A DNA stretch of 41,244 nt from Candidatus Acidiferrales bacterium (GCA_030037525.1 JASHRC010000058.1:1-41244); one strand, 5' to 3'. Positions 1 to 41,244 are shown, counted from the first letter of the stretch. Numbers and translations: made by a program. Notes: generated by a model from the sequence alone, not told the origin.

Positions 1-333
1 ATGGGGACGGCATGCGTGGCCGGAGCGAGGGGCGGGGCGGTGCAGAGGACGTGCCCAGGCGGACCGCCGTGAGCAGTGACAGAGGCGTAATCGAGCGCCG
101 CGGTCGCCAGAGCGAGCAGCAGGAAGGGTTGGAGCCGATGTCGGATGGGTGCCCTCAGTCGCGCCAGAAACTGAAAACGTGGCGGCTGCAGATGGGAAGA
201 AGATGAACGGCGCGTTAAATTCCGGAAAAGGGCAGACGCGGGTTGTGCGGGCTATAGCGCGAGCCAAGCGATGAGTTCTTGGCGTAATCGTTGCGCCGGG
301 CACCGGAAACCAGTGTGCGTGGCGGAACAGGGA

Positions 334-630
334 CTAGGGGCCGCGCTTGCCGATGGTGCGAAGCGATTCCGGGCCCTGGGAATCGGATCCCTCGAAGTTG
401 CAGGCATAGCCAAGCTCTTCGGAGGGAACGCAGGGCACGGGACGGGCCCCGAGATTGGGATAGTCCCGAAGCAGCTTGGCATCATAAAAACGAGCGCAGA
501 AGACTGCCGCCTTCAGGCGGCAAAGGAATGCGCCTTCCCTTTCCGGACAAGGAGGCGAGACGCCGAAATTTTCGCCTTTTGTTCGCCACTTGAGATATTC
601 TTTTGGAACTTTTCCTTCTTTAGAGGGAAA
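334..630 (-). pseudogene. Start-less protein-like frame, possible gene remnant
   Basis: Minus-strand frame of 98 sense codons bounded by TAG at both ends, with no ATG, GTG or TTG start. Its composition is more protein-like than its shadows: it contains KEYLKWRTKGENFGVSPP near the beginning, then FYDAKLLRDYPNLG and ends in LRTIGKRGP. No family is recognised. It could be a decayed gene, a C-terminal fragment, or a dispersed intergenic element that happens to be open. The 505-522 palindrome sits inside it. The call rests only on composition, so confidence is low. Confidence 0.3.
505..522. repeat. Short perfect palindrome
   Basis: TGCCGCC (505-511), loop TTCA, GGCGGCA (516-522) forms a perfect 7-bp stem with a 4-base loop. 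There is no T-run on either side, so it is not a classical terminator. It resembles REP-type intergenic palindromes, but only one copy was noticed in this window. Confidence 0.5.
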
Positions 631-828
631 CTATTGCGAGAAGCCCTGGGGGCACGTTTTTTCGATTTCCCATTCAAATTCGAATGCAGGGACCTCGGTT
701 CGACGGAGCGGTGAACCGACACGGAACTGTTACAAGTTCGGCAACAGGCACATCCATCCCGTCAGGCACCTGCTAGCATCTCACTTGTCCGTTACGTACC
801 CAGGCTAAATGTGAGAGGTTTACAAACC

Positions 829-3570
829 ATGCACGTATGGCCTAGTTTTCGAAGCAAATTGGTGTTGTTTTCTGCGTTTTTTTCAATTTCCGCTTTGGCC
901 TTGAGTGCTCAGGGAACCGTGCGGCCGCTCATAACGCAGCCGATCGATGAAACGAAATTGACCGTGCTCCATGGCAACACGCATCCCCTGGCGCGGGCGG
1001 AGTTCGATCGCGGAGCGGTGGCGTCCAATCTCGTCATGGATCATATGCAGCTGGTGCTCAAGCGCAGTCCGGAGCGAGAGGCTGCTCTAGAAAAGCTGAT
1101 GGCCGAACAGACCGACCGCTCCTCGCCCAACTACCACAAATGGCTGACTCCCGAGCAATTTGGCGAGCAGTACGGCGCTAGTGACCAGGACATTCAGACC
1201 ATCACGGCCTGGCTTGGGTCGCATGGCTTCGTCATCGGAAACGCGTCGAAGGGCAAGATGACAATCGATTTCTCGGGCACCGCAGGCCAAGTCCAGCAGG
1301 CCTTTCACACCACGATTCACCGGTATGTCATCAATGAGGAAGAGCATCTGGCGAACGCCCACGATCCCTCGATCCCCACGGCACTCGCTCCGGCGGTCGT
1401 CGGCATCGCCTCGCTTCACAATTTCTTCCCCAAACGACAGAGCATTGCCCGGCCGGCAAAACAGATCCGTCGCCCGCTCTACACATTCCCTACGAGCCCC
1501 CAGTGCAGTGAATCCACTTCTGCTAACAATAACAATCCCTGCTCGTATGGCCTCGCACCCGCCGACTTCGACAAGATCTACAGTGTGCCCTCCGCTCGCA
1601 ACGGAAGTGGCGAAACCATCGCGATCGTGAGCGACAGCGACATCAACGAGAATGACGTGGTCCAATTCCGTTCGGTTTTTGGGCTGCCTGCCGAGAATTT
1701 TCTGCAAGTTGAGACGGATCCGGCCACCGATCCTGGCAACTCCGGACCCGACGGAGACGAGGTCGAGGCTGTACTGGACGTTGAATGGTCGGCAGCCGTG
1801 GCCACCGCTGCGAATATCGACTTGGTGGTCTCCGCGAACACGGCCGTCATGGCCGGTGTCGATATCTCGGCTCAGTACATCGTGAACACCCCACTGCCAC
1901 CCACTGGAACCCTGGCGCCGATCATGAGCGTCAGCTATGGCTTGTGCGAACTGGATCTGGGCACCGCAGGGAATCAGTTCCACAACAGTCTTTGGCAGCA
2001 GGCAGCCTCGGAGGGCATCACCGTTCTGGTTTCGGCAGGAGACAACGGAGGGGCTGGCTGCGACATCCTGGAAATCAACGGGCCTCCTACCCAACCGGCG
2101 GAGTACGGACTGGAAATCAACGGGCTTGCTTCCACGCCCTACAACGTTGCCGTTGGCGGGACCGATTTCAACGATGTCAACAATCCCAGCACTTATTGGA
2201 GCACCAGCAACAACGCCGTAACGGGGCAATCGGTCCTCAGCTACATTCCCGAGATGACCTGGAACGACAGCTGTACGAATTCGGTGATCATCGAGTATTT
2301 CGGCGATGCGAACGCGGCGGCCACTTGCAACGATCCGAAGGTGCTGGAATTCTCCGACGAGTATGACATTGACTTGGTTTCTCCCACGGGTGCCTCGGGC
2401 GGGGTGAGCAGCTGCACCACCAACTCGACAACATCTGCGACCAGCGGCCCTCCCAGCAGTTGCAGCGGCGGTTACCCGAAGCCGGTTTGGCAAACCGGCC
2501 CAGGCGTACCGAACGACAACCTACGTGACATTCCGGACCTCTCTATGTTCTCCGCCGACGGTCTGATCTCCGGCAGCTTCTACATTGACTGCGAAGAGGA
2601 CTTGAATGACCAGGAGGCTGGGAACGACATCGCCTGCAATCTCGCCGCGGAGGATTTCGTCGGGTTGGGCGGAACCTCGGCAGCGGCACAGGTAATGGCC
2701 GGAATCGTGGCCCTGGTTGACCAAAAGGAGGGTCCCCAGGGCAACATCAACCCGACGCTCTATGCACTTGGTTCCGAACAATCCCCCTCGGCCTGTAATT
2801 CCTCTTCGCCCGGCGCCTCCTGCGTGTTCAACAACGTAACGGTGGGAACAATCGAAATGCCCTGCGCCGCGAACTCCGCGAGCAACCCCAATCTCCCGTC
2901 GGGCCAAGAGCCGAATTGCACGGTGGCGGGCAAAGATAGTGTCGGGATACTTACCGGGTATAACGCCGGCGCGGGCTATAGCGTGGCAGCCGGCCTCGGC
3001 TCTGTCAACGTGACGAACTTGACCAACTCCTGGGGGCCGAACTTCTACCTCAGTTCAGCGAATCCGACCGTGACGATTCCAAGCGTCGGCAGCTCCGGTA
3101 ACCTCAGCGTGACCCTAAATGCCGTCAACGGATTTACGGGCAACGTCACTTTGGCCTGCACCGGTTTGTTTGCCGGAGATACCTGCTCGTTCTCTCCCGT
3201 CTCGCCGATTTCACTCACCAACGTGGCCAACAGCGTCCCGGTCACGGTAATGATCCAGACGAGCGCCGCACGGGTCATCCCCGCCGAGCGTCCCTGGGGC
3301 CACGGGCCTTCGCTGCTCGCCGTCAGCTCGATCGTGGCCCTGTTGCTTGGCTGCCTAGGCCTCGCGATCCTCGGCTCGGAGAAGCGCTGGATCAGGACCG
3401 CATTTGCGCTCGCTGCATTTTCGCTCGCAATCGCAGTAGCCGGATGCGGTGGCGGCGGCTCGAGTCCAGCCCCACCACCCAGCGGCCAAACGGGCACGAC
3501 GACCGTGACCCTTACCGGCACCAGCGGCAATGTCACTTCATCGATGACCTTCGTGCTGACGGTCGACTGA
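829..3570 (+). CDS. Secreted S53 (sedolisin/kumamolisin-type) peptidase with pro-domain and C-terminal anchor
   Basis: Acid-type serine-carboxyl protease, 913 residues from ATG 829; an in-frame GTG at 811 is possible, but GAGAGG lies better placed before 829. Residues 1-28 are a signal peptide. Residues about 60-200 are a Pro-kumamolisin activation domain that is cleaved on maturation in this family. The catalytic domain runs about 240-690. It shows the E-x3-D pair (E313, D317) and the nucleophile in GGTSA (S617). The usual Ca-site Asp in the final 'VTGLG'-like segment is replaced (YSVAAGLG). An Ig-like domain (about 745-815), a hydrophobic helix (about 828-850), a second hydrophobic stretch and a Gly/Ser/Pro-rich tail follow. 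Export and extracellular protein degradation are the expected role. The gene stands alone and converges on amrB with a 4-base gap. Confidence 0.9.
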   Translation: MHVWPSFRSKLVLFSAFFSISALALSAQGTVRPLITQPIDETKLTVLHGNTHPLARAEFDRGAVASNLVMDHMQLVLKRSPEREAALEKLMAEQTDRSSPNYHKWLTPEQFGEQYGASDQDIQTITAWLGSHGFVIGNASKGKMTIDFSGTAGQVQQAFHTTIHRYVINEEEHLANAHDPSIPTALAPAVVGIASLHNFFPKRQSIARPAKQIRRPLYTFPTSPQCSESTSANNNNPCSYGLAPADFDKIYSVPSARNGSGETIAIVSDSDINENDVVQFRSVFGLPAENFLQVETDPATDPGNSGPDGDEVEAVLDVEWSAAVATAANIDLVVSANTAVMAGVDISAQYIVNTPLPPTGTLAPIMSVSYGLCELDLGTAGNQFHNSLWQQAASEGITVLVSAGDNGGAGCDILEINGPPTQPAEYGLEINGLASTPYNVAVGGTDFNDVNNPSTYWSTSNNAVTGQSVLSYIPEMTWNDSCTNSVIIEYFGDANAAATCNDPKVLEFSDEYDIDLVSPTGASGGVSSCTTNSTTSATSGPPSSCSGGYPKPVWQTGPGVPNDNLRDIPDLSMFSADGLISGSFYIDCEEDLNDQEAGNDIACNLAAEDFVGLGGTSAAAQVMAGIVALVDQKEGPQGNINPTLYALGSEQSPSACNSSSPGASCVFNNVTVGTIEMPCAANSASNPNLPSGQEPNCTVAGKDSVGILTGYNAGAGYSVAAGLGSVNVTNLTNSWGPNFYLSSANPTVTIPSVGSSGNLSVTLNAVNGFTGNVTLACTGLFAGDTCSFSPVSPISLTNVANSVPVTVMIQTSAARVIPAERPWGHGPSLLAVSSIVALLLGCLGLAILGSEKRWIRTAFALAAFSLAIAVAGCGGGGSSPAPPPSGQTGTTTVTLTGTSGNVTSSMTFVLTVD

Positions 3571-3574
3571 TGGA

Positions 3575-4378
3575 TCAGGGGATAACGATTCCGGCGTAGC
3601 CGACTACCCGGTCAAGCTCGCCGTTCACATCTCCGGAAGTCGCGTAGCGAACCAGGGTCGCTTCGGTTGCACCCAACTCGCGTGCGGCGACGAGCATGGC
3701 CACCGTCGCCGCATAGCCGCACATCGTGATCCCCTCGTTGCGCACCGTATCGTAGAGTCCGCGTGGATCAAGTGCGAGGACCCTCGCAATCGCCCGCTCG
3801 TCCTTCATGCGGGTAATTCGATCGCTCTCATAATGGTTCATGTCGGAGCTGGCGACGACCAGTACAGGGGCCTTCTGCGCTTTGACCACTTGCGCAACCG
3901 CGTGACCCAAATCCTCCATCGCTCGATAGCGGTCCGTACCCAGGACGACCGGCACGAATCGCGAACCGGCCCGCAGCGTTTGCAAGAAGGGGATCTGTAC
4001 TTCCAGTGAATGCTCGCGCGCGTGTGCAACCGGATCGGTTCGGAGAAGCGGACAAGCGCGTGAGAGTTCCCGAGCCAAAGCCGAATCGATCGGTGCCTCG
4101 CCAAACGGAGTCGAGAAAGCTCCCTCGGTAAGAATGGCCATCGGCTGGCCCTGCGGAAAATGCCGTGGCCCCAGCAGTATCGATCGCTCAGGAATCTCAA
4201 TCGAAGAGTAGACGGCGCCCGCCACATGCCCGGAATAGATGTAGCCCGCATGAGGAACCACGCAAGCCCGCACGCGCCGTTTCTTCTGGCTTGCCGCGCA
4301 GAACAGCTCGATTTCGCGGGCGAGCTCCCGCGGATCGGAGGGGTAGAAGAGTCCGGCAACAGCAGGTGGGCGAACCAT
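3575..4378 (-). CDS. amrB: AmmeMemoRadiSam system protein B (MEMO1 family)
   Basis: 267-residue MEMO-like protein, normal length for the family. It is structurally related to class III extradiol dioxygenases, but its biochemical role in bacteria is not established. Conserved segments are visible: VPHAGYIYSG (H43), GPRH (H73), EHSLEVQ (E122-H123) and ASSDMNHYESD near residue 180. The usual partners, AmrA (AMMECR1) and the radical SAM protein, are not within the window, so it is an orphan here. ATG 4378 is taken because the family-typical N-terminus RPPAVAGLFYP follows directly. The function of the wider system is unknown. Confidence 0.9.
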   Translation of the reverse strand: MVRPPAVAGLFYPSDPRELAREIELFCAASQKKRRVRACVVPHAGYIYSGHVAGAVYSSIEIPERSILLGPRHFPQGQPMAILTEGAFSTPFGEAPIDSALARELSRACPLLRTDPVAHAREHSLEVQIPFLQTLRAGSRFVPVVLGTDRYRAMEDLGHAVAQVVKAQKAPVLVVASSDMNHYESDRITRMKDERAIARVLALDPRGLYDTVRNEGITMCGYAATVAMLVAARELGATEATLVRYATSGDVNGELDRVVGYAGIVIP

Positions 4379-4494
4379 CGCCAGAGTTGTACCACAAAGG
4401 GGACGAAAAGGGCCTGCCCTCCACCCTCTCGCAGCTGCCCGCAGCGTTCGTCCGGGGGAAAGCCCGGAGGAAAAAGAATGAGATGGGGTGTTTG

Positions 4495-5019
4495 TTAGAA
4501 GCGGAGCACAACGCCCGTTGAGACGCGAACGTTGTTCTGCCGGTCGTTTACGTGGTCGTCGAGTTCCGACAGCAGGTAGTCGGCCTCGACCAAGCGAACC
4601 CCAAGGTGGTTCGTTACGTTCCAGTCAAGACCACCGCCGAGCGCCGTCGCAAAGGCACTCTCGGAGCCGAAGCTGCTGCCCGCCGACGCATGGACTTCCC
4701 CAAATAGCGCCTGCGTGAAGGGCGTAAACCTTCCGACCCGGTACGCAATCTTGGGACCGAACAGGTAGCTGTACGCCGTTCCATTGAAGCCGCCCGTTCC
4801 GCTCGTGTAGCCGCCGAAATCAGCTACCAGTCCCAGCCAGCTGCGCGGATTGAAGGAAACCGATGCGCTACCGCCATTAGCGCCGGCCGTAAAATTGGTG
4901 CCGCTCACACTCACATGCAAGTAGGAATACCCGCCGAACACCTCCACGGTCTGCGCCGAAGCTCTGCCCGCGAACAACAACAGGACCCCACACAACCATG
5001 CCCACCTATAGCGCCTCAT
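4495..5019 (-). CDS. Small outer-membrane beta-barrel protein
   Basis: 174 residues from ATG 5019. This start is preferred over an upstream in-frame one because AGGAGA lies 6 bases before it and a signal peptide (MRRYRWAWLCGVLLLFAG..ASA) follows immediately. The mature part has alternating hydrophobic/polar strands rich in Gly, Tyr and Phe, and ends VRVSTGVVLRF with a terminal Phe. That is typical of OmpA/OmpX-like 8-strand barrels common in acidobacteria. No peptidoglycan-binding OmpA domain is present. It is transcribed from the promoter at 5165-5194 after a leader of about 140 bases. The precise role (adhesion, structural) cannot be told. Confidence 0.8.
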   Translation of the reverse strand: MRRYRWAWLCGVLLLFAGRASAQTVEVFGGYSYLHVSVSGTNFTAGANGGSASVSFNPRSWLGLVADFGGYTSGTGGFNGTAYSYLFGPKIAYRVGRFTPFTQALFGEVHASAGSSFGSESAFATALGGGLDWNVTNHLGVRLVEADYLLSELDDHVNDRQNNVRVSTGVVLRF

Positions 5020-5164
5020 TTGGTTCTCCTGATTGATCCGGTTCGTAGAGTCCGAAACGAGTTGGCCATGACGCCGAGAGCTACCTTCCCTCACCCGTGA
5101 CCGAGCCTTTTCTTAGCACGCGGCCTCGGGCGGGGGCAAGAGGTTTTGCCCGAGTTTTGCCCCT

Positions 5165-5194
5165 CTTATAAACATTTAACCTCTTGTTTGTAAA
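5165..5194 (-). promoter_or_regulatory. Sigma70-type promoter for the outer-membrane barrel gene
   Basis: On the minus strand TTTACA (5189-5194), an 18-base spacer and TATAAG (5165-5170) give one mismatch to each consensus hexamer. The predicted start near 5158 leaves a leader of about 140 bases before ATG 5019. The surrounding DNA is distinctly AT-rich. Confidence 0.6.
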
Positions 5195-5204
5195 AGACTT
5201 ACAA
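5188..5204. promoter_or_regulatory. Inverted repeat overlapping the -35 element
   Basis: TTGTAA (5188-5193), 5-base spacer, TTACAA (5199-5204) is a perfect 6-5-6 inverted repeat overlapping the -35 hexamer of the barrel gene. The position would suit a repressor operator. This is inference from symmetry and position only. Confidence 0.35.
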
Positions 5205-5257
5205 GGACGCCCGGTAGGCACGATCGGTGAGGAATTTTCGTTCGCGAATCTTTCGCC

Positions 5258-8203
5258 TCAGGCTGCGGCGCCGTGGCACTTTTTATACTTCTTGCCTGAC
5301 CCGCAGGGGCAGGGGTCGTTCCTTCCGACCTTCGCTCCTGAACGCACGGGCTTGGGCGCTTCGGCCTGTGCCGGGCCCGCCTGAAACTGCAGATTCCGGG
5401 CCTGCCGCTGCTGCCGTTGTTCGATCTGCTTGGCCTCTTCCTGCGGTCGGGCGGGTTGCATGAGGAAGAGGAATCGCACCGCCTCGGTGTCGATGCGGTT
5501 CATCAGGTCGTCAAACAGCGTGAAGGCCTCTTTTTTGAACTCCACCAGGGGATCTTTCTGGCCGTAGCCGCGGAGTCCGATACCCTCTTTCAGGTGGTCG
5601 AGGGTGAGCAGGTGGTCCTTCCACTGTGCGTCGACGATATCGAGGAGAATGTGCCGTTCGAGCCAGCGCAGGGTGGAGGCAGTGAAAAGCGTTTCCTTGG
5701 CCTGATACCGCTCCTGGATTTTCTGGTGCAGGGCCGCCGCGAGCTCGTCATGACTGAGTTCGGCAACGTCGATTCCCGCCGTCTTCAGATCGATGCCGAA
5801 CTGGTTCAGCACCTCGTTGGCGAACTGCGTTATGTTCCATTGGTCGGGGTGCTGGTCGCGCGGGCAGTACATTTCCAGAAGCTCATCGGCGATCGCCCCG
5901 GCGCGCTCGAGCACGAATTCTTTTTGGTCGCGTCCCTCCAGAAACGACCGCCGCAGCGAATAGATGGTCTCCCGCTGCTTGTTCATCACGTCGTCATATT
6001 CGAGCAGGTGTTTTCGCGCTTCGAAGTTTTGCGCTTCGACGCTTTTCTGGGCGTGCTCGATTCGCTTGCTGATCATGCGCGACTCGATGGGAATGCCTTC
6101 CTTCATGCCCAGGACGTACATCAGTCCCTTGACGCGCTCGCCGCCGAAAATCCTCAGCAGATCGTCTTCCAGCGAAAGGAAGAAGCGGGAGGATCCCGGA
6201 TCGCCCTGGCGTCCTGCCCGCCCGCGCAGCTGGTTGTCGATGCGACGGGCTTCGTGCCGCTCGGTGCCCAGAATATGCAATCCGCCGAGCGCCACCACTT
6301 CGTCATGTTCGGCCCGGCACTGTTCGGCGAACTGATCAAAGATGGGCTTCCACTGGTCGAGCGGAACTTGAAAAATTTTGCCTTCCTGCTGAAACAGGAC
6401 CATCGCTGCGCCATCGCTGCCGCCTGTCCCGTTCGAACCCGGTTCGGCGGCAGCCGCCGCAGCACCGACCGACTGTGGCGCCGGTTGAGCCGTTTCGGCC
6501 TGCTGGGGCGTCTCCGATCCAGATCGCGCGCCGATCACCGAACCTGCCGGCGCGTACGGCATGGCCAGCTTGTTTTTCAGGCAGTATTCGCGCGTCATGG
6601 CTTCGGGATTTCCGCCCAGCAGAATGTCGGTTCCGCGGCCAGCCATATTGGTCGAGACGGTGACCGCGCCCCTGCGTCCCGCCTGCGCGATGATTTTCGC
6701 CTCACGCTCGTGCTGCTTCGCGTTCAACACCTGGTGCGGAATGCCGGCTTTCCTCAGCAGCTCTGCGATTTTTTCCGACTTCTCGATCGAGATGCTGCCG
6801 ACCAGCACGGGCTGTCCTCTCTCGTGGTACTGTCGCAGCCCGCCCGCGTAGGTGCCGTCCTCCTGCAGGATGCCGTTGACGGCGGCTTGGAATTTTTCAG
6901 CTTCTGTCCGGTACACGACGTCGGAAGATTCCAAGCGGATCAGCGGCTTATTGGTCGGAATCGCGACCACTTCGAGTTTGTAAATCTTCTCGAATTCCGG
7001 CGCTTCGGTTTCCGCGGTACCGGTCATGCCCGACAGTTTCTTGTACATGCGGAAATAGTTTTGGAACGTGACGGTAGCGAGCGTCTGATTTTCGCGCTCG
7101 ATCTTCACGCTCTCTTTGGCTTCCACAGCCTGGTGCAATCCATCCGACCAGCGCCGCCCGGGCATCTGCCGGCCGGTAAATTCGTCGACAATCACCACCT
7201 CGCCGTCTTTCACCACGTAGTCGACGTCGCGCTCAAACAGCGTATGCGCGCGGAGCCCCTGATAGACGTGGTGAATGATTTCCATGTTGGAGGGATCGTA
7301 GAGATTGCCAAGACTGAGCAGCCGTTCGGCTTTCGAGACGCCTTCTTCGGTCAGCGTTGCCGTGCGCAGCTTCTCGTCAATCGTGTAATCGATCTCCCGA
7401 ATCAGCTTGGGGATGATTTTGTCGATTTTGTAGTACTTGTCAGTCGATTCTTCGGCGGGGCCGGAAATAATCAGCGGCGTGCGCGCCTCGTCGATCAAAA
7501 TCGAGTCCACCTCATCGACGATGGCGAAGTGATGCCCGCGCTGCACGCACTGCGCCAGATCGTATTTCATGTTGTCGCGCAGATAGTCGAACCCGAACTC
7601 GTTGTTTGTCCCGTAGGTGACATCGGCCGCGTAAGCCGCCCGGCGCTGGGCATCATCCAGATCGTGAACAATCACGCCGACGCTCAGGCCCAGCAGCCGG
7701 TAAATCGGGGACATCCACTCCGCGTCGCGCCGCGCCAGGTAATCGTTTACCGTGACGATGTGCACGCCCTTGCCGGCCAGCGCGTTCAAATAGGCCGGCA
7801 GCGTGGCCACCAGCGTTTTCCCTTCGCCCGTCTTCATCTCGGCAATTTTGCCTTCGTGCAGGACCACGCCGCCGATCAGCTGCACGTCGAAATGACGCAT
7901 GCCGATCGTGCGCCGACCCGCTTCGCGCGCCAGCGCAAAGGCTTGCGGCAACATCAGCTGGAGCGCTTCGGCGAGCTTTCGCTTGTAGTCGGGATCTTCG
8001 CGGTCGAGATCCTGGACGCGTTCGTTGACTTCCGCCTTGAGCCGAGACGTGTAAGCGGCAAAATCCGCCTCGGAAAGCTTTTCCATCTCCGGCTCGAGCG
8101 CATTGATGGCCGCCACGGTCGGCTGGATGCGCTTTACGTCGCGCTCGTGCTTGGTGCCAATAAAGCGCGCGACAACGCTGTCGATGACCTTTTCAACGTT
8201 CAT
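5258..8203 (-). CDS. secA: Preprotein translocase ATPase SecA
   Basis: 981-residue motor ATPase that drives post-translational export through SecYEG. N-terminal DEAD-like domain: GEGKT Walker A near residue 107 and [14 protein letters not shown] (Walker B). The second motor domain shows [16 protein letters not shown] and [20 protein letters not shown]. The scaffold and wing domains follow. The C-terminus is a SecB/zinc-binding tail, [16 protein letters not shown], with a CxC...CH cluster. An Ala/Gly/Gln-rich insertion of about 50 residues (around 550-600) interrupts the second nucleotide-binding region. ATG 8203 begins the usual N-terminal helix. secA is divergent from the CDF transporter gene. 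A 999-codon frame lies open on the opposite strand but is a codon-bias shadow. Confidence 0.97.
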
Positions 8204-8248
8204 CTGATATCGCTGCCTGGGTCGTCGGACCGATTCCCATCATTCCTC

Positions 8249-8278
8249 ATTGTAGCCGTCCGGTCGCGCGCGCGCAAA
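8249..8278 (-). promoter_or_regulatory. Possible secA promoter
   Basis: Minus-strand TACAAT (8249-8254) is a good -10. The best -35 at 18 bases is TTTGCG (8273-8278), a poor match, and the spacer is an alternating GC run. The predicted leader is about 40 bases to ATG 8203. Confidence 0.4.
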
Positions 8279-8322
8279 GGCGTGCGAAAATTCCACCTCC
8301 GCGCCGCCGGGCCGAAAGAACG

Positions 8323-8328
8323 TATAAT
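8323..8328 (+). promoter_or_regulatory. Consensus -10 box immediately before the CDF gene
   Basis: TATAAT at 8323-8328 matches the consensus perfectly. Transcription would begin at about 8334-8336, on the GTG start at 8335, so the transcript is probably leaderless. No good -35 is visible 16-18 bases upstream (GC-rich). Confidence 0.5.
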
Positions 8329-8334
8329 CCGCCC

Positions 8335-9738
8335 GTGGCCACCCAAGCGCCTGATCACGAAAAGCGGCTGGCGACGCTCGCATCGGTTGGCTCAGCGCTG
8401 GCGCTGGTCGCGCTGAAGGTGGTGCTTGCGGCCGTGACCGGCAGCCTGGGAGTGTTGTCGGAAGCACTGCACTCGATTCTCGATCTGGTCGCCGCCGTCA
8501 TCACCTATCTTTCCGTGCGCGTCGCCGACAAGCCGGCCGACTCTGAGCATCTCTATGGCCACGGTAAAGTCGAGAGCTTTTCCGCATTTGTCGAAACGGG
8601 CCTGCTCGTCCTCACGGCCATCTACATCATCTGGGAGGCCTTCGAGCGATTGCTGGTGCGCCAGGTGCACATTCGCCCGAGCCTGGCCGCCATCGGAATT
8701 CTCGGGGCCTGTATGGGAATTGACTTCGTGCGAGCCCGGGCGCTCGAGCGCGTGGCCAAGAAATATCCGAGCGAAGCGCTGGAAGCCGATGCGCTGCATT
8801 TCCGAACCGACGTATGGAGCACCTTCGTGGTCATCCTGGGAATCACCGGCGCGTGGCTGGGAATCCAGCTCCATCTTCCCGGGCTCGGTATGCTGGACGC
8901 CTTTGCGGCGCTGGGTGTCTCGGGCGTCATCATCTGGATCGGCTCGCGGCTCGGCAAGCGCACCGTGGAAGCCCTGCTCGACGTGGCCCCGCTCGGGTTG
9001 CGCGACCGGATCGTCGGCGCCGTCGATCGAACCAAAGGCGTGCTCGGGACCGAGCGCGTGCGGGTGCGGCGCGCCGGGCAGCGCTACTTCGTCGACGTGA
9101 CCATCAGCGTGCCGCGCACGGCCAGCCTCGAGCAGGCTCACGCCGCCAGCGACGCGGTCGAGCGGAATATCGAGCGGATCATTCCTGCCGACGTGGTTGT
9201 CCACGTCGAACCGCGCAAGCCGCACAACGAGCCCATTTTTGAAACGATTCGCGCCATCGCCCAGCGCCGGGGCCTGGCCATCCACGAGCTGGCGGCCCAT
9301 TATTACGACGGCCATCTGTTCATCGAGCTGCATCTGGAAGTGGACGAGGATGCCAGCCTGCGCGAGGCTCACCAGCGCGCCACCGAACTGGAAGAGGAGA
9401 TTCACCGGGTTACCGACCCGGGCACGCTCGTCAACATTCATATCGAGCCGCTGGGCGCTCGGGTGGCCGGCTCAGAGGAAATGAAGGAACTCTCCGAGTC
9501 CGTCCGGGAGTTTCTCAATTCGCTGCCCGCGGAGTTCGAGCGATTGTCGGATTGTCACGAGGTGCACGTCCGCAGCGTGGACCATCGAATCCTGGTCTCC
9601 TGCCACTGCGCCATGGACGGGAATCTGCCCATCACCGAGGTCCACGATCTCACCGCCGTTCTGGAGCGTCGCGTCAGGGAACGTTTCCCGCAAATCTACC
9701 GGTTGACCATTCATCCCGAGCCGCTCGAGGAAAGCTGA
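8335..9738 (+). CDS. Cation diffusion facilitator transporter with extended C-terminal tail
   Basis: 467-residue CDF-family exporter for Zn/Fe/Mn-like divalent cations at the inner membrane, normally driven by proton antiport. Six helices span about residues 12-205. Both metal-site signatures are visible: SEALHSILD in helix 2 and DALHFRTD in helix 5, each H-x3-D. The tail is far longer than the single cytoplasmic dimerisation domain of standard members of about 300 residues. It reads as up to three ZT-dimer-like units, about 215-295, 300-375 and 380-465; the third is rich in Cys and His. No Shine-Dalgarno is present, and GTG 8335 lies 6 bases after a perfect -10, suggesting leaderless translation. 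The 3' end overlaps the convergent GT39 gene by 65 bases. Metal specificity cannot be read from sequence. Confidence 0.9.
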   Translation: MATQAPDHEKRLATLASVGSALALVALKVVLAAVTGSLGVLSEALHSILDLVAAVITYLSVRVADKPADSEHLYGHGKVESFSAFVETGLLVLTAIYIIWEAFERLLVRQVHIRPSLAAIGILGACMGIDFVRARALERVAKKYPSEALEADALHFRTDVWSTFVVILGITGAWLGIQLHLPGLGMLDAFAALGVSGVIIWIGSRLGKRTVEALLDVAPLGLRDRIVGAVDRTKGVLGTERVRVRRAGQRYFVDVTISVPRTASLEQAHAASDAVERNIERIIPADVVVHVEPRKPHNEPIFETIRAIAQRRGLAIHELAAHYYDGHLFIELHLEVDEDASLREAHQRATELEEEIHRVTDPGTLVNIHIEPLGARVAGSEEMKELSESVREFLNSLPAEFERLSDCHEVHVRSVDHRILVSCHCAMDGNLPITEVHDLTAVLERRVRERFPQIYRLTIHPEPLEES

Positions 9739-11116
9739 ACACCTGCGCCGCAAGCGCAATGACCGCCGGAAAACATTCCAGAACGTAGCGCGGCTCCGGC
9801 GTCTCGATAAAGCTTGCAAAAAAAAGAGTGCGCAGCAGAAGGAAAACCACCAGGAACGCCCAGCCGCACCTGCCTCGCGCGATCCACGCTCCCCCGAGAG
9901 CGAGAGCAACGTACGCGCAGTTGGTCAGAAAAAGGAGCAGCGTGACCACCAGATCTTCGCGGTCGTACTCCCACTCGCTTCGGAGGGGGAACAGTTGACC
10001 GGAAAATGGCAGCAGCTCCACGCGAGGCGTGAACCACATGGCCAACGAGCGGAGCAGCGGAATTCCAAAATAGGTGCGGAACGGGTCGCGCGCGGTGCGC
10101 TCGCGTGCGATTTCGCCAAAGCCGCGATCGATCTCGGGCGCAAGGTTTAGCGTGTCGTTATAGGCTCCGAGCAGGGCGGCAACGCGCTCGCGTTCGGCGG
10201 GCGAGTCGAAGGCGCGTGCCGGGAGGCTATCAGGCGGAATCGGCTCGTCTTCGAGCTTCCAGAGAGTGAGATAGACATCGCCACAACGCCATAGCCAGGT
10301 GCGCGTCCAGGCATGGAATCCCAAGGGCACCCATTCGCCGGGCAGATTCGCATAGCGCGGCGCGAGGAATTCGACTTCGCCGAGCAAGCGCCAATTCCGC
10401 GCCGCCCAAGGCACCAGCGGCAGCACCAGTCCGCTGGTCAGCAGGACCCCGGCGCGTAAGAGCTTCGGCCAATCCGCCGGACTCGACCATCGGACCAGCA
10501 GAACGACTGCCGCCGCAACGAGCAGAAGCGGCGTCTCGGGGCGAACCAGCGCGCCCAGCCCGCCGATGATTCCGGCAAGAAACCAAGGGCTCATGACAAC
10601 TCGGGTTCTATCCGGAGCGGGTGTTTCCGCGTACGCTTCGAGCACCACCAGCAGCCCAAGCGCCGTAAGAAAGGTGACCAGCGTCTCGGTGAGCACGACC
10701 GCGGTGTAGTTGGCCGTGAACGGGCACAGCGCGGCAAGCCACAAACCGGCCATGGCGGCGCGCGGGCGTCGATTCCGAGGGGCCAGCCGGGCGGCAAGGA
10801 GCGCGACGAGAAAACAGGTCCCCAGATCTAAAACGACTTGGGCTAGCATCACCGCCCGCTGGGACCTGCCCGCCACGGCAAACACCGCTGCCAGAAACGC
10901 GGGGTAGCCGGGGACTCGCGTATCGAGCGGCACCAGCCGCCCGTTGATCACCGCACCATAGGTGCCCCTCCGTAGCCAATTCCAGGCCAGCTGGATGTAG
11001 AATGGACTGTCTCCCGAACCGGTGGCAGGGAACCTCAGCACAAAAAAAATGCGCAGTAACAGGCCGGCGAATATGGCGATCGCCGCATTTGCGCGCATCA
11101 GAGTTTTAACGGTCAT
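9674..11116 (-). CDS. GT39/ArnT-like integral membrane glycosyltransferase (copy 1)
   Basis: 480-residue polytopic membrane protein of the PMT/ArnT (GT-C) superfamily, which transfers sugars from polyprenyl-phosphate donors to lipid or protein on the outer face of the inner membrane. It has about 10-12 hydrophobic segments. The N-terminal loop after the first helix holds the acidic residue typical of GT-C folds (GSGDSPFY), and RVPGYPAFLA follows. The C-terminus carries ETPEPRYVLECFPA, shared almost exactly with the second copy at 25915-27486. Its acceptor is unknown. The next gene, transcribed divergently 39 bases away, encodes the GH18-CE4-GT2 fusion, so a joint role in surface polysaccharide is plausible but unproven. 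Confidence 0.82.
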   Translation of the reverse strand: MTVKTLMRANAAIAIFAGLLLRIFFVLRFPATGSGDSPFYIQLAWNWLRRGTYGAVINGRLVPLDTRVPGYPAFLAAVFAVAGRSQRAVMLAQVVLDLGTCFLVALLAARLAPRNRRPRAAMAGLWLAALCPFTANYTAVVLTETLVTFLTALGLLVVLEAYAETPAPDRTRVVMSPWFLAGIIGGLGALVRPETPLLLVAAAVVLLVRWSSPADWPKLLRAGVLLTSGLVLPLVPWAARNWRLLGEVEFLAPRYANLPGEWVPLGFHAWTRTWLWRCGDVYLTLWKLEDEPIPPDSLPARAFDSPAERERVAALLGAYNDTLNLAPEIDRGFGEIARERTARDPFRTYFGIPLLRSLAMWFTPRVELLPFSGQLFPLRSEWEYDREDLVVTLLLFLTNCAYVALALGGAWIARGRCGWAFLVVFLLLRTLFFASFIETPEPRYVLECFPAVIALAAQVFSFPRAARDEWSTGRFAGNVP

Positions 11117-11155
11117 GGACGGTTTTCTGGTGGATCGCTAGCTTGAGTCGCCCCA

Positions 11156-14100
11156 ATGGCTGAAGGCAAGCCCATTTTCTATGACGAACAGCACCGGCGC
11201 TGGCGCCGAACCCGCCTGGTGCTGGAGATCGCCGGCTCCTTCTTCACCATCGTCCTGGTCATCTTCCTCGCCAATGTGGTGCGCAACCCGGAGCTGCCGG
11301 ACATTCTCCGTCCGGACCTGCACGAAGGCCTGCACGCGATCCCGGCGAAACTGAAGCCGGCGGTGCGGCGATCTCGGAGGCGCAAGGTCGCTTCACTCGG
11401 GCGTGTGCCGCAGAATTACGATCCTCTGCGCGCCGCATTCTACGTGAGCGACGATTACACCAGCCTGGCCTCGCTCCAGCTGCACTACCACCAGATCGAC
11501 CTGCTGATCCCGGAAGCACTGCATGCCATATCGGCCGACGGCAGGCTGGTTGCCGATCAGGATCAAAATCTCGCCGCGTTTCTTCGAGGTTTGCAGAAGC
11601 GCGCCAACCCCATTGAATTGCCGCTGATGCCGATGGTCAATAATTACGACGCAGTCGGGAACCAATGGTGTCCGCCCGGGTTCCTCCAGATGCTGGCCAA
11701 TCCCGCCGCGCGCACTCGCCTCGGAACGGAACTTGAGCAATATGCCGATGCCGAGCATGAGTCCGGCATCGTGGTGGATTTCGAGTCGCTGCCGAAATCG
11801 AGCCAGAAGGATTTCGAGGCCTTCGTGCACGATCTCTCGGTCGACCTGCACGCCAGGAATTTGAAGTTGATGGTGGGTCTGCCGGCGGCGGACTGGAGCT
11901 ATGACTACAAGTATTTCGCCTCTCAGGCCGACGCCATCATTCTGATGAACTACGATTTCCGCTGGTCTTCCTCCGATCCCGGGCCGATTGCTCCCCAGGA
12001 TTGGTTCGAGCGCAACATCGCCAATATGGTGAAGATCGTGCCGCCGGAAAAAATCGTCATGGGCATTGCCAACTATGGCTACGACTGGCCGGCAAAAACC
12101 AGGAGCGATCCGCATCCGCTGGCGCAATCGGTGACCTTTCAGCAGAGCGTAATCACGGCGGTCGAGTCGGGAGCCGACATCACCTTCGATGGAGACTCCT
12201 TTAATCCGCACTATTCCTATGAGGATGAAAACAATCGCGTGCACACGGTCTGGCTGACCGACGGCGTTACGGCCTACAACCAGCTGCGCGCCGCCGAGCG
12301 CGCCGGAGTCCAAGGCACGGCACTCTGGCGGCTGGGCATGGAGGATCCTTCGATCTGGTCGATCTGGGATACGACGCATGCCGATGACGCGGCGCGCGCC
12401 AAGCTCGAGGACATCCCTCCCGGCTACGACCTGGTTCTGGAAGGTGCCGGCGACATCTGGAAAATCACGGCAACGCCGCAAGCCGGCCGGCGGGCATTTG
12501 AATACGATCGGGACTCGGACACCTTCGATGACGAGAGTTTCCAGAGTTATCCCGTCTCCTGGCGCATCCAGCAGATGGGCGCCCAGCCGCACAAAGTGGC
12601 GCTCAGTTTTGATGACGGACCCGACCCGGCTTGGACGCCCAAAATTCTCGATATCCTGAAGCAGAAACGAGCTCCGGCGGCATTTTTTGCCATCGGGGAG
12701 TCGGCCAACGAGTACCCGGACATCGTGAAGCGAGAGTATGCCGAGGGCCATGAGATCGGCAACCATACCTTCACACATCCTGAATTTGATTTGGAGCGCC
12801 TCAGCAAGACCGAGCTTCAGGTCCAGCTGAATCTGACCGAGCTGCTGCTGGAAAGCTATCTGGGCGTCAAGACCACGCTGTTTCGTCCGCCATACGGGAT
12901 CGATCATCAGCCGGAAAACGCAGCGGAGGTTCAGCTCCTGCCCATCCCGCAATCGATGGGATACATGATCGTCGGCGCGCGTATCGATCCTCACGATTGG
13001 GGTGAGGCCAACGGCCAGCCGCCGCCGCCGGTCAGTAAGGTGGTCGACCGGGCTCTGGCGGAAGCCAGCAAGGGCAATATCATCTTGCTGCACGACGGCG
13101 GGGGCGACCGGAGCCACACGGTCGCGGCTCTGCCGGAAATCATCGACCGTTTGCGCGCCAGGGGCTACCAGTTCGTGTCCGTTTCCGATTTGCTCGGGCA
13201 GCAGCGTGCCCAACTGATGCCGCCACTTAGTCATCGCGAGTGGCTCCTGGTCAGGGCCGATGCCTTTATCTTCGAGGCGTTTCGGTGGCTGCGATCGAGT
13301 ATTGCTTTCATTTTTGTGGCCGGCATTTTGCTGGTGAGCGGCCGCGCGCTCGTCATCGGAATCTTGGCGCTAGTCGAAAAGATGCGGCCTCGGCCCGAGG
13401 ATCATCCCGAATATCAACCTGAGGTCACCATTCTGATCCCCGCATACAACGAGGAAGCGGTGATTGTCGATACGGTTCGCGCGGCGCTGGCTTCCAACTA
13501 CCCGAAACTCGAGATCCTGGTGGTGAACGACGGCTCACGGGACCGGACCGCGGAACTGGTCCGGTCGAATTTCGGCCGGGACCGGCGGGTGCGCCTGCTG
13601 ATGCAGACAAACCACGGCAAGCCGTCGGCGCTCAATCATGGCCTGGCCGAAGCCACCGGTGAAATCGTGATCTCGATCGACGCGGACACCATGGTCGATC
13701 CCGAAGCAGTGCCGCGGCTGGTCCGTCATTTTGCCGACCCCAAGGTCGGAGCGGTGGCCGGCAACGTCAAAGTGATGAACCGCAACCGCTGGATCACGCG
13801 CTGGCAGGCGCTCGAGTACATCACCAGCCAGAATCTGGAGAAGCGCGCCTTCGATCTGCTCAATTGCATTCCGGTGGTTCCGGGAGCGGTCGGGGCGTGG
13901 CGCACCGACCTGCTCCGCAGCAAGGGCGGCTTTTCGGGCGATACGGTTGCAGAAGACACCGACCTCACCCTGACCATTCGCCGCAGCGGCTGGAAAATTC
14001 TTTATGACGAAGACGCGATCGGCCGCACCGAAGCTCCGGAAAATGTCGACATGCTGGTCCGCCAGAGATTCCGCTGGACGTTCGGCACCCTGCAGGCGGT

Positions 14101-14572
14101 CTGGAAGCATCGCGATACTGCGGGGAATCCGCGCTACGGCACTCTCGGCTGGATCGCCATTCCCAATATTTTCCTGTTCCAGATCGTGCTGCCGCTCGTC
14201 TCGCCGGTGATCGACGTGCTGTTCCTGGTTTCGATCGCTCTCTGGGGTCTTGCGCAGCTTCAAATCGCACGCCTGCCGCAGCTGTGGACGTCACGGGACG
14301 TGGAGCGCTCCCTGATTTTCTTCGCTATTTTCATGGTGATTGACCTCTTCACCTGCGTGGTCGCGTTCGCTTTGGACAGGCACGAAGACTGGACGCTGCT
14401 CGCGCCGCTGATCCTGCAGCGCTTCTACTACCGGCAGATGATGTATGTGGTGCTGTTCAAGGCGCTCGAGGAAGCCCTCCGCGGCAGAGCTGTTGGCTGG
14501 CGCGGCGTTGAGCCGCAATTGCCTCCCCGAGCACCCTCGCCACCGCCACCCGCCACCGTAGCCGAGGTCTGA
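11156..14572 (+). CDS. Trimodular GH18 - polysaccharide deacetylase (CE4) - GT2 synthase fusion
   Basis: 1138 residues. A transmembrane helix (22-42) is followed by a GH18-like domain (about 90-415) with GIVVDFE; D208 and E210 are kept, but the two earlier Asp of DxxDxDxE are Ser203 and Val206. Next is a CE4 deacetylase (about 478-680): FDDGPD (D486, D487), H537 and H541 in NHTFTH, RPPYG (577-581), LHDGGG (H646). After helices at 713-740 comes a processive GT2 domain (755-980): NDGS, DAD (842-844), ED (933-934) and QRFRW (970-974), then three or more membrane helices. This order parallels PgaB (deacetylase plus hydrolase) and PgaC (synthase) of poly-N-acetylglucosamine export in one chain. 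It likely makes and trims a beta-linked aminosugar polymer. Topology requires the GT2 domain in the cytoplasm and the other two outside, consistent with the helix positions. Confidence 0.88.
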   Translation: MAEGKPIFYDEQHRRWRRTRLVLEIAGSFFTIVLVIFLANVVRNPELPDILRPDLHEGLHAIPAKLKPAVRRSRRRKVASLGRVPQNYDPLRAAFYVSDDYTSLASLQLHYHQIDLLIPEALHAISADGRLVADQDQNLAAFLRGLQKRANPIELPLMPMVNNYDAVGNQWCPPGFLQMLANPAARTRLGTELEQYADAEHESGIVVDFESLPKSSQKDFEAFVHDLSVDLHARNLKLMVGLPAADWSYDYKYFASQADAIILMNYDFRWSSSDPGPIAPQDWFERNIANMVKIVPPEKIVMGIANYGYDWPAKTRSDPHPLAQSVTFQQSVITAVESGADITFDGDSFNPHYSYEDENNRVHTVWLTDGVTAYNQLRAAERAGVQGTALWRLGMEDPSIWSIWDTTHADDAARAKLEDIPPGYDLVLEGAGDIWKITATPQAGRRAFEYDRDSDTFDDESFQSYPVSWRIQQMGAQPHKVALSFDDGPDPAWTPKILDILKQKRAPAAFFAIGESANEYPDIVKREYAEGHEIGNHTFTHPEFDLERLSKTELQVQLNLTELLLESYLGVKTTLFRPPYGIDHQPENAAEVQLLPIPQSMGYMIVGARIDPHDWGEANGQPPPPVSKVVDRALAEASKGNIILLHDGGGDRSHTVAALPEIIDRLRARGYQFVSVSDLLGQQRAQLMPPLSHREWLLVRADAFIFEAFRWLRSSIAFIFVAGILLVSGRALVIGILALVEKMRPRPEDHPEYQPEVTILIPAYNEEAVIVDTVRAALASNYPKLEILVVNDGSRDRTAELVRSNFGRDRRVRLLMQTNHGKPSALNHGLAEATGEIVISIDADTMVDPEAVPRLVRHFADPKVGAVAGNVKVMNRNRWITRWQALEYITSQNLEKRAFDLLNCIPVVPGAVGAWRTDLLRSKGGFSGDTVAEDTDLTLTIRRSGWKILYDEDAIGRTEAPENVDMLVRQRFRWTFGTLQAVWKHRDTAGNPRYGTLGWIAIPNIFLFQIVLPLVSPVIDVLFLVSIALWGLAQLQIARLPQLWTSRDVERSLIFFAIFMVIDLFTCVVAFALDRHEDWTLLAPLILQRFYYRQMMYVVLFKALEEALRGRAVGWRGVEPQLPPRAPSPPPPATVAEV

Positions 14573-14587
14573 TCCACCATTCCTGCG

Positions 14588-14627
14588 CCGGAGGCGACCG
14601 CCTTCCGGTCGTTCTCCCGATCGGGAG
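14588..14627 (+). terminator. Tandem hairpins after the GH18-CE4-GT2 gene
   Basis: An imperfect hairpin (14588-14608, arms CCGGAGGCG and CGCCTTCCGG) is followed by a perfect 14-base palindrome CTCCCGATCGGGAG (14614-14627). They begin 16 bases after the stop codon. No T-run follows, so they may protect the 3' end or act with Rho rather than as a classical intrinsic terminator. Confidence 0.4.
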
Positions 14628-14779
14628 CCTGCTTCAGCGGGCCGCCCAGGGCGCCTCTAGAATCCATTGATTTTCAAGCCATGGATCGGGCTTTTTCCTG
14701 CGATTGGGACCGAAACTCTGCTAGTATGAGGCCTGTTGGTGGGCTGCACCCCGCTTTGGGGGCGGCACCGGAGGACCAC

Positions 14780-15673
14780 ATGAGCTCCCAAGCACATGCG
14801 GGCAGCGGGAAAGTCACCGTGCCCGACATTCTCTCCCGCAAGTCTGGGTCGTTTCGGCAAAAGATCACTTCCATCACAGCGTACGACTATCCGACGGCGC
14901 GCCTGCTCGATGCGGCCGGCGTGGATATTTTGCTGGTGGGCGATTCGCTCGGCATGGTGGTGCTGGGTTATGACAGCACGCTGCCCGTGACGGTGGAAGA
15001 CATGATTCACCATACGCGCGCCGTTCGCCGCGGCACGCGCCGCGCCCTGGTCGTCACGGACATGCCTTATGGCAGCTTTCACGTCTCGCTCGATGAATCG
15101 GTACGCAATGCGGTGCGGCTGGTGAAGGAAGGGGCCGAAGCGGTGAAAGTCGAAGGTGGCGAACGCCGCATCGAGCTGATCGCACGGCTGGTCGAGGCGG
15201 AAATTCCGGTGATGGGCCACGTGGGCCTCACCCCGCAATCGGTCAATGCGCTGGGCGGGTTCCGCGTGCAAGGGAAAACGGGTGATGCGGCACGCCAGGT
15301 CGAGCGCGATGCCCGGGCCGTGGAGGCGGCCGGAGCCTTCGCCGTGGTGCTCGAAGCGGTGCCGCGCGAAGTCGCGGCGGCTATCACCGAGCAACTGCGG
15401 GTCCCCACGATCGGGATCGGTGCCGGGCCGGATTGCGACGGCCAGGTAATGGTGTTTCACGATCTGGTCGAGTACGGGACCGAGCATCGACCAAAGTTCG
15501 CGCGGCCGTATGGGAACCTGTCGGCAGAGATCTCGCGCGCTGCGGCCGAATACTGTGAGGATGTGCGCAGCGGCCGCTTCCCGTCCGATGCGGAGTCGTA
15601 TCACCAAGTTGCGCGAGCGCCCGATGAAATCGCGCTGAACTCTGGAAGCGACCCCCGGAGAAGGCTGCCATGA
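14780..15673 (+). CDS. panB: 3-methyl-2-oxobutanoate hydroxymethyltransferase
   Basis: First committed enzyme of pantothenate synthesis: transfers a hydroxymethyl group from methylenetetrahydrofolate to alpha-ketoisovalerate, giving ketopantoate. 297 residues from ATG 14780, chosen because GGAGG lies 5 bases upstream; an earlier in-frame ATG at 14681 has no such site. Family motifs are clear: ITAYDYPTARLLD, LVGDSLGMVVLGYD (D55), D94, KVEGG (E125), GHVGLTPQS (146-154), VLEAVP (E192) and IGIGAG (211-216). The TGA overlaps the ATG of the DinB-like gene in ATGA, so the two are translationally coupled. panC follows after the DinB-like gene. panD and panE are not in the window. Confidence 0.96.
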   Translation: MSSQAHAGSGKVTVPDILSRKSGSFRQKITSITAYDYPTARLLDAAGVDILLVGDSLGMVVLGYDSTLPVTVEDMIHHTRAVRRGTRRALVVTDMPYGSFHVSLDESVRNAVRLVKEGAEAVKVEGGERRIELIARLVEAEIPVMGHVGLTPQSVNALGGFRVQGKTGDAARQVERDARAVEAAGAFAVVLEAVPREVAAAITEQLRVPTIGIGAGPDCDGQVMVFHDLVEYGTEHRPKFARPYGNLSAEISRAAAEYCEDVRSGRFPSDAESYHQVARAPDEIALNSGSDPRRRLP

Positions 15674-16179
15674 ATTTGGAAGACGTCCGTACCCTGTATG
15701 ACTACAACGCCTGGGCGAACCATCGCGTGCTCGGAGCCTGCGCGGCGGTTTCCCCCGGCGATTTCACGCGCGATTTGGCATCGAGCTTCCCTTCGTTGCG
15801 CGATACGCTTGCGCACCTCTACGGCGCGGAGTGGGTGTGGCTCGAGCGCTGGCACGGGCGCACGCCCACCGCGCTTCCATCGGGAGTTGATTTCCCGGAT
15901 CTGGAAACGACCGCGAGGCGAATGGCGGAGGTCGATCGCAATCTGATCGACTATGTGGCGTCGCTCCGGGCGGGCGATCTGGAGCGGGTGCTCGAAATCA
16001 AGACCACGGCGGGAGTCCCCTTCGCGCAGCCACTCTGGCAGATGCTTCAACACGTGGCCAATCACAGCACCTACCACCGCGGCCAAGTCACGACCTTGCT
16101 GAGGCAGCTCGGCGCGAAAGCGGTGAGCACGGACCTGATTGGTTTCTATCGGGAGCGCGCCGCGCAGGCCAAGGCGTAA
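15670..16179 (+). CDS. DinB/YfiT-like four-helix metalloprotein
   Basis: 169 residues of the DinB superfamily. The metal-binding His triad is visible: H49 (DTLAHLYGAE), H132 and H136 (HVANHSTYHRGQ). Members are small four-helix bundles; several are thiol transferases using bacillithiol, mycothiol or other thiols, but most are uncharacterised. The gene overlaps panB by 4 bases and ends 28 bases before panC, so it sits inside the pantothenate operon. No direct link to pantothenate chemistry is known to me. Context suggests co-expression, not function. Confidence 0.87.
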   Translation: MNLEDVRTLYDYNAWANHRVLGACAAVSPGDFTRDLASSFPSLRDTLAHLYGAEWVWLERWHGRTPTALPSGVDFPDLETTARRMAEVDRNLIDYVASLRAGDLERVLEIKTTAGVPFAQPLWQMLQHVANHSTYHRGQVTTLLRQLGAKAVSTDLIGFYRERAAQAKA

Positions 16180-16207
16180 CGGCAGATGTCGCGACTCCTG
16201 CCCCGCA

Positions 16208-17080
16208 ATGGAAACCATTCACACGGTTGCCTGGATGAAGCAGGTCGCCTCGGCAGCGCGGCGCGACGAGCGCGTGCTGGGGCTGGTCCCCACCATGGGG
16301 GCCCTCCATGAGGGCCATCTCTCGCTGGTGCGGGCCGCGCAACAGCAGTGCTCGCCGGTGGTGGTCTCGATCTTCGTAAATCCCAAACAATTCGGGCCCG
16401 CCGAAGACTTCCAGAAATATCCGCGCCCGCTCGATCGGGACCGCGCTCTGCTCGAAGCGCTCGGCGTGGACTATCTGTTTGTGCCGTCGATCGAGGAAAT
16501 GTATCCGGCGGGATTTCGCACCCGCGTCGTGGTGGAGGGACTGGGCGACCGGCTGGAGGGCCGCTCGCGGCCAGGGCATTTTGGCGGCGTGACCACGGTC
16601 GTGTTGAAGCTCCTTGAAATTGCGCAGCCGCGGTTCGCCTTTTTTGGCCGCAAGGACGCGCAGCAGGTGCGCATCATCGAGCAAATGGTAGGGGATCTGA
16701 ATCTCGACGCAGAAATCGTGGTGCGCCCGATTGTGCGCGACGCCGATGGGCTGGCACTTTCCTCACGAAACGCCTATCTCGATGCCGAGGAGCGCGCCGC
16801 CGCACGGGCGCTCTATCAATCGCTGGACGCGGTAAGACGAGCGGTCGCTCGCGGCGAGCGCGAGCGAACCCAGTTGCTCACCGCTTTGCGCAAAGTGATT
16901 GAGCAAGAGCCCAAAGTCGCTCTCGACTACGCGGAAATCGTGGAAGCCGACACGTTTGAGCCCGTAGGAAACCTTCGCAAGACCTCCTATGTACTGGTCG
17001 CCGCGCGGGTCGGCCAGACCCGGCTGATCGATAACGCGCTCCTCGAGCCCGCAGGCGAGTCCTTCCTGGTGACGCTTTAG
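16208..17080 (+). CDS. panC: Pantothenate synthetase (pantoate-beta-alanine ligase)
   Basis: ATP-dependent ligase joining pantoate and beta-alanine. 290 residues from ATG 16208; an open frame continues upstream to 16139, but the family N-terminus starts at METIHTV. Motifs: PTMGALHEGH (HxGH, H34-H37), SIFVNPKQFGP, RPGHFGGVTTVV, FGRKDAQQ and SSRNAYL (the KMSKS-like region). It completes panB-dinB-panC on the plus strand, and converges on bcp with an 18-base gap. Confidence 0.96.
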   Translation: METIHTVAWMKQVASAARRDERVLGLVPTMGALHEGHLSLVRAAQQQCSPVVVSIFVNPKQFGPAEDFQKYPRPLDRDRALLEALGVDYLFVPSIEEMYPAGFRTRVVVEGLGDRLEGRSRPGHFGGVTTVVLKLLEIAQPRFAFFGRKDAQQVRIIEQMVGDLNLDAEIVVRPIVRDADGLALSSRNAYLDAEERAAARALYQSLDAVRRAVARGERERTQLLTALRKVIEQEPKVALDYAEIVEADTFEPVGNLRKTSYVLVAARVGQTRLIDNALLEPAGESFLVTL

Positions 17081-17098
17081 TGAAGGCGCGAGCCGCGA

Positions 17099-17560
17099 TC
17101 AGCCCTGGCGAATCGCCGCGAGCACTTCGGCCGCGTGGCCCTTGGGCGTGACTCTTTCCCAGACTTTTCGAATCGTTCCGTCGGGACCGATCCAGTAGGT
17201 GGTCCGCACGATTCCGAGGAACGATTTTCCAAAGAACGTTTTCATCCGCCGTGCGCCGAAGGCCTCAATCACATCGAAATTCGTGTCCGCCAGCAAAGGA
17301 AATCGGATGTTGTAGCGGGTCTTGAATTTCGTCTGTGCCTCCAGGGAATCACTGCTGCAGCCCACAACCGCGGTGTTCGCGGCCTGGAATTCCTCGAGCG
17401 CGCTGCTGAATTCGACTGCCTCGTGCGTGCATCCGGCCGTGTTGGCTTTGGGATAGAAGTACAGGACCAGATTCCGACCCTGGTAATCGGACCCGGAAAC
17501 GGTTGAACCATCTTCGGCGGTGGCTCGAAACTTGGGCGCTCGGTCGCCTGGCTTGAGCAT
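17099..17560 (-). CDS. bcp: Peroxiredoxin of the BCP/PrxQ type
   Basis: 153-residue thiol peroxidase reducing hydrogen peroxide and organic peroxides. The peroxidatic cysteine is C44 in PKANTAGCTHEA. The resolving Cys found five residues later in E. coli BCP is absent (V49). A different cysteine, C68 in VVGCSSDS, stands where most members have Val or Ile. The enzyme may therefore work as a 1-Cys peroxiredoxin or use an atypical partner; this is inference. It lies 24 bases downstream of gatB on the same strand and may be co-transcribed. Confidence 0.92.
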   Translation of the reverse strand: MLKPGDRAPKFRATAEDGSTVSGSDYQGRNLVLYFYPKANTAGCTHEAVEFSSALEEFQAANTAVVGCSSDSLEAQTKFKTRYNIRFPLLADTNFDVIEAFGARRMKTFFGKSFLGIVRTTYWIGPDGTIRKVWERVTPKGHAAEVLAAIRQG

Positions 17561-17584
17561 GAGAGTCTCCGTTTCGTCGCGGAG

Positions 17585-19072
17585 TTACTCCGCGAGCACT
17601 CGTTTGAGGATTTCGTTGACGGTCTGCGGATTGGCTTGGCGACGCGTTTCGCGCATCACTTGCCCGACGAAAAACTGGAACACGCCTTCGTTGCCGGAGC
17701 GGTACTTGGCCACGTTCTCCGGGTGTTTGGAGACGAGTTCGCGGACGATTCGCTCAATCGCGCCCCCGTCGGTGATTTGCCTGAGCCCTTCGGCGGCGAT
17801 GATTTCCGCCGGGGGCTTGCCGGTCGAGAACATCCGGGCGAACACCTTCTTCCCGCTCGCCGAGGTGATCTCGCCCTGTTCGATGCTTCCGAGCAGCTCG
17901 GCCAGCGCCGAGGGCGAGACGGGGCAGGCGGAAATCTCCTGGCCGGCATCCTTCAGGTGGCGGAGCAGCTCCACGGAGATCCAGTTGGCGGCGGCCTTGG
18001 GGGAAGAGCCCCGCTTGACCACGGCCTCGAAATAGTCGGCCAGCGCGCGGGTCGAGGTCAAGACGCCGGCGTCGTAGGGCGTGATGCCGTAGTCGGCGAG
18101 CAAGCGCGCCGTCCGTTCCGCCGGCAGTTCCGGCATCGAGTGGCGTACGTCTCTGAGCATGGCATCGGAGGGAGAAACCGGAAGCAGGTCGGGATCAGGG
18201 AAGTAGCGGTAATCGTGGGCGAATTCCTTCGAACGCATCGGTTCGGTGCGACCTAGGGAGACATTCCAAAGGCGCGTTTCCTGCACGATGGTCCCTCCCG
18301 ATTCCAGCACGCCGATCTGCCGCTCGATTTCATATTCAAGCGCATGAGTGAGATAGCGGAACGAGTTTAAGTTCTTCACTTCCGTCTTGGTGCCGAATCT
18401 CGGCTCCCCGCGCAGCCGCACGCTGACGTTCGCATCGCAGCGCAGCGAGCCCTCCTCCATGTTGCAGTCGCTCACTTCGGTGTATTCCAGGATTTGCTTG
18501 AGCGTCGTTAGATAGGCGTAGGCTTGTGCGGCCGAGCGCAGATCGGGCTCGGACACGATTTCAACGAGCGGCACGCCGCAGCGGTTGAAATCGATATGAC
18601 TCCAGCGATCGGAATCCGGGAAGCCCTCGTGCAGGCTTTTTCCGGCATCATCCTCCATGTGCAGGCGGGTGATCCTCACGCGCTTGGTTTCGCCGGCCAC
18701 CTCGATTTCGATCCCGCCGCCGGTTGCCAGCGGCAGCTCGTACATGGAGATTTGATAGCCCTTGGGCAGATCGGGATAGAAGTAATTCTTGCGAGCAAAA
18801 CGCGAGCGCTGCTCGATTTTGCATCCCAGCGCGAGCGAGGCCCGCAAGGCGAGCTCGAGCGCCCGCTTGTTGAGCACCGGCAACGCTCCGGGCAGACCCA
18901 GGCAGACCGGGCAGGTGTTTGAATTCGGCGCCGCGCCGAATTTCGTCGAGCAGCCGCAGAAAGCTTTGGTCTCGGTCTGGAGCTGGGCGTGCACTTCCAG
19001 CCCAATGACCGCCTCGTAGCGGGCCATCACCTCCGGCGCCACGCGGGCCGCTTCTGTCGTGGTTCGAGCCAT
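17585..19072 (-). CDS. gatB: Aspartyl/glutamyl-tRNA amidotransferase subunit B
   Basis: 495 residues, standard GatB length. It is the tRNA-binding kinase subunit of GatCAB, which activates Glu-tRNA(Gln) or Asp-tRNA(Asn) for transamidation. YEAVIGLEVHAQL opens the catalytic cradle. Zinc ligands C39, C41, C54 and C57 are present (FCGCS...CPVC). The C-terminal YqeY-like tail ends QTVNEILKRVLAE. The start may be ATG 19072 or the internal ATG at residue 16 (MARYEAV). gatA and gatC are not adjacent, as is common when the genes are dispersed. It lies 46 bases downstream of the B12 receptor gene on the same strand. Confidence 0.97.
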   Translation of the reverse strand: MARTTTEAARVAPEVMARYEAVIGLEVHAQLQTETKAFCGCSTKFGAAPNSNTCPVCLGLPGALPVLNKRALELALRASLALGCKIEQRSRFARKNYFYPDLPKGYQISMYELPLATGGGIEIEVAGETKRVRITRLHMEDDAGKSLHEGFPDSDRWSHIDFNRCGVPLVEIVSEPDLRSAAQAYAYLTTLKQILEYTEVSDCNMEEGSLRCDANVSVRLRGEPRFGTKTEVKNLNSFRYLTHALEYEIERQIGVLESGGTIVQETRLWNVSLGRTEPMRSKEFAHDYRYFPDPDLLPVSPSDAMLRDVRHSMPELPAERTARLLADYGITPYDAGVLTSTRALADYFEAVVKRGSSPKAAANWISVELLRHLKDAGQEISACPVSPSALAELLGSIEQGEITSASGKKVFARMFSTGKPPAEIIAAEGLRQITDGGAIERIVRELVSKHPENVAKYRSGNEGVFQFFVGQVMRETRRQANPQTVNEILKRVLAE

Positions 19073-19118
19073 GGCAAGCTTGAAATTATAGCATTCGCGC
19101 CGGGCCAGGCCCGACCGG

Positions 19119-21404
19119 TCACTGGACTGGGCTGGAATGCTCTAAGGAAAGACGCAGCCGAACGCCGGCCGTAAAGTTCAGCGGCAGCGCCGGGAAGCCG
19201 AACGCCTCTTCGTATTTCTGGTTCAAGAAGTTGTTGAGATGGCCATAGATTTCCACGCCCCGCGGCAGCCGGTAAGCAAATCCGACGTTCGCGTCGACAT
19301 AGCCGGGATTCCGGAACAGGCATGGCAAGCCCAGCTGGCAAGCGAACACACCGAGATTGGGCTCGAGATCCAGAACCGCACCGCGAATGGACGCATTCGA
19401 GTTCACCATCCAGGGACCGTGCGTCCAGGTGATGTTGTAGCCAGCCGAACTGCGCGGGCGCCGGATGAGCGGCTCGCCTATGGTGAACGGCGCTTCGACT
19501 TCGGTCGTGCCAGCGAGCGACAAGATCGCCGTATTGAGCCAGGTGTACTCGCCCATGATTTCAAGCGAGCGAAACGGCCGAAGCGTCAGAGCGGATTCGA
19601 TCCCGTCGGCACGCGAGCGGGCGAGATTGACCGAGAGAAACGAGCTCAAATCCTCGAGCTCGCCTCCCAGGGTTACGATCTGATCGCGATAGGCGTTGTA
19701 GAAGTAGGTTACGTCCAAAACCGCTTTGTCCGTGAAAAAGCGCTGCTCGATGCCCGCGTCCACGCTGATGCTTTTTTCCGGCTTCAGTTCCGGATTATTT
19801 GTGAACCCGAGCTCGAATCCATCCGGCGGCCGGATCCCAGTGCCAAAACTGCTGTGGATGCGGGTCAGGCCGACCGAGCCGCCCTCTGGCCGCACCAGAT
19901 AAGCCACCGAGATGCGAGGGTCCACTTTGGCCACCGAACTTGCGGGAATGAAGGGCCGATTCGCAGTCACCAAGTCGGCTGCGAGCGCGTCGGTCTGGAT
20001 ATCATCGACGCGGACTCCCGTGCTCAAAAACCATCGGTTTGCTGCCTCCCATCGATTCTCGGCGAAGAAGGCATAGGTGTTCCGCGCGATCGGAAAAGGT
20101 ATGCCCGCGGCGTTGGTCACATAGGTGTCCTTGTACTCGTCCCGCCCATATTCGAATCCCGCCACCAGGACGTCGCTCGGCGCGAGCGTGATCTCGCTCC
20201 GGGTGTTGGCCGCAAGGTTCAGATTGTCGGTGAAGGACGTGGTGCCGAAGGTCGCAGGCGTGGCCGGAAAGAAATAGTTGTCGGTCGCCACGCTCAGGGT
20301 GGACACCTGCTCGAAGCGGTTTGAGAACTGCTCGGTTTCGCCCACCTGATAGCCGAAAAGGTCCTGTACCTGTTTGGTGTAGGAAGCGGGAATCCCGGGG
20401 AACAGCCCATCGGGATCCGATCCCCAGGGGCCCGCATTTTCCTCGTGGCCGTTATCCCCAAAAAAGTGCACGACGACGCGTCGGCGCGGGCTGCGGGAAT
20501 ATCCCAGACTCAGAAACGAAGTTTGATTCCGGTAGGTGTCGTCGATCGCGTCACCGTCGGTCGAGAGCCGGGACAGGTCGTAGGCCCAGCTCAATCCGTG
20601 GAAAAGACCTTCTCCGCCGCTGGCCAAGCGATAGGTGTGATAGCTTCCGCCTTCGCCCAGAAAACTGAACTGGGGGGGACCTTCCCCGTGCGGGGTGATC
20701 ACTTCCAGGACGCCGGAAACGGCGTTGGAGCCATACAATGCGCTTTCCGGACCGCGCAGGATTTCGACTTCGCTCACGCCGTCGACCGGAAGCGGCGCGA
20801 GATCAAATCCTCCTCCGAAATCGTTCATGGGAATGCCGTCGACGAGCACCAGGTTGTAGTTGGAATTTCCGCCGCGGATGAAAGCACTGGTGACGGCGCC
20901 GAGCTGGCCGGTGCGGTTGACCGCAACTCCGGGGACGTTGCGCAGGGCATCGGCCAGCGTCTGGAAGCCCCCGTTCCCGATCGCGTCCTGGTTCACCACG
21001 GTGACCGACGAACCGGTTTCGGGCGCGAGCGCTCCCCCGAGGGAAGCCGAGACGACCACTTGATCTTCGACCGCGCTGAGGGTGAGCGAAATGTCGCGAG
21101 TCTTCGTTTCACCTGCCTGCAGTTCGACGGGGAGGCTCGAGCTCGTAAATCCGGGCAGATTGGCAACGATGGTGAAGCGCCCGCTGCCGAGCCCCTGGAA
21201 CCGATACTGGCCTTCGGAATTCGACTGGGTCTCCCGGACGGCAATCAGGGAATCGAGCAGTGTGATCTTGGCTTGAGGAGCGGGGCGGCCGTCCGGATCG
21301 TAAACGGTTCCGCGAATCTCTCCTCCTGTTCGCGAACCGGTCTGCGCCCATGCGGAACAAAGCGGAAGGAATGAAAACAGCAGGAAGGAAAATCGAAGTC
21401 TCAT
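19119..21404 (-). CDS. btuB: TonB-dependent receptor, probably for cobalamin
   Basis: 761-residue outer-membrane receptor. A signal peptide (about 1-20) precedes a carboxypeptidase-regulatory-like Ig domain (about 27-110), a plug domain (about 115-230; LADALRNVPGV, FIRGGNSNYNLVLVDG, EILRGPESALYGS) and a 22-strand barrel. The family alone does not define the ligand. The cobalamin riboswitch in its leader (21471-21631) and the neighbouring btuFCD operon point strongly to vitamin B12 or a related corrinoid. ATG 21404 follows GAGGAGG at 4-5 bases, a strong ribosome-binding site that the riboswitch could mask. Confidence 0.88.
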   Translation of the reverse strand: MRLRFSFLLFSFLPLCSAWAQTGSRTGGEIRGTVYDPDGRPAPQAKITLLDSLIAVRETQSNSEGQYRFQGLGSGRFTIVANLPGFTSSSLPVELQAGETKTRDISLTLSAVEDQVVVSASLGGALAPETGSSVTVVNQDAIGNGGFQTLADALRNVPGVAVNRTGQLGAVTSAFIRGGNSNYNLVLVDGIPMNDFGGGFDLAPLPVDGVSEVEILRGPESALYGSNAVSGVLEVITPHGEGPPQFSFLGEGGSYHTYRLASGGEGLFHGLSWAYDLSRLSTDGDAIDDTYRNQTSFLSLGYSRSPRRRVVVHFFGDNGHEENAGPWGSDPDGLFPGIPASYTKQVQDLFGYQVGETEQFSNRFEQVSTLSVATDNYFFPATPATFGTTSFTDNLNLAANTRSEITLAPSDVLVAGFEYGRDEYKDTYVTNAAGIPFPIARNTYAFFAENRWEAANRWFLSTGVRVDDIQTDALAADLVTANRPFIPASSVAKVDPRISVAYLVRPEGGSVGLTRIHSSFGTGIRPPDGFELGFTNNPELKPEKSISVDAGIEQRFFTDKAVLDVTYFYNAYRDQIVTLGGELEDLSSFLSVNLARSRADGIESALTLRPFRSLEIMGEYTWLNTAILSLAGTTEVEAPFTIGEPLIRRPRSSAGYNITWTHGPWMVNSNASIRGAVLDLEPNLGVFACQLGLPCLFRNPGYVDANVGFAYRLPRGVEIYGHLNNFLNQKYEEAFGFPALPLNFTAGVRLRLSLEHSSPVQ

Positions 21405-21470
21405 GGTTCCTCCTCTCCCTCTCGCGCGGGAGCTTGAGGTTGGCCCCAGCTGGTAGCGAGCCGAGGTCGA

Positions 21471-21631
21471 GACTCCGTCGGTCTCCTGGCTTGGCGGATT
21501 CCCTAGGTTCTGGCGCGGCCTTCCCGTCCGGCTTCGATTTCCTTGCCAGGCAGTGACACGCGTCCTGGAACTCTCCGCCTTACAGTCGCGCGGCGGCGAC
21601 GGCTTTCGACCGTCTTCCCGTGCACGGAGCC
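21471..21631 (-). promoter_or_regulatory. Cobalamin riboswitch upstream of btuB
   Basis: Minus-strand aptamer with the canonical blocks in order: P1 arms GGCTCCGT (21624-21631) and ACGGAGTC (21471-21478, with G-U pairs); a GGGAA..GGTCGAAAGCC core; GCGACTGTAA (21580-21589); and the B12 box AAGCCAGGAGACC (21480-21492). No T-run terminator occurs in the 66 bases before ATG 21404. CTCCC near 21427-21431 can instead pair with the GGGAG adjoining the AGGAGG site, so translational control is the likelier mode. The aptamer call is strong; the output mode is inference. Confidence 0.93.
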
Positions 21632-21677
21632 TCCTGTGAGTGTGGACGGCGCGCGCCTATGGCGGGAATCGCCGCTT

Positions 21678-21697
21678 GCGAAGGCAGAGGCCTTCGC
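21678..21697 (-). terminator. Perfect hairpin after btuD
   Basis: GCGAAGGC, loop of four, GCCTTCGC: an 8-bp perfect stem beginning 17 bases after the btuD stop codon and before the btuB riboswitch. There is no T-run downstream. It may end or stabilise the btuFCD transcript. Confidence 0.4.
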
Positions 21698-21713
21698 GAA
21701 ACGTCTTTTCGCT

Positions 21714-22565
21714 TCAGCTGCCTTGCAAAATCACGCGCGGCCGCCCGTTCGGCCGCATTTCGATTTCCAGCGGTGCCTCAAAAACTTCCTCGAGCAAGGC
21801 CCGATCGTATACTTCTGCTGCCGTGCCCACGCGCAAGCATTTGCCTTTGTGCAGTAGCACGATTCGATCGCAAAACTCCGAGGCCAGATCCAGCTCGTGG
21901 GTCACCACCAGCACGGTATAGCGATTGCCATCGGCCAATCTTCGGAGTCGGCGAAGCAGCTCTACCTTTCCGCCGATATCGAGATGCTGCGTGGGCTCAT
22001 CGAGCAGAAGGAGCGACGGCTGTTGCGCGAGCGCCCGCGCCAAAATCACCCTTTGCTTTTCGCCTCCCGAGAGCTGATCCATCCACCGGTCGCGCAACCG
22101 GTCCGCGCCCACCTGGGCGAGCGCGTTTGCCGCGTACAAGCAGTCTTGGTCAGACTCAAATCGCAGCCGCCGCCCGTAGGGATAGCGTCCCTGCAGAACG
22201 TACTCCCAGACGCGCAACGGAAACAGCAGCTCGCTCTCCTGTCCGACCAGCGCGATTCGCTGCGCGCGCACGCGCAAATCAAGCTGGCTGACCTCCGCTC
22301 CGTTGATTTCGACGCGACCGGAGAGCGGCTTGTTTAATCCCGCCAGCAGCGTGAGCAGCGTCGACTTCCCGCTGGCGTTCGGGCCGAGGATGGCCACGAT
22401 CTCGTGCGCCTGCGCTTCGAAGGTTACCGGGCCCAGCGTGAAGGTCGGCGCGGAGGCGTCTGTGGCCCGATAGGCATAGCTTGCCTGTTCCACTTTGAGG
22501 TGCGTGTTTCCGGCGCCCGGCGTCGAGGCGTCCCGCGTCGCGGTGCCGAATCCCAACGAGCTCAT
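21714..22565 (-). CDS. btuD: Vitamin B12 ABC transporter ATPase
   Basis: 283 residues from ATG 22565, which forms ATGA with the permease stop; the longer open frame upstream is a shadow of the permease. Walker A GPNASGKST (61-69), Q109, signature LSGGEKQR (165-172), Walker B LLLLDEP (185-191) and H223 are all present. It energises import of corrinoid by the FecCD-type permease in the inner membrane. FecE/BtuD-family ATPases for siderophores look the same; the riboswitch upstream of the operon decides for cobalamin. Confidence 0.92.
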   Translation of the reverse strand: MSSLGFGTATRDASTPGAGNTHLKVEQASYAYRATDASAPTFTLGPVTFEAQAHEIVAILGPNASGKSTLLTLLAGLNKPLSGRVEINGAEVSQLDLRVRAQRIALVGQESELLFPLRVWEYVLQGRYPYGRRLRFESDQDCLYAANALAQVGADRLRDRWMDQLSGGEKQRVILARALAQQPSLLLLDEPTQHLDIGGKVELLRRLRRLADGNRYTVLVVTHELDLASEFCDRIVLLHKGKCLRVGTAAEVYDRALLEEVFEAPLEIEMRPNGRPRVILQGS

Positions 22566-23578
22566 CGCACCCTCCGCCGCATGAGATAGATGAACACCGG
22601 CGCGCCCACCAGAGCGGTCATCGCGCCAACCGGCAGTTCCGTGGGAGCAACGACGGTGCGCGCCAGCAGATCGGCCAGCACGATCAAAACAGCGCCCCCC
22701 AGCGCCGAGGTGGGAACCAGCAAGCGGTAATCGCTGCCAAACATCATCCGCATCAGGTGCGGCACGAGGAGGCCCACGTAACCGATCGCCCCGCTTACGG
22801 AGACGGCCAGGCCGGTGAGCAGGGAAGCCGCCACATAGACGACGACTTTTACACGGTTCACATTCACGCCCAGATGCCGGGCCTCCTGCTCCCCCGTCAG
22901 AATCAGATTCAAATCCGATGAGGTTGTGTAAATCGATCCCACACCGATCACCAGCAGCAAATAAAGCCAGCGCGAGCTGATCGGAGGAGGCGATGCCAGG
23001 TCGCCCATCAGCCAAAATGCCATGCCGCGAAGCTCCCGCCCGGGCAGCATGGTCATCAGAAACATGATCACCGCCGACAGAAACGAAACAGCCACGATTC
23101 CAGCCAGAAGCAACGTCGCGGTATCCACGTGCCCGCCGCGCCGGCCGAGAAAATAGACCACGGCGATCGTCGCTCCAGCCCCGGCAAATGCGGCAAGCTG
23201 AATCATCCCTGGCGTCTCGGGCGCCAGCGCCAGGCTGATGATCGCGCCAAGCGCCGCGCCGCTGGAAACCCCCAGCACATAGGGATCGGCCAGCGGGTTC
23301 CGCAGCAGAGCTTGGAAGCCGGCCCCGGCTGTGGAAAGCGATGCGCCAACCAGAATTCCCAGGGCGATGCGCGGCAGGCGAATCTCGTACACCACATTCC
23401 AGAAATCAGGAGGAATCTGGCTGCTGCGACCTAGGAAACGGTCGACCAGCGTCATCACGATCTCCGGTACGGAAATCGGATAAGCGCCCATGCGCAGCGA
23501 AATCACCACGGCAATGAACAGTACCGCGCCGAGCGCGGCCGAAATCAAGACGACACGCCTCGGCGTCAGCGGGCGCAC
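22562..23578 (-). CDS. btuC: Vitamin B12 ABC transporter permease (FecCD family)
   Basis: 338 residues with about ten membrane helices. FecCD landmarks: RLPRIALGILVGASLSTAGA, LRNPLADPYVLGVSSGAALGA and the ATPase-contacting loop GAIGYVGLLVPHLMR. It begins with GTG 23578 and overlaps the end of btuF by 13 bases. Its stop overlaps the btuD start in ATGA. Tight coupling supports stoichiometric production of one BtuFCD importer. Confidence 0.93.
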   Translation of the reverse strand: MRPLTPRRVVLISAALGAVLFIAVVISLRMGAYPISVPEIVMTLVDRFLGRSSQIPPDFWNVVYEIRLPRIALGILVGASLSTAGAGFQALLRNPLADPYVLGVSSGAALGAIISLALAPETPGMIQLAAFAGAGATIAVVYFLGRRGGHVDTATLLLAGIVAVSFLSAVIMFLMTMLPGRELRGMAFWLMGDLASPPPISSRWLYLLLVIGVGSIYTTSSDLNLILTGEQEARHLGVNVNRVKVVVYVAASLLTGLAVSVSGAIGYVGLLVPHLMRMMFGSDYRLLVPTSALGGAVLIVLADLLARTVVAPTELPVGAMTALVGAPVFIYLMRRRVR

Positions 23579-24594
23579 TCGTGAAACTCCAGGACTGGGT
23601 TGGTTCCGCCAGCGAAAGCGAGCCAGGTTCGGTTCCCTAATTCTCTGTTGCCGGAAAACACCTCGCGGTGAACTTCGCGGGCCAGCTGCTCGATGGCGTC
23701 AACCAGGCCCGGCGCCGGGCGTATGGCGTCCTCATTGAGATCCACCACGTGACCTCGTTCGACCGCATCGAGGTCGCGCCACACGGGACGGCTGCGCAAA
23801 TCGGCCAGTTCCGCCCGGGCGCTTTCGCCGTGCCCTCCGGCGAAGACGATATAATCGGGCTCGAGGCGCAGGACTTCCTCCAGATTAATCTTCGGCCAGT
23901 TCTGTTTGGAGAGCACCACCGACTCGGCGCCCGCCCAGCGCAGGGCGTCCGCAATGAACGTGTTCTGCCCGATCGTTGTCAGCGGGTCGAGCCACACGAT
24001 GAACAGCACGTGCACTGGGGGCCGGTCGCGAAGCCTGGCGTCGAGCGCATCGAGCCGCCGCCTGAGCTGCGCCACCAGTTGGTCGCCTGCGGTTTTTGCG
24101 CCAATCGCATCGGCCATTTTCCCAATCGAATCGAGGATGCCGAGCACGGTCTCGGTATCGCCTCCAGCCGTGTAAACGGCGATGCCCAGCCGCTCGAGCG
24201 CGTCGATGGTGTCCACGCGATTGATCGAGTCGGCCGCCAGCACTAAATCCGGATGCAGCGAGACAATCGCCTCCAGGCTGGGATTTTCCGGCTCGCCCAC
24301 GTGAGGCTTCGATTCCGCCGCTGGCGGGTCGTCACATTCGCTGGTGTCGCCGGCGAGCTTATCCCCAAGGCCGAGCGCATAGACAATCTCAGTGATATTC
24401 GGCGCGAGCGTCACAATGCGATTGACTTCGCGAGGCATCCTCACCTTGCGGCCCACATCATCGACGACCGTTCGACGGTCGTCGCTTACGGCAGCCTGCG
24501 AACTCTTTTCCGCGAGCGCAGCCGAGGCAGCGGTCGAAAACAGCCAGGCGGCGCTCCCGATCATAGCGGCCAGCCGCGAGCCAATCTGTTTCAA
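23566..24594 (-). CDS. btuF: Periplasmic cobalamin-binding protein
   Basis: 342-residue class III (TroA-like) substrate-binding protein: ITEIVYALGLGDKLAG and PSLEAIVSLHPDLVLA are typical of BtuF. The start is read as TTG 24594 because GGAG lies 8 bases before it and the resulting N-terminus (MKQIGSRLAAMIGSAAWLF) has a charged head and hydrophobic core of a signal peptide. An internal ATG at 24564 would cut the charged head. The start sits 16 bases after the terminator U-run, so a read-through transcript exposes the ribosome-binding site directly. First gene of btuFCD. Confidence 0.92.
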   Translation of the reverse strand: MKQIGSRLAAMIGSAAWLFSTAASAALAEKSSQAAVSDDRRTVVDDVGRKVRMPREVNRIVTLAPNITEIVYALGLGDKLAGDTSECDDPPAAESKPHVGEPENPSLEAIVSLHPDLVLAADSINRVDTIDALERLGIAVYTAGGDTETVLGILDSIGKMADAIGAKTAGDQLVAQLRRRLDALDARLRDRPPVHVLFIVWLDPLTTIGQNTFIADALRWAGAESVVLSKQNWPKINLEEVLRLEPDYIVFAGGHGESARAELADLRSRPVWRDLDAVERGHVVDLNEDAIRPAPGLVDAIEQLAREVHREVFSGNRELGNRTWLAFAGGTNPVLEFHECAR

Positions 24595-24609
24595 TTCGCA
24601 ATCTCCAAC

Positions 24610-24637
24610 AAAAAAGCCTCGCGAGAGTAGCGAGGCT
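24610..24637 (-). terminator. Intrinsic terminator of the btuFCD riboswitch
   Basis: Minus-strand stem AGCCTCGC (24630-24637) and GCGAGGCT (24615-24622), 7-base loop, followed by a run of six T (24610-24615 read on the minus strand). It lies between the aptamer and btuF. TTCGCGAG at 24655-24662 can pair with CTCGCGAG at 24618-24625 inside the stem, making a plausible antiterminator. High cobalamin would favour the terminator. Confidence 0.88.
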
Positions 24638-24675
24638 CAGAAACCACACTCCTTCTCGCGAAGAGTTGCAGCTTC

Positions 24676-24816
24676 AACTGGTCCGGGTACGTTCCTGACT
24701 CTCGGTTCGTCTTGGCGAACCGATCACAGTGGCGGGACCGTGGCCGATTCTCACGGCCTTCCGTTTGCCCCGAGAATCAGCCCACGGCTGATTCCGAGCA
24801 ACATCCCGTGCCAGTT
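24676..24816 (-). promoter_or_regulatory. Cobalamin riboswitch upstream of btuFCD
   Basis: Minus-strand aptamer closed by perfectly complementary P1 arms AACTGG (24811-24816) and CCAGTT (24676-24681). Core blocks: GGCCGTGAGAATCGGCC, CCCGCCACTGTGA (near 24724-24736) and the B12-box-like GAGTCAGGAACGTACC (24686-24701). A terminator follows at 24610-24637 and a promoter precedes at 24832-24861, so the control unit is complete and acts on transcription. Confidence 0.93.
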
Positions 24817-24831
24817 CAGTTGTCGCAGGCG

Positions 24832-24861
24832 AGTGTAAGCTGAGCGTTCCCAGGGTGTCAA
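24832..24861 (-). promoter_or_regulatory. Promoter of the btuFCD riboswitch transcript
   Basis: Minus-strand TTGACA (24856-24861, perfect -35), 18-base spacer, TACACT (24832-24837). The predicted start near 24825 is about 9 bases before the aptamer P1 stem, a fit that supports both calls. Confidence 0.72.
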
Positions 24862-24881
24862 TCGGCGTTCGCGAGCTCGAG

Positions 24882-25709
24882 CTATCGGTTCTTCCACTTC
24901 GGAGCGCGCTGTTCAACCAGGGCGCGCAGGCCTTCTTGCGAGTCCTCCAGCTCAGCCAGTTCGTTGAGGAAGACCTTCATGGAGTTTCGGACTCCCTCGC
25001 GCAGCGGCAAACCGAGACTGCCGAGGATGGCTTTCTTTGCCATCGTCAACACCGGACCGGATTGCGCCGTCACTTTTGCAATCACTTCGTCGACTTTGTT
25101 TTTAAGCTCTGTTTCCGGCACCAGCCAGTTCACCAGCCCTAGTTCGCGAGCGCGTTCGGCGGACATCGCCTCCCCGGTCAGCACCAGTTCCAGCGCTTGC
25201 TTGGTTCCGAGAACCGAGGGCAGCACGGCCGCCGCCAGCGGAGGGAAGACCCCCAGTTTGATTTCCGGCTGTGCGAAACGTGCCTTGGGCGTCGCGATCA
25301 CCAGATCGCCGAGCGCCGCCAGTTCCGCGCCGCCGCCGTAGGCAGGTCCGTTGACCACGACCAGCAGTGGTTTTGAGGTGTCCAGCATCGCCGCGAATGC
25401 GACATGAAACGCATCCAGCAGTTGGAACACGCGGCGCTGAGTGTATTCGCCGATCTCGATTCCGCCGCAAAATGTCTGGCCCGCGGAATCCAGAACCATC
25501 AGCTTGATCTCGTTGCGTCCACCCACCACGCTGATGCCAACGGCCAGCTCCGCCAGCATGCGCTCGTTCAGGAGATTGTGCTCCGGACGGTTGAGCCTGA
25601 TCCGCGCGACTTCGCCCTCCACCTGCACCTTGACAAACTCAAATTGTTCGACTCTCGGCGTGACCAGCGCGAGCGTGCCGAGGACCTCGACCCCGCGTCC
25701 CTGGGGCAT
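24882..25709 (-). CDS. Enoyl-CoA hydratase/isomerase family protein
   Basis: 275-residue crotonase-fold enzyme. The CoA-oxyanion segments FCGGIEIGEY and GPAYGGGAELAALGD are present, and both hydratase acidic residues appear to be kept (E129 and E149 in FAQPEIKLG). The N-terminal strand FEFVKVQVEGEVARIRLNRPEHN is typical. GGAG lies 7 bases before ATG 25709. The thiolase remnant immediately upstream suggests it once formed part of a beta-oxidation-like or aromatic acyl-CoA operon. The substrate cannot be assigned. Confidence 0.88.
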   Translation of the reverse strand: MPQGRGVEVLGTLALVTPRVEQFEFVKVQVEGEVARIRLNRPEHNLLNERMLAELAVGISVVGGRNEIKLMVLDSAGQTFCGGIEIGEYTQRRVFQLLDAFHVAFAAMLDTSKPLLVVVNGPAYGGGAELAALGDLVIATPKARFAQPEIKLGVFPPLAAAVLPSVLGTKQALELVLTGEAMSAERARELGLVNWLVPETELKNKVDEVIAKVTAQSGPVLTMAKKAILGSLGLPLREGVRNSMKVFLNELAELEDSQEGLRALVEQRAPKWKNR

Positions 25710-25754
25710 CGGAAGACTCCGTGCTGAGCTCGTGACGAGCCCGCTCGAAAAAGC

Positions 25755-25914
25755 TTAGACGGTTTCGATTTCGACCGCCACGCCCATTCCGCCCGACACA
25801 CACAAAGCAGCAAGACCCCGCCGACTGCCCGGCTGGCTAGGGGCGCCCGAGGTCGGCAAAGCCCGTGAGGATGCGGCTGCCCGTCGATGCGACGGGTTGG
25901 CCAAGTGCGATCGA
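25755..25914 (-). pseudogene. Thiolase C-terminal remnant, frameshifted
   Basis: Minus-strand remnant of an acetyl-CoA acetyltransferase/thiolase. One frame reads SIALGQPVASTGSRILTGF then ADLGRP and a stop, matching the family's AIALGHPxGASGxRIL region, with Gln in place of the conserved His. The next frame continues SRRGLAALCVSGGMGVAVEI and ends at TAA 25755-25757, matching the family's final GLAxLCxGGGMG motif with its catalytic Cys. A one-base frameshift separates the halves. The N-terminal 85-90% of the gene is missing; the remnant starts exactly at the stop codon of the GT39 gene. Confidence 0.82.
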
Positions 25915-27486
25915 TCAGCAACCCCTATCGAAAATTTTAGTGGGAGATCCGGGAAATGCCGTTCGGTTGCCTACCCACAGATTATCCCTTGCCCCTGCGG
26001 GCACTGCCCACACTAGCGCAGCCAGAGCTAATACTGCGGGAAAGCAAACTAGAACGTAACGTGGCTCGGGGGTTTCGACCTGCGTGAAAAACGCCGTGCG
26101 CACCGCCACGTATGTGACGAGCAACCATACACCGGACAGGTAACGCCACCGCCAAGCAGCCACAAGTGCAAGCCCCAAATAGAAAATATTTACCAGAGCC
26201 ATTGCAACTGTAACGGGGAAGGCCACAGGAGCGTCTTCTTCGAGGAAAGTTTCCGTGCGTGGCGTAAGCCAGATGCTCACGGAGCGACGGAGGGGAATCC
26301 ACACGTAGGTGCGTAAGGGGTGTCGTCGAGCGCGCTCGCGCGCTAACTCCCCAAAAGCGTGGTCCGCTTCCGGAGTTAGTGTGGTTATCGGATTATACTG
26401 ATCGAGCAAGATGGCCACACGCCGACGCTCCTCAGGGGAATCGAACGCCGAGTTCGGTACGTTCTCGATGGGGATGGGGTCATCCCCAAGCTTCCAGAAG
26501 ACTTGATAAACATCGCGCATACGCACGAGCCAGGTGTTTGTCCAAGCGTAAAAGCCACGGGGTATGTAATCCCCGGGCATGGCGTAATAGCGTGGCGCCA
26601 AAAACTCCACGGTATGAAAAGTATCCCAGTTCCGCACGGCCCAGGGCAGCAGTGGCACAGCGAAGCCCACTGCCAAAAGTGCGCTGCTCCGGAGTAGCTT
26701 CGGCCAATCGGTCGGCCGCCAGCAGCGCAGGAGCAGCAGGAGCCCGGCTGCAATGAGTAGCAAAGGTGATTCCGGGCGAACCAATGACGCGAGGCCAACC
26801 AGCAGTCCTCCCCAAAACCAGGGCGTGACGTTCCCCGCCTCACGTCCCGAGGCCGGCTCGAGATCCTGACCCCGGTCTTGGTAAGCCTTTACCAACAAAA
26901 CAAGTCCTGCGGCAGTGAGAAAAGTAGCTAGAATCTCAGTAACAACCACTGCCGTGTAGCTCGCCGTGAAAGGACACGTTGCGGCTAGCCACAGGGCAGC
27001 AACGAAAACGCGCCTGCGCGATGCCATCCCAGAGATCAGGGAAGCAAGCAAAGCCGTCAATACGCACGTCGCGAGGTCAATTGCGGCCTGCACAAGCATC
27101 GTAGCCAAAGGTGAGCGCCCGAACAGTAAGTAAACGCTGGCCAGGAAAATCGGATAGCCAGGCACTCGAATATTCAGGGGTGTGAGTTTCCCATCGAGGA
27201 ACACGCCGTAAACGCGGTGATCAATTAAGTTGCGCGCGAGTTCCTCGTATACAAAGGAGTCGGCCCACTGGCGGGGGAATTGCCAGATAAAAAACAAGCG
27301 CAGGGCAAAACCAACCAGGACTGCGACCACTAGGTGCTTCCAGGGGTAGCGTGCGAGAATCCCGCTCGGCAGATTTAGTCCGGGACTTTCATTTTGGCCT
27401 CGCGCGTGGTCGTCTCGTACCTGGAATCTCCTTTTTAACCTCAAAATCAGCGTGTTCGAACTTGCGGTTGTGAAAAGATTCTTCAT
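25915..27486 (-). CDS. GT39/ArnT-like integral membrane glycosyltransferase (copy 2)
   Basis: 523 residues from ATG 27486; an open frame runs further up to 27555, but neither start has a clear ribosome-binding site. About 11 hydrophobic segments. It is collinear with copy 1: RVPGYPIFLA, AATCPFTASYTAVVVTE, RPESPLLLIAAG, DWPKLLRS, VEFLAPRY and ETPEPRYVLVCFPA recur in both. Its DNA is visibly less GC-rich than the flanking genes, which hints at separate acquisition. Its last codons run into the thiolase remnant, so the present C-terminus (after about DNLWVGN) may be derived from junction sequence. Expected role: polyprenyl-phosphate-sugar dependent transfer at the inner membrane; acceptor unknown. 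Confidence 0.8.
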   Translation of the reverse strand: MKNLFTTASSNTLILRLKRRFQVRDDHARGQNESPGLNLPSGILARYPWKHLVVAVLVGFALRLFFIWQFPRQWADSFVYEELARNLIDHRVYGVFLDGKLTPLNIRVPGYPIFLASVYLLFGRSPLATMLVQAAIDLATCVLTALLASLISGMASRRRVFVAALWLAATCPFTASYTAVVVTEILATFLTAAGLVLLVKAYQDRGQDLEPASGREAGNVTPWFWGGLLVGLASLVRPESPLLLIAAGLLLLLRCWRPTDWPKLLRSSALLAVGFAVPLLPWAVRNWDTFHTVEFLAPRYYAMPGDYIPRGFYAWTNTWLVRMRDVYQVFWKLGDDPIPIENVPNSAFDSPEERRRVAILLDQYNPITTLTPEADHAFGELARERARRHPLRTYVWIPLRRSVSIWLTPRTETFLEEDAPVAFPVTVAMALVNIFYLGLALVAAWRWRYLSGVWLLVTYVAVRTAFFTQVETPEPRYVLVCFPAVLALAALVWAVPAGARDNLWVGNRTAFPGSPTKIFDRGC

Positions 27487-28080
27487 TGCGACTGTTGGAG
27501 TGCTGCGCCCTGGTGCGCGACCTTGCGGAATCGCTGCGCCCGAGCCTGCGGGCACGGGAGCGCCCGGATTCGCCAGAGCATCGCTCCGACGAGGTGCCGC
27601 GGCAAGTGATTTTCGGCCAGCAGCAGCCGGTACACGTTTCGACCAGTCGCTGCTGCGAGCTGGTCACCGACGAGCTTCCCCACCCCGGTGTGCGTCTCCA
27701 GAGCGATGTCAGAGCGTTAGAGCCTGCATACAGAGATGAGGGTGCGCATCGAAAGGTTCGTTGGCGAGGCTTGGAATTGAAAATGTGGGTCAATTCGCGT
27801 CGTAATCTTCGATTTTCGTGCCCTGCGCATTCTAAGACTGCGCACTAGGTGGATAGGTCGAGCGGCGGGCTGGACAAATTAGAGGCGCGCCCGAAAGATA
27901 TTGCATGGTTCCAGTACTCTGAGATTTTCCCTGGTCGACCCAGCCCCGACCTTAATCCTCTTTATTTCTATTCACTTCCATTCGTTCATTCCCTTGGTAC
28001 GGCCGTTGCTGATCGTCAAGGCTGAGCCCTCAGGCAGGCCAGGCGCAATGGTCATGGGTTTGCGGCAGAGAAGAAGGGCC
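27487..28080. other. Region of about 590 bases without a confident gene
   Basis: Both strands hold overlapping open frames of 66-134 codons between 27483 and 27850, none with a recognisable product or ribosome-binding site. TGCGCA occurs twice as a direct repeat near 27825-27845. From about 27930 to 28010 the DNA is T-rich, unlike its surroundings. The stretch may contain the other border of the rearrangement seen at 25915; no thiolase N-terminus was found in it. Confidence 0.45.
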
Positions 28081-28410
28081 ATGGGTAACAAGATTGAGTT
28101 TCAAGATCAAGGAAACGGAATCGCAACCGGACTCAAAGATTTTCAGATGGGGGAGCTCGAGGCTCGCCTCCAGGAACTCAGCGAGCAGCTGCCGGACGTC
28201 CACGCCGAGCCCGAACTGGTTCGACCCAAGAGCGGCCCTCATGTTTTTGATCCGGCCCTGGATCTGCGCGTCAAAGTGGACAAAGTGCGCTGGATGCTGC
28301 GAGTCGCCAAACACGTCGAGGGCCCCGCCCGCAAACGAATCCTTCTGGTGGTCAATAGTTCGCTCGAGCAAATGGAAAAAGCTGTTAACCAGAGGCCGCA
28401 CGCGGCCTGA
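28081..28410 (+). CDS. Small charged protein of unknown function
   Basis: 109 residues from ATG 28081; the open frame continues upstream to 27901, but that part looks non-coding and T-rich. The sequence is rich in Glu, Lys, Arg and Leu: GELEARLQELSEQL could form a short amphipathic helix, and DLRVKVDKVRWMLRVAKHVEG is strongly basic-amphipathic. No membrane helix, signal peptide or known motif. It lies 123 bases before the Ser/Thr kinase gene on the same strand; a link is possible but unsupported. Cross-strand open frames overlap it, so coding status is moderately certain. Confidence 0.5.
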   Translation: MGNKIEFQDQGNGIATGLKDFQMGELEARLQELSEQLPDVHAEPELVRPKSGPHVFDPALDLRVKVDKVRWMLRVAKHVEGPARKRILLVVNSSLEQMEKAVNQRPHAA

Positions 28411-28533
28411 TTCGTGCCTTCCGAACTCGACCCACCCCGCGTCGTTGCGGCCCCACGCCGCCACTGCGCGCTCCGGCGAATCTTGCAAAGCGCAAAGACC
28501 TGGGGCAAACTCCTCGCCTAAGACGATTACGAC

Positions 28534-30765
28534 ATGAGCGCCACCCAGCCTCTCCTTGGTCAAACAATCTCCCATTACCGCATCACCGAAAGTCTTGGTG
28601 GTGGCGGTATGGGTGTGGTGTACAAAGCCGAAGACACGCGTCTGGGACGGCCCGTGGCCCTGAAACTCCTGCCGGACAGCATTCCGGCGGACGCGTCGGC
28701 ACTCGAACGGTTTCAGCGCGAAGCGCGCGCTGCGTCGGCATTGAATCATCCGAACATTTGCACGATTTATGACGTCGGCGACGCGAATCACCGGCCATTT
28801 ATCGTGATGGAGCTTCTCGAAGGGCAGACGCTCAAGCGCTTGATCAGCGGCGGGCCGCTTGCCGTCGACCAGATTCTCGACCTGGGCATCGAAATCACCG
28901 ACGCTCTCGCGGCAGCGCACAGCCGCGGCATCGTTCACCGCGACATCAAGCCTGCCAATATTTTTGTGACGCAACGAGGCCAGTCGAAAATCCTTGATTT
29001 TGGATTGGCCAAGATGACTTCCAATCGGGGCACGGGAAACGTCGATCAATCCGAGCACGCCACCATGGCGGCATCCCCTGCCGATCTGACGAGCCCGGGG
29101 ACCACGCTGGGCACTTTGGCCTACATGTCTCCGGAGCAGGCACTCGGGCGAGACCTCGATGCGCGCACCGATCTTTTCTCACTCGGCGCCGTGCTGTACG
29201 AGATGTCCACCGGCAAACTACCCTTTTCGGGTGATACGTCCGCGGCCATGTTCGACTCTATTCTGCATTCGACGCCCCGTTCGCCGGCGACTCTCAATGC
29301 CGTGTTGCCCAATGAACTCGAACGCATCATTCACAAGGCGCTCGAAAAGGACAGCGACCTCCGCTACCAGACGGCTGCGGAGATTCGTTCGGACCTCAAG
29401 CGCCTCAAGCGCGACCGCGATTCCGGCAGCAGGCAGGCCGACTCTGGCAAACAGACCACTGCGCCGCCGCAGTCAGCGGCACCGATGAGCGTGAAATCCG
29501 TCGCGGTGCTTTTTTTCGAGAATCTCAGCGGCAGCAAGGATGATGAGTATTTCCGCGACGGCATGACCGAAGACATCATCACGGAACTTTCCAAAATCAA
29601 GGAGCTGCAGGTCTTTCCGCGTGCAGCCGTTCTGGCCTACCGCGACAAGGCGGTGACCGGCCCGCAGGTGGGCCGCGAACTGAACGCAGCCTGCGTCCTC
29701 AGCGGCAGTCTGCGGCGGGCCGGCAATCGCTTGCGCATCACGGCGCAGCTCATTCAGGCACAAACTGGCCATTCCATCTGGGCCGAACGGTACGACCGAG
29801 AACTCAAGGATGTGTTTGACGTGCAGGACGAGATCGCGCGCAGTATCAGCCAGGCGCTGCGCATCAAGCTTTCGCCCCAGGAAGAAAAAGCCATCGCGCG
29901 CAAGCAGACCGACAATGCCCAGGCGTACGATTACTATCTTCGCGGACGCCAGTTCTTCCATCAGTTCCGCCGAAAAGGCTTCGATTTCGCGCGCCAGATG
30001 TTTGCCCGCGCAATTGTCATCGACCCGAACTATGCGCGTGCGTTTGCCGGAGTCGCGGACTGCTGCTCGTTCCTCTACATGTATTGGGATAGTACGGAAG
30101 ATAACCTGAATGAAGCTGTGGCTGCGAGCCGGAAGGCCCTGGAACTGGATCCGGAATTGGCCGAAGCGCATGCTGCCAGTGGTTTGGCCTTTGCCTTGCG
30201 GAAAGATTTTGCCAATGCCCAAAACGAATATGAGCGGGCCATCCAGCTCGATCCGAAACTCTACGAAGCGTATTACTTCTATGCGCGCACGCTGTTTCAA
30301 AGTGGAGATCTGACACGAGCGGCGGAAATGTACGAGCAGGCGGCTCGCTTGAATCCTGACGACTATCAGGCCGTCAGCTTGTTGGTGGCCGTCTACCACG
30401 GACTGGGGCGCGAAGCCGAGGCTGAATCGACCCAACGGCGCGCTCTGCGACTTACCGAAAAACACATCGAGCTTCACCCCGACGACGCGCGCGCTTTGTA
30501 TTTGGGAGCTGGAATTCTGGTACGCACGCGCGACCACAAACGCGGTCTCGAATGGGCGCGCCGCGCTCTGGAAATCGATCCGGAAGAAACCTCGATTCTC
30601 TACAACGTGGCTTGCGTCTATTCTCTGCTGGGGCGCACGGAAGAAGCGATTTCCTGTCTCGAAAAGGTGATGGAGCACGGCACCTTCTACAAGAACTGGG
30701 CCGCGAAAGATTCCGACCTCGACGCCCTCCGCTCCGATCCCCGATTCCAGGCGCTGCTCAGCTGA
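28534..30765 (+). CDS. Ser/Thr protein kinase with TolB-like and TPR regions
   Basis: 743 residues. Hanks-type kinase domain (about 13-290): glycine loop [11 protein letters not shown] (21-31), K44, E63, HRDIKPAN (catalytic D137), DFG (155-157), YMSPEQ and [10 protein letters not shown]. Residues about 318-455 are a TolB-amino-terminal/FlgO-like domain ([31 protein letters not shown]-type segment, [10 protein letters not shown]). TPR repeats fill about 465-743. There is no transmembrane helix, so the protein is probably cytoplasmic, unlike PASTA kinases. This architecture is frequent in acidobacteria; targets are unknown. Confidence 0.92.
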
Positions 30766-30985
30766 TTTTCGTGCCAGGGGGTGTGCCAGCTGCCGTTCCG
30801 CAGGAAAGCTCGTCTACGCGAAAGTTCCAAGACTGGCCACCACTTGCCGCCGCCATTGTCTTGGTCGCAAAACGCAGGTAACATCGCCCGCTCGATTGGC
30901 AAGCGGACTGGCTTCCTGCCCATCTGGAAAGACTTGGGCGCCCTGTCGAGAGGGTAGCGGCGGGCATAGATTGAGCGACGGCAGC

Positions 30986-32290
30986 ATGGCCAAGAGAACA
31001 ATAGGAATTGCGCGAGCGGCACTCCTGCTGGCTGCCGCGGCCGGGCTGCCGGTAACGGTGTCTGCGCCTGCTTGGGCACAGATGGCCAAAGCGGAAGATT
31101 ACCCTCCGCCCAAGCCCGCGTTCCCTGGCCAAACCGGGGCACCCGCGCCGAGGAAAAAATCGCCGCCACTCAAAGTGGAAACCATCATCCCGCGATTTAT
31201 GGCGCCGTGGTCGCTTGCCTTCATGCCCGACGGCAAGATGCTCGTCAGCGAGCGTTACGGCGAGATCCGCGTCGCTTCGATGGACGGATTCTATTCCGCG
31301 CCGGTCTCGGGCGTGCCGGATGTGAAAATCGTCGCGGCCGAATCGTTGCATGATGTGGTTGTCGATCCTGATTTCGCGCACAATCGAACGATCTATTTCA
31401 CCTACTTCGCGCCGCCTCCCGGCGAAACGCCCGGCGTCTGGCCGCTCGACGTCTTCTACGGAAATGTGTGGAAGGCACCGGTCGCCGAGCGCCGCACCAT
31501 GCGCATTGGCGAAGAACGCGTCGGCCGCGCGCGCTTAAGTGAAGACGAACGCCACCTGGAAAACGTCGAGGTTTTGCTGGAGGGGGTGAACCGCCGCATC
31601 GTCTTCGCACCCGACGGCACCGTGTTCATCACAGGCGCCGACCGTTTCCGGTTTTACGAGCCGAGCTACGACGGCACCGATCACGAAATCCTCGATCCCG
31701 ATATCCTGCGCAATTTCACTGGCCGCGTCGTGCGCATCAACAAGGACGGCTCGATCCCCAAGGACAATCCCTTCCTTGATCAACCGACCGTGCTGCCGGA
31801 AACCTATTCCTACGGCCATCGGGATCCGGAAGGCGCGGCCATCAATCCCTCGACCGGAAAACTCTGGGTCATCGAGCACGGTCCCATGGGCGGCGACAAA
31901 ATCAGCATCATCAAGCCTGGCGGAAACTACGGCTGGCCTAACGTCAGCTACGGCCGGCGGTACAATGGCGATCCGATCGCTGGCACGGGTGCGACCCAGA
32001 AGCCCGGCGTCGAGCAGCCCGTGTACTTCTGGTATCCGGACATCGCACCCTGCGGGATGATCTTCTACACCGGGGACGTGTTCCCGGACTGGAAGGGCGA
32101 CCTCCTGATCGGCGGAATGCAAGCCCGCAGCCTGATCCGCCTGGTTCTCGATCGAGACAGGGTGGTCGCCGAAGAGCGCCTACTTACCGATCTCAACCAG
32201 CGCATTCGTGAAGTCGAGCAGGGCCCCGACGGCGCCGTCTATCTGCTTACCGATGACGGCCGGCTCCTCCGCCTCACGCCGAAAAAATGA
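30986..32290 (+). CDS. PQQ-dependent sugar (sorbosone/glucose) dehydrogenase-like beta-propeller
   Basis: 434 residues from ATG 30986, chosen because a signal peptide (MAKRTIGIARAALLLAAAAG...APAWAQ) follows; the frame extends upstream to 30896. A six-bladed propeller of the GSDH family fits: PWSLAFMPDGKMLVSERYGE, HDVVVDPDF, YSYGHRDPEGAAINP, WVIEHGPMGGD and GGNYGWPNVSYG. The usual segment HxGGRI-FGPDG is altered here to GVNRRIVFAPDG, so the catalytic His of soluble glucose dehydrogenase appears missing. The protein is periplasmic by its signal peptide. Substrate unknown, and loss of PQQ-type oxidation is possible. Confidence 0.82.
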   Translation: MAKRTIGIARAALLLAAAAGLPVTVSAPAWAQMAKAEDYPPPKPAFPGQTGAPAPRKKSPPLKVETIIPRFMAPWSLAFMPDGKMLVSERYGEIRVASMDGFYSAPVSGVPDVKIVAAESLHDVVVDPDFAHNRTIYFTYFAPPPGETPGVWPLDVFYGNVWKAPVAERRTMRIGEERVGRARLSEDERHLENVEVLLEGVNRRIVFAPDGTVFITGADRFRFYEPSYDGTDHEILDPDILRNFTGRVVRINKDGSIPKDNPFLDQPTVLPETYSYGHRDPEGAAINPSTGKLWVIEHGPMGGDKISIIKPGGNYGWPNVSYGRRYNGDPIAGTGATQKPGVEQPVYFWYPDIAPCGMIFYTGDVFPDWKGDLLIGGMQARSLIRLVLDRDRVVAEERLLTDLNQRIREVEQGPDGAVYLLTDDGRLLRLTPKK

Positions 32291-32324
32291 TGCGCCCGGC
32301 CTGCGATCTAGGTAAGCTAGCGGC

Positions 32325-32468
32325 ATGCAACTAGACGACGAAAAACTCAGCAGACAGCAGGGCGCCCGCGAAATGCGGATCGCCGGCCTCGTGATTACGC
32401 TCTCGATGGTCCTGGCTCTGATCGTCATCGCTCTGATCGTAGTGTTGGGACACGTGCAACTGTACTGA
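32325..32468 (+). CDS. 47-residue single-pass membrane microprotein
   Basis: ATG 32325 to TGA 32466-32468. The hydrophilic N-terminus MQLDDEKLSRQQGAREMR is followed by one strong membrane helix of about 24 residues (IAGLVITLSMVLALIVIAL...) and a short tail GHVQLY. It fits neatly between the sugar dehydrogenase-like gene (34 bases away) and the MDR oxidoreductase (17 bases away), same strand. The ribosome-binding site is weak. No family recognised. Confidence 0.6.
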   Translation: MQLDDEKLSRQQGAREMRIAGLVITLSMVLALIVIALIVVLGHVQLY

Positions 32469-32485
32469 TCCTGCGCACTGAGCCA

Positions 32486-33493
32486 ATGAAGGTTTACGAG
32501 ATCCCTGTCGCCCCGAAGCGCATCGAGGACCTCCGCCGCGCCGAGCGCGGTGAGCCGAATCCGGGCCCCTACGACGTTCTGGTTCGCATGCGCGCCGCCG
32601 CGCTCAATTACCGCGATCACGCCATCCTCACCGGAAACTACAGCTACAGTCTCAAGCGCCCTACGATCCCGTGCTCAGACGGGGCCGGGGAAGTCGTCTC
32701 TGTCGGCAGCGCCGTCACGCGCTTCAAGCCCGGCGACCGTGTGATTCCCACTTTCTTCCAAATTTGGATCGATGGCACCCCTCCGAAAAGTCGCTCCGTC
32801 CTGGGCGCGCCACTCGACGGGACTCTCGCCGAATTTGTCTGCCTCGACGAGGACGGCTGGGTCGCCGTGCCGCCGAGCCTTTCCTTCGAAGAAGCTGCGA
32901 CGCTCCCTTGCGCCGGCACCACGGCCTGGAACGGGCTCATGCGCGGCAATCCAGTCAAGCCTGGCGATACGGTCCTGTGCCTGGGCACAGGCGGCGTTTC
33001 GATGTTCGCGCTGGAACTGGCATGCGCCGCCGGTGCGCGCGTCATCGTCACTTCCTCCAGCGACGAAAAAATCGAGCGCGCCCGCAAACTCGGTGCCTCG
33101 GACGGCGTAAATTACCGGTCGCATCCCGATTGGGAGAAAGAAGTCCTCCGCTTGACCGATGGCCGGGGCGTCGATTGCGTGATCGAAAATGGCGGCATCG
33201 GCACGCTCGCCCGCTCGTTCCAGTGTGTCGGCTGGGGCGGAAAAGTTTCGCTGATCGGCGTGCTGGCCGGCCGCGAAGGCAATGCCAATCCGCACGACCT
33301 CATGTTCAAGAGTGCCAGCATCCATGGCATCGGCGTCGGCAGTCGCGGTAGTCTCGAGCAGCTGATCCAGGCCATCGAGGTCAACCGCATCAAGCCCGTC
33401 ATCGACCGCGTCATTCCGTTCGACCAAGCCGCCGAAGCCTTTGCCCTGCAAGCCTCCGGTAATTTCTTGGGTAAAATCGCGCTCAAGTTCTGA
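32486..33493 (+). CDS. Zinc-independent MDR oxidoreductase (quinone reductase-like)
   Basis: 335 residues of the medium-chain dehydrogenase/reductase superfamily. N-terminal GroES-like domain (ALNYRDHAILTG, IPCSDGAGEVVSVG, FKPGDRV) and Rossmann domain (CLGTGGVSMFALELA, ARKLGASDGVNY). Ligands of the catalytic and structural zinc of alcohol dehydrogenases are not visible, placing it near NAD(P)H:quinone oxidoreductases. ATG 32486 opens a typical MKVYEIP start. Substrate cannot be told. Confidence 0.88.
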   Translation: MKVYEIPVAPKRIEDLRRAERGEPNPGPYDVLVRMRAAALNYRDHAILTGNYSYSLKRPTIPCSDGAGEVVSVGSAVTRFKPGDRVIPTFFQIWIDGTPPKSRSVLGAPLDGTLAEFVCLDEDGWVAVPPSLSFEEAATLPCAGTTAWNGLMRGNPVKPGDTVLCLGTGGVSMFALELACAAGARVIVTSSSDEKIERARKLGASDGVNYRSHPDWEKEVLRLTDGRGVDCVIENGGIGTLARSFQCVGWGGKVSLIGVLAGREGNANPHDLMFKSASIHGIGVGSRGSLEQLIQAIEVNRIKPVIDRVIPFDQAAEAFALQASGNFLGKIALKF

Positions 33494-33576
33494 GGGACGC
33501 GGCCGTCCGCCCCTGTTTCCTGCGCGAGGCCAGGTGCTTGTCCAATCCTCAATCGTCATGCCGAGCGAAGGGGCCG

Positions 33577-33585
33577 TGTTATCAT
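33577..33585 (+). promoter_or_regulatory. Extended -10 promoter for the FMN oxidase gene
   Basis: TGT followed by TATCAT (33580-33585) is an extended -10 (TGn plus hexamer). Start would lie near 33592, with GGAGG in the short leader before ATG 33611. No -35 is evident, as expected for this promoter type. Confidence 0.45.
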
Positions 33586-33610
33586 CCGCGCGCTCAACCC
33601 GGAGGCTCCC

Positions 33611-34804
33611 ATGGACCGCACTCGCCGCGATTTTCTCTCCGCCACCGCCGCAGCGGTAACGCTCTCGACCGCGCTGCCGGCTGCGCTCCCAACGAGCCAG
33701 CCCACGCCCGCACAGAGCAACGCCTATGCCGCGCCCACGGAAATCAAATCGATCGACATCATCAATCTCCGCGAACTGGAGCCTGAGGCCCAGAAGCTGA
33801 TTCCCGCCGGAGGATTCGGCTACATCTCGAGCGCGGCCGGCGACGAGTGGACCAAGCGCGAGAACGAGGCGGCCTTCAAGCGCATCACCATCGTTCCGCG
33901 ATATCTCACTGGCTATCAAGAGGCCGATCGTTCGACGAATCTGCTCGGCTCGACGGTCTCCATGCCGATCATTGTTTCGGCGATGGCAGCCCACGGCCTG
34001 GCCCATGTGACCGCAGAAGTGGGTTCGGCAAAAGGTACTGGGGAGGCCGGCGCGCTTTATACGGCAGGTTCGCTTTCGACCAACACCATGGAGGAGATCG
34101 CCCTGGCGAGCGCCGGGCCTAAGTGGTTCCAGATTTATCTTCCAGCCGACCGGGCGAAAGCCCGCGAAATTCTCGATCGCGCCAAAGCCGCAGGTTATCG
34201 CGCGATCATACTCACGATCGATACGGCGGTCCCCAGCAATCGCGAGACGGACCGCCGCAATCGTTTCCGCTCACCTCTGCCTTTGGGCAATTTCCCTGGC
34301 GAGAACGGCGCCTACGGAGCTGCAGTCCTAAAGCGCGATCTAGATTGGGATGACGTCGAGTTCATCGAGAAAACCACCGGCCTGCCCGTGCTGCTGAAAG
34401 GGGTGATGTCACCGGAGCTGGCCGTGACGGCGGTCCAGCACGGCTGTCGAGGGATTCAGGTCTCCAACCACGGCGGGCGTCAGCTCGACGACGTCGCCGC
34501 CTCCATCACTGTGCTGCCACGCATTGCCGACGCCGTCCACGGTCGGGCATTGATCGTCATTGACGGAGGCATCCGCCGCGGCCAGGATGTTTTCAAGGCC
34601 CTGGCTCTGGGTGCCAACGCCGTGGCCATCGGCCGTCCTGTGCTCTACGGCCTGGCGCTCGGTGGCTGGATGGGCGTGCGGCGAGTCTTCGAGCATCTGG
34701 ACGGTGAGCTCGAAATGACCATGCGTCTGGCGGGCGCTCGAACCGTCGGCGAAATCTCCCGGCGCTATGTCACCACGCCTCCTGAATCCTTTGCAGCAGT
34801 TTGA
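33611..34804 (+). CDS. Tat-exported FMN-dependent alpha-hydroxy-acid oxidizing protein
   Basis: 397 residues. Twin-arginine signal RTRRDFLSATAA (R5-R6) followed by a hydrophobic stretch ending near ALPAAL, then the family (beta/alpha)8 barrel. FMN and catalytic signatures are present: IVSAMAAHGLAH, KWFQIYLPADR, AIILTIDTAV and SNHGGRQLD with the active-site His near residue 288, then DGGIRRGQDVFKALALGA. Family members oxidise L-lactate, glycolate or related 2-hydroxy acids. Export by Tat implies a folded flavoprotein in the periplasm, which is less usual for this family. GGAGG precedes ATG 33611. Confidence 0.9.
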   Translation: MDRTRRDFLSATAAAVTLSTALPAALPTSQPTPAQSNAYAAPTEIKSIDIINLRELEPEAQKLIPAGGFGYISSAAGDEWTKRENEAAFKRITIVPRYLTGYQEADRSTNLLGSTVSMPIIVSAMAAHGLAHVTAEVGSAKGTGEAGALYTAGSLSTNTMEEIALASAGPKWFQIYLPADRAKAREILDRAKAAGYRAIILTIDTAVPSNRETDRRNRFRSPLPLGNFPGENGAYGAAVLKRDLDWDDVEFIEKTTGLPVLLKGVMSPELAVTAVQHGCRGIQVSNHGGRQLDDVAASITVLPRIADAVHGRALIVIDGGIRRGQDVFKALALGANAVAIGRPVLYGLALGGWMGVRRVFEHLDGELEMTMRLAGARTVGEISRRYVTTPPESFAAV

Positions 34805-35092
34805 GCATCTCGACTCAATCCATAAGATCGAGTCGCCCGCAGGCCGCTCACCGGCCCCGTGGAGCCTCTCTGCCCGCTTCCCCAAGGCATGACCTTGATT
34901 GACGGCAACGAGGCAAGCGCGCTTTCTCGATCGGGTCAGGAAGACGATCTGTTATTTTTGGATTGCCGACGAGATTCAGGTAGTGTCGTGAGAGAAGTCG
35001 CTTTGTTTCGTATTCAGTGGTCCGCCCTCGGCAGGGGAGCGAAAGGGTCCCTTCGCGGCCTCGCTGCATCTAAAGTACGGAGGATCATTTAG
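34805..35092. other. Intergenic region with a small hairpin
   Basis: CGACTC (34811-34816) and GAGTCG (34830-34835) can form a short stem just after the oxidase stop codon, without a T-run. A 77-codon open frame (34859-35092) runs up to the next start but has no ribosome-binding site and no recognisable product. GGAGG at about 35080 serves the phosphoesterase gene. Confidence 0.4.
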
Positions 35093-36211
35093 ATGCGCAA
35101 GCGCATCATCGTTTTTCTGACGATTGTGCAATCGATTCTCTTCGCCGGACATTGGTTCGTCTACCGGACTTGGCGGGCCTTCCAGCCCGTACCGGCCGGC
35201 GATCCTCCGCACGCAATCTCGGGTTTGGGGATCGCCTTTGCCATGCTCTCGGTCAGCTTTCTGACGGCCTCGCTTCTCGCGCGTCGCTATTCGGGCGCAC
35301 TGGTTCGCGCCTATTACATCATCACCGCCATCTGGCTGGGGTTTCTCAGTTTCGCGGTGCTGGGTTCTCTGGCGGCATGGATCGTTCGCGGCTGCGCGAC
35401 GCTCCTGCATTTGGGCTGGCAGCCCTGGCACATCGCTCTCGCCATGCTCATCCTTGCTGCGGGTGCCAGCGTTTATGGTTTGCTGAACTCTGCGCGCATG
35501 CGCGTTAGGAAAATTTCCGTCACGTTGCCGAACCTGCCGGCTAGCTGGCACGGCCGCGTCGCGGCGCTGGTCACTGACACGCATCTCGGCCACGTCCGCG
35601 GCTACGCTTTTGCCAATCGCTTGGTTGCCCTGCTGTCGCGGTTTGCGCCCGACATCATCCTGATCGGTGGCGACATGTACGACGGCACGGCCGCCGACGC
35701 GCGCCGGCTGGCCTCGCCGCTTCGAGAGCTTGCGCCGCCCTTGGGCACCTACTTCATTGCCGGTAACCACGAAGAGTTTGGCGACCGCGCGCAGTATCTC
35801 GAAGCCGTGCGCCGCTCCGGTGTGCGTGTTCTTAACAACGAGAAAGTTGTCGTAGACGGCTTGCAGCTCGTGGGCGTGCATCATCGCGATTCGGTTCGCC
35901 CCGAGCGGTTCCGCGCGATTCTGCGCAACGCCAGCCTCGATCCAGATACGGCCAGCATTCTTCTGACGCATTCGCCGAATCAGCTGCCGATCGCCGCGGA
36001 AGAAAAAATCGCGCTGCAGCTTTCCGGCCACACGCACGCAGGGCAGATTTTTCCGTTCACCTGGTTGACCTCGCGCGTCTACGGCCCATTCGTCTATGGA
36101 CTCACGCGTTTCCGCAATCTCCTGGTGTACACGTCGTGCGGAGCAGGGACTTGGGGGCCGCCGATGCGTGTCGGCACCAGCCCTGAAATCGTCCTCATCA
36201 ATTTCGAATAG
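35093..36211 (+). CDS. Membrane-anchored metallophosphoesterase
   Basis: 372 residues. Four membrane helices (about 5-25, 43-62, 72-98, 112-133) precede a calcineurin-like domain. The dinuclear metal motifs are complete: DTHLG (D162, H164), GGDMYDG (D194), GNHE, LTHSPNQ and SGHTHAGQ. The architecture matches the YkuE/YaeI-type phosphodiesterases acting on lipid-linked substrates, but the substrate is unknown. GGAGG lies about 9 bases before ATG 35093. Confidence 0.92.
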   Translation: MRKRIIVFLTIVQSILFAGHWFVYRTWRAFQPVPAGDPPHAISGLGIAFAMLSVSFLTASLLARRYSGALVRAYYIITAIWLGFLSFAVLGSLAAWIVRGCATLLHLGWQPWHIALAMLILAAGASVYGLLNSARMRVRKISVTLPNLPASWHGRVAALVTDTHLGHVRGYAFANRLVALLSRFAPDIILIGGDMYDGTAADARRLASPLRELAPPLGTYFIAGNHEEFGDRAQYLEAVRRSGVRVLNNEKVVVDGLQLVGVHHRDSVRPERFRAILRNASLDPDTASILLTHSPNQLPIAAEEKIALQLSGHTHAGQIFPFTWLTSRVYGPFVYGLTRFRNLLVYTSCGAGTWGPPMRVGTSPEIVLINFE

Positions 36212-36408
36212 GCAGCCGCTTGCTGACGAGAAGCCTCTGCTGATAACCAAGCCGGTTGCCGATGCCAAAATTAAGACGGCTCGAGCGGCACCAAGCTTGT
36301 GCCCATGAGACAAGAGGGCCTTCTTGCCGTCCCTCTCGCGATTGCAATTCTTTCCCGCTCCGCGATCGCGCAAGCGAGGTTCGTTCGTGCTGGTGATCCC
36401 CCCGAGGG

Positions 36409-37131
36409 TCACTCCCTGACGATTTCGACGTTATTGCTAGGGGCGGCGATGCGAACCAGGCGGCCGTTGTCGAGATAGAGGTGAACTTCGAGGTCTTCGG
36501 TCTTGGCGGTGAGCTCCTCGAGCTTCTTGCCGTTCGCCTCCTGCTTCCCCAGCGACTCGACCGTGATGGTGCCGGGAGCGAGCTCCTGCGGGACGAGAAC
36601 GGAGAAGGTTTGCGGGCCTTTTTTCTCAAGATCGTAGAGGCGGGCTAGAATCGCGTACTGATGGTAGAGGTTGTTGTCGAGCACGACGATCGGAGCGCTG
36701 CTGAATGTGAGGGTCTGACTGTAGGACTTAGCGCCTTCCAGGTGGAGTTCGATATGGGCCGTGAGGCTCATGAAATCAATCGTGGCCGAGGCTTTTTTCT
36801 TGCCTTCCGTCGACCACTCGTAGTGCGTGGGGGTGCCATCGGAGTGCAGCGCAAGCGTGCCGGAAACGTGGGTCGCGCCATCGGGAGTTTCCAGTTGCGA
36901 GTTGCCGCGAGCGACCCAATCAGCTTCGTGCGGGCTGATCTCGAATTGCTCCTTGCCCACCTTTTGACCGTTGACAAGAATTGCGAACTCTCCCCGGTCC
37001 GGCACGAGAACGGCGGGCGGCGCAGCGGCCGCCAAGCCGCTAGACGGCCTATCGACCAGCAGAGCCGCGGCGCCGAGAGCGGCAAAGCACAGGGCGAGCA
37101 CCCTTTTGCTGCGGGAGTTTGAAGAAATCAT
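36409..37131 (-). CDS. Secreted protein of unknown function
   Basis: 240 residues with an N-terminal signal or anchor helix (VLALCFAALGAAALLV), followed by a beta-rich domain without cysteines: GEFAILVNGQKVGKEQFEIS, HVSGTLALHSDGTPTHYEW, DLEVHLYLDNGRLVRI. This resembles the DUF6134-like or lipocalin-like secreted proteins seen in acidobacteria, but I do not assign a family firmly. Its ATG overlaps the aroK stop in ATGA, so the two are translationally coupled. Confidence 0.72.
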   Translation of the reverse strand: MISSNSRSKRVLALCFAALGAAALLVDRPSSGLAAAAPPAVLVPDRGEFAILVNGQKVGKEQFEISPHEADWVARGNSQLETPDGATHVSGTLALHSDGTPTHYEWSTEGKKKASATIDFMSLTAHIELHLEGAKSYSQTLTFSSAPIVVLDNNLYHQYAILARLYDLEKKGPQTFSVLVPQELAPGTITVESLGKQEANGKKLEELTAKTEDLEVHLYLDNGRLVRIAAPSNNVEIVRE

Positions 37132-37673
37132 GCGGTCACCTTCGGAAAGATGCCCAGCTGCAGAATTTGCTCGACGATGCGCCAGGGATCGCGATCGCTC
37201 GCGACCTTATGGTCGGCCAGCTGGTAGGTCGGAAGCCGTTCTTCGTAGAGCTTGCGGAAGCTCGTTTCATCCCGGAAGAGCGGGCGATCGGTGATCTGCG
37301 CGCAGCGGCGGAGTAGTTCCTCGATGGGGCAGTAGAGCCAGATGAGGATGGCGCCATGTTCGCGGAGCAAGGCAAGGTTCCCAGGCTGCGCGATCGTGCC
37401 GCCGCCCAGTGACACCACCCGGGGCTTCTGCGCTTGGTTGGTTTCCGCGACAATCCGGGCGAGTTGTTCGCTTTCGATGCGGCGGAATTCGGCCTCGCCG
37501 GCGTGGGCAAAGATTTCCGGTATGGTGGAGCCAGCAACTTCCGTGATGCGGCGATCCAGGTCCACGTGCGTCCAGCCAAGTTGGCCGGCGAGCAGGCGTC
37601 CAGCGGTCGATTTGCCGCTGCCCATGAAGCCGGTGAGGCAGACGAGCCTGCGAGGGCGAATCTCGGCGGTCAT
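37128..37673 (-). CDS. aroK: Shikimate kinase
   Basis: 181 residues. Phosphorylates shikimate at the 3-hydroxyl in aromatic amino-acid synthesis. Walker A GFMGSGKS (15-22), shikimate-binding D40 (VDLDRRI) and R65 (FRRIES), GGG (90-92), lid-domain RPLF and the C-terminal R-x-x-x-Y (ERLPTYQLAD). No other aro genes are near. It lies 43 bases downstream of the DUF4097 gene and overlaps the next gene by 4 bases, so it may share regulation with the sigma factor block. Confidence 0.95.
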   Translation of the reverse strand: MTAEIRPRRLVCLTGFMGSGKSTAGRLLAGQLGWTHVDLDRRITEVAGSTIPEIFAHAGEAEFRRIESEQLARIVAETNQAQKPRVVSLGGGTIAQPGNLALLREHGAILIWLYCPIEELLRRCAQITDRPLFRDETSFRKLYEERLPTYQLADHKVASDRDPWRIVEQILQLGIFPKVTA

Positions 37674-37716
37674 GGAGTGATTCGGGTTGGACCTTCTTTG
37701 CCGGATTAGAGCGCCG

Positions 37717-38577
37717 TCAATCCCGCTTCAGGATGTTGATTGTACCATCGAAGGAGCTGAGCTCGACTTTGGCGCGGCCGGTATTCATGCTGCCAAACAG
37801 CGCGTTTCCAACGCCCCGAAAAGAGTGGTGACGGGAGGAAGGGGTGAGCTTGGCTTCGTTGTTCACTTTGCCTTTGAGCGACGTGGCGCTGATATCAAAC
37901 GAATCGCCCGGCGAGAAACGAACTTCGATCAGACCGCTGTAATTCTTCAGCTGATAAATGCCGTTGGGGTAAAACTCGCCGTTGAAGAAAATACTGCCTT
38001 CGGAAGTTTGCGCGCGGACGCGATAGCTGCGCGTGTCCACAAAGCGGAAGCTGCCACTGATGGAGTAGGCCTCAATCCGCCCGGCGCAACGCAAGCACTG
38101 GAATCCGCCGTCCACGGTCTTAACGTTCAGGTAGCCGGCGGCATCTTCCAGAGCCACGTCGGCGCGGATGGTTTCGACACTCAGGTCACCGAGAACGTTC
38201 GACACGTTTACTCCGCCCGAATCGTCGTGAATCTGGAGCTCGGTATCTTCGGGGACGCTGATTTCGAAATCGGCGCGTAGGTCGTCGGGCGAAGCATTGT
38301 CAGCAATCGCGCGGGTAGAGATTTCGACGCGATTGGCGTTCTGTTCGATGTCGACCTCCATGCGATCGGTCGAGCGTCGAGCGGTCACCAAGACTTCCGA
38401 TTTGGTCCAGGCGCGCACGGTAACCGTGCCGGTGGGATTGTGAATGGTGACGACGGGATGGGTTTGGACCTTGAAACGGCGCTCGATGCGGTCGGCGAAC
38501 GCAGGCGCCGCGCCCGCGAGAAGAAGGCCACTCACCACCACGCTGACAGTCGTCGGGTGCCGCCTGCGAGCGGTCAT
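37717..38577 (-). CDS. DUF4097-type secreted beta-helix protein
   Basis: 286 residues. Signal peptide (SVVVSGLLLAGAAPAFA) followed by repeating short beta-strands typical of the DUF4097 'putative adhesin' family: VTIHNPTGTVTVRAW, LQIHDDSGGVNVSNVLGDL, GRIEAYSISGSFRF, RVRAQTSEGSIFF, and a final VELSSFDGTINILKR. The start overlaps the anti-sigma stop in ATGA. The family is often encoded beside sigma/anti-sigma genes; its function (envelope or cell-surface sensing) is not established. Confidence 0.85.
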   Translation of the reverse strand: MTARRRHPTTVSVVVSGLLLAGAAPAFADRIERRFKVQTHPVVTIHNPTGTVTVRAWTKSEVLVTARRSTDRMEVDIEQNANRVEISTRAIADNASPDDLRADFEISVPEDTELQIHDDSGGVNVSNVLGDLSVETIRADVALEDAAGYLNVKTVDGGFQCLRCAGRIEAYSISGSFRFVDTRSYRVRAQTSEGSIFFNGEFYPNGIYQLKNYSGLIEVRFSPGDSFDISATSLKGKVNNEAKLTPSSRHHSFRGVGNALFGSMNTGRAKVELSSFDGTINILKRD

Positions 38578-39218
38578 TGACCGGCTCCGAGTTCGCTCAT
38601 TTGCGCGAGGAGGTCCGCCTTTTGCTGATAGGCATTGTAAAGATAATCTCTCGCGACTTCGCTTTCGGGATCTTCCTGCACGCTTTTTTCACACAAAGCG
38701 ATGTAGTAGTCAACGATGGCGAGATTCTTCTCAAGAGAAGCCGCTACGGCCGGATCGGAATCTGCCAAAGCCAGCGTGTCGCGTTCGGCGGCATTGAGTT
38801 GGGCTCTGAGAGGCAGCGTCCCCTTCTCGTTCCAATGGAGGCGTTGATATCCCGGCCCGGCCAGGGTCAGACTGATGCCGACCAGCGCAAGCATATAAGC
38901 GCCGGCCAGGGCCGGGCGAGGAACGGAAGAGAAAGCGGCCCGAAACCAATCGGCCACCGCTTCGGTCGTGCGTCGGGGCTCGCGGTGTGTGAGGCCCTCC
39001 TGCTCGAGTTGCGTTCGCAGGGAGGTCCAGATCCGCTCGGGAGGCTCTGTAGGGATGGCGCCTAGCGAACGGGCGGTTTGGCGGATCGAGTCAAGATCCT
39101 CCACAATGCTGGAACATTCCAGACAGGTGCGCAGGTGCGCCTGAGCGTCGGCCGCGCGCTTCCCTTCCATCCATTCATCCAGTTGACTCAAGAACTGGCT
39201 ACAGTTGGTCACCGTCAT
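38574..39218 (-). CDS. Zinc-finger anti-sigma factor
   Basis: 214 residues. The N-terminal ZAS domain shows the H-x3-C-x2-C motif (H28, C32, C35). A single membrane helix spans about 100-120 (LAGAYMLALVGISLTLAG). The C-terminal periplasmic part (about 125-214) is helical and charged. It should hold the co-encoded ECF sigma factor at the membrane and release it on a signal. It starts 5 bases after the sigma stop and overlaps DUF4097 by 4. Confidence 0.85.
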   Translation of the reverse strand: MTVTNCSQFLSQLDEWMEGKRAADAQAHLRTCLECSSIVEDLDSIRQTARSLGAIPTEPPERIWTSLRTQLEQEGLTHREPRRTTEAVADWFRAAFSSVPRPALAGAYMLALVGISLTLAGPGYQRLHWNEKGTLPLRAQLNAAERDTLALADSDPAVAASLEKNLAIVDYYIALCEKSVQEDPESEVARDYLYNAYQQKADLLAQMSELGAGQ

Positions 39219-39223
39219 GGTTT

Positions 39224-39928
39224 CTAGTCCTCGCTGCTCGAGGCGCTTCCGGCGGCTCGGCGCTCCGCACGAGCCCGCTCGCGAATCTCCTCATGGAGCA
39301 GCTCGCGGAGCCGCATCCGGGCTTTGTGCAGTTGCGATTTGGAGTTGCCGATCGAACAGTGCATGATCTCCGCAATCTCGTTGTGCTCATACCCCTCGAC
39401 ATCGTGCAGCACAAATACGGCCTTATAGCCGGGCGGCAATCGGTCGACAGCGCGCTGGAGGTTCACACGGTCGAGAGAGCCGCTCAACTTGAGGTCCGCG
39501 GCACCGAAATCCCGCCGCGGTCCGCCGGACTCATCGTCAGGTTCGGTCACCTGCTCGAGCGAAGTCTCCTTGCCCGATTTCTTTCGCAGTTTCATCAGCA
39601 CGACGTTGACCGCCAGGCGATGAAGCCAGGTGGAAAACGCCGATTCGCCACGAAATGTAGATATTTTGCGAAAGAGCTGCAGGAACGCTTCCTGCGTCAG
39701 ATCCTCTGCCTCGGCCGTATTCCCCACCATTCGAAGGCAAAGCGAATAAACCCTGCGGCTGTGCAGCTGATAAAGCCGCTCAAACGCCGCCGCATCGCCT
39801 CGCTGGGCAAGCCGGATTGATTCTGATTCCGAAATTTCCCCAGCGGGCTCGATTCGTCTCGCTCGGGCCACGCTACCCGTCGGGACGCATCCACCTGTGC
39901 GATGCGTCAGCCTCTCTATGAGTTGCAC
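39224..39928 (-). CDS. ECF-type RNA polymerase sigma factor
   Basis: 234 residues. Region 2 (about 48-115: [48 protein letters not shown]) and region 4 (about 160-222: [40 protein letters not shown]). No region 1 or 3. It recognises alternative promoters and is paired with the anti-sigma factor directly downstream. The start is uncertain: GTG 39928 is used, but a likely transcription start only about 7 bases upstream leaves almost no leader, and an internal GTG at 39871 is an alternative. Confidence 0.93.
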
Positions 39929-39941
39929 GACTCATGGCTGC

Positions 39942-39969
39942 CTGATAACACGGTTTCAGATTGCGGCAA
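39942..39969 (-). promoter_or_regulatory. Promoter for the sigma factor operon
   Basis: Minus-strand TTGCCG (39964-39969), 16-base spacer, TATCAG (39942-39947) preceded by TGT, giving an extended -10. A GGAAC reminiscent of ECF -35 elements lies further up at 39984-39988 without a clear matching -10. The housekeeping-type reading is preferred. Confidence 0.45.
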
Positions 39970-40040
39970 GTCTCGGCTATTTTGTTCCGAATTATTTCCC
40001 GCGTCCAGCGCTCGAGCCCCCTCGGAACTCGCGAGAGCCT

Positions 40041-40748
40041 TCAGGCGGGAGCGCGGGACAGGCGCGGCTCGAGGAGCCAACGGCGGCTCGGCTCGGCAGG
40101 CGTATCCAGTTCCAGATTCAATGCGGGCAACTGCTCGCTGGGGATCACGCGAAGAAACGATTTGAAGACAACTTCAGTCTCCCGCAGGCAGGTACTGAAA
40201 TCGTAATGCAGGCAATCGAGGCGCTCCCAGCACTGGGAGGGCTGAACGGCAAGGCCTCGGGAAATGTCGCCGGCCGCTTCGCGGAACTCGCGCTCGAGTT
40301 GCTCAATCGTTTGGCCGAGAAGGCGCAGCTTATGGAGGAAGCGGGCTCGGTCGCCCAGGAGCAAACGATGCAGGATTTCGCTCCACGACGCAGCGCTGCG
40401 GCCGATGTCCCCGCGGAAGAAGCTGGTGCTGAGCGGCTCGACCACCGGGAGGATTTGAAGGCGGCGTCCGCGGATCATCAGGGTTTTGCACAAACAAGCC
40501 AGAGACTCCGCCAGAGGCTCCAGCAATTCCGCGGCAACCAACAGCTGTTGGCGGGCGCAGATCAACTCGCCTCGGCTGCGCAAGGAGACGGCATCGTCCA
40601 GAGCGATGCTCATCATCGCATAGATACACTCCCAATGACGGACCTGCTCGTCGAAGGTTCTGGCTTTGTCGCGAGGCAGAGCCGTGATCCAGTCTTGCGA
40701 GACTCTGCGCTCAGCCGACGGGCCTGGGGTGGTTCGCCTAGAGGTCAT
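40041..40748 (-). CDS. Conserved-looking helical protein of unknown function
   Basis: 235 residues from ATG 40748; the frame extends upstream to 40955 into the lysS region and is not used because an extended -10 lies at 40766-40774. Predominantly helical and charged, with five scattered cysteines (ELICARQQLL, SLACLCKTL, SQCWERLDCLHYDFSTCLRE). No signal peptide or membrane helix. Repeated Leu-rich amphipathic stretches such as FLHKLRLLGQTIEQLEREF suggest a helical bundle. No family recognised. It is divergent from lysS and lies 112 bases upstream of the sigma factor on the same strand. Confidence 0.65.
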   Translation of the reverse strand: MTSRRTTPGPSAERRVSQDWITALPRDKARTFDEQVRHWECIYAMMSIALDDAVSLRSRGELICARQQLLVAAELLEPLAESLACLCKTLMIRGRRLQILPVVEPLSTSFFRGDIGRSAASWSEILHRLLLGDRARFLHKLRLLGQTIEQLEREFREAAGDISRGLAVQPSQCWERLDCLHYDFSTCLRETEVVFKSFLRVIPSEQLPALNLELDTPAEPSRRWLLEPRLSRAPA

Positions 40749-40765
40749 GCCTGATGGTGCCAGAA

Positions 40766-40774
40766 AGTATAACA
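40766..40774 (-). promoter_or_regulatory. Extended -10 promoter for the 235-residue protein gene
   Basis: Minus-strand TGT plus TATACT (40766-40771). No good -35 is seen. Start near 40759 gives a leader of about 11 bases before ATG 40748. Confidence 0.55.
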
Positions 40775-40795
40775 TCGTTTGCCACCCAGCCGAGG

Positions 40796-40825
40796 TTGAC
40801 GCTTCGCAAACGGGGTGGTTATACT
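40796..40825 (+). promoter_or_regulatory. lysS: Sigma70-type promoter of lysS
   Basis: TTGACG (40796-40801), 18-base spacer, TATACT (40820-40825): one mismatch in each hexamer. The predicted start near 40832 leaves about 45 bases of leader to the lysS start. It lies back to back with the minus-strand promoter at 40766-40774. Confidence 0.7.
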
Positions 40826-40876
40826 GCCGCCCGGCTGACCGGCTGCGCCCTCCCTGTGCTGAAAGGATCGCTCGCG

Positions 40877-41244
40877 TTGGAATTTGAACCCCTCGATCAA
40901 TACCTCGGACGGCGCAAAAAACTCGAGGAAATCCAGGCGCTCGGATTTCCGGCATACCCTCACAAATTCAACGCTACCCATACCTTGCGGCAGATCCTCG
41001 AGCAATTCGGCGGGCGCACGGCCGAAGAGCTCGCCCGGGGGCCAGCCGTGGTGCGCGCGGCGGGGCGCATTGTGGCCTTGCGGCCGCACGGCAAGGCCGC
41101 CTTCGCGCACTTGGTCGGTGACGGCGCGCGCCTGCAGATCTACATGAAGCTTGACCTGGTCGGCGAGAAAGCCTTCGAGCTTTCGAAGCTGCTGGACCTG
41201 GGCGACATCATCGGCGTCACCGGCGAGCTGTTCCGCACCAAGAC
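40877..41244 (+). CDS. lysS: Lysyl-tRNA synthetase (5' part, runs off the window)
   Basis: First 122 residues of class II lysyl-tRNA synthetase: FEPLDQYLGRRKKLEEIQ, GFPAYPHKF, then the OB-fold anticodon-binding domain (VRAAGRIVALRPHGKAAFAHL, ARLQIYMK, LDLGDIIGVTGELFRTK). TTG 40877 is favoured because AAGGA lies 9 bases upstream; an in-frame GTG at 40856 would precede that site. The catalytic domain lies beyond the window. Confidence 0.93.
   Translation, partial: MEFEPLDQYLGRRKKLEEIQALGFPAYPHKFNATHTLRQILEQFGGRTAEELARGPAVVRAAGRIVALRPHGKAAFAHLVGDGARLQIYMKLDLVGEKAFELSKLLDLGDIIGVTGELFRTK

What the first reader, a model, noticed from the sequence alone, without database searches (positions are those of the whole stretch)
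19119..24861. Two cobalamin riboswitches with different output modes flank one B12 uptake locus
Seen: two separate aptamers on the minus strand, both with the ACTGT core and a B12 box. The btuFCD one has promoter, aptamer, antiterminator candidate and a U-run terminator. The btuB one, 66 bases before its gene, has no U-run but a strong AGGAGG that a CTCCC can mask. Inference: inner-membrane import is switched at transcription and the outer-membrane receptor at translation, so the two halves of one pathway could respond at different cobalamin thresholds.
Basis: partly seen in the sequence, partly recalled or inferred. Interest (0 to 1): 0.6.

Follow-up and report, generated by a model that had tools for sequence, protein, structure and literature searches.

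The report
Two-stage B12 riboswitch import operon
A soil Acidobacteriota bacterium appears to control its vitamin B12 import operon with two B12-sensing RNA switches in a row: the first stops making the message, and the second, inside that message, stops making the outer-membrane receptor; the pair is conserved across a whole order of bacteria.

Summary
Rfam finds two cobalamin aptamers on the minus strand (24801-24669, 45.5 bits; 21644-21459, 62 bits), the only two in this genome. They flank btuF-btuC-btuD and a TonB-dependent receptor (btuB-like).

In 62 paired loci from three families of Acidobacteriota (Ca. Acidiferrales and relatives), leader 1 carries an intrinsic terminator (52/62 by a strict scan, visible by eye in nearly all the rest). 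Leader 2 never does (0/61); there a P13 hairpin abuts a Shine-Dalgarno that folds as sequestered.

A sigma70 promoter lies upstream of riboswitch 1 in 40/47 relatives, upstream of riboswitch 2 in 0/47. The btuD-aptamer gap is short (69 nt here, median 87), without a terminator. Riboswitch 2 is therefore most likely intercistronic in one btuFCD-btuB mRNA, so btuB is gated twice and btuFCD once.

The aptamers differ too: riboswitch 1 lacks the P8-P12 extension (48/62 loci), riboswitch 2 keeps it (60/62).

This is a "bi-mechanism" riboswitch pair, known for SAM-II/SAM-V in one leader; new here in being split across an operon and for cobalamin. Thresholds and ligands are untested.

The parts
24832..24861 (-). 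Predicted sigma70 promoter of the operon, TTGACA-18-TACACT
   Evidence: Only promoter-like site found in 19000-25200; similar sites upstream of riboswitch 1 in 40/47 relatives, shuffles 7%
24669..24801 (-). Riboswitch 1 aptamer (RF00174), short form without the P8-P12 extension
   Evidence: 45.5 bits, E 2.2e-8; segment between core and B12 box 31 nt, no P8 markers
24731..24739 (-). L5 region of aptamer 1 (GGUCCCGCC)
   Evidence: Near-invariant, 61/62 relatives; can pair with L13 as UCCCGC/GCGAGA with one C-A mismatch (inspection)
24648..24667 (-). P13 hairpin of leader 1, loop L13 CGCGAGA
   Evidence: Stem covaries in all 7 columns around a constant loop: 95.6% paired vs 85.1% re-dealt, n=58
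24654..24663 (-). Antiterminator 5' half, CUUCGCGAGA (P13 5' arm end plus L13)
   Evidence: 10-pair complement to 24626-24617 in window; 94.7% of cells paired in 53 loci, but columns near-invariant so little covariation
24609..24638 (-). Intrinsic terminator of leader 1, GAGCCUCGC..GCGAGGCU + U-run; 3' arm shared with antiterminator
   Evidence: 47/47 by loose scan, 52/62 by strict scan, shuffles 3/305
23566..24594 (-). btuF-like periplasmic binding protein (TTG start)
   Evidence: PF01497 1.4e-35; closest PDB chain 5ysc vitamin B12-binding protein 6.8e-25
22562..23578 (-). btuC-like FecCD permease
   Evidence: PF01032 4.8e-89; best NCBIfam BtuC, below cut-off
21714..22610 (-). btuD-like ABC ATPase
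   Evidence: PF00005 3.5e-32
21645..21713 (-). btuD-riboswitch 2 gap, 69 nt; no promoter, no U-run terminator on this strand; holds a GCGAAGGC-CUCU-GCCUUCGC hairpin at 21697-21678
21459..21644 (-). Riboswitch 2 aptamer (RF00174), full form with P8-P12 region
   Evidence: 62 bits, E 3.9e-13; CACUG...CGGGAAGG markers
21585..21593 (-). L5 region of aptamer 2 (CCGCGCGAC)
   Evidence: Near-invariant in relatives; CGCGCG can pair with CGCGCG of L13 (inspection)
21436..21443 (-). Predicted anti-Shine-Dalgarno segment (CCAACCUC; ACAACCUUC in most relatives)
   Evidence: Pairs with the SD in predicted folds; SD unpaired probability median 0.10, below 0.3 in 57/59 loci
21415..21432 (-). P13 hairpin of leader 2, CUCCC-GCGCGAGA-GGGAG
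   Evidence: Conserved in the family; replaced by CCCC-UUCGCU-GGGG form in sister families
21409..21414 (-). Shine-Dalgarno AGGAGG of btuB, abutting P13
19119..21404 (-). btuB-like TonB-dependent receptor
   Evidence: PF00593, PF07715; best NCBIfam TonB-B12 (125.8 bits, below 599.7 cut-off); best PDB BtuB 3.6e-22 over the plug

Best explanation
One B12-import operon, btuF-btuC-btuD-btuB, is controlled by two OFF-type cobalamin riboswitches in series on the same mRNA. Riboswitch 1 sits in the 5' leader. When a cobalamin is bound, L5 holds L13 and P13 forms, so the terminator forms and the whole operon is off. When free, the P13 5' arm plus L13 (CUUCGCGAGA) pairs with the terminator loop and 3' arm and RNA polymerase reads through. 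Riboswitch 2 lies between btuD and btuB. When bound, L5-L13 docking stabilises P13 and its lower stem, hiding the Shine-Dalgarno and blocking btuB translation only. So btuFCD has one gate and btuB has two, and the second gate can still shut receptor synthesis on messages already made. Shown computationally: both aptamers, gene order, terminator in leader 1 and none in leader 2, conservation, P13 covariation in leader 1, promoter asymmetry. Inferred: ligand binding, OFF sign, the kissing loops, a single transcript, sequestration in vivo.
For: Aptamers. Only two in genome. Order riboswitch-btuFCD-riboswitch-receptor in 61/62 paired loci, the 62nd cut by a contig end, across three families of the order. 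Leader 1 terminators 47/47 loose and 52/62 strict, leader 2 0/61. P13 of leader 1 covaries in 7/7 columns. Antiterminator pairing present in most loci. SD predicted sequestered in 57/59 leader 2 platforms; loci with changed SDs (G046, G043) carry matching CUUUUUU or CUUUC upstream. Promoter 40/47 upstream of riboswitch 1 vs 0/47 upstream of riboswitch 2; gap median 87 nt. No CbiC or CobS but 11 B12-binding-domain matches in the genome, fitting a B12 salvager. The L5-L13/P13/antiterminator model is experimentally established for P. megaterium metE (PMC10653944).
Against: No expression data. A noncanonical or distant promoter for btuB cannot be excluded, and 7 of 47 relatives show no consensus promoter upstream of riboswitch 1 either. 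The L5-L13 contact of riboswitch 1 contains a C-A mismatch. The antiterminator columns are nearly invariant, so they give little covariation evidence. Leader 2 P13 is also nearly invariant within the family. What breaks P13 in the free state of leader 2 was not identified; the isolated platform folds in the sequestered state by default. The loci are related, so conservation counts are not independent events.
Confidence: 0.74

Rival explanations
1. Two independent transcription units: btuFCD switched by termination, btuB switched by translation from its own promoter.
For: Each gene group has its own complete riboswitch; in related Terriglobia outside the order a btuB-like gene often has its own riboswitch as first gene. 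Sigma70 consensus scans miss other promoter types.
Against: 0/47 promoter-like sites within 250 nt upstream of riboswitch 2, against 40/47 for riboswitch 1 with the same scan in the same genomes; gap 69 nt here, no terminator after btuD.
Confidence: 0.17
2. Riboswitch 2 acts mainly through Rho-dependent termination or mRNA decay coupled to blocked translation, as reported for E. coli btuB, so both switches end up lowering mRNA. This is compatible with the series arrangement and differs only in the final step.
For: The E. coli btuB riboswitch couples SD sequestration to Rho termination (described in PMC13104608). No intrinsic terminator is present here.
Against: Nothing tested here separates it from pure translational control; the conserved SD-occluding stem already explains repression.
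Confidence: 0.3
3. The two aptamers sense different cobalamins: riboswitch 1, without P8-P12, prefers methyl- or aquocobalamin or is promiscuous, while riboswitch 2, with P8-P12, is selective for adenosylcobalamin.
For: Published classes: class I has the P8-P12 extension and binds AdoCbl; class IIa prefers MeCbl/HyCbl (PMC11260477). Riboswitch 1 lacks the extension in 48/62 loci, riboswitch 2 has it in 60/62.
Against: Class IIb also binds AdoCbl; both aptamers share the ACUGU and GGAA core; sister lineages have riboswitch 1 with P8-P12, so this may be simple loss. The accessory region is reported as highly variable across cobalamin riboswitches (PMC9600662).
Confidence: 0.2

Closest known systems
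[quoted passage not shown]
   Same: Two riboswitches for one ligand in series on one mRNA: the first predicted to terminate transcription, the second to control translation initiation.
   Different: There both sit in one leader before one gene. Here they are cobalamin riboswitches about 3 kb apart, with three genes between, so the first gates four genes and the second only the last.
E. coli btuB cobalamin riboswitch
   Same: Aptamer, L5-L13 kissing loop, SD sequestration upstream of the outer-membrane B12 receptor gene.
   Different: In E. coli btuB has its own leader, apart from btuCD and btuF (general knowledge, not tested here); here the switch is intercistronic downstream of a second cobalamin riboswitch.
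Priestia megaterium metE corrinoid riboswitch (PMC10653944)
   Same: Repressing switch in which the kissing loop stabilises P13 and P13 excludes an antiterminator, so the terminator forms.
   Different: [quoted passage not shown] here the P13 5' arm plus L13 itself pairs with the terminator loop and 3' arm.
Doublet AdoCbl riboswitches (26 counted in PMC9481103)
   Same: Two cobalamin aptamers in series.
   Different: Those are listed as pseudo-cooperative tandem arrangements; no cobalamin bi-mechanism pair is listed in the passages read.

Membership tests
Rfam RF00174 cobalamin riboswitch | Covariance-model score above the gathering cut-off (31.5 bits) | tested here: met
   62 and 45.5 bits, full model length
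Rfam RF00174 cobalamin riboswitch | B12 box and ACUGU core | tested here: met
   AGUCAGGA / AGCCAGGAG and CCACUGUGA / CGACUGUAA
Rfam RF00174 cobalamin riboswitch | L5-L13 kissing loop | tested here: inconclusive
   Complementary segments conserved but near-invariant, so no covariation test; riboswitch 1 has one mismatch
Rfam RF00174 cobalamin riboswitch | Binds a cobalamin | not testable with these tools
   Needs in-line probing or SHAPE
Class I (AdoCbl) cobalamin riboswitch | P8-P12 extension, riboswitch 2 | tested here: met
   CACUG...CGGGAAGG segment, 95 nt between core and B12 box; 60/62 loci
Class I (AdoCbl) cobalamin riboswitch | P8-P12 extension, riboswitch 1 | tested here: not met
   31-nt segment, single hairpin; 48/62 loci short
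Class II (IIa/IIb) cobalamin riboswitch, riboswitch 1 | No P8-P12, plus diagnostic J3/4 and J6/3 motifs | tested here: inconclusive
   Extension absent; junction motifs not assigned with confidence
Transcription-terminating riboswitch, riboswitch 1 | Intrinsic terminator with alternative antiterminator | tested here: met
   (sequence prediction)
Translational riboswitch, riboswitch 2 | SD sequestered in a stem linked to P13, no terminator | tested here: met
   (sequence prediction)
Bi-mechanism tandem riboswitch | Both switches on one transcript | tested here: inconclusive
   Promoter and gap evidence supports it; no transcript data
Bi-mechanism tandem riboswitch | Both switches respond to the same ligand | not testable with these tools
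   Same Rfam family only
BtuB (NCBIfam TIGR01779) | Score above the equivalog cut-off | tested here: not met
   125.8 bits vs 599.7; best family nonetheless. Named btuB-like from riboswitch context and closest PDB hits

The most novel reading that the evidence does not exclude
A single B12-import operon reads two different cobalamins: a P8-P12-less aptamer senses incoming (aquo- or methyl-) cobalamin and controls transcription of all four genes, while a class I aptamer inside the message senses the finished coenzyme adenosylcobalamin and controls only the receptor, giving the cell a two-input uptake circuit made of RNA alone.
Probability: 0.15. Interest if true: 0.68.

Novelty: new variant of a known kind. 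Interest (0 to 1): 0.46.

Why it matters
Bi-mechanism riboswitch pairs are known for SAM in one leader. Here the same logic is spread over an operon, so one gene product (the receptor) could get a steeper, two-stage response than its partners. It is conserved in about 60 species of one order, which gives a ready comparative set. It makes a general question testable: why put two switches for one metabolite on one message? If confirmed, it would explain how a B12 scavenger can shut receptor synthesis on messages already made, and show that intercistronic riboswitches can be missed when only 5' leaders are examined.

Tried and rejected
Loose terminator scan in leader 2 gave hits, but they straddle the start codon or are weak; a strict scan ending at the start codon gave 0/61. 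In genus g8 (G053, G054) a U-run follows a long imperfect hairpin in leader 2; it also serves as anti-SD and was not counted as a terminator. A first computation of the btuD-riboswitch 2 gap used wrong columns and was replaced. Extended -10 promoters were looked for upstream of riboswitch 2: none, though none were found upstream of riboswitch 1 either. Literature searches found no cobalamin riboswitch pair split across an operon, but only open-licence papers are held, so this is not proof of absence. Chance was rejected for the aptamers by Rfam E-values and for the arrangement by its conservation.

Full report
Observation. Rfam places two RF00174 cobalamin aptamers on the minus strand: 24801-24669 (45.5 bits) before btuF and 21644-21459 (62 bits) before a TonB-dependent receptor. 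No other RF00174 match exists in the 4.2 Mb genome, which is 93% complete. The genes between are a BtuF-like binding protein, a FecCD permease closest to BtuC and an ABC ATPase. The receptor is closest to BtuB but below the equivalog cut-off. Relatives named by a genome search are Acidobacteriota, mostly Candidatus Acidiferrales or Terriglobia.

Conservation. In 89 genomes of the family, 85 hold cobalamin riboswitches, usually exactly two about 3.2 kb apart. Pairs also occur in two sister families of the order, while most other genomes sampled in the class have one or a few. I fetched 62 paired loci. In 61 the order is riboswitch-btuF-btuC-btuD-riboswitch-receptor on one strand; the 62nd is cut by the contig end.

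Leader 1 is transcriptional. A loose scan found a hairpin plus U-run in 47/47, a strict one in 52/62, against 3/305 shuffles. Of the ten strict misses nearly all show a GC stem and U-run by eye, with a loop or stem outside my limits. P13 covaries strongly around a constant loop CGCGAGA: all seven columns show two-sided changes and 95.6% of cells pair, against 85.1% when partners are re-dealt. The P13 5' arm end plus loop, CUUCGCGAGA, can instead pair with the terminator loop and 3' arm, UCUCGYGGGG (window 24663-24654 with 24626-24617). Those columns hardly vary, so this alternative rests on complementarity more than on covariation.

Leader 2 is translational. No terminator precedes the start codon in 61 loci. 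Instead a hairpin CUCCC-GCGCGAGA-GGGAG abuts the Shine-Dalgarno, with ACAACCUUC upstream. Folding puts the SD in a stem: its median unpaired probability is 0.10 and 57/59 loci are below 0.3. Where the SD differs (AAAGG in G046, AAAGGA in G043) the upstream partner differs to match (CUUUUUU, CUUUC). Sister families use CCCC-UUCGCU-GGGG for the same hairpin.

One transcript, two gates. A sigma70 promoter (at least 9/12) lies within 250 nt upstream of riboswitch 1 in 40/47 loci (shuffles 7%), and upstream of riboswitch 2 in 0/47 (shuffles 4%). The btuD stop to riboswitch 2 distance is 41-397 nt, median 87, and 69 here. The simplest reading is that riboswitch 2 is intercistronic, so btuB is controlled by termination and by SD sequestration, and btuFCD by termination only. 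It is an inference: no transcript was seen.

Aptamer types. Riboswitch 1 lacks the P8-P12 extension in the window and in 48/62 loci; riboswitch 2 keeps it in 60/62. Published classes tie P8-P12 to class I, AdoCbl-binding switches, and its absence to class II, which includes MeCbl/HyCbl-preferring (IIa) and AdoCbl-binding (IIb) forms (PMC11260477). Some lineages, including both sister families, have P8-P12 in riboswitch 1, so loss within the family is likely. Whether ligand preference changed is unknown.

Physiology. The genome has no detectable CbiC or CobS but 11 B12-binding-domain matches, so the organism probably depends on imported corrinoids; the assembly is incomplete.

Comparison with the known. 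PMC9481103 defines 'bi-mechanism' riboswitches, with SAM-II (termination) before SAM-V (translation) in one leader, and argues that the second switch can still stop expression of messages already made. It counts 26 AdoCbl doublets among pseudo-cooperative systems. TaRTLEt found that Gram-negative taxa with a terminating cobalamin riboswitch nearly always also had others without sign of termination (PMC12121620). The present case is the same principle for cobalamin, split across an operon.

Limits. There are no expression or binding data. Conservation counts include close relatives. The free-state fold of leader 2 was not identified. Statements about class and threshold are hypotheses.

Noticed in passing
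21476-21468 and 21404-21394 (-): The 3' strand of aptamer 2's outer helix (GGAGUCUCG) is complementary to the btuB start region (AUGAGACUUCG). In this genus the duplex is stronger than with other genera's starts (-14.3 vs -9.5 kcal/mol, z -2.7 vs shuffles), with matching changes in G065 and G040; function unexplained.
   Followed up: partly
21697-21678: GCGAAGGC-CUCU-GCCUUCGC hairpin without a U-run in the btuD-riboswitch 2 gap; similar hairpins occur in the same gap of G072, G074 and G064. Possibly an RNA stability or processing element.
   Followed up: no
L138 (G071:C50) and L136 (G008:C314): Two full-length cobalamin aptamers a few hundred bases apart upstream of another TonB-dependent receptor-like gene: candidate same-leader doublets in relatives.
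   Followed up: no
L133-L135 (G059, G060, G061): In genus g11 two full-length cobalamin riboswitches lie about 5 kb apart with no btuFCD match between them; a receptor follows the second.
   Followed up: no
L169, L181 (G133, G120): Outside the order, receptor-first leaders show a terminator-like hairpin and U-run after the aptamer, so the output mode at the receptor gene seems to differ between lineages.
   Followed up: no
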